Source of the DNA: Lachnospiraceae bacterium | GTDB taxonomy: Bacteria > Bacillota > Clostridia > Lachnospirales > Bianqueaceae | NCBI GenBank assembly: GCA_022794035.1 | Contig: JAAWDX010000012.1 | Coordinates: 124,001 to 188,000, forward strand | Reading direction: 5' to 3' | Length of the DNA stretch: 64,000 nucleotides | Shown here: positions 1 to 64,000 of the stretch, piece after piece | Position numbering within the stretch: the stretch's first letter is position 1 | Layout of the letters: the number at the start of each line of letters is the position of its first letter | Position numbers and translations under genes: made by a program | Notes under the pieces: model-generated | Databases searched by the model: none | What the model was told of the DNA's origin: nothing | What the model saw: only the letters and a program-made list of their open reading frames with translations

Positions 1-799
1 CCAGCTTTAAGCTGCTTAAATCTCTTGCATCGCATTGATAGGCCTTAATTGTCACGCCATGCTCCTGTGCTTTTTTCTTAGCCAGCGCTACATTGCCGCT
101 GCTTAGATCCACTAGCGTCACATCATATCCCTGCTGCGCAAGATAGATGCTATAGCGTCCCGGACCGCCTCCGATATCCAGCACGCTTCCTTTTTGAAGA
201 TAGGGCTGCATTTTATGCTTCGTGATCTCAAACTCAAAATGAAAGCCCTCCAGCCTCTCCCATTCTTTTTCCGGCGCTGCATCATAGTTTGCCTTTACAA
301 TACTGGATTCATCATCGTTTTTATCATAGTGAATCTGATATTTCATCGGAGTAAACCGAATGCCATCTATCTCCTGCTCCTCCGATACTGCCTGAAAGCC
401 AAGATGCAGATAAAATCCCTTTCCATAAGGAGAGGCATTCAGCGTAATTTCTTCCGGTGCTGTCTGCTCTTTGGCAAGCTCCTGCAGTACATACTGAAAA
501 AGAGCCTTTCCAATGCCTTGGCTTTGATACTCCTTTTTCACAAAGGCTAAGTTGATATGCGTTTTTCCTTCGCGCATGCCCATGACGCCAACGATCTGTT
601 CCTGATCAAATGCTCCATACAAGGGGCATATGCCCTTTTGATAGTTCTGAATGAGGTTCTCATTTTCAATGATGTCCCGCTTAAAGGCGGCGACCCCCTC
701 CGGCTTATACTCTGGCGCTTCAAACTGCATAAATACCTCTAATACTAAAGCCAGGGCTGCTTTGACCTCATATGAATTCACTTTTCTAATCGTATACAT
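1..799 (-). CDS. GNAT acetyltransferase / SAM methyltransferase fusion, 3' end cut by window
   Basis: I translated this open frame from the minus strand; it begins at ATG 799 and runs off the left edge after 266 residues. Residues 1-155 look like a GNAT N-acetyltransferase: the acetyl-CoA loop is QSQGIGKAL near residues 92-100, followed by a YLHLGF segment typical of the C-terminal GNAT strand. Residues 170 onward look like a class I SAM-dependent methyltransferase: motif I is VLDIGGGPGRY at about 207-217, and the acidic end of strand 2 is VTLVDLSS at about 227-234. A short acidic linker (KNDDESS) joins them. The pairing suggests one polypeptide that acetylates and methylates, or two activities on related small substrates; the substrate is unknown. 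The stop codon is outside the window, so full length cannot be given. Confidence 0.85.
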   Translation of the reverse strand, partial: MYTIRKVNSYEVKAALALVLEVFMQFEAPEYKPEGVAAFKRDIIENENLIQNYQKGICPLYGAFDQEQIVGVMGMREGKTHINLAFVKKEYQSQGIGKALFQYVLQELAKEQTAPEEITLNASPYGKGFYLHLGFQAVSEEQEIDGIRFTPMKYQIHYDKNDDESSIVKANYDAAPEKEWERLEGFHFEFEITKHKMQPYLQKGSVLDIGGGPGRYSIYLAQQGYDVTLVDLSSGNVALAKKKAQEHGVTIKAYQCDARDLSSLKL

Positions 800-1250
800 G
801 CTGCTTTCCTCCACAAATTTTAGATAGTATAGCACTGATTTCCCTGTATAGCAAATCCTTTAAAGTATAATAGCAAGAAAGGAGGTGGGAGGGGGACTGT
901 CGAGCGCTGCAAAGGAGATGGACACCGTGGAACGAAGGGGACGAACTGCTAGCGGATGCTGTAAAATCCTTCCTTTGCTGCGCTTCACTTTATCTTTTTT
1001 TGAATTTGACTGAATTTTTTCCTCCAGTAACCTATTCGTCCTCTGCCATGGCTGACAATTTTCAGCCATAGATTATTGTTCTTTTTTTATAGCTGAGTTT
1101 TTTCCACCATATTTTGTTTTTCCGCCAAGCTCGGTGGAATTTTTTCAGCTATTTTCGATTTTTTTCGATTTGCAGCTGAAGCCCTGGCCCACTTCTTCCT
1201 ATGACTTCAGATTAACTTTTTATGAACAATCTTGAAAAAGAATCCCACTA
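800..1250. other. Non-coding divergent intergenic region with short palindromes
   Basis: No credible gene is visible here. The stretch holds small inverted repeats: GGCTGA (1050-1055) pairs with TCAGCC (1062-1067), and further AGCTGA and TTTTTCAGCT elements and a GGTGGAATTTTTTC segment follow up to about 1190. The string CCTATTCGTCC at about 1031-1041 resembles strings at 12727-12740 and 39470-39480 (reverse complement), which also sit beside palindromes. These look like members of a dispersed short repeat family rather than terminators of a particular gene, because both flanking genes point outward. Confidence 0.5.
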
Positions 1251-1259
1251 TGGTATAAT
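1232..1259 (+). promoter_or_regulatory. Promoter of the first 94-base repeat unit / DUF5721-htpG operon
   Basis: TTGAAA (1232-1237) lies 16 bases before TATAAT (1254-1259), and the -10 is preceded by TGG, giving an extended -10. It is the best sigma-A promoter upstream of the rightward genes at 1604. Units 2 and 3 of the repeat array repeat the TATAAT (1348-1353 and 1442-1447) but lack a clear -35. Confidence 0.65.
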
Positions 1260-1530
1260 AAGCGCAGCTAGATATATTTTGGCTATTCAAGCATTTGTGC
1301 TGCGCTATGAGTTTGACGCAAAGCGTCAAACTCCGATATCGTCTTTGTATAATAAGCGCAGCTAGATATATTTTGGCTATTCAAGCATTTGTGCTGCGCT
1401 ATGAGTTTGGCGTAAAACGCCAAACTCCGGTTTCGTCATGGTATAATAAAGGCGGCAAGGCAATTTAGGCTATTCAAGCCCCTGAGCCGCCTTGCGAGTT
1501 TGCTGCTTTGCAGCAAACTCCGGTTTCGTC
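1251..1530 (+). repeat. Three tandem 94-base units, each a TATAAT box plus two hairpins
   Basis: Units start with TATAAT at 1254, 1348 and 1442, exactly 94 bases apart. In each, hairpin A has an 8-bp stem (units 1 and 2: AGCGCAGC with GCTGCGCT at 1261-1268/1299-1306 and 1355-1362/1393-1400; unit 3: AAGGCGGC with GCCGCCTT at 1449-1456/1486-1493). Its loop keeps GGCTATTCAAGC in all three. Hairpin B has an 11-bp stem and 3-base loop (1309-1333, 1403-1427, 1496-1520), with the outer GAGTTTG/CAAACTC fixed and the inner four pairs changed on both arms (ACGC/GCGT, GCGT/ACGC, CTGC/GCAG). A tail close to CGGTTTCGTC follows each. Paired changes that keep stems while loops are conserved point to selection on structure, probably RNA. 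I know no named family that matches. Confidence 0.8.
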
Positions 1531-1535
1531 TTTCC

Positions 1536-1562
1536 AAGTTCAGCGAGGGACGAGCTGAACTT
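1536..1562 (+). promoter_or_regulatory. Leader hairpin after the 94-base array
   Basis: AAGTTCAGC (1536-1544) pairs perfectly with GCTGAACTT (1554-1562), leaving a 9-base loop. It follows the third repeat unit and ends 41 bases before the ATG of the DUF5721 gene. A short T run (TTTT) follows the stem, so it may be a weak terminator or attenuator in the leader; the T tract is too short for a confident terminator call. Confidence 0.5.
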
Positions 1563-1603
1563 TTGATATACGACAGACTAAAAAACTGTAAGAAAGGATT
1601 TCT

Positions 1604-2116
1604 ATGAAAGCATTTTCTGTACCAGAAATCAAGCCCTTCATGGCCGGGCTGCTGCAGGGGCCGCTTTTTTATGGCTGGCAGCTGCGAAGCGCTGAACTCG
1701 GCCTGATCAGCCGCATTCAAATCGATGGCAATCTCAACGCAGACTACTGGACGGAAGAAGAGAAACAAAAGCATCCTTCTCCTTATTTGCTCTGGGACGA
1801 AATTCAGCCCAAAATCCGGGCCCTCATCCAAGGCGGGCATACCCCCAGCTATATGAACATTACGCTGGCCATCTCCCCCGCCCGCGTACCCGATATTGCC
1901 CGCGACTTCATCGAAGCCTTTCTGCTCAACATTCGCTTTGACACGGCCACTCATCCAGAGCTGACAGCCGCTCCTAATAAAGCCCAATCCAGCGGTACAC
2001 TCATGCTTGTCACCGGCCTGGCCGCCAAATCCTTCACCATGGACAAAACGCCCGAGCGCCTGTGGGACGAAAAAATCCCTACGTACTTCAAAGCGCACGG
2101 CGTTATGCTATTATAA
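1604..2116 (+). CDS. DUF5721 family protein
   Basis: A 170-residue cytosolic protein with no signal peptide or membrane segment. Its start (MKAFSVPEIKPFMAGLL), the central FxIDGxxNxDYW-like stretch (IQIDGNLNADYWTEEE) and a C-terminal segment about inhibitory or testable metabolism-free LWDE residues fit the DUF5721 family that I associate with Lachnospiraceae, where it is of unknown function. The start ATG is preceded by AGAAAGGATTTCT. It is 50 bases upstream of htpG on the same strand, so the two probably share a transcript that starts in the 94-base repeat array. No catalytic motif can be recognised; the family assignment rests on memory of its general pattern and is moderate. Confidence 0.6.
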   Translation: MKAFSVPEIKPFMAGLLQGPLFYGWQLRSAELGLISRIQIDGNLNADYWTEEEKQKHPSPYLLWDEIQPKIRALIQGGHTPSYMNITLAISPARVPDIARDFIEAFLLNIRFDTATHPELTAAPNKAQSSGTLMLVTGLAAKSFTMDKTPERLWDEKIPTYFKAHGVMLL

Positions 2117-2166
2117 ATATTTATTCAACTACACATCCGCGCAGTATGCGCAGAACGGAGGATCAT

Positions 2167-4065
2167 ATGTCTTTAGAAGAAAAAGGAACTCTTTCCATCA
2201 ACAGTGAAAATCTATTCCCCATTATTAAAAAATGGCTCTATTCCGATCAGGATATTTTTATCCGCGAGCTCGTCTCCAATGCTGTCGACGCCATTCAAAA
2301 GTTTAAGCATCTTGCCTCCCTCGGTGAAGCCGTCACTGACGGTGCTGCCTATGAGGTTCACATCCACCTTGACCCCGAGCAGAAAACCATCACGATCTCC
2401 GATAACGGAATCGGTATGACTGCGGACGAAGTCAAAAAGTACATTAACCAGATCGCTTTTTCCGGCGCAGCCGAGTTTATGGAAAAATACAAAGACAGCT
2501 CCGAGGATCCCATCATCGGCCACTTCGGCCTTGGCTTCTATTCCGCCTTCATGGTCTCCTCGCTGGTCGAAATCCAGACGCTCTCCTATCAGGAAGGCGC
2601 CGAAGCCGTATGCTGGACCTGCGACGGCGGCTCCACCTTCGAAATGACAGCCGGCAGCCGCACGGCCCGCGGCACCGATATCATCCTGCATGTCAACGAA
2701 GACGGCGAAAAATATCTGCAAAAGTACGAGATGCAGACCATTGCCGGCAAATACTGCTCTTTCATGGCTGTTCCTGTATATTTGACCTCTGCAGAAGACA
2801 ACAGCAAAGCCGATGATACCGGCAAAGCCGAAAAGCAAGGCGAGGCTTCCTCCTCTGACGATGCGGCTCAGGAAGCGCCAAAGCCCATCAATGAGACATC
2901 TCCGCTGTGGCTCAAGAATCCCAAAGACTGTACGGATGACGAATATAAAGACTTCTACCGCAAGGTATTCATGGACTTTAAGGAGCCCCTCTTCTGGATC
3001 CATCTGAACATGGATTATCCCTTCAATTTAAAAGGAATTTTATATTTTCCCAAGCTGGGCAATGAATTTGAATCGGCCGAGGGGCAGGTGAAGCTATACT
3101 GCAATCAGGTATTCGTGGCGGATAATGTGAAGGAGATCATCCCTGAATTTTTGCTTTTATTAAAGGGCGCTATTGACTGCCCCGATATTCCGCTGAATGT
3201 CTCCCGAAGCTTCCTGCAAAACGACGGTTATGTGCGCAAGATCTCCGAGTATATCACCAAGAAGGTTGCTGACAAGCTGTGCCAGCTTTACACAAAGGAT
3301 CGTGAAAATTACGAAAAATACTGGTCAGATATCCATCCTTTTATCAAATACGGATGCCTGCGCAATGAAAAGTTTTATGACCGCGTAAAGGACAGCATTA
3401 TTTACCGCTCGATCAACGAAAATAAATATATCACACTGAGCGAATATCTGGAAGCGGCCAAGGAAAAGCATGAAAACAAGGTATTTTACACCACGGATGC
3501 CCGCCAGCAGGCGCAGTATCTGCAGCTTCTGAAGGCGCAGGAGATGGACGCTGTTGAACTGGGCACGGCCATCGATTCTCCCTTTATTTCTCTATTAGAA
3601 TCTAAAAATCAGGATTTGCATTTCCTGCGCGTAGATGCTGATCTAAACGAGGTTTTAAAGGATAAAGATACTGCCGTCGCCGAAAAAGATCAGGAAGCCG
3701 CTGAGAAACTATTTCGCGAGCTACTGGGGGCAGATCAGCTTAAGATCCGCCTCGAAAGCCTGCGCGATGAAAAGGTATCCGCCATCATCGAAATGACAGA
3801 GGAAGCACGCCGCATGCAGGAAATGATGAAAATGTACGGCGCTATGGGCCTGGGCGCCATGCCGGCGCAGGCTGATGAAACACTTGTGCTCAATATGCAT
3901 AATGCTTTAGTCGCCTATATCTTAGATCATCCTAAAGAAGAAAAGGCAGCTGCACTGGCGCATCAGATCTATGATCTGGCCAGACTCAGCCATGCGCCGC
4001 TATCGGCAGAAGCACTCACGGCCTTTTTAACCCGCTCTCAGGAGCTTTTGCAGGATCTTATCTAA
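2167..4065 (+). CDS. htpG: Chaperone protein HtpG (bacterial Hsp90)
   Basis: An Hsp90-family ATP-dependent chaperone of 632 residues, the usual length for HtpG. I chose ATG 2167 because a GGAGG lies 6 bases upstream and the protein then begins MSLEEKGTLSINSENLFP, as in the family; longer upstream extensions run into the previous gene. The GHKL ATPase domain shows ELVSNAVDAIQK (Bergerat helix, about 28-39), DNGIGMT (about 78-84) and GHFGLGFYSAFMVS (about 118-131). A short acidic/Lys-rich insertion at about 215-245 marks the linker between the N and middle domains; NVSRSFLQND lies in the middle domain, and the C-terminal dimerisation part ends near DLI. It acts in the cytosol in folding under stress. 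The next gene starts 22 bases downstream. Confidence 0.97.
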   Translation: MSLEEKGTLSINSENLFPIIKKWLYSDQDIFIRELVSNAVDAIQKFKHLASLGEAVTDGAAYEVHIHLDPEQKTITISDNGIGMTADEVKKYINQIAFSGAAEFMEKYKDSSEDPIIGHFGLGFYSAFMVSSLVEIQTLSYQEGAEAVCWTCDGGSTFEMTAGSRTARGTDIILHVNEDGEKYLQKYEMQTIAGKYCSFMAVPVYLTSAEDNSKADDTGKAEKQGEASSSDDAAQEAPKPINETSPLWLKNPKDCTDDEYKDFYRKVFMDFKEPLFWIHLNMDYPFNLKGILYFPKLGNEFESAEGQVKLYCNQVFVADNVKEIIPEFLLLLKGAIDCPDIPLNVSRSFLQNDGYVRKISEYITKKVADKLCQLYTKDRENYEKYWSDIHPFIKYGCLRNEKFYDRVKDSIIYRSINENKYITLSEYLEAAKEKHENKVFYTTDARQQAQYLQLLKAQEMDAVELGTAIDSPFISLLESKNQDLHFLRVDADLNEVLKDKDTAVAEKDQEAAEKLFRELLGADQLKIRLESLRDEKVSAIIEMTEEARRMQEMMKMYGAMGLGAMPAQADETLVLNMHNALVAYILDHPKEEKAAALAHQIYDLARLSHAPLSAEALTAFLTRSQELLQDLI

Positions 4066-4087
4066 ATCAGAAGGGTAATGTGAAAAT

Positions 4088-4993
4088 ATGAAGAAAAAAT
4101 CCAAGCTCGCCCTGGCCCCCCTCGCGCTGGGCTCTGCGGCAACCTTTATCGGCGGACTCTTTTTCTACCGCAATTTCATCCGGCGCGCTCAGCCCTCCGC
4201 TCTGCGCCCTGAGCTGCAGGCTGCGGCTGATCAGCTTTGCTCCCAATATACCGAAGAGAGTTGGGGCTTCACCTCCTTTGACGGCTTGCAGCTAAAGGCC
4301 CATTTCTTTTCCGGCCAGCCGGAAAGCCATCGGTACGCTTTGCTCGTTCACGGCTATCATGATACGGCCTACCGTATGGCCGCTCATGCGCTTCATTTTC
4401 TTGAGAAAGGATACCATGTTCTCATGCCCGATCTGCGCGGTCATGGCCTGAGCGAAGGTTCCTATGTCGGCTTTGGATATCATGATCATTATGATATTTT
4501 AGGCTATATTGATCTCATTCGTGAACATGACCCGCAGGCACAGATTTTACTGCTGGGCATTTCTATGGGCGCTGCAACCGTCATGCTCGCCTCTGGTGAA
4601 TTTTTGCCGGACAATGTCAAATGCATCATCGAGGATTGCGGATATACCTCCGCCTGGGAGCAGTGCCGCCATAACATGCGCACCCTTTATCATCTGCCGG
4701 CCTTCCCGGTACTAACTCTGACCAATCTTATGGTCAAATGCAAACATCACTACTCTTTCAAAGAAGCCGCTCCCATCAAGGCTGTTGCCAAAGCAACCGT
4801 CCCCATGCTGTTTATCCATGGAGCCAAGGATGATTTCGTTCCCTTCTCCATGCAGCAGCAGCTGTATGATGCCTGCAGCAGCACGGAAAAAGAGCTGCTG
4901 GTCATCGAGGGCGCCGTGCATGCAAATTCCAACGAGGTCGCCCCTGCCCTCTATTGGCACACCGTTGATATGTTTATTGAAAAATATCTTTGA
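4088..4993 (+). CDS. Membrane-anchored alpha/beta hydrolase
   Basis: A 301-residue serine hydrolase with an N-terminal hydrophobic segment (about 8-28) after a Lys-rich tip, suggesting a signal anchor. The alpha/beta-hydrolase core shows LLVHGYHD (oxyanion strand, about 85-92), DLRGHGLSEG (about 115-124), the nucleophile elbow GISMG with Ser159, an acid candidate in GAKDDF (Asp248/249) and the catalytic His278 in GAVHAN. This set resembles the YqkD/YfhR-type hydrolases of Firmicutes. The substrate cannot be told. It follows htpG by 22 bases and probably ends that transcript, as a strong bidirectional terminator lies at 5010-5053. Confidence 0.88.
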   Translation: MKKKSKLALAPLALGSAATFIGGLFFYRNFIRRAQPSALRPELQAAADQLCSQYTEESWGFTSFDGLQLKAHFFSGQPESHRYALLVHGYHDTAYRMAAHALHFLEKGYHVLMPDLRGHGLSEGSYVGFGYHDHYDILGYIDLIREHDPQAQILLLGISMGAATVMLASGEFLPDNVKCIIEDCGYTSAWEQCRHNMRTLYHLPAFPVLTLTNLMVKCKHHYSFKEAAPIKAVAKATVPMLFIHGAKDDFVPFSMQQQLYDACSSTEKELLVIEGAVHANSNEVAPALYWHTVDMFIEKYL

Positions 4994-5009
4994 CGCATCT
5001 GAAACAAAA

Positions 5010-5053
5010 GGCTGTAAAAGCAGATCATCTGTCTGCTTTTACAGCCTCTTTTT
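5010..5053. terminator. Bidirectional rho-independent terminator
   Basis: GGCTGTAAAAGCAGA (5010-5024) pairs with TCTGCTTTTACAGCC (5032-5046), followed by a T-rich run on the plus side and preceded by an A run that serves the minus side. It ends both the rightward htpG-hydrolase transcript and the leftward larC1-ITPase transcript, whose stop codon (5052-5054) abuts it. Confidence 0.9.
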
Positions 5054-5639
5054 ATGCAAGTCCTAATGCCTGCACGAGAAATGGAATCAGATCTTTTTCT
5101 CGCTTTTTCACATATTCTTGTTTATTACGCAGTGAAATGGAGTCCAGCGGCCACCCTGCGCGGCGCGGGGCAATTTCATGGTCAAGCAGATAAAACGAAG
5201 TAGTTTTTCGTTTTTCCTCTCTTGACTCCATATAAGAATCAATTTTTCCTTTATGATATACGGCATAGCCGTTCAAATAATAGGCAAGCATCTTCCCGCC
5301 CAAGCTTCTGGATAGTTCAGTATAATAAGCCACCATACTGTCGTCATCCAGCCGCGGCCGTCCCATCGGCGTGCGTACATGCAGTCCTGGCTGCCTCGCA
5401 TCCTCTATCGGAAATGCATCCAAATATAATCCAGAATCATTGCAGATTACTGTTTCAAAAAACTTTCCGTAATATTTTGCCTTAATGACTGCATTTTCCT
5501 CCGGCGTTTTGCCGCCTTCCTCCGGCTCTGAGGTAATATTCAGATCCGTCAGCGATAAAACCGTAACCGGATAGGCAGCGAGCAGCTTCGTATAGTACTC
5601 AATCTTTGACGGATTGGTACTGCCCATCAAAACCTTCAT
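5052..5639 (-). CDS. RdgB/HAM1-like non-canonical purine NTP pyrophosphatase
   Basis: A 195-residue protein of the inosine triphosphatase (HAM1/RdgB) superfamily, which hydrolyses ITP, dITP or XTP to monophosphates to clean the nucleotide pool. Visible family features are the N-terminal GSTNPSKIEYY (TNxxK substrate loop), EENAVIKAKYYGKFF and VICNDSGLYLDAF (the D-S-G-L metal/phosphate segment). The C-terminal half diverges from the canonical FGYDPxF and SHR motifs, so substrate preference may differ. It overlaps the end of the upstream larC1-like gene by 4 bases (ATGA), so translation is coupled. Termination is at 5010-5053. Confidence 0.75.
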   Translation of the reverse strand: MKVLMGSTNPSKIEYYTKLLAAYPVTVLSLTDLNITSEPEEGGKTPEENAVIKAKYYGKFFETVICNDSGLYLDAFPIEDARQPGLHVRTPMGRPRLDDDSMVAYYTELSRSLGGKMLAYYLNGYAVYHKGKIDSYMESREEKRKTTSFYLLDHEIAPRRAGWPLDSISLRNKQEYVKKREKDLIPFLVQALGLA

Positions 5640-6433
5640 GCGGTTTCACCCCACATCGCCCGCACACAATTGGCCGCTTCAAAATCCTTTGTGCCCATGC
5701 CATAGCCGATTTTATGCACCTTCATCACCGGCATTCCGGTAAATTCTGAAACAAAATGCTTAAGTAGTGCGGCTCCTGTCGGCGTACAAAGCTCGCCTCT
5801 CACCGCTCCGCCATAGATCGGCACATCTCTCAAAATATAAGCAGTTGCCGGCGCCGGCACCGGCAGGATGCCATGTGCACAGCGCACCTGTCCAGCTCCT
5901 ACATGCACAGGAGAGGCGGCAATGCGCTGCGGCGAAAGCTCATGCATCAAAAGACATACCGCCGTGACATCAGCAATCGCATCCATCGTCCCTACCTCGT
6001 GAAAATGAATCTCGCTCACCGGCCGGCCATGCGCATGGCTCTCCGCCTCTGCAATCAGTCCATAAACTGCCAGCACATCCTCCCGCACCGTTTCCGGCAG
6101 ATCCAGATGAGAAATAATATGTTCGATTTCATGCATACCCGCATGATGATGCGCATGGTCATGATGGTGATCGTGATCATGATGATGTTCATGATGGTGC
6201 TCATGTTCCGCTACATCCTCACTCTTCTCCTCGGCTTCTCCCACCATCACCTTGATATGTGTGCCCATAATGCCGCATTTAGCTGTCTGCTCCTTGCTGA
6301 TTTTCACTCCGGGAATCCCCAGCGCATTTAGCTTTGTTAAAAACGCCTCCGGATCCGGCAGCAGCTCTAAGAGCGCTGCTGCCAGCATATCGCCGGCGGC
6401 TCCCATATTGCATTCTAAATATAAGGTCTTCAT
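5636..6433 (-). CDS. LarC1-type nickel insertion protein, N-terminal domain only
   Basis: A 265-residue protein matching the N-terminal half of LarC (DUF111), the cytosolic enzyme that inserts nickel into the pincer cofactor of lactate racemase. It begins with the family signature LECNMGAAGDMLAAALLELL (about 6-25), then a His-rich stretch (about 77-101, mostly H with D and E) typical of nickel binding, then SEIHFHEVGTMDAIADV, GILPVPAPATAYIL and ELCTPTGAALLKHF. The usual family member is about 400 residues or is made with LarC2 by frameshifting; here the stop is followed at once (4-base overlap) by an unrelated ITPase-like gene and no LarC2 is visible. LarA, LarB and LarE are absent from the window. 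A consensus promoter lies at 6466-6494. Confidence 0.82.
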   Translation of the reverse strand: MKTLYLECNMGAAGDMLAAALLELLPDPEAFLTKLNALGIPGVKISKEQTAKCGIMGTHIKVMVGEAEEKSEDVAEHEHHHEHHHDHDHHHDHAHHHAGMHEIEHIISHLDLPETVREDVLAVYGLIAEAESHAHGRPVSEIHFHEVGTMDAIADVTAVCLLMHELSPQRIAASPVHVGAGQVRCAHGILPVPAPATAYILRDVPIYGGAVRGELCTPTGAALLKHFVSEFTGMPVMKVHKIGYGMGTKDFEAANCVRAMWGETA

Positions 6434-6465
6434 CTGTACTCCTTTCTGTATTTCATCATTTTTTT

Positions 6466-6494
6466 ATTATATCAATCCCCTGCCTTGCTGTCAA
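6466..6494 (-). promoter_or_regulatory. Consensus sigma-A promoter for the larC1-like gene
   Basis: On the minus strand TTGACA (plus 6489-6494) is separated by 17 bases from TATAAT (plus 6466-6471). Both hexamers are perfect consensus, implying strong constitutive expression unless a repressor acts. The gene starts 33 bases downstream with an AAAGGAG ribosome binding site. Confidence 0.85.
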
Positions 6495-6502
6495 ATTCTA
6501 AA

Positions 6503-6546
6503 CAAAAGGCCATGAAGCATCTATTGGATTGCTCATGACCTTTTAT
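6503..6546 (-). terminator. Terminator after spoVT
   Basis: AAAAGG-CATGA-GCA pairs with TGC-TCATG-CCTTTT across a loop at about 6520-6530, with one bulge, and is followed on the minus strand by TTTTGTTT. It lies just downstream of the spoVT stop at 6551. Confidence 0.7.
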
Positions 6547-6550
6547 CTGA

Positions 6551-7087
6551 TTATTCTTCCATCTGCCTGCCCAAAAATCCGGCAGCAACCATGACCAGCT
6601 TTTTATCACTTTCTGCCATAGGATGCTCTCCCAGCATCGCTACAGCTCCGATCGGATTTCCTTCGCTGATAATCGGCATAATCACCTGACTGGCGTATTG
6701 ATCCCCTTCCTCTGTAATCGGAATATATCCTTTTTCACCGCTCTGCGCCAAATGCAGCTCCCGCTGCTGCATAACCTTTTCCAGCTCATTGCTGATATCC
6801 TTATCCTGCAGCTTTTTCTTTCCCTGTCCGGATGCGGCCACCACCATATCCTTGTCAGAAATGCAAACGGTATATCCGCTGGACTGTGCCAGCGACTCCG
6901 CATAATGCTTAGCAAAGCCGCCCATATCGCCGATCGGCGAATACTTTTTTAAAATAATCTGACCATTTCGGTCCGTAAAAATTTCCAAAGGCTCGCCTTC
7001 CCGCACTCTCATTGTTTTACGAATTTCCTTCGGGATGACAATTCTGCCTAGATCATCAATTTTTCTCACGACTCCCGTCGCTTTCAT
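6551..7087 (-). CDS. spoVT: Stage V sporulation protein T (AbrB-family regulator)
   Basis: A 178-residue transcription factor that tunes sigma-G-dependent genes in the forespore of B. subtilis. Residues 1-50 form the AbrB/MazE-type swapped-hairpin DNA-binding domain (MKATGVVRKIDDLGRIVIPK, then REGEPLEIF). Residues 55-178 form the GAF-like C-terminal domain (GGFAKHYAESLAQSSGYTV...IPITEEGDQYASQVIMPII...GAVAMLGEHPM). The length equals that of known SpoVT. The ATG has an upstream GGAGG. In many clostridia spoVT sits next to the peptidylprolyl isomerase gene of the pth-mfd cluster; here that cluster is 42 kb away. A sigma-G-like promoter lies at 7142-7170. Confidence 0.95.
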   Translation of the reverse strand: MKATGVVRKIDDLGRIVIPKEIRKTMRVREGEPLEIFTDRNGQIILKKYSPIGDMGGFAKHYAESLAQSSGYTVCISDKDMVVAASGQGKKKLQDKDISNELEKVMQQRELHLAQSGEKGYIPITEEGDQYASQVIMPIISEGNPIGAVAMLGEHPMAESDKKLVMVAAGFLGRQMEE

Positions 7088-7141
7088 ACGCTACTTCCTC
7101 CATTTACAGATTTCATAAAAAATTTGTGCATCTCACCTGGC

Positions 7142-7170
7142 TAGTATTTGTGATATTGCTAAAAATATGC
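7142..7170 (-). promoter_or_regulatory. Candidate sigma-G-type promoter of spoVT
   Basis: On the minus strand GCATA (plus 7166-7170) lies 17 bases before AATACTA (plus 7142-7148). B. subtilis sigma-G promoters read roughly GHATR, 17-18 bases, CATNHTA, so only the first -10 base differs. The -10 is 55 bases upstream of the spoVT start. B. subtilis spoVT is sigma-G dependent, which supports the reading. Confidence 0.5.
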
Positions 7171-7187
7171 AATTAAAACGCCTTCTT

Positions 7188-9410
7188 CTATAAAATGGGA
7201 TTTTCAGCTCTTGCCTTCAGCCGCTCCCAGCGCCGATCTACCTCCTGCTGAATGCTGCCAACTACCGCTTCATATTCAGCCTTTTTCAGATGCTGCGTAC
7301 GCCCCATCATGCTCAGAAAATCAAGCACGGGCCGCTTCTTTCCCTTTTCCTCAGGATCATAGCTGAGCTTCGTACATCCGTTTTCGATTTCATACAAGGG
7401 GAAATAGCAGCAATCCACTGCGGCCTCAATCACACTTCGTTCTTTGTTAGGCTTATCATTCCAGTTAAGAGGGCATGCCGAAAGTGCTTTCATATAGACT
7501 ACGCCCTGCTCATTCGCATATTTTTGCGCCTTCGCTGCTTTTCTGATAAAATCAACAGGATTGGATTCTGCTACGGTGGCTACATAGGGAATATTCGCGG
7601 CGGCCATAATCTGCGGCATATCCTTGTGGAAGAATTGTTTGCCGTACTGCATCTTTCCCACATGGGAGGTAGCGCTCCGGGCGCCCTTTGGCGTCGAATA
7701 GGAGAGCTGGTAGCCCGTGTTCATATAGCCTCCGTTATCATATTCAAACAGGATCAGGTTACTGCCCCGCAGCGCTGTGCCGAGCGCGGAGCCCATGCCG
7801 ATGTCCATGCCGCCATCGCCGCTGACCATAATAAACGTAAGCTTACCTTCCGGCAGCTCGCCGCGCTTTTGGCGCTGGTGATACATCTCAACTAGGCCGG
7901 ACAGGGTAGCGGCTCCGTTTTGAAAGAGATTGTGCACATAGGGCACCTTAAAGGCCGTTTGCGGATAGGGTGTTGTGACGACCATGCCGCAGCCTGTTTG
8001 AAAAAGCAGTACGACATTACCTTCTATGCCCCGCAGCAAAAGGTTCACATTCACAGGAATGCCGCAGCCGGGGCAAGCACCGTGACCGGGTGCAAGGCGT
8101 TTGGGCATGCGCGTGGTCTCGTTTAGCTGCCCGCCCTTTACCTGAAAATGCCCAGAATCCTGGATGACCTGAACTGCGTTGATTGAGGCATTTTCCTCTG
8201 TTACTGGATTAAAATAAGGCTTCTTCTCTCCCTCCTGACCGGGCTGCACATGCAGATAGTCAAATGCGGGAGCCCCCGGCTCCTCTGCCAGCTGAAACAG
8301 CGCCTCTGCATCGTGGACAAAAAAATCCTGTCCCCCCAGCCCATATACGCGGCTGAGGATTCTTGTATTGATGGCGCTGCTCTGCAGCGCTGCCTTCACC
8401 TCCAGCGAGAGATTGCCTCCTCCCGCGCCATAGCTGTCCTGCCTGTCTCCTATGATGATTGTCTTTGCTGTTTTGCATACCGCGGCTAAACCCGCTGCAG
8501 GAAATGGCCTGAGCTGGCGCAGCGTAACAGCGCCTGCCTTTTTTCCCTGTTTTCGCAGCCGGTCAACGGCTTCCTTTGCCGTTTCATAGCTGGAGCCTAG
8601 TAGGATGAGAAGCGTGTCTGCCTCCTCTGCCCGATAGGCCTCTACCTCATGATATGCCCTGCCTGTCAGCTCCTCATACTCCTGAAAGACCCTCTCCGTC
8701 ACTGTTTTGGCCTCTTCCATCGCTAAATGCAGCTGATATTTATTGTTTCCCAGATCCGGCTCATTCATATAGGATCCAATCGAAACGGGATGCTCGGGAT
8801 CCAGCGCCGTATAGGCTGCTTCGTACTTTCCCAGAAAATGCTGCACCTCTTCATCGCTTTCCCATATTTCGCAGCGCCGTTTTTGATGAGAAGTAAAAAA
8901 TCCATCGAACGCTACAATGACCGGCAGCTTAACCGCTTCCGCAATTTTTAGGCCGCAGAGATTAAAATCATAAACCGCCTGCGGCGAGCCGGCAAATAAA
9001 ATGATCCAGCCGCAGCTTAGCGTATACATAATATCGCTGTGATCTCCCTTGATGTCCAGAGGGCCGGATACTGTGCGGCAGGCTACATTGAGCACCATAG
9101 GAAACCGCGTGCCGGATTGGACGGGCAGCTGCTCCAGTGCATATAAAAGACCATTGGCACTGGTTGCATTAAATACGCGTCCTCCCCCTGCTGATGCTCC
9201 GTAGCAGATACCGGCTGCACTATGCTCTCCCTCAGCCGGCATCAGCGATATATCGTGAAGTCCTTCTGCCTTTAAAACGTCTAGTTGCTCAGCGATTTGC
9301 GTCGATGGCGTAATGGGATAGTATCCCATCACATGGTAATTGATCTGTTTTGCCGCGTAAGCAGCTAATTCGTTTCCGCTCTCAAATACAGCCCTTTGTT
9401 TGATTTTCAT
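7188..9410 (-). CDS. 2-oxoacid:ferredoxin oxidoreductase, fused alpha-beta chain
   Basis: A 740-residue thiamine-diphosphate enzyme that decarboxylates a 2-oxoacid and passes electrons to ferredoxin, forming acyl-CoA. Residues 1-380 are the alpha part (YYPITPSTQIAEQLD near 30-44, DGFFTSH near 170, then the domain II region). Residues about 440-740 are the beta part: GHGACPGCGI, TGCG and ALSACPLNW carry cluster cysteines, and GDGGMD...DN is the ThDP-Mg motif. The alpha features (PITPS, DGFxxSH) resemble pyruvate or branched-chain oxidoreductases. I chose ATG 9410; a GTG sits one codon earlier. The start overlaps the stop of the gamma-delta gene by one base (TGATG). Clostridial pyruvate enzymes are usually one chain in gamma-alpha-delta-beta order, so the split here is notable. 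Substrate is not settled. Confidence 0.85.
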   Translation of the reverse strand: MKIKQRAVFESGNELAAYAAKQINYHVMGYYPITPSTQIAEQLDVLKAEGLHDISLMPAEGEHSAAGICYGASAGGGRVFNATSANGLLYALEQLPVQSGTRFPMVLNVACRTVSGPLDIKGDHSDIMYTLSCGWIILFAGSPQAVYDFNLCGLKIAEAVKLPVIVAFDGFFTSHQKRRCEIWESDEEVQHFLGKYEAAYTALDPEHPVSIGSYMNEPDLGNNKYQLHLAMEEAKTVTERVFQEYEELTGRAYHEVEAYRAEEADTLLILLGSSYETAKEAVDRLRKQGKKAGAVTLRQLRPFPAAGLAAVCKTAKTIIIGDRQDSYGAGGGNLSLEVKAALQSSAINTRILSRVYGLGGQDFFVHDAEALFQLAEEPGAPAFDYLHVQPGQEGEKKPYFNPVTEENASINAVQVIQDSGHFQVKGGQLNETTRMPKRLAPGHGACPGCGIPVNVNLLLRGIEGNVVLLFQTGCGMVVTTPYPQTAFKVPYVHNLFQNGAATLSGLVEMYHQRQKRGELPEGKLTFIMVSGDGGMDIGMGSALGTALRGSNLILFEYDNGGYMNTGYQLSYSTPKGARSATSHVGKMQYGKQFFHKDMPQIMAAANIPYVATVAESNPVDFIRKAAKAQKYANEQGVVYMKALSACPLNWNDKPNKERSVIEAAVDCCYFPLYEIENGCTKLSYDPEEKGKKRPVLDFLSMMGRTQHLKKAEYEAVVGSIQQEVDRRWERLKARAENPIL

Positions 9411-10501
9411 CACTCTATGCCTCCTTCTGCATCAACCGGCTTTTCTTTTAGATAGGCCTCACTGGTAATCCATGAGTTTGCTCCCACACAATTAAAATCG
9501 ATATGCTCTGCAATCAAATCCTGATTGCGGACAAAATGCGGAAGCTGCGGATAGTTTCGCTCCTCCTCTGCCGTTAGCGCTTCCGTTGGGCATACGGCAA
9601 CGCAGCGCAGACATCCCTTGCAGTGATGATAATCCAGACCTCCGTTGATCATTCGCTGCTTGCCCTTATATTCTCCCTCATGAAATTGAAATACCATATC
9701 CGGGCAGGTACTGTCGCACAGGGCGCAGTGGATGCATCGCTCTGGATGGAACAGGGGAATATAGCCCTCACGGCTGGCTGAGACATCATTGCTGACCGTA
9801 CTGCCGATCCGGGGATTGACTCCTCCAATCGGTGCTGTACGATAGCCCCAAGACAGCCTTTTCTCCTCTTTTTCCGCCTGCGGCGGGACGTTTAGCTTTA
9901 TGGGCTCTGACATCTGCTCGTAACCTGCCCTGACGCCTGCCAGATTATTTTCTAATAAATGGGGATATTTCTTTCCCATTGTCTCTTGAATTAGCTGCAA
10001 AACTGGTTCTAGCGGAATGAAGCCGGAGGCCTTCACGAGTGCGCCGAGCATGACCATGTTCAGCCTGCTTTTATGATCCAGCGCCGCCTTTTGCGCATCG
10101 ATGCAGTATAGTAGCCCCTGCGAAATTCTCAGCTTTTCTTGCGCCTCCTGCGGGCTCTTGGGTGTATTGAGCACAATATGAGTTTCTTCGGTTATGCCGG
10201 ACAGGGCCGAGCTTTTTTCAAGCATTGCTTCGTGAAAGAGCCCCAAAAGCTGCGGCGTCTCTACCGGGCTGTTAATCCGCAGCTCCTGATCTGCTTTGCA
10301 CCAGCGGATATAAGCCTTGACCGGCGAACCGCGCTTTTCTGATCCGTAGCTGGCAAAGCTGGCGGCATTTAGGCCCAGATACATCGCGCCCAGCTCTCCC
10401 AGCAGCTTTCCGCACAGATTGGCGCCCATACCGCCCACGCTTTCTAAGCGTATTTCGTAATATCCTGCTTCGTTTGTGATTGGCAGCTCTTGATTTTTCA
10501 T
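9410..10501 (-). CDS. 2-oxoacid:ferredoxin oxidoreductase, fused gamma-delta chain
   Basis: A 363-residue partner of the alpha-beta gene. Residues about 10-185 are the gamma (coenzyme A binding) domain, with ESVGGMGANLCGKLLGELG and SYGSEKRGSPVKAYIR. Residues about 240-330 are the delta ferredoxin-like domain with two 4Fe-4S motifs, CIHCALCDSTCP and CKGCLRCVAVCP, which relay electrons to ferredoxin. I chose ATG 10501 because AAAGGGAGG precedes it by 5 bases; the frame stays open 30 bases further upstream without a good ribosome site. Together the two chains contain all four classical domains as two fusions. Confidence 0.87.
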   Translation of the reverse strand: MKNQELPITNEAGYYEIRLESVGGMGANLCGKLLGELGAMYLGLNAASFASYGSEKRGSPVKAYIRWCKADQELRINSPVETPQLLGLFHEAMLEKSSALSGITEETHIVLNTPKSPQEAQEKLRISQGLLYCIDAQKAALDHKSRLNMVMLGALVKASGFIPLEPVLQLIQETMGKKYPHLLENNLAGVRAGYEQMSEPIKLNVPPQAEKEEKRLSWGYRTAPIGGVNPRIGSTVSNDVSASREGYIPLFHPERCIHCALCDSTCPDMVFQFHEGEYKGKQRMINGGLDYHHCKGCLRCVAVCPTEALTAEEERNYPQLPHFVRNQDLIAEHIDFNCVGANSWITSEAYLKEKPVDAEGGIE

Positions 10502-10569
10502 AGTTTCCTCCCTTTTACTCTCTATCGTCAACTATGCTTAGCCTGCCGCAAAATCTGGGAAAATATACA

Positions 10570-10607
10570 AAAAACAGAGCCAAGACACTGATTTAGGTCT
10601 TGGCTCT
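10570..10607 (-). terminator. Terminator of the aldose epimerase gene
   Basis: AGAGCCAAGAC (10576-10586) pairs with GTCTTGGCTCT (10597-10607) and on the minus strand is followed by GTTTTTTG. It separates the epimerase gene from the oxidoreductase operon, so the latter must have its own promoter, which I could not place with confidence. Confidence 0.88.
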
Positions 10608-10639
10608 CGCTCTGTCTGTATTCTTAAAATCAATCTAAA

Positions 10640-11506
10640 TTATAACATCTTTACCGCATAGCAGCATTCAAATACGGCGCCGCCTTCCAGCTTTTGGATC
10701 CCGTCCTTTTCCGGCAGCTCTCCCGCAAAATCCTCATAATCGGCTAATCCATACCATGGCTCGATACAGGCATAGGGCGATCCCGGCTTATTCATTGACC
10801 ATATCCCCACATAGGGAAAGCCGCTCAGATCCATCTCGACGCCGCGCCCTGTTTCCGGATTTTGAATCCTCAGCTTATGAAAGGCAAAATCATGAAATAC
10901 CAGCGCATCATCCTTGAAAATCCCCTCGTATAGGTGAAGATCCTCTCCTTTTTTAATGTATTCCTTTTCTACTTCACGGCGGAACTGCCCGTTTTCACTC
11001 AGCAGCACCCGGTCCAGGCTTTCCTTTACATCAAAGCTGACTACCTGCTTTTCAATCGGGCCGTCATAAAAGAAGCCCGGATGTCCGCCGATTGAAAAAT
11101 ACAGCGCATGTTCTGCCGGATTTTCTACCCGGAAGGTTGTGATGATTTGCTCTGCCTCCAGCGTATAAATCACTGACAACACAAAATCAAAAGGATAGGC
11201 CTTTTTCGTTTCCTCCGAGGCCTTCAGACGAAAAACAACCTGTGTCTTAGTCTGATCGGCTATCTCAAAGACCGACTGCCGGCAGAAACCATGCTGTCCT
11301 ATCTCATAGGTCTTTCCCTGATAGCGGTATTGATAATTTTTGCAGCGGCCAACCACCGGAAACAGGATGGGTGCCTGTCCCTTCCAGATCGCTGGGTCGC
11401 CGTTCCAAAGACATTCGCGCCGGTGCTCCTTATCATAGATTCTGGTCAGCTCGGCTCCTTCTTCTTTGGCTGTCACAATAAACCTTTCGTTTTCTAATGT
11501 AACCAT
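10640..11506 (-). CDS. Aldose 1-epimerase family protein (LacX-like)
   Basis: A 288-residue galactose mutarotase-fold protein. The family signs are WNGDPAIWKGQAPILFPVVGR (about 34-54), GQHGFCRQSVFE, FSIGGHPGFFYD (about 141-152, containing a conserved His) and IEPWYGLAD near the C-terminus. This set is closest to the LacX branch of aldose epimerases rather than GalM. The likely job is to interconvert the anomers of a hexose or hexose phosphate in the cytosol. It is monocistronic: its promoter is at 11536-11564 and its terminator at 10570-10607, so no neighbour hints at the sugar. Confidence 0.83.
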   Translation of the reverse strand: MVTLENERFIVTAKEEGAELTRIYDKEHRRECLWNGDPAIWKGQAPILFPVVGRCKNYQYRYQGKTYEIGQHGFCRQSVFEIADQTKTQVVFRLKASEETKKAYPFDFVLSVIYTLEAEQIITTFRVENPAEHALYFSIGGHPGFFYDGPIEKQVVSFDVKESLDRVLLSENGQFRREVEKEYIKKGEDLHLYEGIFKDDALVFHDFAFHKLRIQNPETGRGVEMDLSGFPYVGIWSMNKPGSPYACIEPWYGLADYEDFAGELPEKDGIQKLEGGAVFECCYAVKML

Positions 11507-11535
11507 ACAACCTCTCTCCTCTATCGTTTTTTATC

Positions 11536-11564
11536 AGTATACTCTGGATGAGCGCTCCTGCCAA
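11536..11564 (-). promoter_or_regulatory. Promoter of the aldose epimerase gene
   Basis: On the minus strand TTGGCA (plus 11559-11564) and TATACT (plus 11536-11541) are separated by 17 bases. The start codon lies about 30 bases downstream. Confidence 0.7.
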
Positions 11565-11610
11565 GTCTTAATTGACAAATTTTCTCTCCTGCGCTTATCT
11601 AGGATAGGGC

Positions 11611-11639
11611 TTGACCCTGCCTCTATTTACTGCTACAAT
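11611..11639 (+). promoter_or_regulatory. Promoter of the Ser-rich exported protein gene
   Basis: TTGACC (11611-11616) and TACAAT (11634-11639) are 17 bases apart. The ATG at 11700 follows after about 55 bases, preceded by AGAGGTATTT. Confidence 0.7.
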
Positions 11640-11699
11640 GAAATCTGCTTATAGTACTATTGGATTTAAGCGCTTTCGCGCTCCAGAAAAGAGGTATTT

Positions 11700-12461
11700 A
11701 TGAAAAAAAGTATTAAGATGAGTTTACTCGTCGTTTTGATTTTAATCATTGCTTGCACTGTGGTTGTGCTGTGGAGTCCTTGGAAGAAGCAGCAAAGCGC
11801 TTCTTCTCAGTCTTCGCTTGTCTCTTCCTCCTATTCAGCTCCCTTATCCTCTGCTCCCGAAAGTCTTTCCTCTTCGGAAAGCTCTGCTTTGCCGGAGTCT
11901 TCTGCAGCTGACTCCGATTCTTCTTTGGCCTCTGGACTTAATCCTGAGGATCAGCCGGATTCGCCGGATCTCAATTTTAAACCTTCCGGCGTATCTTATG
12001 ATGATATTATGATCAATGTCCTCACCTGCCTCCTGTCACGCGATATGTCTTCCTTTGCCTCCTACGTAGGCAGTCAGGGGCTGCGCCTCTCTCCCACCGG
12101 CAGCATGACAGAGCAAGATATAGTCCTGTCTGCCGACGAGGTCGCCGAGTTTTTCCAGCTTGACAGCAAAATCTATGGGACATACCCCGGCAGCGGAGAG
12201 ACCATCCGCTGCACGCCGGAGGAATATTATACCCGTTATCTCGCCCCCTCTGATTTTAACTTCTCAGCTGCGACTACGGCTTATAATGATGCGGCTGATT
12301 TAGAGACGGCTGCTGGCTTTGTCAGCAATCCTAAAACTGTCAGCTATGAGTATTCTCCCAGTGCTATGGAATGGATGCGGCTGATCATGGTATATGCAAA
12401 CGACGGAGATCGGGGCGATGTGCTCTGCGGCATTGTCTATCGCGATCTAACAACGGATTGA
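11700..12461 (+). CDS. Exported protein with Ser-rich linker, function unknown
   Basis: A 253-residue protein that I do not recognise. Residues 1-28 are a Lys-start signal anchor with a strongly hydrophobic core (about 8-25); the cysteine in IIACTVVV lacks a good lipobox, so lipoprotein processing is doubtful. Residues about 32-80 are a low-complexity linker made mostly of Ser with Ala, Pro and Glu, typical of cell-wall spacers. Residues about 95-253 form a folded domain with many aromatic and acidic residues (CTPEEYYTRYL, YEYSPSAMEWMRLIMVYAND, GDVLCGIVYRDL). It likely faces the outside of the membrane. It has its own promoter at 11611-11639 and is followed by the palindrome-rich region at 12487-12754. 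Confidence 0.7.
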   Translation: MKKSIKMSLLVVLILIIACTVVVLWSPWKKQQSASSQSSLVSSSYSAPLSSAPESLSSSESSALPESSAADSDSSLASGLNPEDQPDSPDLNFKPSGVSYDDIMINVLTCLLSRDMSSFASYVGSQGLRLSPTGSMTEQDIVLSADEVAEFFQLDSKIYGTYPGSGETIRCTPEEYYTRYLAPSDFNFSAATTAYNDAADLETAAGFVSNPKTVSYEYSPSAMEWMRLIMVYANDGDRGDVLCGIVYRDLTTD

Positions 12462-12486
12462 TTGATCAAGGCTTCAGCGCTGAAAC

Positions 12487-12554
12487 GAAGCTGCTGTGCT
12501 TTCGAAACTGCTTTGTCTTTGAAGCTGCTTTGCTTTCGAAGCTGCTTTGCTTTC
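12487..12554 (+). repeat. Four tandem 17-base repeats
   Basis: Consensus GAAGCTGCTTTGCTTTC occurs at 12487, 12504, 12521 and 12538. Copies 3 and 4 are identical, copy 1 has one change and copy 2 has several. The last copy runs straight into the TTCCGCCA arm of the hairpin that follows. Because 17 is not a multiple of 3 and the array lies just past a stop codon, it is not a coding repeat. Confidence 0.8.
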
Positions 12555-12645
12555 CGCCAGTGTTGGCGGAACTAAACTAAATGGCGGAAGGATTCCAGTC
12601 ATGTCCAGAGTTTGGACAAAAAAATGGCGGAAATCCTTCCGCCAT
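12552..12645 (+). terminator. Nested GGCGG/CCGCC hairpins, likely terminator with alternatives
   Basis: TTCCGCCA pairs with TGGCGGAA across a 4-base loop (12552-12571). Next, ATGGCGGAAGGATT (12581-12594) pairs with AATCCTTCCGCCAT (12632-12645), enclosing a smaller hairpin TGTCCA/TGGACA (12602-12607/12613-12618). A second ATGGCGGAA (12624-12632) can instead pair with TTCCGCCAT (12637-12645), so two folds compete for the same 3' arm. The T tract after it is only TTTACTATTT. It probably ends transcription of the exported-protein gene, but the architecture is more elaborate than needed. Confidence 0.6.
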
Positions 12646-12654
12646 TTACTATTT

Positions 12655-12863
12655 CAAGATACTTGCTGACAGAAAATCTCAGCGATATGATAGGCGCTAC
12701 GCCATGCATAGCTGAAAAAGTTCAGCTATTTCGTCCATTTCCGCCATGGGCGGAGGAACCAACATGGTAAAACATGATAAAACAAAACAACACAGCAAAC
12801 CAACATGGCAAACCGCACAGCTGAAAATACGACGAGAAAACAAGAAAGAAAAACAGAGGACTC
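12655..12863. other. Non-coding tail region with palindromes
   Basis: No gene is visible. TAGCTGAA (12709-12716) pairs with TTCAGCTA (12721-12728). TCCGCCATGGGCGGA (12740-12754) is a near-perfect palindrome shared with 39460-39472. A short direct repeat, CCAACATGG, follows near 12758 and 12802. The rest, up to the isocitrate dehydrogenase stop at 12864, is A-rich. Confidence 0.5.
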
Positions 12864-14084
12864 TCACTCTGTCAGCATACTCTCCAGCTCTCTTCGAATT
12901 TCCTGAATAAATTCCTCAGAGCTGACTGATCGCAGGGAGGCTCCTTCTTCAGGGCTGGCAAGAGCAATTAAATCCTTGGTCATGATGCCTTGACCTAGTA
13001 CCTGCATGCAGGCCTTTTCCAGCGCGTCTGCAAATCCCATCAGCTCCGGCAGACTGTCGAGCTCTCCTCTTTTTTTCAGAGCTCCTGTCCAAGCATAGAT
13101 CGTCGCGATCGGATTGGTTGAGGTCTTTTCTCCTTTTAAATACCGATAATAATGCCGCGTCACCGTGCCGTGCGCCGCTTCGTATTCATATACGCCGTCC
13201 GGGCTTACCAGCACCGAGGTCATCATCGCCAGCGAGCCAAACGCCGTAGAGACCATATCGCTCATCACATCGCCGTCATAATTTTTGCAGGCCCAGATGA
13301 ATCCGCCCTCCGAGCGAATGACCCGCGCGACTGCATCATCGATCAGCGTATAAAAATATTCAATCCCGGCAGCCTCAAACCGCTCTTTATACTCTTCAAA
13401 TACAGCCGCCATAATTTCTTTGAAAGCGCCGTCATAGGTCTTAGAAATCGTATCTTTAGAGGCAAACCATACATCCTGCTTTACATCCAGCGCATATTGG
13501 AAGCAGGCATGGGCAAACGCGCGGATAGAGGCCTCTTTATTATGCATTGCCTGAAAGACTCCCGGCCCCTCCAGCGTCTGTACTGTCTCACGCTGCACCC
13601 GTCCGCTCTCTCCAGTAAAGACCAGCTCACAGGTGCCGCCCTCCTCAGTCCTTAGCTCAACGCTCTTATACACATCCCCATAGGCATGACGCGCAATGGT
13701 AATCGGCTTTTTCCAAAAACGAACCGCCGGCTTAATCCGCTCCAGCAGAATGGGCGCACGAAACACGGTTCCGTCCAGCATCGCCCGGATGGTGGCATTC
13801 GGGCTTTTCCACATCTCATGCAGCTGGTATTCCTCCATGCGCTGCTTATTCGGCGTAATGGTCGCGCATTTAACAGCCACGCCATATTGCTTTGTCGCCA
13901 GCGCGGCATCCACCGTGACCTGATCCGCTGTCTCATCGCGGTGCGGCAGTCCTAGGTCATAGTATTCTGTTTTCAGATCAATAAATGGCAGCAGCAGCTC
14001 CTCCTTGATCATCTGCCACAGCACCCGCGTCATCTCATCGCCGTCCATCTCCACCAGCGGCGTTAGCATTTGAATCTTTTTCAT
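12864..14084 (-). CDS. icd: NADP-dependent isocitrate dehydrogenase
   Basis: A 406-residue enzyme that oxidises isocitrate to 2-oxoglutarate and CO2. It belongs to the homodimeric, eukaryote-like NADP subfamily: the N-terminus has PLVEMDGDEMTRVLW, the substrate loop is KSPNATIRAMLDGTVFR (about 92-108), and metal-binding aspartates lie in YTLIDDAVA and NYDGDVMSDM. The NADP-specific segment is AAHGTVTRHYYRYLKGE, where Arg and His contact the 2'-phosphate. It is the last gene of the Re-citrate synthase operon, 7 bases after the aconitase stop, with a GAGG ribosome site. Its role here is to supply 2-oxoglutarate and NADPH for glutamate synthesis in an organism without a full TCA cycle. Confidence 0.95.
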   Translation of the reverse strand: MKKIQMLTPLVEMDGDEMTRVLWQMIKEELLLPFIDLKTEYYDLGLPHRDETADQVTVDAALATKQYGVAVKCATITPNKQRMEEYQLHEMWKSPNATIRAMLDGTVFRAPILLERIKPAVRFWKKPITIARHAYGDVYKSVELRTEEGGTCELVFTGESGRVQRETVQTLEGPGVFQAMHNKEASIRAFAHACFQYALDVKQDVWFASKDTISKTYDGAFKEIMAAVFEEYKERFEAAGIEYFYTLIDDAVARVIRSEGGFIWACKNYDGDVMSDMVSTAFGSLAMMTSVLVSPDGVYEYEAAHGTVTRHYYRYLKGEKTSTNPIATIYAWTGALKKRGELDSLPELMGFADALEKACMQVLGQGIMTKDLIALASPEEGASLRSVSSEEFIQEIRRELESMLTE

Positions 14085-14091
14085 CCTCGCC

Positions 14092-16212
14092 TCATCCCTT
14101 TCCTCTGTTTTTATAATAGTTCATCAGACATCCATCTAACAGGATCTGAATTTCCGTCTCGGTAAGCCCTTTCATATAGAGCGTCAGCGGCTGATCCTTC
14201 ACATATCCGGTGATCTCCTCCCTGCCTTCCAAAAGTGCCGTACGCAGCCCCGGTATATACAGCCATTCCCCTGTTTCATAGGGAAACTCCTCCACCGTAA
14301 AGGGCACCATGCCCCAATTGATGCAATTGGAACGATACCGCTTGGTGGCATATTCAAGACAGAAATTGGCTGCTCCTCCCAGCACTCTCTGGCAGGAGGC
14401 CGCCTGCTCTCTGGCTGAGCCATCTCCCGGCTTATTTGCAAAAATCGCAGAGCCTATGCTCGTGCTTTTCGCATCATATCCCAGCTCTGCCGCTGTCATC
14501 CTCTGCACCGCTTTTGCCCGTGCCACATACGCCGGCTCCCGCCTTGAAAGCGCAAATTCAGCTAAGCGCAGCGGATTAGAACGATATGAAGAAGTCTCCC
14601 CGGAGGGAATCAGCTCATCCGTTGTCGTCACCGGATCCCGGATCACCGCCGCCAGCTGCACCAGCAAATTCTCCTTCAGCGGCTCTATCTGCGGCCAATC
14701 CGTAATATTAGGCCCCAGCTTGAGCGCCGTCTCCGGCTGCGGGCGCCCTACGCCATCATAGCACCGCTTGCGATAGATCTCGCCGTTAAACCGATAGGGC
14801 TTCTTTTCTATCTCATAAGTCAGCTCATCAGCGCCCGTTAAAAGGCCGCCCCTCGCTGCCGTCGCCGCAATCGAGCGCGCGTCCATCAGCGCCACCATCG
14901 CCTGCTGACCCTCGCCAGGCTTCGAGCCCTCTCGATTGGCAAAATTCCTCGTCGTATGACGAATCGAAAGCCCGCCATGGCTTGGCACATCCCCCGCGCC
15001 AAAGCATGGTCCGCAAAAGCACGGCTTGATCACCGCCCCCGCCTCCAAGAGCTCCGTCAGCATGCCGTTAGCCGCTACCTGCTGGTTGATCGGCGTCGAC
15101 GCCGGATACACACTCAGCGAAAACGCGCCATCGCCAATCGATCCGCCTTTTAAAATCGCTGCCGCCTCCTGTATATTTTCATACAGACCGCCGGCACAGC
15201 CGGCAATCACGCCCTGATCCACCCAGATCCCGTCGTCCGTAATTTTATCCAAAAGCCCCAGCGGTTCCAGATACTGCTGCGGATGCTGCTTCAGCTCCCG
15301 AATGGGCACCGCATTGGACGGATGATACGGCAGGGCAATCATCGGCTCAATTTCACTCAAATTCAGTTCAATATAGTGATCATAATAGGCTCCTTCTCCG
15401 GGCTGCAGCCTTTGGTAGGCCTCCGGACGGCCATGGTTTTCATAATAGGCCCGAATCGTATCATCCGTTTCCCAAATGGACGATAAACAGGCTGTTTCCG
15501 TCGTCATCACATCAATGCCGATCCTCTCATCAGCCGACAAGGAAGCGATCCCGGGGCCTGCAAATTCCAGGATCATATTTTTAACCGTGCCGAACACCTC
15601 TTTACAGAGCGCCAGCGCTACATCATGAGGACCTACGCCCTTGCGCAGGCTGCCCGTCACATAAACGAGCACGACCGGCGGCTCCGGGATGTCATACGTA
15701 TTTTGCAGCAGCTGCTTGACCAGCTCCGGACCGCCTTCTCCGATACCCATCGTGCCAAATGCCCCATAGCGGGTATGGCTGTCCGATCCTAAAATCATAT
15801 GGCCGCAGGCAGCCATCTCCTCTCTTGCATATTGATGGATGACGGCCTGATTGGCCGGCACATAGATACCGCCGTATTTTTGTGCCGCCGATAGTCCGAA
15901 TACATGGTCATCCTCATTGATCGTTCCTCCCACGGCGCACAGACTGTTATGACAGTTGGTCAGCGCATACGGAAGCGGAAAGCTCTCCAGTCCGCTGGCC
16001 CTGGCCGTCTGAATGATTCCGACATAGGTGATATCATGCGAAATCAGCGCATCAAACCGCAGATGCATCTGTCCTTCTTCCAGTGCCGTCTCATGCGCGC
16101 GCAGGATCTGATAAGCCAGAGTCCGCTCCCGGCCTTCTTTAGGCGAAAGCACGCCCTCTGCCGCTAAGCGCTTTCCCTCTAACAGATAAATTCCTTCTTC
16201 ATGATATTTCAC
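14092..16212 (-). CDS. Aconitate hydratase (clostridial hydratase type)
   Basis: A 706-residue 4Fe-4S enzyme that isomerises citrate to isocitrate. Cluster cysteines appear in AGCAGG (about 348-353) and in PCFCGPCFGAG (about 406-416). Other family elements are GSDSHTRYGAFGTMGIGEGG (about 142-161), the swivel-domain RSNCINWGMVPF near 646-657 and the active-site region SIGSAIFANKPGDG. It belongs to the hydratase branch of the aconitase superfamily seen in Clostridia rather than to AcnA or AcnB. The start is GTG at 16212 with GGAGG seven bases upstream; it overlaps the GntR stop by four bases (GTGA), so the genes are translationally coupled. Operon context with Re-citrate synthase and isocitrate dehydrogenase makes the aconitase role nearly certain. 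Confidence 0.9.
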   Translation of the reverse strand: MKYHEEGIYLLEGKRLAAEGVLSPKEGRERTLAYQILRAHETALEEGQMHLRFDALISHDITYVGIIQTARASGLESFPLPYALTNCHNSLCAVGGTINEDDHVFGLSAAQKYGGIYVPANQAVIHQYAREEMAACGHMILGSDSHTRYGAFGTMGIGEGGPELVKQLLQNTYDIPEPPVVLVYVTGSLRKGVGPHDVALALCKEVFGTVKNMILEFAGPGIASLSADERIGIDVMTTETACLSSIWETDDTIRAYYENHGRPEAYQRLQPGEGAYYDHYIELNLSEIEPMIALPYHPSNAVPIRELKQHPQQYLEPLGLLDKITDDGIWVDQGVIAGCAGGLYENIQEAAAILKGGSIGDGAFSLSVYPASTPINQQVAANGMLTELLEAGAVIKPCFCGPCFGAGDVPSHGGLSIRHTTRNFANREGSKPGEGQQAMVALMDARSIAATAARGGLLTGADELTYEIEKKPYRFNGEIYRKRCYDGVGRPQPETALKLGPNITDWPQIEPLKENLLVQLAAVIRDPVTTTDELIPSGETSSYRSNPLRLAEFALSRREPAYVARAKAVQRMTAAELGYDAKSTSIGSAIFANKPGDGSAREQAASCQRVLGGAANFCLEYATKRYRSNCINWGMVPFTVEEFPYETGEWLYIPGLRTALLEGREEITGYVKDQPLTLYMKGLTETEIQILLDGCLMNYYKNRGKG

Positions 16213-16874
16213 GGCATAACCTCCAGTAAATGATTTTTCTCCATATTCTCTGCCGAGTTATTGACATGCTGCGTCATCAGCCGGCTGGCCTTTTCGCTGT
16301 CATGCTCCGCCATCGCCTCCAGAATAGCCCTATGCTCGGCCAGCATCACCATGGCCCGGCCGGGTTCCTTGATGGATCTTTCGCGCACATCCTCTGCATA
16401 GGCATGCAGATCGGCCAAAATTCGCTGAAACATCCGGCTGCCTGTTAATTCATAGATGAGCTGATGAAAACGGTCATCCATGACCGTCACTCTGTCATAA
16501 TCCTGACGCTCGATATAAAACTCCGTCAAATCCACAATCTCGACCAGCCGGTCGAGCATCTCAGGGCTGGCGTTTGTCGCTGCCTTCTTGGCAGCGCGGC
16601 CTTCGAGCAGCGAACGGATTTCATAAATATCTTCAATATCGCTCGGGCAGATCCCGACCACGACGGCTCCTCGGTTGGGCCTTAGCTCGATCAGCCCTTC
16701 CAGCTCCAGCTGCCGCAGCGCTTCCCGCACTGGTGTGCGGCTGACACTGAGCTGCTTGCTGAGCGCCAGCTCCGTCAGCGCCTGTCCCGGCTTCCAGCTG
16801 CCGCACAAAATTCCTCTGCGGATCTGCTGGTATACCTGCGCCGTCAAATTAGCGGCCTGCATTTTCTCTTCCAT
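16209..16874 (-). CDS. GntR-family (FadR/FCD) transcriptional regulator
   Basis: A 221-residue dimeric DNA-binding regulator. Residues 8-72 are the winged helix (VYQQIRRGILCGSWKPGQALTE, then LSVSRTPVREALRQLELEGL). Residues about 80-215 are the all-helical FCD ligand domain, with Asp and His residues for metal or carboxylate ligands in DDRFHQLIYE and MLAEHRAILEAM. FCD regulators often sense organic acids, so citrate or a related acid is a reasonable ligand here, by inference. It lies inside the citrate-synthase operon: its start overlaps the upstream gene by 26 bases and its stop overlaps the aconitase start by four. The palindrome at 18319-18330 is the natural candidate operator, making it an autoregulator. 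Confidence 0.92.
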   Translation of the reverse strand: MEEKMQAANLTAQVYQQIRRGILCGSWKPGQALTELALSKQLSVSRTPVREALRQLELEGLIELRPNRGAVVVGICPSDIEDIYEIRSLLEGRAAKKAATNASPEMLDRLVEIVDLTEFYIERQDYDRVTVMDDRFHQLIYELTGSRMFQRILADLHAYAEDVRERSIKEPGRAMVMLAEHRAILEAMAEHDSEKASRLMTQHVNNSAENMEKNHLLEVMP

Positions 16875-18285
16875 GCTGCTCCTCCGTAATTCTTTCCAGC
16901 TGCTGCTCCAGCTCGCCGTCTGTGATGGCCGTTACCCGGCCCTCTTCATATTGCTGATCCACCCAGGCTTTCAGCCCTGTCACCAGCGGATCCTTTTTAT
17001 CCAGCGCATTTTCGCCCGATAAGCGCAGGTACTGATTCACCCAGACGGCAATTCCGGATACGCCTGAGGTATTGCTGATCATCACCTTTGGCGGCCGGTT
17101 CAGTAAAGCTCCCGTGTCAAAGATATTATAGACCTCTTCATTTTTCAGCAGTCCATCGGCATGCACGCCGGCCCGCGTCACATTGAAATCAGCGCCCACA
17201 AACGGTGTTCTGGGCGGGATCGGATAGTCAAGCTCCCGCTCGTAGTATTCTGCAATTTCTGTGATTACAGTGGGATCCATCCCGTCAAGCGTTCCTTTTA
17301 GCTGCGCATACTCCATGACCATTGCCTCAATCGGACAGTTGCCCGTGCGCTCTCCAATGCCAAGCAGCGAGCAGTTCACGCCGGAGGCTCCGTACAGCCA
17401 TGCAGTAGTAGAATTGGATACAGCACGATAAAAATCATTATGGCCATGGAATTCCAGCAATTCTGACGGCATATGCGCATGATGATGCAGACCATAAATG
17501 ATGCCCGGCACGCTGCGCGGCAGCGCGGCACCCGGAATGCCAACGCCGTAGCCCATGGTGTCGCAGGCACGGATTTTAATCGGCATCCCCGTCTCCACCA
17601 TCAGCTTGTGGAGCTCGATCACAAAGGGAACCACAAAGCCATAAAAATCCGCGCGGGTAATATCCTCAAAATGGCAGCGGGGGCGGATCCCTGCCTCAAT
17701 GCACTCCTTAACGATGCCCAGATAGTGATCAATCGCCTGTCTTCTGGTCATCTTAAGCTTATAAAAAATATGGTAATCTGAGCAGCTGACTAAAATACCG
17801 GTCTCTTTTAAGCCAAACATTTTCACCAGCTCAAAATCCTTTTTATTCGCCCGGATCCAGCTGGTAACCTCCGGAAATTCATAGCCGCGCTCCATACACT
17901 GATACACAGCATCCCGATCCTTTTTGCTATATAAGAAAAATTCACTTTGGCGAATGATTCCTTTAGGCCCCCCCAAGCGGTGCAGCATATCAAACAGCGC
18001 TACAATCTGCTGCGCTGTATACGGCTCTCTGGACTGCTGTCCATCGCGAAACGTAGTATCGGTGATCCAAATCTCCTTTGGCATATCCATGGGTACAAGC
18101 CTGCGGTTAAACATAAGCTTGGGAACTTCCTGATAATTAAACAGCATTCTATAGAGGTTGGGACTTTCTACATCCTGCAGGGAATACTCAAAATTAGTCA
18201 GCTCCAATAGATTGGTTTGCGGGTTGACCTTGAGCTCTCCCTCTTGGTCGCCTGTATTAAAATGATCATATTCATGGTAATTCAT
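16849..18285 (-). CDS. Re-citrate synthase (isopropylmalate synthase-related)
   Basis: An enzyme of about 478 residues of the homocitrate/isopropylmalate synthase superfamily that condenses acetyl-CoA with oxaloacetate to citrate with Re-face stereochemistry, as in Clostridium kluyveri and other anaerobes. The HMGL-like TIM barrel shows ITDTTFRDGQQSREPYT (catalytic Arg and metal Asp), ECIEAGIRPRCHFEDITRADF, and the metal-His motif LEFHGHNDFYRAVSNS. GVNCSLLGIGERTGNCPIE is also conserved. The start is uncertain: GGAGG lies 12 bases before ATG 18285 and only 3 before ATG 18294. The reading as citrate rather than isopropylmalate synthase rests on the adjacent aconitase and isocitrate dehydrogenase genes and the absence of leu genes. 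Confidence 0.88.
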   Translation of the reverse strand: MNYHEYDHFNTGDQEGELKVNPQTNLLELTNFEYSLQDVESPNLYRMLFNYQEVPKLMFNRRLVPMDMPKEIWITDTTFRDGQQSREPYTAQQIVALFDMLHRLGGPKGIIRQSEFFLYSKKDRDAVYQCMERGYEFPEVTSWIRANKKDFELVKMFGLKETGILVSCSDYHIFYKLKMTRRQAIDHYLGIVKECIEAGIRPRCHFEDITRADFYGFVVPFVIELHKLMVETGMPIKIRACDTMGYGVGIPGAALPRSVPGIIYGLHHHAHMPSELLEFHGHNDFYRAVSNSTTAWLYGASGVNCSLLGIGERTGNCPIEAMVMEYAQLKGTLDGMDPTVITEIAEYYERELDYPIPPRTPFVGADFNVTRAGVHADGLLKNEEVYNIFDTGALLNRPPKVMISNTSGVSGIAVWVNQYLRLSGENALDKKDPLVTGLKAWVDQQYEEGRVTAITDGELEQQLERITEEQHGRENAGR

Positions 18286-18318
18286 GATGTGCATCAACCT
18301 CCTCTATCAATTTGTATT

Positions 18319-18347
18319 ATTGTATACAATTATACACTTCATGTCAA
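18319..18347 (-). promoter_or_regulatory. Promoter plus palindromic operator of the citrate synthase operon
   Basis: On the minus strand TTGACA (plus 18342-18347) and TACAAT (plus 18319-18324) are 17 bases apart. The perfect 12-base palindrome ATTGTATACAAT (18319-18330) covers the -10 hexamer. Its TTGT-n2-ACAA form fits the TnGTnnnACnA-like sites of FCD-type GntR regulators. A regulator bound here would block RNA polymerase, so repression by the operon's own GntR protein is the simplest model. Confidence 0.72.
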
Positions 18348-18360
18348 GTGTGCAATCTAC

Positions 18361-18391
18361 ACAAAAAGACGTCCCTCAAATGAAGGACGTC
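18361..18391 (-). terminator. Terminator of the P-type ATPase/GH3 operon
   Basis: GACGTCC (18369-18375) pairs with GGACGTC (18385-18391), with a further TCA/TGA pairing inside; on the minus strand the stem is followed by TTTTTGT. It lies just after the GH3 stop at 18398. Confidence 0.8.
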
Positions 18392-18397
18392 TCTCTA

Positions 18398-20500
18398 TTA
18401 TTTCTTTAAAATGAGCTGCAGGCACGGCTCCTCACAGAGCTCCTCGCTTCGCGCATCCGGCTGGTGATCTCCGATATAAATGACAGCGCTCCCTTTGCAC
18501 GGCCGCCGTTTGCCTTTCTCATCCACCACCTGCATCCAGTAATCGGGCAGCGGCATATGCACCCGCTTCCGCTCCCCCGGCCGCAGACAAAGCATCTGCA
18601 GCGCAACCAGCTGGCAATTGGCTGTGCGAAGTCCCTGCTCCGTAAGCTTTGCATACACCTGCACGGCCATTTCTGTTTCCTTGTCATACGGATTATAAGC
18701 GCTAAACGAAATGCCCTCCGCTTCCTCCTGAGGCTCCGACAGCATGAGCCTCCGATAGCTCAGGCCATATCCAAACGGATACAACGGCTTTTCTTTAAAA
18801 TAGCGATAGGTTTTTCCTGTCATCGCATAGTCTTCAAAATCCCAGCAGACCTGCTCGTTATGATAAAACGTCACCGGCAGCCTCCCCGTCGGATTCACCT
18901 GGCCTGTCAGCACCTCGGCAGCTGCCTTTCCGCCCATGGCTCCCGGATACCACGCCTGCAGCACCGCTCCTACATGAGCCTCTTCTTCCCCCAGATCCAG
19001 CGCACCTCCGCTCAAAAGCACCACCACGACCTGCTCCGATACGCGGCACACCGCCTTTAACAGCCTTTGCTGGCTCTCCGGCAAATACAGGCTATGCTTA
19101 TCGCCTGCTGCATATTCATTACTAGCGTCCCCAAGCTCACCCTCTATCGACGGATCCAGCCCCAGGCACAGCACGCTCACCTGCGCATAGCGCGCAAGTG
19201 CGACGGCCTCTGCCAGCTGATCATCCGGTGTCTGTGACATGGCTTCCAGTTTATTTTTATATAGATGACAGCCTTCTGAGACCAAGAACTGACTATCCGG
19301 CAGCGCCTCGCGCAGTCCCTGCAGCACCGTCGTCATTTTTTCGGCTGTGCCGTGATAATTCCCCTCCAGCGCAGTAAGCGAACGCGCATTGGGGCCAATG
19401 ACGGCCACGGTCTTCGGGTGCGCGAGTGGCAGAATCCCATTATTTTTAAGCAGTACCATTGATTTTTCGGCGGCCCGCAGATTGAGCGCTTCATACTCCG
19501 GCTGCTTGGTGAGCCAGGTCTGAACAGCTGCCTTGCCGTCAGCAACCGGCGCATCCATATCGAGCATCAGCCGCACCGTTAATAGCCTTTGAACGGCTTG
19601 GTCGATGGCTTCTTCTTTTAAATAGCCCTTCTGAACTGCCTCCAGCAGATAGCCGTACATAGCCCCGCAGTTCAGGTCGCAGCCGTTTTGCACCGCCAGC
19701 GCCGCCGCCTCTACCTTGGTCGCCGTATAATGATGGCGCTCGCTGATATCGGAGATGGCGCCGCAGTCGGAGACGGTGTAGCCTTCAAAGCCCCACTCCC
19801 TGCGCAAAAGCTCCTGCTGCAGATAGGCATTGGCACAGCAGGGCACGCCGTTGACTGCATTATAGGCGCCCATTACACCGGCTACCTGCGCATCCTTAAC
19901 TACGCGTTCAAACGCAGGCAGATAGGTATCCATCAGATCCTGCGGCGTAACCTCTGCGTCAAACCCGTGCCGTGTTTCCTCTGGTCCGCTGTGAACGGCA
20001 AAATGCTTTACGCAGGCGGCCGCCGTGAGGCCGTCCCCTTCCTCTCCTTCCTGCATGCCTCTGACAAAGGCCGTTCCCATTGCAGCAGTCAGGCATGGAT
20101 CCTCTCCATAGGTTTCATGTGCTCTGCCCCATCTTGGATCGCGCACGATATTGATATTGGGCGACCAATAGGTCAGCCCTTTATAGATGCCGCGCTCTCC
20201 TTCCGACCGGTAAATGGCATTTTTTAAGCGGCCCTCTTCACCGATGACGCGGCCGATTTTCTCTATGAGCGCCGGATCAAAGGTGGCCGCCAGGCCGATT
20301 GACTGCGGAAATACCGTGGCCAAGCCTGCTCTCGCCACGCCGTGCAGCGCTTCGTTCCACCAGTTATAGGCCGGCAGTCCCAGACGAGGGATTGCCGGCG
20401 CCTGATACAGCATCTGTCCTGCTTTTTCCTCCAGGGTCATTTGCCGGACCAGCTCTCCGGCCCTTTGTTGTGCCCGTCTTCTCTTTGCTTCTGATCTCAT
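18398..20500 (-). CDS. GH3 family beta-glycosidase (xylosidase/glucosidase type)
   Basis: A 700-residue glycoside hydrolase family 3 enzyme. The N-terminal barrel begins at MTLEEKAGQM, with NWWNEALHGVARAG, SPNINIVRDPRWGRAHETYGEDP and KHFAVHSGPEETRHGF; the nucleophile is Asp245 in YTVSDCGAI. The second domain starts near AAEKSMVLLKNNGILPL, and the acid/base candidate lies in the Glu-containing GELGDASNEY stretch. A C-terminal fibronectin-III-like domain follows YPFGYGLSY. The NWWNEALHGVA form resembles beta-xylosidases and related GH3 enzymes rather than NagZ. There is no signal peptide, so it should act on imported oligosaccharides in the cytosol. Its start overlaps the end of the P-type ATPase gene by four bases, an unexpected partner. 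Confidence 0.92.
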   Translation of the reverse strand: MRSEAKRRRAQQRAGELVRQMTLEEKAGQMLYQAPAIPRLGLPAYNWWNEALHGVARAGLATVFPQSIGLAATFDPALIEKIGRVIGEEGRLKNAIYRSEGERGIYKGLTYWSPNINIVRDPRWGRAHETYGEDPCLTAAMGTAFVRGMQEGEEGDGLTAAACVKHFAVHSGPEETRHGFDAEVTPQDLMDTYLPAFERVVKDAQVAGVMGAYNAVNGVPCCANAYLQQELLRREWGFEGYTVSDCGAISDISERHHYTATKVEAAALAVQNGCDLNCGAMYGYLLEAVQKGYLKEEAIDQAVQRLLTVRLMLDMDAPVADGKAAVQTWLTKQPEYEALNLRAAEKSMVLLKNNGILPLAHPKTVAVIGPNARSLTALEGNYHGTAEKMTTVLQGLREALPDSQFLVSEGCHLYKNKLEAMSQTPDDQLAEAVALARYAQVSVLCLGLDPSIEGELGDASNEYAAGDKHSLYLPESQQRLLKAVCRVSEQVVVVLLSGGALDLGEEEAHVGAVLQAWYPGAMGGKAAAEVLTGQVNPTGRLPVTFYHNEQVCWDFEDYAMTGKTYRYFKEKPLYPFGYGLSYRRLMLSEPQEEAEGISFSAYNPYDKETEMAVQVYAKLTEQGLRTANCQLVALQMLCLRPGERKRVHMPLPDYWMQVVDEKGKRRPCKGSAVIYIGDHQPDARSEELCEEPCLQLILKK

Positions 20501-22827
20501 CTTCCGCTCCTCTCCTTTTTGATCCGTATACGCTCCGTCATATGATACAGACCGGTGAAAATTACAGCGTTCAAAATGCCGGTTCCCAGTACGAATAGAG
20601 CCAGCTGCCCGGACAGCGGCGCAAGCCCCAAAAGCGGCTGAAAACAGAATATGCCGCAGAGCAGGCCGCAGAGAACAACGCCCAGCAGAATTTTCCTGAT
20701 TAAATTGAAGGGAATGGAGATGCGAACTAAGAGATATACGCCGCTTGTCGCCGTTAAAATGACCGCCAGCGTAGAGGTCTCCTCGTAGCTCAGCTTAAAG
20801 ATCATCCCTGCCAGATAGGTGACGATAATCCCGATCGTCATCGTCACGGCGCCTGCCAGCGCTCTGGTCATGATATTATAGAAAAAGTTTCCCTTGATCC
20901 GCTCCTTATTTGGCTCCAAGGCCAAAATAAACGAGGGAAGCCCGATGGTAAACACTCCGATAAAAGACATCTGAATCGGCTGAAAGGGATAGCGAAAATC
21001 CAGAAAAACAAACAGCAGACCGATGCAGATCGAAAACAGCGTTTTCACCAAAAACAGCGAGGCGCTGCGCTGAATATTATTGATCGAGCGGCGGCCTTCT
21101 GCCACCACCTTGGGCATAGAGCTGAAATCATTGGTCGTCAGTACCAGCTGCGCTACATTTCTGGCCGCATCGCTTCCGGCCGCCATCGCCACTGAGCAAT
21201 CGGCCTCCTTGAGCGCCAGCACATCATTTACGCCATCGCCCGTCATAGCTACCGTATGCCCCTTCTTCTGCAGCGCCTGAATCAGCTTCTTCTTCTGTGC
21301 AGGTGTCACCCGCCCGAAAACCTGATACCGCTCTGCCGCTTCTTCTAACAGCGCATCACTCTCCAGCGTCCGGGCATCCACGGCCTGCTCTGCCTCAGGG
21401 ATGCCGGCCTCCTGCGCGATCTGCCTCACCGTCTCCATGCTGTCGCCGGATATCACTTTGAGCCTGACTCCCTGCTCACGAAAATACTGAATCGTCCTCG
21501 GCGCCTCTGGCCGTATCTTATCCTGAATCAGTACAAAGCCCATCGGCTCCAGCCCCTCCGGCAGCGCTTCCTCCCTGCCAAACCCCTGCCGGCTTTTAGC
21601 CATCAGCAAAACGCGCCTGGTCCCTGCCTGCCGTGCAATAGCCGCCTTGAGTCTATGATACCGCTCTCCCAGGATCATTTCCCCGGCGCCCACGACATAG
21701 GTAACGCCGGTATCATAGGAGGCGCCCGACCATTTCTTTTCCGAAGAAAAATCCACCACCTGCAGTGCCTTCCGCGGCACTTTTTCCGTAAAATAGGCCT
21801 TCAGTGCTGCTATTGTCGAGCTCTGATCGCGCGATGAAGCCGTAAAAGCGGCAAAAGCCTGCCTTAGCTCCGTTTCCGATGCCTCCGGCAGCGCATGCAG
21901 CTCCTCCACCTCCATATCATCACAGGTAATCGTCCCCGTTTTATCTAAGCACAGCACATCCACTCTTGCCAGCGTCTCGATGCAGTATAGCTGCTGCACC
22001 AGAACCTTGCTCTTTGAAAGACGGATCACGGATACGGCCAGCACGGTGCTGGTCAGCAGCATCAGCCCCTCCGGAATCATGCCGATCAGCGCCGCCACTG
22101 TGTTGACAACTGCTGCCTGCATGCTGGCGCCCGGTATCGTAAATTGATTGTAGAACAAAAACGCCCCCATCGGGATAATCACACAGGAAATCACCTGAAT
22201 CAGCCTTTTCAGCGTCATCATAATTTCCGAATGCACCTGCTTTAGTTCCTTTGCCTCATTGCTGATCTGCGCTGCATAGTTATCCTTGCCCACATGGATG
22301 ACCTGTGCAGCGCACTCTCCTCCGGCCACAAAGCTGCCCGACAGCAGCGTATCGCCTTCCGTTTTTGCAATCAGATCAGACTCCCCTGTGATCAGGCTTT
22401 CATTCACATAGCAGCGGCCTTGTAAAACCTCACAGTCAGCTGGGATCTGATTTCCCCTGCGAAGATGCAGCAGATCATCCAGCACAATTTCCTCAATCGG
22501 AATCTCCTGCTGCCTGCCGCTCCGAATCACCTGTGCCTTATGAGAGACCAGAATCGAAAGCTTGTCTACCATCCGCTTTGAACGCAGCTCCTGAAACACG
22601 CCGATTGCCGTATTGCAGATCACTACGCCCATAAACAGCATATTTTTGTAGGACCCCACTAAGAGCAGCGCAGCGGCCAGGGCCAGATTGAGCGCATTAA
22701 ACAACGTCAGTGTATGCCCTGCCACGATCTGTCCTGCCGTTTTTGTTTTTACCTCGCTGCCGACATTCAGCAGGCCCTGACTGCGCCTCGCCGCAACCTC
22801 TCTTTCAGAAAGCCCTTGTAGCTCCAT
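20497..22827 (-). CDS. HAD-type P-type ATPase, CtpE-like cation pump
   Basis: A membrane pump of 776 residues. Visible parts: TM1-2 (about 40-80), the actuator loop TGES (147-150), TM3-4 (about 210-270) with the ion-site motif PEGL (252-255), the phosphorylated Asp295 in DKTGT, a reduced nucleotide domain (SSEKKWSGASY), the hinge GDGVNDVLALKEADCSVAM, and six C-terminal helices. No N-terminal heavy-metal Cys motif is present. The PEGL motif and domain sizes fit the CtpE group, linked to calcium uptake in mycobacteria; ion specificity here is inference. I chose ATG 22827 because GGAGG lies 6 bases upstream; an ATG 33 bases further upstream lacks one. Translation is coupled to GH3. Confidence 0.9.
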   Translation of the reverse strand: MELQGLSEREVAARRSQGLLNVGSEVKTKTAGQIVAGHTLTLFNALNLALAAALLLVGSYKNMLFMGVVICNTAIGVFQELRSKRMVDKLSILVSHKAQVIRSGRQQEIPIEEIVLDDLLHLRRGNQIPADCEVLQGRCYVNESLITGESDLIAKTEGDTLLSGSFVAGGECAAQVIHVGKDNYAAQISNEAKELKQVHSEIMMTLKRLIQVISCVIIPMGAFLFYNQFTIPGASMQAAVVNTVAALIGMIPEGLMLLTSTVLAVSVIRLSKSKVLVQQLYCIETLARVDVLCLDKTGTITCDDMEVEELHALPEASETELRQAFAAFTASSRDQSSTIAALKAYFTEKVPRKALQVVDFSSEKKWSGASYDTGVTYVVGAGEMILGERYHRLKAAIARQAGTRRVLLMAKSRQGFGREEALPEGLEPMGFVLIQDKIRPEAPRTIQYFREQGVRLKVISGDSMETVRQIAQEAGIPEAEQAVDARTLESDALLEEAAERYQVFGRVTPAQKKKLIQALQKKGHTVAMTGDGVNDVLALKEADCSVAMAAGSDAARNVAQLVLTTNDFSSMPKVVAEGRRSINNIQRSASLFLVKTLFSICIGLLFVFLDFRYPFQPIQMSFIGVFTIGLPSFILALEPNKERIKGNFFYNIMTRALAGAVTMTIGIIVTYLAGMIFKLSYEETSTLAVILTATSGVYLLVRISIPFNLIRKILLGVVLCGLLCGIFCFQPLLGLAPLSGQLALFVLGTGILNAVIFTGLYHMTERIRIKKERSGR

Positions 22828-22930
22828 TTTCATCCTCCGATCCCTTCCGTAAATTTCCATTTTCCTATTCTATCACATATATGCTAAAAAAACAGGCCTT
22901 CTTTAGGAAATTAAACAAATTTTAAGCATT

Positions 22931-22958
22931 AAAAAAGAAGCCGCCATGCGGCAGCTTC
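22931..22958 (-). terminator. Terminator of the DUF362-M28 transcript
   Basis: GAAGCCGCC (22937-22945) pairs with GGCAGCTTC (22950-22958), one G-T pair, 4-base loop; on the minus strand TTTTTT follows. Confidence 0.8.
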
Positions 22959-22966
22959 TTCCATTT

Positions 22967-24229
22967 TTATTTTTCCTTTTTCTCTTTAAACAGATATTCA
23001 TCGATCTTTTCCACCATATTCTGCGGCATCGTGCGCGGTACCGGCATTACGCCCGCATTCACCATTTTGTCTGCAAACAGAAGCACCTTCTCTGTTGTCT
23101 GCTCCAGACTTTCTGCCGACAGAAAATCGATCACATCGCGGCGGTCATGAATAAAGGCTGCGCCAGGGGCGCCAAAGCGACAGAAGTTAATGCCCGGAAC
23201 GCCTGCGTCCGCAAACGGAATCGAATCACTCGAATAGATATCCTGCTTCACTCCGACGGCCATCCCTGCCTGCTTAAACAGAAAATCTGTGTAATCTGCC
23301 AGACTCTGCTCTGCCGTGACCATGGCTGTATCCTTACCTAAAATCGCGCCGGCTACATCAACATTGATCATCAGCCGGTACTTCTTAAGCTCTTCCTGAT
23401 GCGCGGCCACATAGGCCTTGCTTCCCAAAAGACCTACCTCTTCCGAGCCGTACCACATAAACTGCAGCGTTCTGGCCGGCGGATTTTCTTTAAAATAGCG
23501 CAGCAGCTCCATGATGATCACAGAACCTGCTCCGTTATCATACACGCCCGTACTAAAGGGAACGCTGTCAAAATGCGCGCCAAAGGCAATGATCTCCTCC
23601 GGATACTGCGTTCCCGGCAGAGTGGCGATCACATTGCGGCTTGTCAGCGTCTGTGAGGCGCTTTTAGCTGTGATCCGTACCTTGGCTGCTTTATCCCGCA
23701 CCAGCTCCATAGCATCCTTAGCCCGTATGTTAAGCGTCGGCACCGTACCAAATTTGCTGAGACGCTCTCTCAGGATCGGCGTGGGCAGATCCGTCTCCTC
23801 TTCTTTATCTAAAATTGTACCGCTAAAGGTCATATATCCGGCAATGTTAGCCTGCAGCAGCTTCTGATAGATTTCCGGCGTCAGACGGCCGTGCAGCAGG
23901 ACAAACTTGCCCTCAATACCAGTCAAATTGGCATCCATCGCCTCTTCAATATAGGCAAATTCAGCCGTAAGTCCCTCGGCAGGCGTATCGCCTGCGCAGC
24001 GGTAGCAGGTCACCTCATAGCTTTTCTGATAAGGCTCCAGCACCTCAAAGGTCGCCATCGTCTGCACAGCATCCGTGACCTCAAAGGTCTCCATTTTTCC
24101 TTCCACACCGATGTCCTTCAGCTCCTCGAGCAATATGCCTGCGGCTCTTTCTTCTTCTGCCGAACCAGAGACCCTGACAAATCCGATCTTTTTCAGCAGC
24201 TCAAACTCCCGGTTTCCACAAATTTTCAC
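22967..24229 (-). CDS. M28 family zinc metallopeptidase
   Basis: A 420-residue aminopeptidase-like protein. After an N-terminal segment with an inserted PA-like domain (about 70-200), the M28 core shows metal-binding His and Asp in GAHFDSVPFSTGVYDNGAGS (about 222-241), Glu-Glu in WYGSEEVGLLGS (about 264-275), Asp in MINVDVAGAILG, and the final His in AAFIHDRRDVIDFL. All expected zinc ligands are therefore present. There is no signal peptide, so it appears cytosolic, unlike many secreted M28 peptidases. The start codon is GTG with GGAGG eight bases upstream. It follows the DUF362 gene by 15 bases and shares its transcript. Confidence 0.9.
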   Translation of the reverse strand: MKICGNREFELLKKIGFVRVSGSAEEERAAGILLEELKDIGVEGKMETFEVTDAVQTMATFEVLEPYQKSYEVTCYRCAGDTPAEGLTAEFAYIEEAMDANLTGIEGKFVLLHGRLTPEIYQKLLQANIAGYMTFSGTILDKEEETDLPTPILRERLSKFGTVPTLNIRAKDAMELVRDKAAKVRITAKSASQTLTSRNVIATLPGTQYPEEIIAFGAHFDSVPFSTGVYDNGAGSVIIMELLRYFKENPPARTLQFMWYGSEEVGLLGSKAYVAAHQEELKKYRLMINVDVAGAILGKDTAMVTAEQSLADYTDFLFKQAGMAVGVKQDIYSSDSIPFADAGVPGINFCRFGAPGAAFIHDRRDVIDFLSAESLEQTTEKVLLFADKMVNAGVMPVPRTMPQNMVEKIDEYLFKEKKEK

Positions 24230-24244
24230 TCTTGTATCCTCCTT

Positions 24245-25351
24245 TTATTTAATTTGAATCAGCTCATATTCCCGGCTGCCAATCCCCAGCTTTTCTGCAT
24301 GCTCGAGGCATACATGCCAGTCCGTATTGGGATGTACATCCGTAAAATGATCATGATGAATATGCTCACGCTCGCCCAGCAGGCTATTTTCTACAATCGG
24401 CTGTGCATTAACCGCATCAGCGCATGCCTGATCCAGCGCCACCGGATCAAAGGAAGCAAACATACCGACGTCCGGTACGATCGGCAGATCATTTTCTCCG
24501 TGACAGTCGCAATACGGGGACACATCCACCACCAGACTGATATGGAAATGAGGCCTATCCTGCAGCACTGCCAGTGAATATTCGGCAATCTTTTTATTCA
24601 GCTCCGCACTGGTAGAATCCCCCAGCGCCGCTACGGCGTCCATCGGACATGCCCCTATGCAGCGTCCGCAGCCTACGCATTTTTCATGATCGATCTGCGC
24701 CTTTCCGCTTTCAAATGAAATGGCCTCATGCGCACAGTTTTTGCTGCACTTGCGGCAGCCTACGCAAAGCTCTGCATCCACCGTTGGCTTTCCATTGGCA
24801 TGCTGCTCCATTTTGCCGGCCCTAGAACCGCAGCCCATGCCAATATTTTTCAGTGCGCCGCCAAATCCGGTGGCCTCATGCCCTTTAAAATGAGATAAAG
24901 AGATAAACACATCCGCATCCATGACGCCGGTCCCGATTTTCGCTTCCTTCACTAGCTCGCCGCCCACCGGCACCAGCGTTTCATCCGTCCCTTTGATTCC
25001 GTCTCCGATGATCACCTGGCATCCGGTTGCAAACGGATTGAAACCATTTTCATACGCTGCCTCCAAATGATCCAGCGCATTTTTGCGCCGCCCCACATAC
25101 AGCGTATTGCAGTCTACCAGATAGGGCTTGCCGCCCAGACTCTTGACCACATCGGCAACCACCTTTGCAAAGTTGGGCCGCAGATAAGACAAATTCCCCG
25201 GCTCGCCAAAATGCATTTTAATCGCAGCAAACTTGCGGTCAAAGTCTATGGTTTCGATGCCGGCTCTGCGGATCAGCCGTTCTAATTTAAGAAGCAAATT
25301 ATCTCCGGGCAGCGCTCTGAAGTCTGTCCAGAATACCTTCGATTTTTCCAT
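24245..25351 (-). CDS. DUF362 domain ferredoxin-like protein
   Basis: A 368-residue cytosolic iron-sulfur protein of unknown precise role. Residues about 1-185 and 270-368 form the DUF362 domain (KMHFGEPGNLSYLRPNFAK, VDCNTLYVGRRKNALDHLEAA, SLSHFKGHEATGFGGALKNIGMG). Between them sit two 4Fe-4S motifs, CVGCRKCSKNCAHEAI and CVGCGRCIGACPMDAV (about 188-245). The arrangement is common in anaerobes and suggests an electron-transfer protein. I chose ATG 25351 because AAAGGA precedes it; the open frame extends 54 bases upstream through the promoter. An extended -10, TGGTACAAT on the minus strand (plus 25396-25404), lies about 45 bases upstream. Confidence 0.88.
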   Translation of the reverse strand: MEKSKVFWTDFRALPGDNLLLKLERLIRRAGIETIDFDRKFAAIKMHFGEPGNLSYLRPNFAKVVADVVKSLGGKPYLVDCNTLYVGRRKNALDHLEAAYENGFNPFATGCQVIIGDGIKGTDETLVPVGGELVKEAKIGTGVMDADVFISLSHFKGHEATGFGGALKNIGMGCGSRAGKMEQHANGKPTVDAELCVGCRKCSKNCAHEAISFESGKAQIDHEKCVGCGRCIGACPMDAVAALGDSTSAELNKKIAEYSLAVLQDRPHFHISLVVDVSPYCDCHGENDLPIVPDVGMFASFDPVALDQACADAVNAQPIVENSLLGEREHIHHDHFTDVHPNTDWHVCLEHAEKLGIGSREYELIQIK

Positions 25352-25443
25352 TTGTATGTTCCTTTCTTTGGCGCCGCGCGCCGAAATATAGTAAAATTGT
25401 ACCACATATGCATGCGTTTGAAAAGGTTTTTTGTGAAAGAAAA

Positions 25444-25474
25444 CAGCTTCCTGGTTGGGACCTTCAGGAAGCTG
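25444..25474 (-). terminator. Terminator of the ABC exporter operon
   Basis: CAGCTTCCTG (25444-25453) pairs perfectly with CAGGAAGCTG (25465-25474) across an 11-base loop; on the minus strand TTTTCTTT follows. It lies 13 bases past the exporter stop at 25487. Confidence 0.85.
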
Positions 25475-25486
25475 CTTGAGACTGAT

Positions 25487-27355
25487 TTACACGTAATACT
25501 GAGCCTGCGCATTCCAAAGCTCATAGTATTTGCCGGCCTTATCCTCAACTAGGGATTGGTGCGTGCCATGCTGCACGAGCCTGCCCTGATCCAGCACGGC
25601 AATTTCGTCGCAGAAGCGGCAGGAGGAAAGTCGATGAGAAATATATACCGCTGTGCGCTGATCGGTGATCTCATGGAACTTCCGGTAGATCTCGGCCTCG
25701 GCCAAGGGGTCGAGCGCTGCCGTGGGCTCATCGAGAATCATGAAGGGCGCATCCTTATATAGGGCTCTTGCGAGCGCGATCTTCTGCTCCTCGCCTCCGC
25801 TTGGTTCAATGCCGTTTTTATCAAAGTCTTTATAAAGATAGGTATGAAGCCCCTGCTCCAGGCTCTGCAGACGCTCGGCAAAGCCGGCCTCTTCCAGGCA
25901 GGCGGTTGCTTTTGCCTCGTCGATCTCTGTACCGGCGGCGATGTTCTCTCCCAGCTCAAAGGCAAACAGACGAAAGTCCTGAAAGACAACAGAAAAGGCT
26001 TTTAGATATTCGCTGTATTCATACTCCTTGATATCTATACCGTTGAGCAGGATCCGTCCCTCTGTTGGATCATACAGGCGGCACAGCAGCTTGATCAGCG
26101 TGGATTTGCCGCTGCCGTTCATCCCTACCAGCGCCAGGCTTTTTCCGGGCTGCAGCGTCAGAGATACATCGTTTAATACATCCACCTCCGTACCGGGATA
26201 GCGGAAAGTAACATGCTCAAATTCAATGCGCCACTGCCGCGCCTGCTCTGTCTGCAACGTCTGATGTCCGGACTGCATCCGCCTTGGTTTATCCAGATAT
26301 TCAAAAACATCGTCCATATAGTCATTGTTGAGGAACATCTTGGACACCTCACAGATCAGCAGTACAAAAGCATCTACAAACTGATTGATCAGTCCTGCAT
26401 AGCGCACTAAAGAACCAATGCCAAACGCGCCGCTCACTACCTTCATGGCGACAAAGAAATAGACAACGCCTGTCAAAAAGCTGGTGAGCCCCAAATTGAT
26501 TCCGTCATACTTACAGTTAATTTTAAATTTGGCTGTGATAAACGGCGGGTTTGCATACCATTTGTCCATCTCTGCCTTGATCAGATCCTTTTGATGAAAC
26601 AGCCGGATATCCTTTCCGGCGCCATTTTCGCCAATGTACTCCTTGCTGTAGTAGTCGCTGAGCGTCCTGCGCTTGGGCCAGTCCAGCCATACATTAAACA
26701 AAACCTTAGCCGCCTTTTTAAAGGAGAATCCGGAAAATACAGACATAGCCAAGATCAGCACGGCCAGCAGCACGGATGCCCATGGCGTATTCATAAATGC
26801 CAGAAAACCAGTCAGCGTCTGCGCTGACAGAATACTAAATACCTGCACTGACATTACTGCGGCGATGATCACCCGGCAAAAAATCTCCAGCACATAGGCC
26901 TGTTTATCATAGCAATGCGTAATACCGCCCCGGCCGCTCTCCATGGCCTCATTGATCCGGTTGCGCAGCACTCTCGTATGCACATCCTCGATATCAGTGT
27001 AGTCCATCTTAAGCCCTTCGTTGGCCAGCAGCAGATTCACGCGCATCCCCAGCAGTGCCTCCTCTGCCCTGCTGATTTGATCCACGACCCGGTTGACTAC
27101 TGCGATCAGCAGATTCAGCGTAATGGTAATGAGAACATAGCGTGTCAATGCGGCGACCTCACAGGCGCCTGCCAGTTCGTCAATGATCAGGGCTGACATA
27201 TAAATATTGACAAAGGGGGTGAAAGAACGGAAAACAGCTCCCAGTTCCGATATAATCATCATCCGGGGAGAGATCTGATAGAGAATCCGAATCGTGCGGA
27301 AAATCATCCGCAGATGCTCTTTAATAGGGCGTTTTTTTTCTTTTTCTTCACTCAT
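25487..27355 (-). CDS. ABC exporter, fused membrane and ATPase domains (second gene)
   Basis: A 622-residue half-transporter of the type I exporter fold. The membrane domain (about 25-330) has six predicted helices, including GAVFRSFTPFVNIYMSALII and the loop before SLVRYAGLINQFV. The ATPase domain (about 370-620) shows Walker A GMNGSGKST, signature PSGGEEQKIALARAL, Walker B MILDEPTAALD and the H-loop SHRLSS. The signature begins PSGGE instead of LSGGQ, a mild departure that may leave one of the two ATP sites less active. I chose ATG 27355, with AAGGAG upstream; it overlaps the preceding exporter gene by 8 bases, so the two are co-translated and likely form a heterodimer. The cargo (drug, peptide or lipid) is unknown. 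Confidence 0.92.
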   Translation of the reverse strand: MSEEKEKKRPIKEHLRMIFRTIRILYQISPRMMIISELGAVFRSFTPFVNIYMSALIIDELAGACEVAALTRYVLITITLNLLIAVVNRVVDQISRAEEALLGMRVNLLLANEGLKMDYTDIEDVHTRVLRNRINEAMESGRGGITHCYDKQAYVLEIFCRVIIAAVMSVQVFSILSAQTLTGFLAFMNTPWASVLLAVLILAMSVFSGFSFKKAAKVLFNVWLDWPKRRTLSDYYSKEYIGENGAGKDIRLFHQKDLIKAEMDKWYANPPFITAKFKINCKYDGINLGLTSFLTGVVYFFVAMKVVSGAFGIGSLVRYAGLINQFVDAFVLLICEVSKMFLNNDYMDDVFEYLDKPRRMQSGHQTLQTEQARQWRIEFEHVTFRYPGTEVDVLNDVSLTLQPGKSLALVGMNGSGKSTLIKLLCRLYDPTEGRILLNGIDIKEYEYSEYLKAFSVVFQDFRLFAFELGENIAAGTEIDEAKATACLEEAGFAERLQSLEQGLHTYLYKDFDKNGIEPSGGEEQKIALARALYKDAPFMILDEPTAALDPLAEAEIYRKFHEITDQRTAVYISHRLSSCRFCDEIAVLDQGRLVQHGTHQSLVEDKAGKYYELWNAQAQYYV

Positions 27356-29174
27356 TCTTCTCATCTCCTTCCTGATAATATTGACTCTGCACCTGGAACA
27401 GCTCGGCATAGCGTCCGTTTTTCTGCATCAGCTCTTCATGACTGCCTTCTTCTACAATCTGTCCCTGTTCTAACAGAATAATCCTGTCGCAAAAGCGCGT
27501 GCTGGCAAAGCGATGGGAAATAAACACCGAAGTTCTGTCCTGCGTCATATCCTTATACTGAAGGTACAGCTCATTTTCTGCAATCGGATCCAGCGCAGCC
27601 GTGGGCTCATCCAAAATCAAAATCGGCGCTTCCTTGTACAAAGCTCTGGCCAGAAGGAGCTTTTGCATCTCGCCTCCTGACAGCTCATAGGCATCCTCAT
27701 TGACATTCTTGACCAGCAGCGTCTCTTTTCCATTAGGAAGCCGGCTGACCTTGTCTGCAAAGCCGGACTGCTGCAGGCAGGTCTCTAAACGCGCCTGATC
27801 CTGCTCCTCCTCCCGCTGCAGCGTGATATTGGTCGCAATCGACACCGGCAGCAGATGCACATCCTGAAAAATAATTGAAAAAAGCTTAAAATATTCGTCT
27901 TTATTAAACTCTGATGCGCTGCGCCCATTGATCAGCACCTGCCCCTCTGTAGGTCTAAATAAGCCGCACATAAGCTTTACCAGCGTTGTTTTCCCCGCGC
28001 CGTTCAGGCCTACCAAGGCGATGCGCTCTCCCGCCTTAATCTTCAGATTCACATTGGAGATGGTAGGTTTCTCGCTTTCGGGATAGGTATAGCTCACACC
28101 GCGCAGCTCCAGCTCGCAGGGCCACTCTTCCTTGCCGGGTATTGCCGCACTGGCCTCTTCGCGCTGCTCTTCGATCTCCATGTACTCCCGGTAGCTGCAG
28201 AAGCCATGACTCTCCAGCTCTAAGTAATTATAAGAAGTCAAAATACCGGAGATCCAATCCGCAAAGGTAGCAATCATCGTAAAATAAACCAAAAAATCAC
28301 TAACCGATATATCGCCCTGAATCACCTTATAAATGAGCAGCGCATAGGCAACGCCGTCTCTCACAAAAATAAGCAGTGCCGAGATGGCCGCGGAAGCGAT
28401 ATGCCTCTTGGCCACATCCGCTTGAATGCCGCTTTGTTTTTTCTGCAGCTGATCACTGATCTCCTGAAACCAGCCCTGCATCCCATACAGCCGAATGTCC
28501 TTGGCTCCCGCCAGATCCAGTGCCTTTTTAATCATATAGCGCATGCCGCCAAAGACTTTGGCCTCCTCATCCCGACGGCTCTGAATATATCGGTTAACAT
28601 AGCGGTTAATCCACCAGGTAATCGCATAGGACAGCGCTAAAATCACCAAAATCAGCGGATGTAGCATCGCTAAAATACTGCCGTAGGAAACCAGACCTAA
28701 AACGCTTGTAATCAGCATCAGCAGATCGCTGTAAAAAAAAGGAGCAGCCGTATCCTGCAGCATCTTAACTGCTTTTTCCCGCAAATTCTTGCCTTTATTT
28801 TCAGAAATAAATTCGTAATCAAGCTCCATGGTTTTGACATCCATGGTCACTTGATAGCGAAATTTAGATCTCATCCCGGAATCATCAATATACAGCTGTG
28901 TCACGCGTTCAGCAATGTATAACAGAATCATCCCGGCAACCAGCAGCGGTACGGTAAGCAGCAGCTGGTTGACACCTCCTCCTTTTTCGATCACATCAAT
29001 AATGATCTTCGGAATGAGTGCGATCAAAAGCGGTACAATGATCTTTAAAGGAATATGCAGTACACCCACCCACAATAAGCTCGGTCTCCATTTCCAATTA
29101 TCTTGAATGATATACATTGAATTTTGAAAGATCGAGTATTTGGGTTTTTCTTTTCGTGATTTACTCTCACCCAT
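27348..29174 (-). CDS. ABC exporter, fused membrane and ATPase domains (first gene)
   Basis: A 608-residue half-transporter and likely partner of the next gene. The membrane domain (about 25-320) begins after a charged N-terminus (ESKSRKEKPKYS) with helices such as LLLTVPLLVAGMILLYIAE. The ATPase domain (about 355-600) shows Walker A GLNGAGKTT, signature LSGGEMQKLLLARAL, Walker B ILILDEPTAALD and H-loop SHRFAS. The start has AAAGGAG nine bases upstream. No peptide-maturation gene, kinase or precursor peptide is visible next to it, so neither bacteriocin export nor a two-component-regulated resistance system is supported. Confidence 0.92.
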   Translation of the reverse strand: MGESKSRKEKPKYSIFQNSMYIIQDNWKWRPSLLWVGVLHIPLKIIVPLLIALIPKIIIDVIEKGGGVNQLLLTVPLLVAGMILLYIAERVTQLYIDDSGMRSKFRYQVTMDVKTMELDYEFISENKGKNLREKAVKMLQDTAAPFFYSDLLMLITSVLGLVSYGSILAMLHPLILVILALSYAITWWINRYVNRYIQSRRDEEAKVFGGMRYMIKKALDLAGAKDIRLYGMQGWFQEISDQLQKKQSGIQADVAKRHIASAAISALLIFVRDGVAYALLIYKVIQGDISVSDFLVYFTMIATFADWISGILTSYNYLELESHGFCSYREYMEIEEQREEASAAIPGKEEWPCELELRGVSYTYPESEKPTISNVNLKIKAGERIALVGLNGAGKTTLVKLMCGLFRPTEGQVLINGRSASEFNKDEYFKLFSIIFQDVHLLPVSIATNITLQREEEQDQARLETCLQQSGFADKVSRLPNGKETLLVKNVNEDAYELSGGEMQKLLLARALYKEAPILILDEPTAALDPIAENELYLQYKDMTQDRTSVFISHRFASTRFCDRIILLEQGQIVEEGSHEELMQKNGRYAELFQVQSQYYQEGDEKNE

Positions 29175-29542
29175 CTGTACAAGCTCCTTTCTGTTTTCAA
29201 ATCTTATGGTATTTAATATACAGCATACCTCATATTTTTACAAGTCATATATAAAAATAAAGTTATTTTTCTATATCCTTGGTCATTTCATACAATTCAC
29301 CTCCCTGTGCATTTTCATGTTGATATATCCAGTTTATCCTACTCTCTTCCAATAAACAATAGCTTATATAGCTATAATTGTTCTACTGCCAGTTGTATTC
29401 TCTTTACAATAAAAGGACTCACACCTTCAAGTTTCTTTTTATCTGTCGATATAATTATCAAAAAAAATTATATTAAAAATGCTTGTCACCCTCTTTGGTT
29501 ATTGCTATAATAATCACAAAAAAAGAAAGGAAACCGATACCC
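29175..29542. other. AT-rich divergent intergenic region
   Basis: This 370-base stretch between divergent genes is strongly AT-rich and has no credible gene; small open frames here lack ribosome sites and homology. Besides the rightward promoter at 29483-29511 I see no operators or strong hairpins. The AT-richness itself is common for divergent promoters. Confidence 0.6.
29483..29511 (+). promoter_or_regulatory. Promoter of the sugar isomerase-like gene
   Basis: TTGTCA (29483-29488) and TATAAT (29506-29511) are separated by 17 bases. The ATG at 29543 follows 31 bases later with a GAAAGGAAA ribosome site. Confidence 0.85.
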
Positions 29543-30493
29543 ATGAAATTAGGTATTAGCAGTTATTGCCTTGCTCCCAACATGGCAGAAGGCAAAATGA
29601 CTATTTTTGATGTGATCGACTGGGCAAAGGACCACGGCTGTGAGCATATCGAATTTGTCCCGTTCTATCTTCCCTTTGTCGATGAAAAAAACAAATGCCT
29701 GAATACAGATTTAATCGATCAGGTACGCGAGCATTGCCAAAAGGTTGATCTCGAAATTTCTACCTATTCTGTAAACGCTGATCTTTTGATCCCGGACGCT
29801 GCTGAGCGCCGCGCCGAAATTGAACGTGTCAAGCTGCACATTGATGTAGCTGCCCGTCTGGGCATTCACTGGATGCGCCATGACATCGCTAATTTCCGCC
29901 GCCCGTTCTCGACTAATACTCTGCCCCATTTTAATGAGGAGCTTCCGCTGATGGTAGAAGGTACCCGCGAGCTTTGCGATTATGCCGCATCTCTGGGGAT
30001 CAACACCACGCTGGAAAACCATGGCTTCTTCTGCAACGGTTCTGAACGTGTTCTTAGAATCTTTGAAGCTCTGGAACGCCCGAACATGAAAATGACCATG
30101 GACGTCGGCAACTTTCTCTGTGTAGATGAATATAATCTGGCGGCTGTCAAAAGATGCCTCCATTTGGCTCAGATCATTCACCTAAAGGATTTCTATATCC
30201 GCACCAAGGAGCAGCTTCCCTCTCAAAACGAAATGTTCAACTGCAATAATGGCAGCTGGTTTGAGACGCTGGGCGGACAGATGATCCGCGGCTCCATCGT
30301 GGGGCAGGGGGATCTGCCGATTCCGGAGATCATCAAAAACATTAAAGAATCCGGCTATGACGGATATGTTTCCATTGAATTTGAAGGCATGGAGCCCTGC
30401 GAGCGAGGCACTGAAATCTCTCTGAATATGGCACGCGCTTTCTTCGGCCGAGAAATCGGCAAGCAGTCCGTCCCCAAAATGGAATGGACCTAA
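29543..30493 (+). CDS. Sugar phosphate isomerase/epimerase (xylose isomerase-like TIM barrel)
   Basis: A 316-residue TIM-barrel protein of the AP-endonuclease-2/xylose-isomerase-like superfamily. It starts MKLGISSYCLAPNMAEGKM. Metal-binding candidates are the Glu in NTTLENHGFFC (about 154-164), the Asp in MTMDVGNFLC, the His-Leu-Lys-Asp of IIHLKDFYI and the Glu in YVSIEFEGME near the C-terminus. Members isomerise or epimerise keto sugars or inositol derivatives; which one is not evident. I chose ATG 29543 rather than the longer open frame because a ribosome site precedes it and the upstream part covers the promoter. It is monocistronic, bounded by its own promoter and terminator. Confidence 0.87.
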   Translation: MKLGISSYCLAPNMAEGKMTIFDVIDWAKDHGCEHIEFVPFYLPFVDEKNKCLNTDLIDQVREHCQKVDLEISTYSVNADLLIPDAAERRAEIERVKLHIDVAARLGIHWMRHDIANFRRPFSTNTLPHFNEELPLMVEGTRELCDYAASLGINTTLENHGFFCNGSERVLRIFEALERPNMKMTMDVGNFLCVDEYNLAAVKRCLHLAQIIHLKDFYIRTKEQLPSQNEMFNCNNGSWFETLGGQMIRGSIVGQGDLPIPEIIKNIKESGYDGYVSIEFEGMEPCERGTEISLNMARAFFGREIGKQSVPKMEWT

Positions 30494-30507
30494 GGCATAC
30501 CACAAAA

Positions 30508-30538
30508 AAACCACTACTCTTCTGAGTAGTGGTTTTTT
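30508..30538. terminator. Terminator, probably bidirectional
   Basis: AAACCACTACTC (30508-30519) pairs with GAGTAGTGGTTT (30524-30535) across TTCT and is followed by TTT and preceded by AAAA. It ends the rightward isomerase gene and can serve the leftward Sua5-RpiB transcript (stop at 30561). Confidence 0.92.
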
Positions 30539-30560
30539 ATATTTTATCTGGAAATATCCA

Positions 30561-30995
30561 TCAATTTGTCTCTTCAATTTTTTGAATCCGCCGGATATGC
30601 CGTTCATCATTAGAAAACGGGGTCGTCAAAAATGTCTCCACAATTTTCAGCGCCAAGCCTCCGCCGACCACGCGCGCGCCCAGCGCCAAAATATTAGCGT
30701 CATTATGCTGTCTGGTCGCCTCTGCCGAAAAACAATCATGACAATGCGCACAGCGAATCCCCGGCACCTTGTTTGCCGCAATGCTAATCCCAATTCCCGT
30801 ACCGCAGATCAGAATCCCCTGCTCCGCCTTTCCGTCAGCCACCGCATGCGCTACCGCATGCGCAAAGTCAGGATAATCCACTGACGCCGTACTGTCGCAG
30901 CCATAATCCCGATATTCATATCCCCGCTCCCTCAAATACTGCAGAATCTCCTGTTTAAGCGTATACCCCGCATGGTCACATCCAACTGCAATCAT
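30561..30995 (-). CDS. rpiB: Ribose 5-phosphate isomerase B
   Basis: A 144-residue cytosolic enzyme that interconverts ribose 5-phosphate and ribulose 5-phosphate in the pentose phosphate pathway. The RpiB/LacAB signature is clear: MIAVGCDHAGYTLKQE (1-16), the catalytic Cys in ILICGTGIGISIAANK (about 62-77), CHDCFSAEATRQHNDANILALGARV. The start ATG 30995 has GGAGGAAAAAGG upstream and overlaps the Sua5 stop by four bases. The Sua5-RpiB order matches the conserved ywlC-rpiB neighbourhood of Firmicutes. Confidence 0.95.
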   Translation of the reverse strand: MIAVGCDHAGYTLKQEILQYLRERGYEYRDYGCDSTASVDYPDFAHAVAHAVADGKAEQGILICGTGIGISIAANKVPGIRCAHCHDCFSAEATRQHNDANILALGARVVGGGLALKIVETFLTTPFSNDERHIRRIQKIEETN

Positions 30996-32053
30996 CCTTT
31001 TTCCTCCTGATTCATCCAAAGCTGCTGAGACGCCGCCTTTAAAAACCGGTTCATAATCGCTTCTCCCATGCCCTCTCTTGGCAAGGCCTCTCCATATATC
31101 AGCGTTAAATTTTTTTCATCTGCTTCGCGCAAAGCGCCAAATAAATTAGCTGCCAGCTCTTCCGGATGCTTCCGGTCCCCCAGGCAGATCATCTGAACCG
31201 ACCTCCCGGCAAGCCTCTGCGAAAGCTCCTGCAAAAGCTGCCCTGTCACAATACAGCCAATTTTCTCTCCGGCAGGTTGCATAGCAATCAGCCGCGCCAT
31301 CTGCTCTGCCGTCGCATCTGTCACGATCAGCCGCCCCTTCGGCGCATAGTGCCGGTATTTCATGCCCGGCGCTCTGGGCACAATATCTGCGGCTACTTCC
31401 CGTGCCTGCTTAACGGCCGGATCTACGGCGACCTCCGGAATGACTTCCTCCAGCATCTCCTTCGTGATGGCTCCCGGCCGCAAAATCATCGGGATCTCTC
31501 CTGTTAAATCCAATACTGTAGATTCAAGCCCCACCTGACAGTCTCCGCCATCTAAGATCAGCGGGATCCTTCCCTGCATGTCCTCTTGCACATGAACAGC
31601 CGTCGTCGGACTCGGCCGCCCTGAGCGATTGGCGCTGGGCGCCGCAAGCGGCATGCCCGTATACTGCAAAAGAGCCATCGCGGCCGGGTGGGATGGCATC
31701 CGCACGGCGACCGTATCAAGCCCTCCTGTAATGCGGCTTGAAATCTCTGCCCGCTTGGGCATGATCAGCGTAAGAGGCCCCGGCCAAAAACGCGCTGCCA
31801 GCAGCGGCAGCGGCTCTGGGATCCTGCGAACCAGCGTATCCAGCGCAAACTCCGGCGCAATGTGCACAATGAGCGGATTATCGGAGGGCCGCCCTTTTGC
31901 CTGATAGATACGGGCAATTCCTTCTTCTGAGAGAGCCCATGCGCCTAGCCCGTACACGGTTTCTGTAGGAAAAGCAACTAGCTCTCCCTGCTTTAAATAC
32001 TGCTTTGCCAGTGTCAGACTCTCTTCGTTAATCGGCAAAATTTTTGTCTGCAC
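30992..32053 (-). CDS. Threonylcarbamoyl-AMP synthase (Sua5/YwlC)
   Basis: A 353-residue enzyme that makes L-threonylcarbamoyladenylate from threonine, bicarbonate and ATP, the first step of t6A37 tRNA modification. The YrdC domain (about 10-200) shows LVAFPTETVYGLGA, KGRPSDNPLIVHI, FWPGPLTLIMPK and APSANRSGRPSPTT. The Sua5 C-terminal domain (about 225-350) is present, so this is the long Sua5 form. I chose GTG 32053 with a purine-rich GGAGGGGAGGGAG upstream; an in-frame TTG 33 bases earlier is less likely. Confidence 0.93.
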   Translation of the reverse strand: MQTKILPINEESLTLAKQYLKQGELVAFPTETVYGLGAWALSEEGIARIYQAKGRPSDNPLIVHIAPEFALDTLVRRIPEPLPLLAARFWPGPLTLIMPKRAEISSRITGGLDTVAVRMPSHPAAMALLQYTGMPLAAPSANRSGRPSPTTAVHVQEDMQGRIPLILDGGDCQVGLESTVLDLTGEIPMILRPGAITKEMLEEVIPEVAVDPAVKQAREVAADIVPRAPGMKYRHYAPKGRLIVTDATAEQMARLIAMQPAGEKIGCIVTGQLLQELSQRLAGRSVQMICLGDRKHPEELAANLFGALREADEKNLTLIYGEALPREGMGEAIMNRFLKAASQQLWMNQEEKG

Positions 32054-32104
32054 AGCGCTCCCTCCCCTCCGGCTGGATTCGATCAATATCGAGCTTATTA
32101 TATA

Positions 32105-32797
32105 TTAAAAAACATCGGATTGCAAATATTTTTCAATACCGCAGTAGATGCCCCAGGCTACCTTTTTTTGATACGCCTCACTGTTTAAGTTTTCTGCATC
32201 CTGTGAATTGGTGATAAATCCGCATTCTACTAATATCGCCGGCATCGGCGATTGTAAAAGAATAAAATAGCTGTCATTGGCTTTAGCCTCTCTTGTATTT
32301 TCAGGAGCGGTAAAGCTATTGAGCATCTCTTGTACCAGCAGCGCCAGAGACGCTGCCTGCGGACTTTGCTTTTGGAAAAACACCTGCGGCCCCCAATACC
32401 GGCTGTCTGGATATGAATTTTGATGGATGCTGATCATCAAATCAGCATTGCTTTCTTCAATCAGCCGCTTGCGCTCTTTCATGTCCGCTCTTTTTTTGTT
32501 ATCATCGCCCTCCTGATACAGCCCCTCATCCTCTATGCGCGTTACATAAACCGTATACCCCGCTTCTTCTAAGTATCCCTGCAGCTTTTTTACAATCGCA
32601 AGATTCAGATCCTTTTCAACGGCCATCTCTGAAACAGCGCCTGGGTCTCCGCCCCCATGCCCGGCGTCCAGCATGATGACAATTTCCTTCTGCGCTGTCA
32701 TTCTCCAAAAATCAGTCAGACCCCATACGGCCTCTGTCGCCGCTATCGTCAATATCGCGACTGTCATCAATAAAATCCACTTTTTCCTTTTCCACAT
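32105..32797 (-). CDS. cwlD: N-acetylmuramoyl-L-alanine amidase, CwlD-like
   Basis: A 230-residue zinc amidase with an N-terminal signal anchor (about 4-25). The Amidase_3 domain shows the zinc His in LDAGHGGGDPGAV (about 42-54), a Glu in AVEKDLNL, the second zinc His in MISIHQNSY and the catalytic Glu in ILVECGFITN. The size and single-domain layout match CwlD, which with PdaA makes the muramic delta-lactam of spore cortex needed for germination. The start ATG 32797 is preceded by GGGAG, which lies in the arm of a hairpin (32801-32844). Confidence 0.85.
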   Translation of the reverse strand: MWKRKKWILLMTVAILTIAATEAVWGLTDFWRMTAQKEIVIMLDAGHGGGDPGAVSEMAVEKDLNLAIVKKLQGYLEEAGYTVYVTRIEDEGLYQEGDDNKKRADMKERKRLIEESNADLMISIHQNSYPDSRYWGPQVFFQKQSPQAASLALLVQEMLNSFTAPENTREAKANDSYFILLQSPMPAILVECGFITNSQDAENLNSEAYQKKVAWGIYCGIEKYLQSDVF

Positions 32798-32800
32798 GAT

Positions 32801-32844
32801 AAAAGCTCCCGGCATTTTGGTTTAATATATGCCGGAAGCTTTTT
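32801..32844 (-). terminator. Hairpin overlapping the cwlD ribosome site, possible terminator
   Basis: AGCTCCCGGCAT (32804-32815) pairs with ATGCCGGAAGCT (32829-32840), one mismatch. On the minus strand the 3' arm carries GGGAGCT, the ribosome site of cwlD, then TTTTATC up to the ATG. It could end hflX transcripts, hide the cwlD ribosome site on read-through RNA, or both. Confidence 0.55.
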
Positions 32845-32864
32845 AAATAGAAGATTCAGTCCTT

Positions 32865-34133
32865 TCAGATTTGATAGGACTGTACCATTTTCTGATACCG
32901 CTCTGTCACGCGCAGCCTCAGATAAATTCCCTCTTCCTGATATTGTTCTTCTAGGATCTGCGCATTTCGGTGCAGGATATCATTCAGATTTCCCTGCGCA
33001 TACGGCAGCCGTATTTCTATTTCCTGCTCCATATGGCTTAGCTGCTCTTCCACAGCCTCCATCACTTTTTGCACGCCAGTCTCTTCTAACGCGCTGATAT
33101 GCAGCACAGCCTCCGCCCCATAAGGGATGCTCAGCGGCTTTTCCTCTTTTACCAGATCCTGTTTATTTAAAACGGTTAGGATGGGTTTATCTGCCGCTTT
33201 AAGCTCCAAAAGCTCATCATACGTTACCTGCATATGCAGCTCCGCATTTTCATGAGAGCCATCTACCACATGCAGCAAAATATCTGCATAGGCAGCTTCT
33301 TCGAGCGTTGCCCGAAAGGCTTTGACCAAATGATGCGGCAGTTTATGGATGAATCCTACCGTATCGACAAATAGAACGCTGCGCCCGCCTGGCAGTTCAC
33401 AGCGCCTGGTGGTCGTATCCAGTGTGGCAAAAAGCTTATCCTCTTCTAAAACGCCAGAGGCCGTTAAACGGTTGAATAATGTTGATTTCCCGGCATTGGT
33501 ATAGCCAACCAAAGCCACAATCGGAATCTGATTTTTCTGCCGCTGTGTCCGCACTAGTTCGCGCTGCTTAACTACATCCTTCAGCTGGCTGCGCAGCATA
33601 TCCATACGCGCCCGAATATGCCTGCGGTCCATCTCTAGCTTCGTTTCACCGGCGCCTCTGGTATGCGTACCAACCGCAGCGCCCTGCCGCGAAAGCTCTT
33701 TTCCAAGACCGATCAGCCTCGTTAGACGGTATTCAAGCTGCGCTAGCTCAATTTGCATCTTTCCTTCTTTAGTCACCGCCCGCTGTGAAAAAATATCTAA
33801 AATTAAAAGCGTGCGATCAATGATCTTTGTTTCCAAAAGATCAGACAAATTTTTCAGCTGTGCCGGCGAAAGCTCATCATCACAAATGATGCCGTCAGCT
33901 CCCGTCGCAGCCAGCAAGGTTTTAATCTCCTGCACCTTACCGCTTCCCACATAGGTACGCGCATTTTGCATCTCCATCTTTTGGATGATGCGCCCTGCTT
34001 CTTCTCCCCCTGCGGTGGTCAGCAGCTCGGCCAGTTCGTTAAGCGAATCCTCTGCGGAAATAGTCGTTTGCTCTGCCTCGACTCCCACCAGAATAAATCG
34101 CTGTATCTTTTCGTCTGTATCATATAAGCTCAT
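32865..34133 (-). CDS. hflX: GTPase HflX
   Basis: A 422-residue ribosome-associated GTPase that splits or rescues stalled 70S ribosomes under stress. The N-terminal HflX domain ends with RGAGETKLEMDRRHI, then a coiled coil (about 175-200). The G domain shows G1 GYTNAGKST (about 208-216), G2 TLDTTTRR, G3 DTVGF and G4 NKQD. The start overlaps the stop of the GH18 gene by four bases, with GGAGG ten bases upstream. Confidence 0.96.
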   Translation of the reverse strand: MSLYDTDEKIQRFILVGVEAEQTTISAEDSLNELAELLTTAGGEEAGRIIQKMEMQNARTYVGSGKVQEIKTLLAATGADGIICDDELSPAQLKNLSDLLETKIIDRTLLILDIFSQRAVTKEGKMQIELAQLEYRLTRLIGLGKELSRQGAAVGTHTRGAGETKLEMDRRHIRARMDMLRSQLKDVVKQRELVRTQRQKNQIPIVALVGYTNAGKSTLFNRLTASGVLEEDKLFATLDTTTRRCELPGGRSVLFVDTVGFIHKLPHHLVKAFRATLEEAAYADILLHVVDGSHENAELHMQVTYDELLELKAADKPILTVLNKQDLVKEEKPLSIPYGAEAVLHISALEETGVQKVMEAVEEQLSHMEQEIEIRLPYAQGNLNDILHRNAQILEEQYQEEGIYLRLRVTERYQKMVQSYQI

Positions 34134-35788
34134 GAAAATAACACCTCCTCATAAGCAGTCCAAATCTCATCACTTTCCAAACCAAGGCTCCATGCAGCCA
34201 CGCCGGCAAGCGCATTATCCTTCATGAGCTTCAGACGCCATTTCATAGACGCTGCATCCTCAATCCAAATTCGGTATAGCGTGCCGTCTACCATGCCTTC
34301 TGCATAGTTTTGCCCCGTTTCCTTATCATATGTAACCGTTAAGTCATTTTGCTCAATAAAATTCTTGGCCGAGGTCATCCCGACGGCCTCGCTGCGCAGA
34401 TTCTCCAGTCCCATCCAAATTCTCGTATAATAAGGAACGCCCAAAATCAGCTTTTCTTTACTCACCCCTTCCTCATGCAGCATATTATAAATCGCTGACA
34501 CCGTAAACTGCTGCGAGGATGTACTGCCGGCGACTGTATCGCCGCTGTAATGCTCGTCATATGCCATGACAATCACATAATCACAGAGCTGTCCCATAAT
34601 ATCCCGCCGATAATAGGATGTCCATTCGGAGGGCACCAGACAATCCGCTGACAGCAAATATCCATTAGTGCGCAGCTCAATCGAGAGCTCTCTTAAAAAC
34701 TGTATAAAATAATGATCTGTTTTTTCACTCATCTCCTCAAAATCTACATTGATGCCATGCAGCTGATACTTCTCACAGTACTGCAGCAGCTCTTTGGCCA
34801 GTGCCTGCCGCTTAGCAGAATCACTCAGAACACGATAGGTCAGCTCATCATCAAAGGAGTTGTCAAACAAAGCCCAGACCTGCAGTCCCTGATTGCGCGC
34901 CCAGGCAACATAATTTTCATTGGCAAGGCTGTCGATCCCGCCCTCTTCATTAAGCTTAAACCACGTAGGCGACACAACATTGATATAATATCCGGCGCTT
35001 TCAATCTCACTATATACCTCTGCCGTAAATTCATTAGAATACACCTGCTGGAATGCAAGCGATATTGTCCGTCCCGGAAGCTTGTCCTCCGGCATTTCCA
35101 GCGCCGGCGGCTGTTTCCGGCTTAATTTTGTATCGGTTTTCTGAATCTGATCCTCCGTCACATAGCCTACATAGCCCAGCTCATTCATTGCCAGGTAAAA
35201 GCCTTCTGTCTCCGTCTCATATACAGAAATCATCTCTCCCTTTTTAAGCTTTGCCGTATAATTACGCTCTTCCTCATCCGGCTGCACCAGCAAATAGGTA
35301 TCTGACTTAATGACCTCTGCAATCGTATCCTCCGGCGCCTGTACCGCCACCATCTGATCCTCTTCATTGACCTTATACTGTGTTCCAAACATTTCTTTGG
35401 CTAGTTCAGCTCTCATATAGATTCTGCCCTGCCACTTTTTAAAATCATCCCGATCGATTTCATTTTCTGTCATCTCTGTGGGCGTCGTATACAGTACCTT
35501 TTGGATGTCCTCTGCATAAAAAAGCATCTCTTCCGCCCAGTCTTCATTGATGACGTCCAGATCCAAATAAATCTGCCCGTCTACCTTGATTGCTTTGTTT
35601 TTATACTCTCCCTTATATACAATATTATATTCGCCGGCCTCCAGCACCGGCGCATACTCCCCCGCACTCATACGCAGCATGCCATAATAATAATGATAAA
35701 CCTTCACGCCCAAATAAGCCAATAGGCTAATAACGATCAAAGCCGCAGCAGCGGCTAAAAAGAACACCTGCTTTTTTATTTTATTCAT
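34130..35788 (-). CDS. Membrane-anchored GH18 family hydrolase with SH3-like domain
   Basis: A 552-residue cell-surface protein. An N-terminal signal anchor (about 7-28) is followed by a region resembling copper-amine-oxidase N-terminal repeats (about 60-150), a bacterial SH3-like domain (about 155-215) and a GH18 barrel (about 240-550). The GH18 motif is GINVDFEEM, where the final Glu of the DxxDxDxE pattern is the acid catalyst, and YDEHYSGD is the second active-site strand. This layout resembles the SleL/YaaH type of N-acetylglucosaminidases acting on peptidoglycan or cortex. It overlaps hflX by four bases; the ATG has AGGAG upstream. Confidence 0.88.
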   Translation of the reverse strand: MNKIKKQVFFLAAAAALIVISLLAYLGVKVYHYYYGMLRMSAGEYAPVLEAGEYNIVYKGEYKNKAIKVDGQIYLDLDVINEDWAEEMLFYAEDIQKVLYTTPTEMTENEIDRDDFKKWQGRIYMRAELAKEMFGTQYKVNEEDQMVAVQAPEDTIAEVIKSDTYLLVQPDEEERNYTAKLKKGEMISVYETETEGFYLAMNELGYVGYVTEDQIQKTDTKLSRKQPPALEMPEDKLPGRTISLAFQQVYSNEFTAEVYSEIESAGYYINVVSPTWFKLNEEGGIDSLANENYVAWARNQGLQVWALFDNSFDDELTYRVLSDSAKRQALAKELLQYCEKYQLHGINVDFEEMSEKTDHYFIQFLRELSIELRTNGYLLSADCLVPSEWTSYYRRDIMGQLCDYVIVMAYDEHYSGDTVAGSTSSQQFTVSAIYNMLHEEGVSKEKLILGVPYYTRIWMGLENLRSEAVGMTSAKNFIEQNDLTVTYDKETGQNYAEGMVDGTLYRIWIEDAASMKWRLKLMKDNALAGVAAWSLGLESDEIWTAYEEVLFS

Positions 35789-36137
35789 TCCTGTTTCTCC
35801 TAAATAGCAAAATCCATTTTCAGTGTAACATTCTTTCCCGCCGCCGTCAACTTCTCTTTCTTTTATAACGAAATGATACGGAGTTTTACACGGCCTGCCT
35901 GCGCCTTCTGGATTACGGCCTGCCTGCGCCGGCTATGGCTGAAATCGGAAATATAGCTGAGGCTTTTACGCTATTCTGATTTTTTCTCCCGTACCTAGCG
36001 GAATTTTTTCAGCCACACTATTTTTCAAAAGCTGGTCATGACGTGGAATTTTCCACCACTTCCCTGATTTTCCACCACGACTGGCTGAATTTTTTCAGCT
36101 AATTTCAAATTTTCCACTACACACAGCCGAACTTATG
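35789..36137. other. Non-coding divergent region rich in short repeats
   Basis: No gene is visible. The 16-base direct repeat ACGGCCTGCCTGCGCC occurs at 35890-35905 and 35915-35930. TTTTCCACCAC-type strings occur near 36040-36078 and again as TTTTCCACTAC near 36110. GCTGAA (36084-36089) pairs with TTCAGC (36094-36099), and a GCGGAATTTTTTCAGCC string lies near 35999-36015. These resemble elements at 1050-1190 and 12709-12754. Confidence 0.6.
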
Positions 36138-36144
36138 GTACAAT
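36136..36144 (+). promoter_or_regulatory. Extended -10 promoter of uvrC
   Basis: TGGTACAAT (36136-36144) combines a TGn extension with the -10 TACAAT. No good -35 lies 17 bases upstream. The GTG start of uvrC is 54 bases downstream; a small GCGCC/GGCGC hairpin lies in the leader. Confidence 0.55.
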
Positions 36145-36197
36145 AAGGGCAACGAGCGCCGCCAGAACAGGGCGCACTCATCAGAAAGGATCACACT

Positions 36198-38084
36198 GTG
36201 TTTAATATAAAAGAAGAACTGCGAAAGCTCCCCCACCGTCCCGGCGTCTACATTATGCATGAGGGTGATTTGATTCTCTATGTAGGAAAAGCCGTCGATT
36301 TACATAATCGGGTACGCCAATACTTTCAAAGTCCCAAAGGAAAATCCCCCAAAATTCTGCGCATGGTACAGCGCGTTGAATATTTTGAATACATCGTAAC
36401 CGACACCGAGATGGAAGCGCTGATTTTAGAAAACAATCTCATCAAAGAGCACCGTCCCCCCTACAACACCATGCTTAAGGATGACAAACAATATCCTTAT
36501 ATCAAAGTAACCACACAGGAAGCCTATCCCCGCATTTTTAAGACCCGCAATCTGCTTCGCGACCGCAACCGCTATTTTGGTCCATACACCAATGTGCTCG
36601 CCGTCAATCAAACGCTTGAGCTCATGAAAAAGCTCTGGACGCTCCGTGACTGCCACCGCGTCCTGCCGCGTGACATCGGCAAAGAGCGGCCCTGCCTCAA
36701 CTATCATATCGGTCGCTGCTGCGGCCCCTGCACGGGCCAGATCTCTCCCGAAGAATACGGTAAAATGGTATCCCAGGCCATCGATCTTCTATGCGGCAAG
36801 CATCATCTGATCATTAAAGATCTCGAAAGCAAAATGTACAAGGCCTCCGAAGAAATGGATTTTGAACAGGCCGCCCTCTACCGCGACCAGATCGCCGGGG
36901 TCCGCTTCCTCTCCCAGCAGCAAAAGCTCGAGCATGCCGGTTCCGACGAAGACCGCGACGTCATCGCCATTGCCAAAGAAGAGGATACCGCGCTCGTACA
37001 GGCCTTCTTCATCCGCGGCGGCAAGCTCATCGGCCGCGAGCACTTCATGATGGACGGCACCAATTATATGAAGCCCGGCGCCATCATCGGCATCTTCATT
37101 CAGCAATTTTACAGCGGTGCCACCTTCATTCCCAAAGAGCTGCTCGTCGAAGAGCTCCCCTTAGATCACGCCCTTTTAGAAGAATATCTCACCTCCAGGC
37201 GCGGCCAAAAAGTCCAGATCCTGCAGCCGCAGCGCGGCGAAAAGAACCACCTCGTCAGCCTTGCCCACAAAAATGCGGCGCTCACTCTATCTCAATTTGG
37301 CGCGCGCCTCAAGGCTGAAGAGCACCGGACCCGCGGAGCGGTCCACCAGCTAGAGCTGCTGCTAGATTTTACCGAATATCCAATTGAGCGCATCGAAGCT
37401 TTTGATATCTCCAATACCTTTGGATCCCAGTCCGTCGGATCTATGGTTGTTTTTGAAAATGGAAAGCCTAAAAGCAGCGATTACCGAAAATTTAAAATCC
37501 AAACCGTCATTGGCGCTGATGATTATGCTTCCATGGAGGAGGTCCTGCGAAGACGCTTTACGCATGCATTAGAAGAAATCCATCAGCTGGCAAAAGACGG
37601 CAAGGATCCCTCTTTAGGAAGCTTTACTAAATTGCCGGATCTGCTATTGATGGATGGCGGCCGCGGTCAGGTCAACATTGCCCTCAAAGTTCTGCAGGAA
37701 GTAGGGCTTGGCATTCCGGTAGCCGGTATGGTCAAGGACGACCACCACCGCACTCGCGGACTCTATTATGAGAACCGGGAAATTGATTTTGGAAAAAATA
37801 AAGAAGCCTTTCATTTGATCACGCGTATTCAGGATGAGGCGCACCGCTTTGCGATCAATTACCACCGAAAGCTGCGGGCTGATGATCAGATCCGCTCTGT
37901 GCTAGATCAAATCCCCGGCATTGGAAACACGCGCCGCAAATCTCTACTACGGCATTTTGGATCTGTAGATGCCATCAAATCCCTGTCCGTTGATGAGTTA
38001 AAACAAGCTGACGGTATGAATCAGCCTGCGGCTGAAGCCGTATATCAATTCTTTCATTCTCAGAAGGAGGCCCCCCGAACATGA
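36198..38084 (+). CDS. uvrC: Excinuclease ABC subunit C
   Basis: A 628-residue nuclease that makes both incisions in nucleotide excision repair with UvrA and UvrB. The GIY-YIG domain is at the N-terminus (RPGVYIMHEGDLILYVGKA, about 14-32), followed by Cys residues in CLNYHIGRCCGPC. The UvrB-binding UVR motif is at about 200-235 (KASEEMDFEQAALYRDQIAG). The RNase H-like endonuclease domain starts near RIEAFDISNTFGSQSVGSMVVF, and tandem helix-hairpin-helices lie at the C-terminus (LDQIPGIGNTRRKSLLRHFG). The start is GTG, with AAAGGA 8 bases upstream. It overlaps the MATE gene by four bases. Confidence 0.97.
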   Translation: MFNIKEELRKLPHRPGVYIMHEGDLILYVGKAVDLHNRVRQYFQSPKGKSPKILRMVQRVEYFEYIVTDTEMEALILENNLIKEHRPPYNTMLKDDKQYPYIKVTTQEAYPRIFKTRNLLRDRNRYFGPYTNVLAVNQTLELMKKLWTLRDCHRVLPRDIGKERPCLNYHIGRCCGPCTGQISPEEYGKMVSQAIDLLCGKHHLIIKDLESKMYKASEEMDFEQAALYRDQIAGVRFLSQQQKLEHAGSDEDRDVIAIAKEEDTALVQAFFIRGGKLIGREHFMMDGTNYMKPGAIIGIFIQQFYSGATFIPKELLVEELPLDHALLEEYLTSRRGQKVQILQPQRGEKNHLVSLAHKNAALTLSQFGARLKAEEHRTRGAVHQLELLLDFTEYPIERIEAFDISNTFGSQSVGSMVVFENGKPKSSDYRKFKIQTVIGADDYASMEEVLRRRFTHALEEIHQLAKDGKDPSLGSFTKLPDLLLMDGGRGQVNIALKVLQEVGLGIPVAGMVKDDHHRTRGLYYENREIDFGKNKEAFHLITRIQDEAHRFAINYHRKLRADDQIRSVLDQIPGIGNTRRKSLLRHFGSVDAIKSLSVDELKQADGMNQPAAEAVYQFFHSQKEAPRT

Positions 38085-39436
38085 CCCCCAAAAACAGCTA
38101 TGATATGACGCAAGGAAGCCCCATGCGCTTACTGCTTCTTTTCACCCTGCCCATGCTGCTCGGCAATCTTTTTCAGCAGCTCTACTCTTCTGTGGACTCC
38201 ATTGTATTGGGCCGCTTCGTCAACGTGCAGGCTATGGCTGCCATCGGCGCCACCTCCTCCATGTTATACTTCTTTTTGAATATTGCCATTGGCCTCAGCA
38301 ACGGTCTAGGCATCGTTGTTTCTCAATATTTCGGCGCTAAAAATGAAAAAATGATTCAAAAATCTGCCGCCAACTCATTCCTGATCACGCTGTGTGCCGC
38401 TCTGATCATGGGCGGTCTCGGGCTTTTCTTTTCCCGCCCGCTGCTGATCGCTCTGCGTACCCCCGACGATATCTTAGATATGGCGCAGCAATATGTAACA
38501 GTCAATTTCAGCGGTATGATCTGTCTGCTTGGCTATAACGTAACAGCTTCTATCTCCAGAGCGCTGGGAAACAGCCGTACGCCCCTCTATTTTCTTATTT
38601 TCTCTTCCATCTTAAATATCATCGGAGATTTAGTGTTTGTGCTCCTTTTTCATATGGGCATTCGCGGTGTTGCCATTGCCACCGTTGGGTCGCAGGGCAT
38701 CTCCGCTCTTCTTTCCGTCCTTTATCTCGCTAAGCACTACCCCGTGCTGCGCTTCTCCCCTCGCCAGCTGCGCCCTGACTGGTCCCTGATCGGCCGTGTG
38801 CTGCGCATAGGACTTCCTATGGGCCTGCAGAGCGCTTTCTTTGCCGCCGGCATGATGGTCATCCAAGGCGTCATCAATTCCTACGGCACCGATGTCGTCG
38901 CCGGCTACAGCGCCGGAGTCCGTGTGGAACAGCTGACCTGGCTTACCTTTACCACTCTGGGACATGCGCTTTCCAGCTATACCGGACAAAACGCCGGTGC
39001 CAAGGATCTTAAGCGCATCCAGCTCGGCGTAAAAGCTGGCCTCAAAATTGCTTTCATTTCCTGCTTATCCTCCACTGTTCTCGTTTATCTGATAGGCACA
39101 CCGCTGCTGAGATTATTCATCGCCTCTGACCAGCCGCAAATCCTCTCCATCGCCAAAGGCTTCCTTTTTGTCAACGCCACATTCTACTTACCGCTCGGCC
39201 TTATCCTGATTTACAACTCCACCCTGCGCGGCATGGGAGATATCGGTACACCCATGCTCTCTGCTATGATTGAGCTTATCGTCAAGGTCGGCGGCTCCCT
39301 TCTTTTCTCCTATTTCTTCGGCTACTTCGGCATCTGGTTTGCCGAGCCTCTCGGCTGGGTGCTAGGCACCATCCCTAGCATGATACATTATTATAGAGGA
39401 AAATGGAAAAAGCTCGTTGTCCAGCTCAAGGTTTGA
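38081..39436 (+). CDS. MATE family efflux transporter
   Basis: A 451-residue integral membrane protein with about twelve helices, in two MatE repeats (about 15-180 and 235-400). Family features include PMLLGNLFQQLYSSVDSIVLGRFV near the start and SAGVRVEQLTWLTFTTLGHALSSYTGQNAGA in the second half. MATE proteins export cationic drugs or metabolites in exchange for sodium ions or protons. It is translationally coupled to uvrC (ATGA overlap), an arrangement without an obvious functional link. A strong terminator at 39496-39526 follows. Confidence 0.93.
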   Translation: MTPKNSYDMTQGSPMRLLLLFTLPMLLGNLFQQLYSSVDSIVLGRFVNVQAMAAIGATSSMLYFFLNIAIGLSNGLGIVVSQYFGAKNEKMIQKSAANSFLITLCAALIMGGLGLFFSRPLLIALRTPDDILDMAQQYVTVNFSGMICLLGYNVTASISRALGNSRTPLYFLIFSSILNIIGDLVFVLLFHMGIRGVAIATVGSQGISALLSVLYLAKHYPVLRFSPRQLRPDWSLIGRVLRIGLPMGLQSAFFAAGMMVIQGVINSYGTDVVAGYSAGVRVEQLTWLTFTTLGHALSSYTGQNAGAKDLKRIQLGVKAGLKIAFISCLSSTVLVYLIGTPLLRLFIASDQPQILSIAKGFLFVNATFYLPLGLILIYNSTLRGMGDIGTPMLSAMIELIVKVGGSLLFSYFFGYFGIWFAEPLGWVLGTIPSMIHYYRGKWKKLVVQLKV

Positions 39437-39459
39437 TTGCAAGGCTCACTATATTTCTA

Positions 39460-39472
39460 CCGCCATGGGCGG
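39460..39472. repeat. CCGCCATGGGCGG palindrome
   Basis: Near-perfect palindrome also present at 12741-12753. Both copies have the flank TATT(T)CGTC(C/T)ATTTCC on the same side, in opposite genome orientation, so the repeat extends beyond the core. Confidence 0.65.
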
Positions 39473-39495
39473 AAATAGACGAATATCTCAAAATA

Positions 39496-39526
39496 AAAAT
39501 GGCGGAATTTTTTCCGCCATTTTTTA
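39496..39526. terminator. Strong terminator after MATE and plsC
   Basis: AAAATGGCGGAA (39496-39507) pairs with TTCCGCCATTTT (39512-39523) across four T residues, followed by further T. It is a perfect, symmetric stem that can serve both the rightward MATE gene and the leftward acyltransferase gene (stop at 39559). Confidence 0.92.
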
Positions 39527-39558
39527 TTCTTTTGCTATTTTCAGAAATTCAATTCCCC

Positions 39559-40263
39559 TTATTTTAAGTCCAGCACAATCTCTCTCATTTTTCCGCCTAG
39601 TTCCCGCTGCTCTGCTTTGCTCATAGAGGCCACGTCAATCGGCTCTCCGAAATAGACATGCACCTCGGAGGGCTTTACCTTAATCCCCTTATTTCCTTCC
39701 AGAATCGCATATACATTTTCCAAGCGGAAAGGCACAATCGGCGCTCCCACCATCGTAGCCGCTTTGATACTGCCTTTCTTAAACTCGGCAATATCAGGGC
39801 CCTGACTGCGCGTTCCTTCCGGGAAAATCACCATATTGAGTCCTTCTGTCAGCCGCTGGCTGGCCTCTTTGATCGCGGTGAGAGACTGCCGCAAATTCTC
39901 CCGGTCAATGGAGACACAGCCCAGCATGGCCAGAATAGGACCTAAAAAAGGCTTTTTACCCACAGATTTTTTAGAGACAAATGCTGTCGGCGCCTCCATC
40001 ACGCTCAAAATAGCTGGAATATCCAAATAGCTCTGATGATTGCCGACAAACAAAACGCCCTTTTGCTCTGGCAGATTCTCCAATCCATGATAGATTACCC
40101 GCGAACCTGCGATTTTCAGAAGCTTAGCGGCTCTTTCATGTACAAAATCATACCCCATCTGCCATCCTTCTGCCTGAGGCAGCTTTTTGCTTTTGCGAAT
40201 ATATTTTCTGGCTTCTAAAAACACCTTTGCCATATATGCAGCTGTGCGGATTGTTTCAAACAT
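39559..40263 (-). CDS. plsC: 1-acyl-sn-glycerol-3-phosphate acyltransferase (PlsC-like)
   Basis: A 234-residue membrane-associated acyltransferase that converts lysophosphatidate to phosphatidate. The catalytic HX4D motif is NHQSYLDIPAI (about 75-85), the glycerol-phosphate-binding motif is FPEGTRSQG (about 147-155), and SKKSVGKKPFLG and APIVPFRLEN are the other family blocks. I chose the ATG with GGGGA six bases upstream; another ATG two codons earlier has no room for a ribosome site. It is monocistronic. Confidence 0.9.
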   Translation of the reverse strand: MFETIRTAAYMAKVFLEARKYIRKSKKLPQAEGWQMGYDFVHERAAKLLKIAGSRVIYHGLENLPEQKGVLFVGNHQSYLDIPAILSVMEAPTAFVSKKSVGKKPFLGPILAMLGCVSIDRENLRQSLTAIKEASQRLTEGLNMVIFPEGTRSQGPDIAEFKKGSIKAATMVGAPIVPFRLENVYAILEGNKGIKVKPSEVHVYFGEPIDVASMSKAEQRELGGKMREIVLDLK

Positions 40264-40335
40264 GTCCATTCCCCATTTCCATGATCATTTTCTTGTCTTT
40301 ATCATACCGAAAAAACTACTAAAAAGCAAGAATTA

Positions 40336-40386
40336 TTTAAGGATCAACATAAACAGAGGGACTCCGTTTGGAATCCCCCTATCTAT
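40336..40386 (-). terminator. Terminator of the large surface protein gene
   Basis: A long imperfect stem: AACATA near 40348 pairs with TATGTT near 40383, and GGGACTCC pairs with GGAATCCCC around a short loop near 40368-40371. On the minus strand the T content after the stem is modest, so this call is moderate. Confidence 0.55.
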
Positions 40387-40387
40387 G

Positions 40388-43300
40388 TTATTCATTGTAC
40401 TTAGCTCTGCGTTTATATGCGATGAGTCCCGCCAGCAGTATGGCTGCCGCAATTAGCATACTCATGCTGCTATATACGCCCTGATCTCCGGTAGCAACGC
40501 CCTGATTGCCCGGTGCTACCGCTGTAGAACCCGCGTATGCTTTTTCTGTTTGCAGCTGAATGTCTTCTTCTACTACCGACACATCTCCTGCACCGCCCTG
40601 AGATATCTCGTATTCCTCTTTAGATCCCCAGTGCCCCGGAGCTCCTTCTTCTACTGCATCTGCTCCATAGGCAACTGCTATATTGCCGATATCTTTGCCG
40701 ACTGCCGAAGCTTCCACTCTGGCAGTGAACGTCACTTCATAACGCTCTTCGCCAAAAATATCGCCAATCATAACGCTCAGCATACGACTATCTGCTTGGT
40801 ATACCGCCGAATCAAGCTTCTGCGGCACACCGCTTGGATCGATCAGATAAATTGTATTTGGATCAACCGTCAGTCCTTCCGGAATCTGATCGGTGATACG
40901 CACTCCCGTCCATACGGATCCATACCGGCGATTCTCCACTTTGATGCCATAGCGAATTGTATCGCCTACTTTTACGCCCGTGGCATCTGCTGCTTCATTA
41001 ACAGCTGTTTTTGAAACCATCGGATCTGGTCCTGGCAAGGGCCTTGCTGTCTCCTCTTCGTTGGGCTTGGCCTCCTGAGAGCTAGTCACGGCATTATCGC
41101 CTTCTGCCCATGCAAGATTGGTTAAGCTCTGTGCCGCCTGATTTTCTGATTGGATGGCTTCCTGCCGGATCACTGTTTCAAAAGTCACCGTATAAACATC
41201 TGGACTCTCGATATCTCCGATAGGAACCGTTAACATCCGTGTCTCAGCATTATAACATGAGGCTGGTAATGTTTCGAGCTTTATTCCGTTTTTCATCAGA
41301 GAAAGGCTACTTGTATCCAGCTCCATGCCCGCCGGAATCTGATCCATAATCTGTACATTCTCCCATGTCCTATATGGATATTGATTCTGCGCACTGATCG
41401 AATAGGCCAGCCTGTCGCCTACCAGATTGCGGTCGGTTCGATTTGTATTGACGACGGTTTTGTCCAGCTTGGGCAGCGGATCGCCGATTCGTTCAGCTAC
41501 AATTTCGATTTGATAATCTTTTTCTACAGCATCCAGCACTACTTTGTTTTCTGTAAGCAGATCACTCCTCAGCTCTCCATTTACATAAATATGAGTGATG
41601 ACGCTATCCTCTTCTACATTCCATGTGATCTCATAGGGATCGCCTGCTTTTACCGAAGTATTGCTGGCTGTGACGGAAACATTCGCGTCTCCCTGAATCT
41701 GCGTCATGACCTTATAATGGTCCTTGGGCAGCACAGGAGCATCCGGATCCTCCGGCTCTGCCACCGGATCCTGTGCAAAGACTACCTGTACACTGTGATC
41801 ATCCTGAATATCTTCAAAAGGCTGATCTCCGTTTGTTCCTTCTGCCACCGAACGAAACAGCATAATCGGCTGCGGTACTTCTGTATTATAATAGATTTTA
41901 TTGCCATCGATCGTTACATCCTGCACATGCCATCCCGAAGCTGCCTCCCACTCTACTGTGTAGGCATCGCCGCGTTTTACAATCATCGAATCCGAGATCG
42001 TGCCCTGTCCAGTTTTACCCGTGTTAACACGCAGCTGCTCGCTTTCCGGCACTACCACTGTGCCCGCCTGCTGCTTGGGCGCTGCCTCTACCACAACTCG
42101 ATAATCAGAAACAATATTGGGTACAGTAATTTCTCCCGTCGTCAGATCTGCTGTGATCCCCGGAACTGGATTTCCTGCAGCATCATATACGGTTACGCCA
42201 ACAAGCTCATAATTGATCGGATCAGCCACGCTGGCATACACGGTGTAGCTGTCTCCAATTGCGACATCGGCTGAAGGCGTGATGCTGCCCGGCCCTCCTG
42301 TCAGCTGCGTTGTAACCATAGCGCTTACTGCCGGTGTATTTTCTTTTTCCAGTATGATCTCTACCTTATGATCTGCTTCTACCTTAGAAAAAAGAATTTG
42401 ATTTTCATGCAACAGATCAGCGCGGTTCATTCCATCTATTTTAACCGCTGTTACTACATATCCGTCACCGGCATTCCAGGTCACTGTATAATTTTCGGTC
42501 CTTGGATCATTCTGAGCCATGCGGATGCTCGGCGTTATGGAGCTGCCGGCTCCTCCGCCTGTCAGCTGTGTCTCCACACTGTAAAAGTCGGGCGCCAGCT
42601 CTCCCTCATCCACAAACTCTACGAGCACATAATGATGATCTTCAATCGCCGGGATCACCAAGGTTCTATTTTCTTGCGGAAGCTGCATAACACCGTCCAG
42701 CCATACAGCCTTGACGGCATATCCTGCTGCCGGCTCATAAGAAACCGTTACATCCGTCCCCTGTCTGTACGGGTTGCTTCCATTTTCTGAAGAAGAAAGT
42801 ATAATCTGCCCTTCTCCTTTCTGGCCCAGCGTTACATTCCAAAGCTTGATCCATTTGGCATAGAATTTAACTCCGTCCAGATATTCAGGCCTACTCATAT
42901 CAAATACATCATCTTTGGAAACAGGCTCTCCCTCTCCATTAATATCCTCGTACCAGCCAAGAAATTCATATCCCGGCCGCACCGGAGGCTTAGCGATCGA
43001 GGCCAATTTCCCTGTATCGCTTAAAAGCGTCTGTGTATAATGATCGGTACCGTCATTGTGATAAAAGTTGGCGCGATAGGCGCTCACACTGACGGGAATT
43101 ACCAGATCCTCGCTCACATTCCCTGCATAATCCACGGCAAAAGCATGCACGTAATACTGCTTGCCCGGCTCCAGAGCAGCTGTTTCATAATTAACAACTG
43201 CCTCTGCACTGGAGGCACGCATTACCTGAGCCGTTGGTACAGAGGATAAAACGATCGGCGTCTCGCTGGTATTCACAGCGCTCACATAATATCCACGAAG

Positions 43301-44713
43301 ACCTGATTTAGCCGTTCCTTTATAAATCGATGCATCATCCGGATTGGTCGCCGTGCTTGACCACACCTCATCCGGATATGTCACTCCAGTAGACTGATCG
43401 ATGCTCGCCGCTCGAATCCCTTGAATCCTGTATGCATATGTTGTGCCGTAATCTTCTGATCCATTTAAGGCAATCGTCGCTGTATAAGTACTCAAATCTG
43501 CCGCCGGCGTTACACCGGCCAGCTGTCCACTTGGCTTTTGCGGCGCTGCTTCATCGATGAACGAAGAATCCCGGGCCGTCGTCGTCGTTGTTGTCTGCGC
43601 GATATAAATCAGCGTATTGGCAAACACCTTCGCTTCGTCCAGCGTAGCCTGTCCGTTAGAATGCCCTGTCTGAATCATCGCATAAGGGCCCTTCGTAATC
43701 AGATAATAATTATCCGTCGAACCCGTCACGCCCGGCGTTACGCGATTGACCACATTGCCGGCCGCATCGGAAAACTGCATCCAGACACGGGTAGTGCTAG
43801 TATTGGGCACATACTGCCCCAGCACATGCGCAGCCGGAATCGTTAAGGTCGCTCCCTCCAGATTCCAGGGGCGGCTGGTCAAAAATCCAGTATCGACTAC
43901 CTTAACATTGGTATTAAGATAGCTCACGCTCGTTCCCGGAAGCGTAATCCCTAAAAAGTCATCCTGTGCAAAGCGGTTAAAATAAGGATGTCCGCTTACA
44001 CCATTAGTAACTGTATCATGACCGAACATAATACCGCCGCCGGCTTGAGCAAACTCAAGCGTCGCTTGCTGCGAAGCAGCATTCAGATCCTGATTGGCAT
44101 TGGCATCATAGGTGCCAAACATAAGTACATTATATTTATATGTCCCATCCGCATTTTTAAGATAGGCATTGGGATTGCTGTTATACTGACTGATCTCAAT
44201 CGCGTCTACCTGAATGATCCCGCGCCCTACTGTCGTAGCGGTGCCATCATAGTCGGTTGCCGCCATCCCCATCCAGTTTTTCAGATAGGCCGTGCTGGCC
44301 GCATTGGGCGCCACATTGAGCACTCTCACGCTGCCGTCCCGCGCATCCACATCAACCGGTGAACGCGTTTCCCAGTTGCTCCATGTGCCGTTTTCATTTT
44401 TCTTTGACTGCCACATCCGATAGGTATAAGGCCTGGCTGGATCTGCCATTCCCTCGCCCGGCCGCTGCGGATTCTCATACGGGAAGCTCCATTCCAGCTC
44501 TGCTGTGATGCCTCCGTCATTTGCAACCGTATAATACCCGTTTAGATTGATTTTGCCTTCCTCGTATGTAGGCTTCACATAATCGGCCGGTTTTTGCCCT
44601 GAAGCCTCTCTTGTATCCGATGAATCTGCCTGCGCATTGACAGCAGGCAGGCCTGTGCCTGCACACAGCATTGCCAGTGCCAGAATCATGGATACTACTT
44701 TTCTCTTTTTCAT
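40388..44713 (-). CDS. Large multidomain surface protein (DUF5057, InlB repeat, bacterial repeats, DUF11)
   Basis: A 1441-residue exported protein. A signal peptide (1-28, cleavage near AQA-DS) is followed by a DUF5057-like domain (about 50-385; RVLNVAPNAAST...LKNWM, MFGTYDANANQDL, GGGIMFGHDTVT), a fibronectin-like part (about 400-545), an InlB-type repeat (about 550-635, YEFLGWYED...FYAKWIK), five diverged bacterial repeats (about 640-1065, each with GDxYTVxW-like strands and a VxIDG turn) and two DUF11-type domains (about 1070-1330). A C-terminal helix (about 1412-1432) and the basic tail YKRRAKYNE end it. VATGDQ before the helix loosely resembles a sortase site but is not LPxTG. I chose ATG 44713, with GGAGG upstream. 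It likely is an adhesin or wall-associated binding protein. Confidence 0.85.
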   Translation of the reverse strand: MKKRKVVSMILALAMLCAGTGLPAVNAQADSSDTREASGQKPADYVKPTYEEGKINLNGYYTVANDGGITAELEWSFPYENPQRPGEGMADPARPYTYRMWQSKKNENGTWSNWETRSPVDVDARDGSVRVLNVAPNAASTAYLKNWMGMAATDYDGTATTVGRGIIQVDAIEISQYNSNPNAYLKNADGTYKYNVLMFGTYDANANQDLNAASQQATLEFAQAGGGIMFGHDTVTNGVSGHPYFNRFAQDDFLGITLPGTSVSYLNTNVKVVDTGFLTSRPWNLEGATLTIPAAHVLGQYVPNTSTTRVWMQFSDAAGNVVNRVTPGVTGSTDNYYLITKGPYAMIQTGHSNGQATLDEAKVFANTLIYIAQTTTTTTARDSSFIDEAAPQKPSGQLAGVTPAADLSTYTATIALNGSEDYGTTYAYRIQGIRAASIDQSTGVTYPDEVWSSTATNPDDASIYKGTAKSGLRGYYVSAVNTSETPIVLSSVPTAQVMRASSAEAVVNYETAALEPGKQYYVHAFAVDYAGNVSEDLVIPVSVSAYRANFYHNDGTDHYTQTLLSDTGKLASIAKPPVRPGYEFLGWYEDINGEGEPVSKDDVFDMSRPEYLDGVKFYAKWIKLWNVTLGQKGEGQIILSSSENGSNPYRQGTDVTVSYEPAAGYAVKAVWLDGVMQLPQENRTLVIPAIEDHHYVLVEFVDEGELAPDFYSVETQLTGGGAGSSITPSIRMAQNDPRTENYTVTWNAGDGYVVTAVKIDGMNRADLLHENQILFSKVEADHKVEIILEKENTPAVSAMVTTQLTGGPGSITPSADVAIGDSYTVYASVADPINYELVGVTVYDAAGNPVPGITADLTTGEITVPNIVSDYRVVVEAAPKQQAGTVVVPESEQLRVNTGKTGQGTISDSMIVKRGDAYTVEWEAASGWHVQDVTIDGNKIYYNTEVPQPIMLFRSVAEGTNGDQPFEDIQDDHSVQVVFAQDPVAEPEDPDAPVLPKDHYKVMTQIQGDANVSVTASNTSVKAGDPYEITWNVEEDSVITHIYVNGELRSDLLTENKVVLDAVEKDYQIEIVAERIGDPLPKLDKTVVNTNRTDRNLVGDRLAYSISAQNQYPYRTWENVQIMDQIPAGMELDTSSLSLMKNGIKLETLPASCYNAETRMLTVPIGDIESPDVYTVTFETVIRQEAIQSENQAAQSLTNLAWAEGDNAVTSSQEAKPNEEETARPLPGPDPMVSKTAVNEAADATGVKVGDTIRYGIKVENRRYGSVWTGVRITDQIPEGLTVDPNTIYLIDPSGVPQKLDSAVYQADSRMLSVMIGDIFGEERYEVTFTARVEASAVGKDIGNIAVAYGADAVEEGAPGHWGSKEEYEISQGGAGDVSVVEEDIQLQTEKAYAGSTAVAPGNQGVATGDQGVYSSMSMLIAAAILLAGLIAYKRRAKYNE

Positions 44714-44762
44714 CGTATCCTCCATGCTGAAATGCATTTATTCTTGAAGCATAATATATTTA

Positions 44763-44791
44763 TATATACCACAAAAATTTTTTCATTGCAA
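44763..44791 (-). promoter_or_regulatory. Promoter of the surface protein gene
   Basis: On the minus strand TTGCAA (plus 44786-44791) and TATATA (plus 44763-44768) are 17 bases apart in a very AT-rich stretch. Confidence 0.55.
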
Positions 44792-44817
44792 TGCTTTCAG
44801 CAGAGATAACGCATAAA

Positions 44818-44849
44818 AAAACAGCCTTTCTCACGAAAGGCTGTTTTGA
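44818..44849 (-). terminator. Terminator of gap
   Basis: AACAGCCTTTC (about 44820-44830) pairs with GAAAGGCTGTT (44835-44845) across TCAC; on the minus strand TTTTTTATGC follows. It lies 16 bases past the gap stop. Confidence 0.9.
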
Positions 44850-44864
44850 TTTGACTAAATACTC

Positions 44865-45869
44865 TTACAGCTCTGCAAAATATTTGATCGTTCTAACCAT
44901 CTGGCTGGTATAGGAGTTCTCGTTATCATACCAAGAAACTACCTGTACTTCGCTGGTGCCGTTGTCCAGATTGATTACCATGGTCTGCGTAGAATCAAAC
45001 AGAGAACCATAGGTGATACCAATAATATCAGAAGATACGATCGGATCCTCGTTATAGCCAAAGGAATCAGAAGCAGCAGCCTTCATAGCAGCATTGATCT
45101 GATCTACCGTTACATGACCCTCTACAATAGCGGTCAGGATGGTGGTAGAACCAGTCGGAACCGGTACACGCTGTGCGGAACCGATCAGCTTGCCGTTCAG
45201 CTCCGGAATAACCAAACCGATTGCTTTGGCAGCACCGGTAGAGTTAGGAACGATATTTACCGCACCGGCACGAGCGCGGCGCAGATCGCCTTTTCTATGC
45301 GGACCATCCAGAATCATCTGGTCGCCGGTGTAGGCATGGATTGTGCTCATGATACCGCTCTTAATCGGAGCCAGATCATTCAGAGCCTTAGCCATAGGAG
45401 CTAAGCAGTTGGTGGTACAGGATGCAGCAGAAATAATCTGGTCATCCTTGTCCAGCGTATTCTCATTAACGCTGAAAACAACGGTCTTCAGATCGTTGCC
45501 AGCAGGTGCGGAAATAACGACCTTCTTAGCGCCGGCATCAATATGAGCCTGGCTCTTTGCTTTGGACGTATAGAAACCAGTACACTCCAGAACAACGTCA
45601 ACGCCCAGCTCGCCCCACGGCAGATCAGCAGCATCTTTCATGCTGTAGATGGTGATCTCTTTTCCGTCTACGATGATAGAGCCCTCGCCTGCCTTCACCT
45701 CATGGCCGTCGTAACGTCCCTGAGAAGAATCATACTTCAGCAAATGAGCCAGCATTTTAGGATCTGTTAAATCGTTGATCGCTACTACTTCATAACCTTC
45801 AGCACCGAACATCTGTCTGAATGCCAGACGACCAATGCGTCCAAAACCGTTAATAGCAACTTTTACCAT
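44865..45869 (-). CDS. gap: Glyceraldehyde-3-phosphate dehydrogenase
   Basis: A 334-residue glycolytic enzyme. The Rossmann start [20 protein letters not shown] is followed by [21 protein letters not shown], in which the acidic residue after strand 2 indicates NAD preference. The catalytic Cys is in [12 protein letters not shown] (about 150-161), and the general base His is in [11 protein letters not shown] chose ATG 45869, with GGAGG nine bases upstream; the frame has an ATG three codons earlier that abuts the GGAGG. Codon usage looks more biased than in neighbours, in keeping with high expression. It stands alone, with its own promoter and terminator, rather than in a gap-pgk-tpi operon. 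Confidence 0.97.
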
Positions 45870-45909
45870 TGGAATCATCCTCCATAAAGTTTAAAATTTT
45901 ACAGCCTCT

Positions 45910-45938
45910 ATTTTACGCCAGTTTTCTGACATTGTCAA
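45910..45938 (-). promoter_or_regulatory. Promoter of gap
   Basis: On the minus strand TTGACA (plus 45933-45938) lies 17 bases before TAAAAT (plus 45910-45915). A consensus -35 fits a highly expressed glycolytic gene. Confidence 0.85.
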
Positions 45939-45978
45939 GCGATTAACATAGTTTCTGCATAAAACTGCGGCGGCCTTC

Positions 45979-47319
45979 TTAAATCTGCTGGCTTTCCTCT
46001 TTTTCGCGCTTTGCGCGCTGCTCCTTCTGATGCAGGCGGTACACAAAAAGACCAAACAGGATAATCATGGCACCGGTGAAGCAGGGCATGATCTGCCCGG
46101 TTACGAAGGTTTTGCCAAATAGCTCAAACGAACAGTCCTGAAAGGCTGACATGAAAAATATGGCGTAATAGGTGCCGCACATAGCGCCCAGATTGGCAAA
46201 GGTGGAGCTGACTGACAGGCAGATGGTCTGGCTTTCTTTGGGCAGATGATAAAATGACATGTTGGGAAGGATGATATTGAGCGCCGGAGAAAAGATATAG
46301 CAAAGCAGTGCTACGACCAGATAAAACCATTCTGTCCCCTCCATAACGAGCGCATGTGTAAAAAATATAATGCCATATGCAAATAAAACCTTATACAGCG
46401 CGGAGAGCCACGAGGTGCGGTCTATGTAATTGGCCCAGCGCCGGCGCACCAAAAAGACCATCGGCACATACAGGGCGGCACAGATATTGATAAAGGAATA
46501 GCTCATATTCAGCGTATCCAGCATGTAAACGGTGTAATAGGAGCCGGAGGTCGTGGCTACAAAGTTCCAGAAAAACAGAATCAGGATGGATGGAATGTAC
46601 TGCTTATGCTTAAAGGGCTCTGTAAAAATGGCTTTCAGCTTGACGGGGCCTTTTGTGTCTTCATAGGGATATTCTTTGATCTTGGTCAGCCAGAAAATAT
46701 CGCCTGCGGCGAAAAACAGCGCTGCGATACGCAGGATGGTAAATCCTGCCAGTGCCTCTCCCTCCGCCTTAAAATGATCCAGCACAGAGCTGCCCAGTAG
46801 CACAAAGATATAGATTGCCAGGTTGTTAAAGGCAGTGGACTGTGAAAAATGCGTGGCTCTTCTGCTTTCTGGGATGCTGCCCATATGCCATAGCGAAACG
46901 CCCTGCGCTGTGGAGGCAGATACGATGTTCAAAAGCGCGATGCAGATAAGCACCAGCGCGACCTGTACTGAATTTTGAAATGGCAGAAAGCAGACAATCC
47001 CAATGAGGACAATGTTGCTGAAAAGAACGATAATCCGGGAAATGATCAGCAGCTTTTTACGCTTTTCAAAGCGGTTCAGAAGCAAGGGACTCAGCAGCTG
47101 GAACGTGTTGCACAGGTATACAATGACATTGACCAGGCCGATCTGCACCGTGCTGGCCTTCAGATAAATCAAAAGCCCGGTGAGAAAATTTCCGCCAACT
47201 AAATTAGCCGCTACATTGTAAAAACAATTTTCGGTTAAAATGCGGTATCGGTTGGTTTCCTTTTCGTCACACGGGCTTAGCTTATGCAGTATTCGATTTT
47301 TTACATCTACATATTTCAT
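45979..47319 (-). CDS. MFS family transporter
   Basis: A 446-residue membrane protein with about twelve helices. The N-terminal half has the helix-rich stretch YNVAANLVGGNFLTGLLIYLKAS and an RFEKRKK loop between helices 2 and 3, a typical MFS basic loop; the C-terminal half includes GMIF-like segments such as YLVVALLCYIFSPALNIILP and a charged tail. It resembles the major facilitator proteins of gut Clostridia for which substrates are unknown. I chose the second ATG with GAGGGA upstream. A promoter at 47358-47385 makes it separate from the diesterase gene. Confidence 0.83.
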   Translation of the reverse strand: MKYVDVKNRILHKLSPCDEKETNRYRILTENCFYNVAANLVGGNFLTGLLIYLKASTVQIGLVNVIVYLCNTFQLLSPLLLNRFEKRKKLLIISRIIVLFSNIVLIGIVCFLPFQNSVQVALVLICIALLNIVSASTAQGVSLWHMGSIPESRRATHFSQSTAFNNLAIYIFVLLGSSVLDHFKAEGEALAGFTILRIAALFFAAGDIFWLTKIKEYPYEDTKGPVKLKAIFTEPFKHKQYIPSILILFFWNFVATTSGSYYTVYMLDTLNMSYSFINICAALYVPMVFLVRRRWANYIDRTSWLSALYKVLFAYGIIFFTHALVMEGTEWFYLVVALLCYIFSPALNIILPNMSFYHLPKESQTICLSVSSTFANLGAMCGTYYAIFFMSAFQDCSFELFGKTFVTGQIMPCFTGAMIILFGLFVYRLHQKEQRAKREKEESQQI

Positions 47320-47357
47320 TGGCATTCCCTCTCGTTGCCATTAAGAATAGTAGTTGT

Positions 47358-47385
47358 ATGATACCTGATTTTTTGTATTTGTCAA
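47358..47385 (-). promoter_or_regulatory. Promoter of the MFS transporter gene
   Basis: On the minus strand TTGACA (plus 47380-47385) and TATCAT (plus 47358-47363) are 16 bases apart. Confidence 0.7.
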
Positions 47386-47422
47386 CGGGGTAATGAATGG
47401 ACTATTGGCAACAAAACCAGTA

Positions 47423-48277
47423 TTATTTCACGCGGAGGTCCGTTTTGCGCTGATAGCGCTCTGTTTGTTTAAGATATTCGATCAGCATGAGCGGCCAGTC
47501 TGTCTGGATCAGATCAAATCCGCGATCAGCCAGCCAGCCCCATCCCTCCTGCAAAGAGGCTGTCAGCGCTGTATCATCAGAATGACCGGCAGCCAGCTGA
47601 TCCCGATAATTATAGATAATGGCATTGGCCCATACCAGCTTGCCATCCTGATGCATCCGGTCAATAAAGGCTGGCGCTGCTACCGCGCTTTCTTCACGGG
47701 TAAAGAGTACTTCGGCCCCCACATATCGGATCTTTCTGCGCATGAGCGCCTCATGCAGCGGATGCTCTTCCTTTACAATGGGCATGAACGGAAGATCCGG
47801 CGAAAGCTCTTCTAAAACCTGAAGCACCTGTTCTGACAAGCTGCTTTTTACTAAGATCTGATCGATCATATCATGCCGTTTGATAGCGTGATATATTTCT
47901 TTTGGACAGCCCCAATATTTATCTACATTGATTAAACATTTCCCTTTAAATTGCTCCAGAAGCTCATCAAAGCTTGGCAGTCCAAACTGTGTCGGCGTTC
48001 CGTCCGGATTCAGATAGCGCAGCTTTTTTACTTCTGCATGACTCAGCTCTCCAATATGCTGATCTATCCCTAAATATCGTTTTTCCATCCCCGGATGAAA
48101 AATGACCAGCACACCGTCTGCTGTTATATCTACATCGGTTTCAATCATATCTGCGCCCTGCCGAAGCGCTGTCTCATAGGCCGGCACCGTATTGCAGGGA
48201 ATATTGCCCCCGCTGACACCGCGATGGGCGACAATGATCCTATGCTCTTTTGCTATGTTCTGTAAATCGAATTTCAT
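47423..48277 (-). CDS. Glycerophosphodiester phosphodiesterase family protein
   Basis: A 284-residue TIM-barrel enzyme of the GDPD family, which hydrolyses glycerophosphodiesters to glycerol 3-phosphate and an alcohol. The catalytic signature is IIVAHRGVSGGNIPCNTVPAYETALRQGADMIETDVDITADG, read here in parts: HRG (His and Arg), PCNT, then the metal ligands in MIETDVDITADG and the second His in VIFHPG. WANAIIYN and FDLIQTDWPLML lie near the end. No signal peptide is present. ATG 48277 has GAGGAATT upstream; the stop of the foldase gene is two bases earlier, so it belongs to the pth-mfd-foldase operon. Confidence 0.9.
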   Translation of the reverse strand: MKFDLQNIAKEHRIIVAHRGVSGGNIPCNTVPAYETALRQGADMIETDVDITADGVLVIFHPGMEKRYLGIDQHIGELSHAEVKKLRYLNPDGTPTQFGLPSFDELLEQFKGKCLINVDKYWGCPKEIYHAIKRHDMIDQILVKSSLSEQVLQVLEELSPDLPFMPIVKEEHPLHEALMRRKIRYVGAEVLFTREESAVAAPAFIDRMHQDGKLVWANAIIYNYRDQLAAGHSDDTALTASLQEGWGWLADRGFDLIQTDWPLMLIEYLKQTERYQRKTDLRVK

Positions 48278-48279
48278 CT

Positions 48280-49392
48280 CTAATTCCTCTCTGTTTTTAC
48301 TATATAGGCTGTCCATTTCTCATCCCAGCGGCGAATCAGCGTTTCTTCCTCTAGCCGCTGCCACTCCTCCTCTAGTCTCTCATGCTTAAGCTCCTCCATG
48401 AGCTGCATTCTGTACGCTTCCTTGGCGGATTCAAGCTGCTTCTCGTATTCCATCTCATCTGTCGGCGTCGGCGTGCAATAGGAAATCACCTGCACGATTA
48501 AGTACCCATACTCTGTTTCAATGACCGGCGTTATCTCTCCGAGCGATGTCTGAAAGATGATTTCTGCTGCCTCCGGGTCGATCTGTCCATAATAGAGATA
48601 ACCGTACTCTCCCTTTTTATGCTGCACGGCCCCTTGAGAAAATACGGGATTTTCTTGTTCTGCCTCTTCTCTTTCTTTCACCATCTGCCCAAATGTTTCT
48701 GGCGTTAGCTGCGCATGCAGCTCCTCGGCCTCCTGCAAAATCAGCTCCTTCTGAGCATCCGAATAGGAAATCCATTCTCCATCTGCCCACTGCCCCGTGT
48801 ACATCATAAGGAAGCGCACTGCTGCTGTCTGCAGATACTGCTGCCGGTCCAGCACTTCATACACGGCAAATGCTTCACGCTGTCTTTGCGCGATTTGTTC
48901 CTCGTTGCTGCCAGCTAAAAATTTGGCTTCTTTTTCATAGCGGTACGCCTTATAATTCTCTTCTAGGATCTGCCTGAGCAGCGCTTCATCGATCTGATGC
49001 TTATCCATATAAGCCTGCCCCAGTTCTCTTTGCAGCCTTTCTACCTGCGCCTGAAGCGCCTCAGCCTCTCCCTCTTTTAATGAGCTTACCAGCGGCTGGA
49101 TCGCCTTGATCCGCACGATGGACTCTAAAACTCTGTCCATCGCGGTTTGCTTCGGATCGAGCCCCAGAATCTGCAGGTCCCAGATCTCCTCTGTGGCCAT
49201 GCCTTCAAATTCATTGCACAGCAGATGCCAATACACCATTGCTTCATTGGCGTATACCATTTCGTCTCCCACCTGCAAAATTCGGATCTGATCCGCTCTT
49301 TTGCCGCTTTGAAGGCTGAGGATCAAAAGCCCCGCCGCGAGCATCGCGGTCAGAGCGGCTCCCAGCAGCCATTTCCGGCCGTGCCGGCTCAT
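48280..49392 (-). CDS. Membrane-anchored peptidylprolyl isomerase (PrsA/parvulin-like foldase)
   Basis: A 370-residue extracytoplasmic chaperone. A signal anchor lies at about 8-26 (LLGAALTAMLAAGLLILSL); the cysteine of a lipobox is absent, so it is probably anchored by the helix. A SurA_N/trigger-like helical region spans about 40-215, and a shortened parvulin-type PPIC domain spans about 230-320 (ENPVFSQGAVQHKKGEYGYL, PVIETEYGYLIVQVISY). It helps fold exported proteins. The ATG overlaps the mfd stop by four bases. This position after mfd is the usual clostridial order. Confidence 0.8.
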   Translation of the reverse strand: MSRHGRKWLLGAALTAMLAAGLLILSLQSGKRADQIRILQVGDEMVYANEAMVYWHLLCNEFEGMATEEIWDLQILGLDPKQTAMDRVLESIVRIKAIQPLVSSLKEGEAEALQAQVERLQRELGQAYMDKHQIDEALLRQILEENYKAYRYEKEAKFLAGSNEEQIAQRQREAFAVYEVLDRQQYLQTAAVRFLMMYTGQWADGEWISYSDAQKELILQEAEELHAQLTPETFGQMVKEREEAEQENPVFSQGAVQHKKGEYGYLYYGQIDPEAAEIIFQTSLGEITPVIETEYGYLIVQVISYCTPTPTDEMEYEKQLESAKEAYRMQLMEELKHERLEEEWQRLEEETLIRRWDEKWTAYIVKTERN

Positions 49393-52300
49393 GACGCGGC
49401 CTCCGGCTCCTGCCGAAGCGCCCAGATGCTCTGCATGGCTTCTTTGATGCGGCGCAGCAGAATCTGATCCTTGGCGCTGTCCTCGATGCGCAGTGTGAGC
49501 TTGGCGTTTTTCTGGTCGGAAACAAACCAAGCATCTCCCTTGTGCTCGCTTAAATAAGTGGTGAGCTTGATGGGATCGAGCGGCGCGTCGGGGCGCAGCT
49601 GCAAGCTGAGCATTCCCTTCTTATAGGACAGCAGATCGCTGCCGGACTGGTTGGCCAGCGCCTTGATATAGGAGATATCCAGCAGGTTGCTGACGCACTG
49701 CGGCATGTCGGCGTAGCGGTCTGTGAGCTCATCCTGCATGTCATAATAATCCTCTTCTCCGCGGATGGCGGCGATTTTCTTATAAATATCCAGCTTCTGA
49801 CTTTCGTTGGCAATGTAGGTGGAGGGCAGGTAGGCGTTGACCTTGATATAGACGGTGGTCTCAAAGCTCTCGGCCACAGGCTGGTGCATGACGCGGCTCA
49901 TAGCCTCCTGCAGCAGCTTGCAGTACAGCTCATAGCCCACGGCGCCCATATGTCCATGCTGCTCCGGCCCCAGCACATTGCCGGCGCCTCGGATTTCAAG
50001 ATCACGCATGGCGATCTTAAATCCGCTGCCAAATTCGGTGAGTTCACCGATGGCCTCCAGCCGCTTTTCAGCCGCTTCCTGCAGCACCTTGCCCCGCCGG
50101 TACAAAAAGTAGGCGTAGGCCATCCGCGTGCTGCGCCCTACGCGTCCCCGCAGCTGATATAGCTGTGCCAAGCCCATGGTGTCGGCATTTTCAATGATAA
50201 TCGTATTGGCATTGCTGATGTCTAGCCCTGTCTCGATGATCGTGGTACAGACTAGCACGTCGATTTCGCCCTCGATAAACCGCAGCATGACGCGCTCAAG
50301 CTCACGCTCGCTCATCTGCCCGTGGGCAAAAGCAACGCGCGCCTCCGGCACCATCTCCTGCACGCGGGATGCGGCTTCCTCAATATTGCCCACCCGGTTG
50401 TGCAGATAAAACACCTGCCCGCTGCGGCCCAGCTCGCGGTAGATCGCCTCGCGCACTGTCTGGCTGTCGTCCTCCATCACATAGGTCTGAATCGGCTGAC
50501 GATGCTGCGGCGCATCCTCCAGCAGGCTCATATCCCGCATTCCGTTTAGGCTCATATGCAGTGTGCGCGGGATCGGCGTGGCCGAAAGCGTGAGCACGTC
50601 TACTTCCTTTTTCATGGCTTTCATTTTTTCTTTATGCGATACGCCAAAACGCTGCTCCTCATCGACGACCAGGAGCCCCAGATCTTTAAAAATCACATCC
50701 TTGCTCAGGAGGCGGTGCGTGCCAATCAAAATATCGACTGAGCCCACGCGGGTTCCTTCAAGGGCCAGCTTGATCTGCTTGGGCGTGCGAAAGCGCGAAA
50801 GCAATTCGATATTGACCGGATAATCACGCATGCGATTGACAAAGGTCTGATAGTGCTGCTGAGCCAAAATCGTTGTCGGCGCTAAAAAGGCGACCTGTTT
50901 GCCTTCCTGCACGGCTTTAAAGGCTGCGCGGATGGCCACCTCTGTTTTGCCGTAGCCTACGTCGCCACAGATCAGACGATCCATAATCTGCGGGCTTTCC
51001 ATGTCCCGCTTTGTATCCTCGATCGCCGTTAGTTGGTCATCGGTTTCTTCAAATGGAAAGGCTTCTTCAAATTCCTTCTGCCATACTGTGTCCGGCCCAT
51101 ATTGATAGCCCTTTTTATTCTGCCGCTCGGCATAAAGCGCGACCAGATCCTCGGCTAGCTTGGCAACGCCCTCTCGCACCTTGGTCTTGGTACGCTGCCA
51201 GTCGTTTCCTGCCAGCTTATTGAGCTTCGGCTTTGCATCCTCGCCTGCCACATAGCGCTGAAGCATATCCAGCGATGTGGTGGGAACGTATAAGGCTCCG
51301 CCATCCTTATAGACGATCTTAAAATAATCGCGCTTGCTGTCGCCGTCCTCCATCTGCACAATGCCATGATAGATGCCTACACCATGATTTTCATGTACGA
51401 CGTAATCACCCACAGTTAGATCACTGAAGCTGCTGATTTTCTGCCCGTTTTTAAATTTTCTGCGTCGTTTTGCGCGCCGGCGCTGCCCGCTTTCGGAAAG
51501 CTCTTTCATGGAAATCAGCACAAATCCGGCCTCCGGATAGGAAAAACCTCGTCCGAGCCCTCCTTTGGCTACGGCAATACTGCCTCTTTTGGGCATCTCG
51601 CTCATATCCTCATAAGCATACGCTGGCAAGCCTTCTTCAAGGATGCGGGAGACCATGCGCTGCACGCGCAGCAAACTGTCTGTTAGTACCACTGTGCGGT
51701 AGTTGAGCTTGACATTGCCGCGCAGCTCGTCCAGCAGCAGCTTTTCATCGCCTTGAATTACGTTGATGGAACGGCTGTTGATCCGCAGAATATCTTTAAT
51801 ATGAAATACATTTTGATTGCTTCCCAGCAGGCTGCACAAATAGACCCTTGAAAAGGGCTCCCATTCGTCCTCGATCTCTGCAAGCGTGGGAAACATGTGT
51901 GCCTGTCCCGGCAACAGGTAGCCTTTTTTTAATCGCCCTGTCAGGCTGTTTTTCAGTTCGTCCTCTAAGACCTTGGCCTTTTCTGCAATACGTGCCGGAT
52001 CCTGCAGATAAAGTACACTTTCCGGTGATAGATAATCTAAAATGGTGACTGTGTTTTCATAAAATAAGGAAGCGTAGCTTTCCAGCCCGCGCAGGCGCTG
52101 CTCCTCCAGGCGCTGCAAGAGGTTCTGCGTGATCTCTTCTAAACGCTGTGCTTCTTCTGCTAAATTCTGTTTCAGCAGATTGGCGGCGCCTTCCTTTGCT
52201 TCTGCCTCAATGCGCTTTATACCTTTTTCGCGCTGCTCATCGGATATCACAATTTCTGAAACCGGAAAGACGGTAATATATTCAAGCCGGTGGGCGCTGC

Positions 52301-52931
52301 GCTGCGTCTCGGTGTCCAGCACTCTAATCGAATCGATTTCGTCGCCCCACATTTCTAAGCGATAAGCCGTATCCTCTGTTATCGGATAAATATCGATAAT
52401 GCCGCCGCGCACAGAAAATTGTCCGGGCGCCTCTACCTGCTCGCTGCGCTCATAGCCCATCTGCAGGAGGCGCGGCAGCAGCCATTCCAGCGGCAGCTCA
52501 TCGCCGATTCGCCGGCGCAGAATAAAGCTTTCCCATACCTTTTGGGGAACGAGCCTATCGTAAAGAGCTTCCATCGACATGACGATAGTTGCTGCTTTTC
52601 CTTCCCGGAGCGCCTGCAGCACTTTCATACGATCTTCTTCTATCGCTAAGCCTCTAACGTCGGCACGATAAAACAGAGGGTCTTTGGCCGGAAAATACCA
52701 ACATCCTTTGGGATCGTAAAATTTGAGCTCTTCATACACTTCCTTGGCTTTCATCTCATTGCTGGCCACAACAACTGACGGTCTTTTCGTAAAATAAGAA
52801 AATGCGGAGATCAAATGATTCTGTACGGAATCACCGGCCCCCGATAACAAAAACGGTTCTTTTTTTTCGATATGCTCCAGCGCTATCTGAATCTGTGCCT
52901 CGCTTCGGATTGGCTCCCATAACCCCTGCAT
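49389..52931 (-). CDS. mfd: Transcription-repair coupling factor Mfd
   Basis: An 1180-residue DNA translocase that removes stalled RNA polymerase and recruits UvrA to the lesion. The N-terminal UvrB-like domain (about 20-400) has [14 protein letters not shown]; the RNA polymerase interaction domain (about 500-570) has [22 protein letters not shown]; the helicase core shows Walker [36 protein letters not shown] and QLRGRVGRS; and a TRCF C-terminal domain follows. Length and order match the family. It starts nine bases after pth with AAGGAG upstream. Confidence 0.97.
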
Positions 52932-52940
52932 GTTTGCTCC

Positions 52941-53510
52941 TTATCCCTTTTTGATGTTATATAAATTCATGGCCTTATCCATGCCTTTAGTGACAATCGC
53001 CTGTACCGCCTGGGCAGCCTCCTGAATTGTTTCTTTTATAACAGGAAGCTCCTCCGGTGTGAATCTGCCCAGCACATAATCTGCCAGATCCCATCCCTGC
53101 GGCTTTTCTCCCACGCCAATGCGTACTCTGGGGAATTCCTGTGTGCCTAAATGGGCAATGATGCTTTTCATTCCATTATGACCGCCGGCCGATCCTCCTT
53201 TGCGCAGGCGCAGCTGTCCGAATGGCAGTGCAATGTCATCATACACTATGATCACATGATCTGCCGGGATTTTATAAAAGCCGGCAACTGCCTGGACGGC
53301 AATGCCGCTGTTATTCATATATGTCATTGGTCTGCATAAAATGCAGCTTTCTCCCTCAATTTCTCCTTGCGAGATCAGTGCCTGGAACTTTCCTCGCTCT
53401 GATGAGAAATGCTGCTGCTCATGCAGGCACATCGCTGCCTCAAACCCAACATTGTGACGAGTTGCTGCATATTTTAAATCCGGATTGCCTAATCCTGCAA
53501 TTAGATACAT
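52941..53510 (-). CDS. pth: Peptidyl-tRNA hydrolase
   Basis: A 189-residue enzyme that releases peptides from prematurely dropped peptidyl-tRNA. The N-terminus MYLIAGLGNPDLKYAATRHNVGF contains the catalytic His in TRHN; RPMTYMNNSG, VYDDIALPFGQLRLRKGGSAGGHNGMKSI and RVRIGVGEKP complete the signature. I chose ATG 53510, with GGAGG five bases upstream, over a longer frame. It is the first gene of pth-mfd-foldase-GDPD. Promoter at 53551-53579. Confidence 0.96.
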   Translation of the reverse strand: MYLIAGLGNPDLKYAATRHNVGFEAAMCLHEQQHFSSERGKFQALISQGEIEGESCILCRPMTYMNNSGIAVQAVAGFYKIPADHVIIVYDDIALPFGQLRLRKGGSAGGHNGMKSIIAHLGTQEFPRVRIGVGEKPQGWDLADYVLGRFTPEELPVIKETIQEAAQAVQAIVTKGMDKAMNLYNIKKG

Positions 53511-53550
53511 GGTTTCCTCCGCTTTATTTTCTAATATTTCCTGAAAATTT

Positions 53551-53579
53551 ATTGTACCACGACTTGAAAATAAGCGCAA
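53551..53579 (-). promoter_or_regulatory. Promoter of the pth-mfd operon
   Basis: On the minus strand TTGCGC (plus 53574-53579) lies 17 bases before TACAAT (plus 53551-53556), which carries a TGG extension. Confidence 0.65.
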
Positions 53580-53661
53580 TATCTACCGCTTTAAAGAAAA
53601 AATCTCTTTGGCATGGCACAGAGACAGAATTGATCCGATACTATAGATAGGAGGTGATTGG

Positions 53662-54435
53662 ATGATTGAGAGGGAAACACTGACAGAACAATTAAAACAG
53701 AGCTTTTTGGATACCTATCTTCGGATTGCAGAGCTAGATAAAGTATTGATTCATTCTCCTGGTACCCTAATTTGGAAGGGCAAGGAGAAAAAGTACTCAT
53801 ATTGGCAGTACTATGTAAAGGGAAAGCAATTTCAACATTACGTTAGACCTGCTGAGCTTGCTGCCGTACAAAATGAGATTCGTGTTATGAAAGAGCAAAA
53901 AAGGCGTCGATCTGCTTTACGCACCTTTTTATCCTCCATAAAACGTGCGCTTCGCGCCTTTAAAATTCAGTGGCAGGAAATCTTGGCCGCCCATGAGCAG
54001 CAGCTGGCGGAAAAGAAAAAACAGCAGACTCTGCACCAAAGGGCTAAAAACATTGCAGCTAAGAAAAAATACACACATCAGTATAAGCATGCCACCGACC
54101 GCGGAGATCTAGTCGCATCAAAATCAGAGGAAATCATAGCTAATCTGCTTTTTTCCAGAGGGATCCGCTATGAATATGAGAAACCTATCACCATTGGAAG
54201 CTGGCACCTAAAGCCTGATTTTACCGTATGGAGAAAAGACGGAAGCATGCTCATCTGGGAACATGCCGGACTCGTGGATGATGAAAAGTATGCCCGCAAG
54301 TTTCAACAAAAGCTGGAGGTATACAAAAGCGCAGGCTTTACTCCAACCAAAAATCTAATCGTGACGGAAGATGAAAACGGCGCCTTCAGCGCGGAAGAAG
54401 CACGCCGAATGATATATTTATATAAATTGGATTAA
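53662..54435 (+). CDS. PD-(D/E)XK nuclease-like protein, unknown function
   Basis: A 257-residue protein. Residues about 44-62 (KYSYWQYYVKGKQFQHYV) form a small beta unit. Residues about 68-145 are Lys/Arg/Gln-rich and likely helical or coiled-coil. Residues about 150-250 look like a PD-(D/E)XK nuclease core: Glu156 in SKSEEIIANLL, Asp186 in LKPDFTVW, and Glu200 with His201 in LIWEHAG. The third position is E-H rather than the usual E/D-x-K, so activity is uncertain. GGAGG lies upstream of the ATG. The gene is AT-richer than its neighbours and sits next to 700 bases of repeat-bearing, AT-rich non-coding DNA, which suggests acquisition from elsewhere. I cannot name its family. Confidence 0.65.
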   Translation: MIERETLTEQLKQSFLDTYLRIAELDKVLIHSPGTLIWKGKEKKYSYWQYYVKGKQFQHYVRPAELAAVQNEIRVMKEQKRRRSALRTFLSSIKRALRAFKIQWQEILAAHEQQLAEKKKQQTLHQRAKNIAAKKKYTHQYKHATDRGDLVASKSEEIIANLLFSRGIRYEYEKPITIGSWHLKPDFTVWRKDGSMLIWEHAGLVDDEKYARKFQQKLEVYKSAGFTPTKNLIVTEDENGAFSAEEARRMIYLYKLD

Positions 54436-54487
54436 CTAGGGACGCTTCTATTCTGGGAAAGCACCTGGTTTTCCCCTCTTCCACTAG

Positions 54488-54533
54488 AGGTCCGTCCCCT
54501 AAGCATTTTAGATCCCTGGGGCAGGTCCGTCCC
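54488..54533 (+). repeat. AGGTCCGTCCC direct repeats
   Basis: AGGTCCGTCCC occurs at 54488-54498 and 54523-54533. An upstream TAGGGACG (about 54437) resembles its reverse complement, and GGGAAA/TTTCCC lies between. GGGACGGACC-type strings recall short repeated sequences linked to REP-type elements in Firmicutes, but no transposase is nearby. Confidence 0.5.
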
Positions 54534-54543
54534 TCTCTTCTTT

Positions 54544-54921
54544 TAGTCGTGAAATGAAATTAAAATAAGGCGACCACGTATATAATATCTGATTTTACCC
54601 ACGATTAAAAACACTATCTTAAAAACCACTGACAAAAACCCAATTTGAGCCATTGAGAAAATAAAAAAGGGGTAGGGAAAGCGATCAAAAAAACACAAAA
54701 TAGTCGTGTTATCTGGTTAATGTTTTCATACAACTACTAAATTAGTAGTGACAACTAAATTAGAACTTCATTGCACTGGCAACTTAGTAGTGGCTAATAG
54801 GACACAGAAAAGAAATACCCGGCAATTCCCCGTCATGGGAAATATAAAAATTAAAAACAAGGACAAAATAGTCGTGAAATAAAAAGAAAGATGCTAAACA
54901 ACGACTAAATTGGTAGTGGCG
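54544..54921. repeat. AT-rich region with repeated TAGTCGTG and ACTAAATT-GTAGTG motifs
   Basis: TAGTCGTG occurs at 54544, 54701 and 54869; the first and third continue as AAAT. ACTACTAA-A-TTAGTAGT (54733-54749) is a palindrome with 8-base arms, and related strings occur at about 54753 (ACTAAATTAG), 54783 (CTTAGTAGTGGC) and 54904 (ACTAAATTGGTAGTGGC). No gene is visible up to murC. The motifs could be protein-binding sites or remnants of an element. Confidence 0.55.
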
Positions 54922-55153
54922 CCTTATAAAACGATATTTTCACTGGTAAAATTGAGTTTACGGATCTTCTAAAGCCTTGCTACACAATACTTTCGTAAAA
55001 TCCCTTGCTATTTTTCGACTTTATGAATATACTGTATGAACAAGGATTTGTCCCATTTTGTATAATAAAAAGGGCAGTGTATCACGCTTACACCAAGCCA
55101 GAACGAAAATATAGGCTCTGACTTTAAATCTTAATTGATATATGGAGGAAAAC

Positions 55154-56509
55154 ATGAAAAAAATTCATTTTATCGGCATCGGCGGAATCAGCATGAGCGC
55201 CATCGCTCTCATTATGAATAGTAAAGGCTACTACGTATCTGGTTCTGACTGCAATCCGTCCAAAATTACAGAACACCTGACCGAAGCCGGTATCCATGTT
55301 ACCATTGGCCAAAAAGCTGAAAACATCACACCTGATATGGATATCATAGTATACACAGCAGCCGTTCACGAAAATAACCCCGAGCTTATCGCCGCCCGCG
55401 CAACGCAGGCCCGTGTCATCACGCGCGCCATGATGCTTGGCGAACTGTTAGACGAATTTCCCGTCCCCGTTGGCGTGGCCGGAACACATGGCAAAACCAG
55501 CACCAGCAGCATGCTCGCCTATATCTATCTAGCCGCCAAACTCGATCCAACCGTCGCCATCGGCGGCATTCTGCAAAATCTCGGCGCCAATTACCGTATC
55601 GGCCACGGTACGCACATGCTGATAGAAGCCTGCGAGTACACTGACAGTTTTTTACATTTTCATCCACTGTACAATATTATTACCAATATCGAAGAAGATC
55701 ATCTTGATTATTTTCGAGATCTAGCACATATTCAGGACTCCTTCCATCGGTATGTCGCCGGCATGAAAAAAGGAGGCGCGCTCATCACCTCCCCCCAATG
55801 CGCCCAATTATTTAGCGACCTTCCTGTGCGCATTCTTACCGTTTCTCTCGATGAGCCCGCCGACATCACCTGTCAAAACATCACGCATTTACCCCATACG
55901 CTCGGCTCCTCTTTCGACCTAATTTACCAAGGAGAAAATCTAGGCCGTCTGGAGCTTCCTGTTCCTGGAAGGCACCTTCTTTACGATGCCCTATGCGCCG
56001 CGGGCGCAGCATTGGCCGAGGGACTCCCCTTCTCCGCTGTGTACGAGGGATTGAAGGCCTATCAAAGCACACAGCAGCGCTTCGAATACAAGGGAATGTT
56101 TCAGGGTGCCAAAGTTATTGATGATTATGCCCATCACCCTTCCGAGATCCGGGCCACCTTGCTCACTGCGCAAGAGGTCCCACATCAAGAGCTATACGTT
56201 GTTTTTCAGCCCCATACTTACAGCCGAACGATCGCGTTCTTTGATGATTTTGTGCGAGCTCTCTCCTTAGCAGACCATGTCATTTTAGCCGACATCTACA
56301 GTGCCTCCCGCGAAGTCGATACCGGAGAGATTAACTCCGCTATGCTCGCCGATGCCATCGCAAAAACTGGCACAGATGTCCATTATTTTCCATCGTTCGA
56401 TGAAATTGAAAAATTTCTTCAAAAAAACATTTCCACCAATGACCTGTTGATAACTATGGGGGCTGGAAAAGCCGTAGATATCGCTAATCATCTCATCAGT
56501 CAGCAGTAA
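55154..56509 (+). CDS. murC: UDP-N-acetylmuramate--L-alanine ligase
   Basis: A 451-residue cytosolic ligase that adds the first amino acid to UDP-MurNAc in peptidoglycan synthesis. The N-terminal Rossmann part is MKKIHFIGIGGISMSAIALIM, the ATP-binding loop is GVAGTHGKTSTSSML (about 104-118), EACEYTDSFLHFHPLYNIITNIEEDHLDYF is the MurC-type middle block (read in parts), and DDYAHHPSEIRATL marks the C-terminal domain. The middle Cys-Glu-Tyr motif and length match MurC rather than Mpl. I chose ATG 55154, with GGAGG five bases upstream. It is separated from other mur genes and precedes the DnaA-box cluster. Confidence 0.95.
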   Translation: MKKIHFIGIGGISMSAIALIMNSKGYYVSGSDCNPSKITEHLTEAGIHVTIGQKAENITPDMDIIVYTAAVHENNPELIAARATQARVITRAMMLGELLDEFPVPVGVAGTHGKTSTSSMLAYIYLAAKLDPTVAIGGILQNLGANYRIGHGTHMLIEACEYTDSFLHFHPLYNIITNIEEDHLDYFRDLAHIQDSFHRYVAGMKKGGALITSPQCAQLFSDLPVRILTVSLDEPADITCQNITHLPHTLGSSFDLIYQGENLGRLELPVPGRHLLYDALCAAGAALAEGLPFSAVYEGLKAYQSTQQRFEYKGMFQGAKVIDDYAHHPSEIRATLLTAQEVPHQELYVVFQPHTYSRTIAFFDDFVRALSLADHVILADIYSASREVDTGEINSAMLADAIAKTGTDVHYFPSFDEIEKFLQKNISTNDLLITMGAGKAVDIANHLISQQ

Positions 56510-56671
56510 TCCACATTATCCACACTTGTTCGCTCCAAACAAGCGTTCAGGTATTTGTGGATAACTTTCTCAATTTTGTGGATAACTTTTCTTTAAAAAT
56601 CCAGCATAAACAAAGACTTTTAGCTAAAAAACAATTCAATGCCCTCTAGTTATCCACACGGCTGTGAATAA
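56507..56671. promoter_or_regulatory. Cluster of five DnaA boxes
   Basis: TTATCCACA occurs at 56516-56524, its reverse complement TGTGGATAA at 56556-56564 and 56577-56585, TTATCCACA at 56650-56658, and TGTGAATAA (TTATTCACA) at 56663-56671. All match the DnaA consensus TTATNCACA; TAATCCACA at 56507-56515 is a near match overlapping the murC stop. An AT-rich stretch (about 56586-56640) lies between the inner boxes. Such density suggests DnaA binding, as an origin, a DnaA-titrating site or a DnaA-controlled promoter for dnaD-dnaC. Confidence 0.85.
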
Positions 56672-56703
56672 CTTATATAGCCATCCGGTGGATTTGTCCC
56701 CTC

Positions 56704-56732
56704 TTCACAACCCAAAGCAGGTAGTGTATAAT
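56704..56732 (+). promoter_or_regulatory. Promoter of dnaD-dnaC
   Basis: TTCACA (56704-56709) and TATAAT (56727-56732) are 17 bases apart, 33 bases downstream of the last DnaA box. The transcript would begin with the hairpin at 56746-56776. Confidence 0.75.
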
Positions 56733-56745
56733 ATGTAACATCTAA

Positions 56746-56776
56746 ACAGATTCGGCAAAGCTTTTGTCGAATCTGT
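56746..56776 (+). promoter_or_regulatory. Leader hairpin upstream of dnaD
   Basis: ACAGATTCG (56746-56754) pairs with CGAATCTGT (56768-56776), with an internal AAAGCTTT that could extend it. It is in the leader of the dnaD transcript and has no T tract, so it is not a classical terminator. Confidence 0.5.
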
Positions 56777-56815
56777 CCCTTTACTCTCAATACCAAAAGA
56801 AAGTTGGAAATTCGT

Positions 56816-57871
56816 ATGCCTGCTCTGTTATTCCAAAAACGGGAAGCCGATTTTGCCACTCCCATTTCTGATGATTTTATTCTGCATCACATGCCCTCTG
56901 CCAATGGAAATTATGTCAAAGTCTACTTATATGTTTTTCACTATTTTTACAGAGGACAAGCCAACGACCTAAGCTTTTCCACAAAGGAAGTAGCAGCCTC
57001 GCTCCGCATGCTGGAATCCGATGTACTGCAAGCCTTGCAGTATTGGCATGCCCAGAAAGCTTTAACGCTCACTGAAAATGGAGAACAGCTCTGGCTCTCC
57101 TTCCCGCCGTTTGGCGCCCTGCCGCCATCTGGGTCCGACCCCACTGGCACCGAGCATCCCAAAGTGGTCCGGGTAGAACATAAGCCAACCTATTCTCCAG
57201 AGGAAATCAATATTTATGAGCAGAATCCTCTGATTAAAGATCTGTTTTCCAGTGCGTCCCGCCTTCTCGGCGAACAGTTCAGCTTTCCCAATCTTTCTCT
57301 TTTATTCAGCTTTTATGATTATTATCGGCTGCCCATCAATGTCATCAAATTTTTGTTGGAATACTGCATTCAGAATGGCAACCGAAGTCTTCGTTACATC
57401 GAAAAAGTAGCGCAGGACTGGTCTGATCATGGCATCACAACTTTAGAAGCTGCCCACGCCTATGTAAAACGCTTTGATTTATATCGTCCTATCATGAAAG
57501 CTTTAGGAATCAGCGAACGCAGGCCTACGGAGCAGGAAATTGAAATGATGGATCGCTGGCTTTACCAATATGGTCACAGTCTGGAGCTCATTACAGAAGC
57601 GGCAGCACGTACGATGCGTAAAACAGGCAAACCAAGCTTCAAATATATGGAAAGCATCTTAAAATCCTGGTCCGAAAATCAAATTCGCACCTTAGAAGAT
57701 GTAAACCGCAGCGATGAAGCCTTTGCTGCTAAGCGTAATGCCGCTAATACTACTTCTGCGCGCGCTCCTAAGGGCAGTAATTTCCATACATATATCGGCC
57801 GTGATGACTGGGATTTTGAAAGCATTGAAAAGCATGCGCAGCAGCAGCTGTATTCACAGGAAGGGAACTAA
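56816..57871 (+). CDS. dnaD: DnaD-domain primosomal protein
   Basis: A 351-residue replication initiation protein. Residues about 15-100 look like the winged-helix N-terminal DnaD domain (PISDDFILHHMPSANGNYVKVYLYVFHYF). Two DnaB_2/DnaD C-terminal domains follow: about 160-225 with YIEKVAQDW, and about 245-300 with YMESILKSW, each showing the YxxxIxxxW motif. In B. subtilis DnaD and DnaB act with the DnaI loader to place helicase at the origin. The start is uncertain: ATG 56816 has GGAAA upstream, while an in-frame TTG lies 12 bases earlier. The symbol is used loosely, as this protein has two DnaD domains. Confidence 0.87.
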   Translation: MPALLFQKREADFATPISDDFILHHMPSANGNYVKVYLYVFHYFYRGQANDLSFSTKEVAASLRMLESDVLQALQYWHAQKALTLTENGEQLWLSFPPFGALPPSGSDPTGTEHPKVVRVEHKPTYSPEEINIYEQNPLIKDLFSSASRLLGEQFSFPNLSLLFSFYDYYRLPINVIKFLLEYCIQNGNRSLRYIEKVAQDWSDHGITTLEAAHAYVKRFDLYRPIMKALGISERRPTEQEIEMMDRWLYQYGHSLELITEAAARTMRKTGKPSFKYMESILKSWSENQIRTLEDVNRSDEAFAAKRNAANTTSARAPKGSNFHTYIGRDDWDFESIEKHAQQQLYSQEGN

Positions 57872-57874
57872 ACC

Positions 57875-58861
57875 ATGTCCATATCAGAAACACATATTGC
57901 TCAAATTCTTCGGGAGTACGACAGTATGCGATCGGCTGCTGAGGCGCAGGCATTGCAGCGCCGGCAGCAGCTGTACCGTCATATTCCCCGTATCAAGGCG
58001 ATCGACCGGGAGCTTGAGGCCTTTGGTCTTCGCGCTGTCCAGACCTATCTGCGTACCGGCACCGATAAAGCCTTAGTGATTTCTGAACTTAAGCAGCAAA
58101 ATCAAAGACTTCTTTCTGAGAAACAGCAGCTCATGGCATCAGCCGGCTATCCTGACGATTACTTAGCAGTGCAGTATCACTGCCCGCTTTGCCGCGATAC
58201 CGGTTATGTAGATGGCCAAAAGTGCCGCTGCCTCCGTCAGCGATTAATCGATCTGGCTTATGACCGTTCTAACTTAAAAGCTGTATTGCAGAGGGAAAAT
58301 TTAGCCACCTTTTCCCTTGCCCGCTTTTCCTCAGATCCTGTTTCCGGAGAGCCCTACTCTCCCTCAGAAAATGCAAGGCAGGTACATGAATTTGTTCTGC
58401 ATTTTATTCAGAACTTTCCGCAAAACACACCTGCAAACCTTCTTTTTTACGGTCCCACCGGAACCGGAAAAACATTTTTTTGCAATTGCATTGCCAAAGC
58501 ACTTTTAGATGCAGGCTTTATCGTGCTTTATATGACAGCCTCCGAGCTCTGCAGCGCCTTTGAAGCCTTTCGTTTTCGTGATAAGAGCCGTTCTGCATCC
58601 GGAGATATTCATGAACTGATTGATGATTCGGACCTACTCATCATCGATGATCTGGGTACTGAATTTACTACCGCCCTCTCCTCCTCCGACATGTTTCAAT
58701 GCATCAATCAACGGCTTCTGCATCAAAAATCAACCATCATTTCAACGAATCTAAACCTAAGTCAGATCAGCAAGGTATATACCGACCGCATAGCCTCCCG
58801 CATCTCGGGAAGCTATCGCCTGATCAAGCTCTATGGTCCGGATTTGCGCAGACAATTTTAA
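57875..58861 (+). CDS. dnaC: DnaC/DnaI-like helicase loader ATPase
   Basis: A 328-residue AAA+ ATPase, three bases after dnaD. Residues about 1-85 are helical; a zinc-ribbon-like CPLCRDTGYVDGQKCRC (about 106-122) follows; the ATPase domain (about 165-328) has Walker A GPTGTGKTFF, Walker B LLIIDDLGTE, sensor 1 STNL and the C-terminal Arg-finger region YTDRIASRISGSY. The set fits the DnaC/DnaI/IstB-like loader family, which brings the replicative helicase to DNA. No transposase is adjacent, so the IstB role is unlikely. Termination is at 58880-58922. Confidence 0.92.
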   Translation: MSISETHIAQILREYDSMRSAAEAQALQRRQQLYRHIPRIKAIDRELEAFGLRAVQTYLRTGTDKALVISELKQQNQRLLSEKQQLMASAGYPDDYLAVQYHCPLCRDTGYVDGQKCRCLRQRLIDLAYDRSNLKAVLQRENLATFSLARFSSDPVSGEPYSPSENARQVHEFVLHFIQNFPQNTPANLLFYGPTGTGKTFFCNCIAKALLDAGFIVLYMTASELCSAFEAFRFRDKSRSASGDIHELIDDSDLLIIDDLGTEFTTALSSSDMFQCINQRLLHQKSTIISTNLNLSQISKVYTDRIASRISGSYRLIKLYGPDLRRQF

Positions 58862-58879
58862 AAAATAACCCCTTAATTT

Positions 58880-58922
58880 ATAAGGAGGAAAGCATCGTAA
58901 GCTGCTTTCCTCCTTATTTTTA
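58880..58922. terminator. Terminator after dnaC
   Basis: ATAAGGAGGAAAGCA (about 58880-58894) pairs with TGCTTTCCTCCTTAT (about 58903-58917), then TTTTTA follows. The A-rich start can also serve the leftward HxlR gene, whose stop is at 58920. Confidence 0.88.
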
Positions 58923-59255
58923 TAATAAAGAAGCTTTATACCCTTCGCCCCAATCCTGCATAGAATCCAGAATTGGCTTTAAACTTTTTCCAAGCTCCGT
59001 TAAAGAATACTCTACTTTTGGCGGAACCTCCGCATATACCTGGCGAGTTACAAGCCCGCTTTCCTCCATATCGCGCAGCTGCGCTGTCAAAACTTTTGGG
59101 GATACATTACCAATAGACTTTTTAAGTTCTCCAAACCGTTTGGTTCCCGGTATCAAATCCCGGAGAATCAAAACTTTCCATTTGTCACCAATCAACATAA
59201 GCGTGGTTTCAACAGGACAAGCTGGCAATTCTCTTGTTGTATTTTGGTCTTTCAT
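58920..59255 (-). CDS. HxlR-family transcriptional regulator
   Basis: A 111-residue winged-helix repressor. The HxlR signature is CPVETTLMLIGDKWKVLILRDLIPGTKRFGELKKSIGNVSPKVL, read in parts: Cys12 (candidate redox sensor), IGDKWKVLILRDL and FGELKKSI. Members such as YodB and HypR in B. subtilis sense quinones or disulfide stress through this Cys. It is divergent from the MBL-like gene at 59540 and most likely controls it and itself. GGGAG precedes the ATG by 7 bases. Confidence 0.93.
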   Translation of the reverse strand: MKDQNTTRELPACPVETTLMLIGDKWKVLILRDLIPGTKRFGELKKSIGNVSPKVLTAQLRDMEESGLVTRQVYAEVPPKVEYSLTELGKSLKPILDSMQDWGEGYKASLL

Positions 59256-59298
59256 ACGAAATCTCCCTTTATAATTTCCAAATAATACTTATGACCAT

Positions 59299-59327
59299 AT
59301 AATACCATATTTACCATTTGGTATCAA
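59299..59327 (-). promoter_or_regulatory. Promoter and inverted-repeat operator of the HxlR gene
   Basis: On the minus strand TTGATA (plus 59322-59327) and TATTAT (plus 59299-59304) are 17 bases apart. ATACCA (59302-59307) and TGGTAT (59319-59324) form an inverted repeat spanning spacer and hexamer edges, a likely site for autorepression. Confidence 0.65.
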
Positions 59328-59424
59328 TATTTCCAATGATCAATAAAAAATTTTTTGCCCCGAAAAGCCCATAAATACTGCAAAGGTCACCTTGCCGCCC
59401 CCTTAGTTACCTAAAAGTGCGTAC

Positions 59425-59453
59425 TTTACAGTCCAAATCAGCCTGCCTATAAT
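59425..59453 (+). promoter_or_regulatory. Promoter of the MBL-like gene
   Basis: TTTACA (59425-59430) and TATAAT (59448-59453) are 17 bases apart. A TTACCTAAAAGTGCGTACTT string covers the -35 side and could be a regulator site, as YodB-type repressors bind TACTATTTAGTA-like imperfect repeats. Confidence 0.65.
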
Positions 59454-59539
59454 ATAGCCAAGAGTTACGGAGACGGCCGCTCCAAGACTAAAAACAAAAT
59501 TTATAATCCATGATGAAAACAGATAAGGAGAATTATACC

Positions 59540-60331
59540 ATGAACAAGAATTCATTTACCACCGTAACACTCACTAAAGGCGAGCTGAATATTTATGATT
59601 TTGGCAGTGTAAAACTGCATGCCTATAAGACCAACGATTTTATTGACGATGAAGTATTCATTGTAGAGAAAAACGGCAAGGCCGTTGTGATTGAATCTCC
59701 CTGCTTCTTTGACAACATTCAGGAGCTTACCGAATACCTAAACCATTTGCAAATAGCGGGCGTGCTAATTGCTTACCATGGTGCAGGAGCCACTTTCCTT
59801 CCCGACGCTGCGAAATATGCTACACCAAATGCCAAAGCCTATTCCGAAAATGGCGGCGGAAAAGCCCTGATCGATAACTTTACCAGTGCATTCGGAAAAA
59901 TCTTTGATCACTCTGTGCATCAGATTACCGATATCCTTAGCCCCGGTAAGGTAACCATCGGCGGCATCGACTTTATCATCAAACAAACAAACGATGCCTT
60001 TGATGTAGAGATCCCCGAGATCAACGCAGTATATACTCATATGCTGGGGCATGATTGCCACTCCATCGTTGCTGGTGCCGGACATGCCGATGCAATCATT
60101 GCAGAGCTTCACAGCTATATTAAAAAGGGCTATGATCTAATTCTCACCTCTCACTATACTCCAGAGGATTTAAAAGATGCTGAGACAAAAATCAACTATC
60201 TGGAAAACCTCAAAAAAATTGCCGCAGGCGTTAAAAGTGCTGATGCATTCAAAATAGAGGTGAATAAGCAATACCCTCAGTACAGTGGTCAGAATTACCT
60301 TGATATGACGGCAGGCTTCTTTTTTGCCTGA
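59540..60331 (+). CDS. MBL-fold-like protein with degenerate metal motif
   Basis: A 263-residue cytosolic protein resembling metallo-beta-lactamase-fold hydrolases: the strand pattern NDFIDDEVFIVEKNGKAVVIESPCF at the start matches the fold, but the usual HxHxDH appears as AYHGAGATFLPDA, keeping only one His and a displaced Asp. GHDCHSIVAGAGHADA (about 173-190) supplies further His and Cys. Such proteins often lie next to HxlR regulators. Function is unknown, and the missing ligands argue against ordinary zinc hydrolysis. I chose ATG 59540, with AAGGAG upstream. Confidence 0.75.
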   Translation: MNKNSFTTVTLTKGELNIYDFGSVKLHAYKTNDFIDDEVFIVEKNGKAVVIESPCFFDNIQELTEYLNHLQIAGVLIAYHGAGATFLPDAAKYATPNAKAYSENGGGKALIDNFTSAFGKIFDHSVHQITDILSPGKVTIGGIDFIIKQTNDAFDVEIPEINAVYTHMLGHDCHSIVAGAGHADAIIAELHSYIKKGYDLILTSHYTPEDLKDAETKINYLENLKKIAAGVKSADAFKIEVNKQYPQYSGQNYLDMTAGFFFA

Positions 60332-60347
60332 TCAGATAATTTAAGCA

Positions 60348-60378
60348 CTCCGGGGCTTTCATAAAGATAGCCCCGGAG
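60348..60378 (+). terminator. Strong hairpin between the MBL-like and macrodomain genes
   Basis: CTCCGGGGCT (60348-60357) pairs with AGCCCCGGAG (60369-60378), a GC-rich 10-bp stem with an 11-base loop. No T run follows, so it may weakly terminate, stabilise the upstream message, or end it with help of a factor. Confidence 0.5.
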
Positions 60379-60433
60379 GAAAATATCCACTTAAGGATCC
60401 GTGCGTAAAATATTTATTTAGGTGTGATAAACT

Positions 60434-61207
60434 ATGACACAAATGGCAGCCAGAATCTATTTAATCCAATCACTTTTAAACGAACAGTCCTCATATACAG
60501 ACATTCCTATTCCGACGAATCAACAAGAACAGAAAAATCTGCTTCGTTCATTATTCAATATTCGGATGCCAAATCCGATATCCAATGATTTTCTTCAGAT
60601 GCAGAACCTGTATTTACAGGAGGAAATCGCAAGAAAAGGCATTACAGACATCGCTGATTTACAGCCGATTCGAAATAACCTATATCTTTGGCAGGGTGAT
60701 ATTACGACGCTTCGCTGCGATGCGATCGTCAATGCCGCCAATAGTCAAATGCTCGGCTGCTTCTGTCCCTGTCACAATTGTATTGATAATGCGATCCACA
60801 CCTTTTCCGGTGTCCAGCTCCGCCTTGCCTGTGCTGAGCTTATGAAACAACAGGGCCATGAAGAAGAAACCGGTCGAGCCAAAATAACGCCTGCCTTTAA
60901 CCTGCCCTGTAAGTATATCCTGCACACGGTAGGCCCCATTGTTCACGGCAGACTGACCGAAACAGAAGAAGCCCAGCTTGCCTCCTGCTACCGTTCCTGT
61001 CTGGAGCTGGCAGATCAAAACGGACTGGAAAATATTGCGTTTTGCTGTATCTCCACCGGTGAATTTCATTTTCCTAACGACAGAGCCGCAGAAATCGCTA
61101 TACAAGCTGTAACAGAATTTTTAGAAAAAAAACAAAGCAAACTAAAGGTGATATTCAATGTTTTCAAAGATACCGATTACCAAATTTACAGGAAGCTACT
61201 CGGATAA
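60434..61207 (+). CDS. Zinc-containing macrodomain ADP-ribosylhydrolase
   Basis: A 257-residue macrodomain of the type paired with SirTM, which removes mono-ADP-ribose from protein. A helical N-terminal extension (1-80) precedes the macro core. QGDITTLRCDAIVNAANSQM (about 87-106) is the ADP-ribose adenine/ribose site (Asn100-Asn103). The Cys/His-rich GCFCPCHNCIDNAIH (about 108-122) supplies zinc ligands (Cys and His), and CISTGEFHFPNDRAAEIA is the phosphate loop. This Zn-macro group reverses ADP-ribosylation of lipoyl carrier GcvH-L in staphylococci and streptococci. It overlaps the SirTM gene by 50 bases, so the pair is co-expressed. Confidence 0.92.
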   Translation: MTQMAARIYLIQSLLNEQSSYTDIPIPTNQQEQKNLLRSLFNIRMPNPISNDFLQMQNLYLQEEIARKGITDIADLQPIRNNLYLWQGDITTLRCDAIVNAANSQMLGCFCPCHNCIDNAIHTFSGVQLRLACAELMKQQGHEEETGRAKITPAFNLPCKYILHTVGPIVHGRLTETEEAQLASCYRSCLELADQNGLENIAFCCISTGEFHFPNDRAAEIAIQAVTEFLEKKQSKLKVIFNVFKDTDYQIYRKLLG

Positions 61208-62045
61208 AATGGCACAGTTAAAAAAAGAACTAGAAACCGCCGATTGCATTTTAATCGGCGCAGGGGCAGGGCTTTCTGCCTCAGCAGGGATGGCATACAG
61301 CGGTGAACGTTTTGAAAAGACCTTTTCTGACTTTCATCAGAAATACGGTATCACCGATATGTATTCGGGCGGCTTTTATCCATATGACAGCTTAGAAAAA
61401 TACTGGGCCTGGTGGTCAAGGCACATTCTGATCAACCGCTACACTGCCGGCGTTGGAACGCCTTACAAACAATTATTAGAGCTTGTAAAAGATAAGGATT
61501 ACTTCGTGCTGACTACTAATGTCGATCATCAATTTCAGCTTGCCGGCTTTGATAAAAAGCGTCTGTTCTACACGCAAGGCGATTACGGTTTATGGCAATG
61601 CTCCAAAGCCTGTCACAATAAAACCTATGATAATGAGCAAATGGTGCGCCAGATGGTTGCTAAGCAACGGGATATGATGATTCCCACAGAGCTCATTCCA
61701 AAATGTCCCGTCTGCGGTGCTCCCATGACAATGAATTTGCGCTGTGATGACAAATTTGTGCAGGATGATGGCTGGTATGCAGCAGCAGATCGATACGAAC
61801 GTTTTATACACCTTCATAAAGGTTTGCACATTCTGTTTCTGGAGCTTGGCGTAGGCTACAATACTCCTATGATTATTAAATATCCATTTTGGCAGATGAC
61901 AGCTCAAAATCCAAATGCGATTTATGCATGTGTGAATCTAGATCCTATTATTTGTCCAAAAGAAATTGAAAACCAGTCCATTTGTATTGAGGGGAATATA
62001 GCTTCGATAGTAACAGATTTAACCTCGAATAAAAGACGCGCATGA
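61158..62045 (+). CDS. Class M sirtuin (SirTM) protein ADP-ribosyltransferase
   Basis: A 295-residue sirtuin-fold enzyme. NAD-binding motifs are GAGAGLSASAG (about 34-44) and TTNVDHQF (about 119-126, Asn121 and Asp123). Where ordinary sirtuins have a catalytic His, this one has Gln140 in YTQGDYG, as in SirTMs, which transfer ADP-ribose rather than deacetylate. Zinc cysteines are in CSKACH (Cys148, Cys152) and CPVCG (Cys183, Cys186). In known systems the substrate is lipoylated GcvH-L and the output is linked to redox stress. No gcvH-L or lplA2 is in view. The ATG lies inside the macrodomain gene with AAGGTG upstream. Confidence 0.92.
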   Translation: MFSKIPITKFTGSYSDKMAQLKKELETADCILIGAGAGLSASAGMAYSGERFEKTFSDFHQKYGITDMYSGGFYPYDSLEKYWAWWSRHILINRYTAGVGTPYKQLLELVKDKDYFVLTTNVDHQFQLAGFDKKRLFYTQGDYGLWQCSKACHNKTYDNEQMVRQMVAKQRDMMIPTELIPKCPVCGAPMTMNLRCDDKFVQDDGWYAAADRYERFIHLHKGLHILFLELGVGYNTPMIIKYPFWQMTAQNPNAIYACVNLDPIICPKEIENQSICIEGNIASIVTDLTSNKRRA

Positions 62046-62064
62046 ATGCTCCATGCGCGTCTTT
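62032..62064. terminator. Bidirectional terminator between SirTM and DUF6106 genes
   Basis: AAAGACGCGCATG (62032-62044) pairs with CATGCGCGTCTTT (62052-62064), 7-base loop. TGTTTTATTT follows on the plus strand and TTTTATTCG on the minus strand. The left arm includes the SirTM stop codon. Confidence 0.92.
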
Positions 62065-62067
62065 GTT

Positions 62068-62586
62068 TTATTTAACAGTATTTCTAGGCGAGTAGGTATA
62101 TATGGCTTCTAATAAGGCTTCATTCGGCTCAAAAAATACCCTGTACTGCTTATCACCTACACTACCCAAAATCACATACGTACTCTCTGTCATTTTACCG
62201 GTTCCTGCTTGAATGGTCTTGTCATATTTCTTCTCATATATTTCCTGCTCATAGCGTTTAATCGATGCAGGAACAATCATCCGGCACTGCCGACAGTCAA
62301 ACGTAACCAAATGCTGCCGTGTGCTTCGGCCATAGATCACATCGATATCTAAGTTGCCATCCGTATAGATATATTCATATTCCTTAGCCACTCTGCGCCA
62401 GAGAATCCAAACCACCAGAGCCATCACAACAATCAGCACGGGCCCTACATACACTGCCAATGAAAGACTGATGATAAAAGGAAGTGAGGCGATAATCAAG
62501 GCACAGACCACAATGATTACCCGCATGAGACTGTCTTGCTGTTTATTTCCTCTTTTTACCATCTGCTCCAGAAACATTCCTTCCAT
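62068..62586 (-). CDS. DUF6106 family membrane protein
   Basis: A 172-residue protein with two hydrophobic helices (about 20-40 and 44-66), then a cytosolic part rich in charged and aromatic residues (YEYIYTDGNLDIDVIYGRSTRQHLV, IVPASIKRYEQEIYEKKYDK). This layout matches the DUF6106 family that I associate with Lachnospiraceae; its function is unknown. I chose ATG 62586, with GGAGG upstream, and it begins 11 bases after the aminopeptidase stop. It shares a transcript with nth and the M18 gene. Confidence 0.7.
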   Translation of the reverse strand: MEGMFLEQMVKRGNKQQDSLMRVIIVVCALIIASLPFIISLSLAVYVGPVLIVVMALVVWILWRRVAKEYEYIYTDGNLDIDVIYGRSTRQHLVTFDCRQCRMIVPASIKRYEQEIYEKKYDKTIQAGTGKMTESTYVILGSVGDKQYRVFFEPNEALLEAIYTYSPRNTVK

Positions 62587-62596
62587 TTTGCCCTCC

Positions 62597-63883
62597 TTAT
62601 TGCTGGTAAAACTCCAGAAAAGATTTCTTGGTATACTCATAATCCGCAACTGCCATCAGCTCTCTCGCAGAATGCATCGAAAGCAAGGCAATTCCCATAT
62701 CCATGATATGACAGGGCAGATTGGCCGCGATCACCGGTCCCAGAGTAGAACCGCCTCTGGAATCTGACTTGTTGGTAAATTTCTGCACCGGAACGCCTGC
62801 CTTTTGACAAATCATTTCATATACGCCATAATCACAACTCTGCGTCACATAGCTCTGTGCGGCTGCCAGCTTGATCACCGGACCGCCTCCCAACTGCGTT
62901 TTCATAACAGGATCATGCTTTTCCGGATGATTCGGATGTACGGCATGTGCTACATCGGCCGAGATCATAAAGGATTGCATAATGTCATCAATAAACTGCT
63001 CCCGGCTGCGCCCCAGCGCATAGCTGATTTTTTCCATGATATAAGTAATCGTACTGGTCCCTGCTCCTTGCGGCGTGCGGCTTCCGCATTCCTCATGATC
63101 AAAGGCACACAGTACATTGATGCCAGTCCCTCCCTTAGCCTGGGTAAGCGCTGCTGCCGCTGTATACACCATCACCAAGTCATCCAGTCTGGAGGCTGAC
63201 AAAAATTCATCATGAAATCCTACAATTTGCGGTTCCTCCGTTACATACGTAAACAGATCAAAATCCAGAATCTCCTCCTGATTCACTCCCAGCTGCTCAG
63301 CAACCGCCCGCAGCACCATCTGTTCCTGCTCCTCACCCAGATTGGGAATCAGCGCCCCCACCGGAAGCATGTCCACCTGCGCATTCAGCGCCAGTCCGTC
63401 ATTGACGCCCCGGTTCATATGAATTGCCAGATTAGGAATAATAAGCACAGGCTTCTTTATATTAACAAGCTCTGTTCGCGGATGAAAGACATCTTCACTT
63501 TTTAAGGTAACGCGGCCAGCCAGTGACAGCGGCCTGTCCAGCCATGTACTGAAAATAGGACCACCGTAAATCTCTGCATTTAGCTTGCAGTATCCGTTTT
63601 GATTGATCTGCGCACAGGGCTTAATCCTCAGGCAGGGCTGATCTGTATGCGCTCCGATCAGACGGTACAGCGGCGCCTTCACCTGCTGCATATCGTCCGG
63701 AATGGTGAATGCGATACAGGCAGAATCCCACAAGGTTACGAAATATTTTCCGTTTTCCTGCAAGGACCACGGCTCATGCAGCGCAAGCTGCTCAAACCCG
63801 GATTCCTGCAGCATAGATTTCAGATTTTTTACGGCATAAAAGCATACCGGCGAATCCTTTAAAAACTGCATAAACTGTTTCAT
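62597..63883 (-). CDS. M18 family aminopeptidase
   Basis: A 428-residue zinc aminopeptidase that removes N-terminal, often acidic, residues from peptides. Metal and catalytic residues are visible: IGAHTDQPCLRIKP (His and Asp, about 77-90), FDHEECGSRTPQGAG (Glu-Glu, about 259-273), SADVAHAVHPNHPEKHDP (about 312-329) and LLSMHSARELMAVADY near the end. These match the M18 signature. Start ATG 63883 has AAAGGAG upstream and overlaps the nth stop by four bases. Confidence 0.94.
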   Translation of the reverse strand: MKQFMQFLKDSPVCFYAVKNLKSMLQESGFEQLALHEPWSLQENGKYFVTLWDSACIAFTIPDDMQQVKAPLYRLIGAHTDQPCLRIKPCAQINQNGYCKLNAEIYGGPIFSTWLDRPLSLAGRVTLKSEDVFHPRTELVNIKKPVLIIPNLAIHMNRGVNDGLALNAQVDMLPVGALIPNLGEEQEQMVLRAVAEQLGVNQEEILDFDLFTYVTEEPQIVGFHDEFLSASRLDDLVMVYTAAAALTQAKGGTGINVLCAFDHEECGSRTPQGAGTSTITYIMEKISYALGRSREQFIDDIMQSFMISADVAHAVHPNHPEKHDPVMKTQLGGGPVIKLAAAQSYVTQSCDYGVYEMICQKAGVPVQKFTNKSDSRGGSTLGPVIAANLPCHIMDMGIALLSMHSARELMAVADYEYTKKSFLEFYQQ

Positions 63884-64000
63884 GCTCTTTTCTCCTTTGC
63901 TGATAACGTAGCTCCGATTCCTTTTTGATAATTTTCACAATATTCCTGGATTACACAAGCCTCACACCCAGGCCTGCGCGCGCTGCAGCAGCGCCGGCCA
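63880..64000 (-). CDS. nth: Endonuclease III (Nth), C-terminal end only
   Basis: The minus strand is open from 63999 to a stop at 63880 in one frame and gives about 39 residues. They contain a C-x6-C-x2-C-x5-C motif (CSARRPGCEACVIQEYC), the 4Fe-4S loop at the C-terminus of endonuclease III, and resemble the E. coli Nth end (Cys-ARKPRC-xx-C). This makes it Nth rather than MutY, whose spacing of cysteines is equal but which normally has a further C-terminal domain. The gene is cut by the right edge and overlaps the M18 start by four bases (ATGA). Confidence 0.82.
   Translation of the reverse strand, partial: GRRCCSARRPGCEACVIQEYCENYQKGIGATLSAKEKRA

Follow-up and report, generated by a model that had tools for sequence, protein, structure and literature searches.

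Conserved DnaA boxes between murC and dnaD-dnaC: a putative DnaA-binding element outside the origin in Lachnospirales-like bacteria

We found that the gap between murC and dnaD in a Lachnospiraceae bacterium contains a dense cluster of DnaA boxes, and that boxes are conserved at this junction in the order to which the bacterium belongs. DnaA very likely binds the cluster, because the boxes are strong and conserved. We propose that the cluster is a high-affinity DnaA-binding element separate from the origin and that it probably controls the dnaD-dnaC promoter from upstream. Initiation control in clostridial gut bacteria is little studied, and an array kept at one junction over many families is a specific candidate for feedback between the initiator and the helicase loader.

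The window, that is, the whole 64,000-nucleotide stretch of DNA that was analysed, has five TTATNCACA boxes within 156 bp (56516-56671) directly upstream of dnaD-dnaC. This agrees with the original prediction; four of the boxes are TTATCCACA and one is TTATTCACA, and to these we add a sixth, TAATCCACA. The boxes at the murC stop are called group 1 and those nearest dnaD group 2. Gene identities are from matches to NCBIfam and Pfam profiles. The features are as follows.

55142-56509, + strand: murC, UDP-N-acetylmuramate--L-alanine ligase (TIGR01082, 436 bits, cut-off 335), with its TAA stop codon at 56507-56509.
56507-56524, + strand: group 1, a head-to-tail pair (TAATCCACA and TTATCCACA) at the murC stop.
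56507-56515: first box of the pair, TAATCCACA, the sixth box, with one mismatch; it starts with the murC stop codon and overlaps it.
56516-56524, + strand: second box of group 1, TTATCCACA.
56556-56564, - strand: DnaA box TTATCCACA; the second genome of the genus (G001) has TTATTCACA at the equivalent place.
56577-56585, - strand: DnaA box TTATCCACA; the equivalent place is occupied in G001.
56586-56649: A+T-rich spacer of 64 bases between the box groups, ~30% G+C (counted by eye).
56650-56658 (+ strand) and 56663-56671 (- strand): group 2, an inverted pair (TTATCCACA and TTATTCACA) with 4 bases between the boxes, also present in G001.
56704-56732, + strand: predicted dnaD promoter, TTCACA-17-TATAAT, with 32 bases from the last box to the -35 and an equivalent in relatives.
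56746-56776, + strand: hairpin in the predicted dnaD leader, with a predicted 14-bp stem (-19.5 kcal/mol; z of -3.5 relative to simple shuffles).
56816-57871, + strand: gene for a DnaD-type primosome protein (TIGR01446, 79 bits; PF07261, 124 bits), with an ATG start (possible alternative, TTG at 56804).
57875-58861, + strand: gene for a DnaC-type helicase loader ATPase (NF005304/PRK06835, 365 bits, cut-off 215).

The A+T-rich stretch, the 17-spaced promoter after the last box, and the DnaD-domain protein and helicase loader downstream had all been predicted from the sequence, and all were recovered here. The spacer had no terminator-like hairpin. An Rfam search of the 64-kb window matched no family, and plasmid records held no similar DNA. 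The predicted dnaD leader is ~77 bases, and its hairpin was not consistently found across 15 family members. Neither NCBIfam nor Pfam gave a match at E<=0.001 for an open reading frame of 257 amino acids between pth and murC (53662-54435), the C-terminal half of which resembles a nuclease, as judged by eye only.

Clusters of this kind are rare in the genome. The window has seven TTATNCACA boxes, five of them in the murC-dnaD gap; shuffled windows had a mean of 2.0, and none of 100 reached seven. There are 105 boxes in the genome of 2.317 Mb, a density at which any five-box cluster in 165 bp has a chance of ~1e-8 (Poisson estimate). Among the 100 boxes listed of these 105, at least three occurred within ~400 bases only in the murC-dnaD gap, upstream of dnaA (six boxes) and in the gap after dnaA (four boxes). 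Of all 83 boxes in G001, clusters of at least four were found only before dnaD (five), before dnaA (nine) and behind dnaA (four). The murC-dnaD junction has several boxes in ~300 bp outside oriC, far above the genome background. It is extremely unlikely that chance or base composition produced the cluster: no point in favor of this was found, and it is contradicted by the shuffles and, as described below, by letter permutations, by the flanking sequence and by both sets of relatives.

We looked for dnaD in 58 genomes (this one included) of this genus, family and order, and 55 of them had a hit. We refer to the order as Lachnospirales-like because its named relatives among GTDB genomes are mostly Lachnospiraceae, four rows of which fall inside the order in a MurC tree. 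There were 67 dnaD loci in this set, and the 47 in which 60-700 bp separate murC from dnaD were used for box counts. Boxes matching TTATNCACA were present in 42 of the 47 gaps, with at least two in 35 and at least three in 18; five gaps had none. Box density was ~80 times that of the flanks (107 boxes in 15,222 bases of gaps vs 20 in 236,360 bases elsewhere in these loci). Among 560 letter permutations of the box pattern the true pattern ranked first, with 107 matches compared to 42 for the runner-up, which is itself part of tandem boxes.

A second set gave similar counts. In a sample of 157 genomes of the order, 153 gave a murC hit; from this sample we picked 60 genomes by hand across families, with no overlap with the first set. 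Gaps of at least 60 bp had at least one box in 30 of 35 cases (at least two in 26, at least three in 19, none in five), and gaps shorter than 60 bp had boxes in none of three. Where dnaD was not within 1.85 kb of murC, 10 of 22 loci had a box and five had at least two. The original prediction would have been undermined by a lack of box conservation in sister species; boxes are conserved within both the genus and the order. These counts, like the Fisher tests below, take no account of the shared ancestry of the genomes.

The boxes are also conserved as sequence. Between this genome and G001, box columns were 96% identical (43/45) and the remainder of the gap was 53% identical (144/271); for two named relatives the values were 100% (27/27) and 36% (97/269). 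Ten pairs were compared in all. Boxes were 61-67% identical in three of them and 47% identical in one (with 40% for the rest of its gap), values only modestly above the rest. Box positions thus turn over between distant genera. Box number and orientation vary, and one family (f1) uses both strands. Two loci had no dnaD hit (L068, L148) and one ends at a contig edge (L233). A second copy in one genome (L086, in G044) was set aside, and a near-copy of another locus (L071, of L070) was left out of the analyses of 81 gaps that follow.

Measured from the murC stop, box positions in the 81 gaps peaked at 0-14 bases and again at 105-180 bases. The commonest spacing from the last group 1 box to the first group 2 box was 154-156 or 108. 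We counted the two groups separately, group 1 being a box no more than 30 bp from the end of murC and group 2 a box 90-190 bp on, in the 72 of 81 linked gaps of at least 190 bp and in 30 loci at which murC and dnaD are unlinked. Group 1 was present at 40 of the 72 linked loci and at 10 of the 30 unlinked ones (Fisher p 0.05, with genomes treated as independent). In contrast, group 2 was present at 56 of 72 linked loci and only 2 of 30 unlinked loci (p 1e-11, again with genomes treated as independent, and with some of the unlinked stretches maybe coding), a large difference in spite of these limits. On this sequence evidence, group 2 goes with dnaD, and group 1 remains with murC also at loci that do not have dnaD nearby.

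The explanation that the boxes are merely a feature of murC is thus rejected for group 2 and is partly right for group 1. Because 10 of 30 unlinked loci keep a box near the murC stop, part of the element either does something else or is a remnant. In the first set, where dnaD was located away from murC, none of eight loci had a box in the region upstream of dnaD. Control of dnaD by DnaA is therefore not general.

The coupling of group 2 to dnaD, together with its position before the promoter, makes control of dnaD-dnaC the best explanation of the cluster. In the 68 gaps with a box upstream of a predicted promoter, the median distance from the last box to the -35 was 55 bases (quartiles 44-104; these are from a simple promoter scan and each is weak evidence singly). 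A box overlapped the promoter in only 4 of 80 gaps. The predicted dnaD promoter in the window is of a quality expected by chance for a region of this size (shuffles had a mean of 1.3), and its position recurs in relatives. Thus, the boxes lie near the promoter and are conserved with the gene, as for a DnaA-regulated promoter. The original prediction had raised the possibility that DnaA feeds back on the primosome operon as a switch; the presence of boxes in sister species and the association of group 2 with dnaD lend support to it at the level of sequence.

Group 1 sits at the end of murC, and group 2 commonly ends 30-60 bp before the -35. Based on this arrangement, DnaA would occupy the strong boxes and could join the two groups, which are ~100-175 bp apart, into one complex by looping. 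Transcription of dnaD-dnaC would then respond to how much free DnaA there is, or to its state, and this would set the level of the helicase loader. Activation seems somewhat likelier than repression, because the boxes are upstream of the promoter and seldom on top of it. DnaD is reported to inhibit cooperative binding of DnaA in Bacillus subtilis (PMC5295017), which makes plausible a loop in which DnaA sets the levels of DnaD and DnaC, and DnaD restrains DnaA.

DnaA bound at the cluster would also be withheld from oriC, so the cluster perhaps titrates DnaA as well. The DnaA-box clusters of B. subtilis and, in an older reading, the datA locus of E. coli are sinks for DnaA. The main alternative to promoter control is that the cluster is solely such a sink, binding free DnaA and delaying initiation, with its location next to dnaD incidental. 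The strong consensus boxes and the persistence of group 1 at the end of murC without dnaD (10/30 loci) fit this alternative, as does the report that deleting six clusters outside oriC causes early initiation in B. subtilis (PMC5295017). A pure sink leaves unexplained the tie between group 2 and dnaD. In addition, a sink works best at a constant distance from oriC, yet the distance from murC to dnaA ranged from 46 kb to 1.26 Mb in the 11 genomes of the order with both genes on one contig. We consider a sink alone rather unlikely, although titration may hold alongside control of the promoter.

The orientation of the boxes bears on a third explanation. Across the 81 gaps, 145 boxes point with transcription and 36 against; in the 0-14 bases after the murC stop, 57 point with transcription and one against. 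DnaA roadblocks that depend on orientation are known in E. coli. DnaA bound at the end of murC might stop RNA polymerase coming from murC, or manage its collisions with replication, which would make read-through into dnaD dependent on DnaA. With the origin assumed to be at dnaA, murC-dnaD (murC alone in G253) is head-on to the replication fork in 9 of the 11 genomes, and by skew it is head-on in the window as well, an arrangement also favorable to a roadblock. A head-on orientation in so many genomes is unusual for essential genes. The two genomes in which murC-dnaD is co-directional with the fork belong to one genus (G239, G310) and still keep three boxes, and the window boxes at 56556 and 56577 point the other way. 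A roadblock also leaves group 2 near the promoter unexplained, and we regard it as quite improbable as the function of the cluster.

A bolder version combines the two activities in one circuit from initiator to loader across the order, with two phased groups of boxes, in which DnaA would block transcription from murC and drive the dnaD-dnaC promoter. We think it quite unlikely that the circuit exists in this full form. If it does, the helicase loader would be made only when DnaA exceeds the need of oriC, and cell-wall synthesis, the state of the initiator and helicase loading would be tied together at one head-on locus. The array exists in dozens of natural variants, which differ in whether group 1, group 2 or dnaD is present.

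We also considered the suggestion that the cluster is a secondary or actual origin of replication. Like an oriC, it has a cluster of DnaA boxes, and it has an A+T-rich spacer. As had been noted, dnaA is outside the window; we found it on a different contig (C1, 146364-147677; the murC-dnaD cluster is on C12). In a 16-kb stretch around dnaA, GC skew turned from negative (-0.21) to positive (+0.10), and cumulative skew was lowest at 148479. A check of skew at the murC-dnaD cluster had been proposed, and there was no inflection there (-0.138 over 60 kb to the left, -0.133 over 27 kb to the right); all 8-kb bins were negative in the 124-kb stretch around the cluster. We searched for an unwinding module, defined as three or more consecutive [CT]TA with a box (<=2 mismatches) in the 30 bases that precede them. 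As a positive control, this box/DnaA-trio module was found in 19 of 29 gaps after dnaA, including that of this genome. It was found in none of the 81 murC-dnaD gaps (shuffled gaps had a mean of 0.44). The gap after dnaA in this genome contains boxes, a GC-rich step and CTA repeats. This is the known layout for unwinding.

Gene directions had been read as mostly leftward before about 53.5 kb and mostly rightward after it. The rightward part was found, as a block of large open reading frames at 53.7-62.0 kb (~8.5 kb). The block ends inside the window, with a leftward frame at 62597-63883 and most open reading frames leftward in the next 20 kb. That is, the block is local and there is no switch of replichore. 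The position of dnaA, the skew, the unwinding module and the gene directions largely refute an origin at the cluster, and we consider one very unlikely.

The array of boxes is a feature of this order. A MurC tree of 55 rows set the order apart from the outgroup (97/91), with the placement of families f11, f17, f15 and f19 near the base unresolved. We sampled the class with 147 genomes, from which 60 loci were taken, mostly one per family; 59 were outside the order and 58 of these had a dnaD hit. None of the 58 had murC upstream of dnaD, and the neighbor of dnaD was highly variable. In the 700 bases upstream of dnaD, 53 of 58 had no box, three had one, and the remaining two, both in family f59, had two and three. 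No box was found within 190 bases of the end of murC at 13 loci outside the order. Family f59 is possibly a separate case: two of its loci (L191 in G092, L169 in G140) have five and two boxes ~500-840 bp upstream of dnaD, without murC, and may be convergent.

Several known systems resemble the murC-dnaD element in part. DnaA of B. subtilis activates sda through an upstream array of boxes (PMC4447404). Both arrays precede a gene linked to replication control, but the target of the former is a sporulation checkpoint gene, and binding and activation have been shown for sda, whereas here both are predicted. Like the DnaA-box clusters of B. subtilis (upstream of ywlC, sda/yqeG and vpr/ywcI, and near gcp, jag and yydA), it has several consensus boxes in ~300 bp; those clusters are likewise mostly intergenic, away from oriC and few per genome. 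In contrast to them, the boxes here stay at a single gene junction throughout an order, in two groups whose places are fixed. The top 20 DnaA-bound regions of B. subtilis, as given in Table 1 of PMC4447404, include none at dnaB, dnaD, dnaI or murC.

In Caulobacter, DnaA boxes before dnaB and dnaQ are part of the DnaA regulon (PMC8203912) and so also precede replication genes; dnaB encodes the replicative helicase itself, in another phylum, and the portions of that review available report no two-part array across an order, and do not mention dnaD, dnaI or nrdR. The datA, DARS1 and DARS2 loci of E. coli are likewise non-coding clusters of DnaA boxes outside oriC that adjust DnaA, but their effect is on the nucleotide state of DnaA, and datA works together with IHF. 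Such loci are reportedly absent from B. subtilis (PMC13220808, from the part available). The bipartite oriC of Clostridioides difficile (oriC1/oriC2) also has two groups of boxes, but it lies on either side of dnaA and includes an unwinding element and a DnaA-trio (PMC7561715), whereas the murC-dnaD element is away from dnaA and shows no DnaA-trio. The accessible text of that paper mentions a DnaD homologue but not boxes before its gene, and reports C. difficile to be without characterised partners of DnaA known from gram-negative bacteria. A full-text literature search, which covered few subscription papers, found no account of DnaA boxes before dnaD-dnaC or after murC; an effect of DnaA on primosome genes may be in print.

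Box pairs were seen at other genes as well. Head-to-tail pairs occur upstream of the ribosome hibernation gene hpf/yfiA (TIGR00741) at four loci (L110, L111, L116 and L131, at ~position 1501) in four genomes (G038, G051, G021 and G031) of three families, and this gene is possibly a second conserved target of DnaA. Similar pairs are upstream of a gene for the substrate-binding protein of a polar amino-acid ABC transporter (L108, L109 and L127, at ~position 1501) in three genomes (G043, G019 and G041) of two families. Genome G027 has a perfect tandem pair (L107:1501-1518) behind the cell-wall gene murI (glutamate racemase); its murC-dnaD gap is only ~20-38 bp and has no boxes. A search of genome G223, a single contig of 3.28 Mb, detected no DnaA at E<=1e-100. 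Domain IV of DnaA was not convincingly found in G223, G021 or G267, although G231, of the same genus as G223, has one. The absence of DnaA from G223 and G021 most likely reflects gaps in the assemblies.
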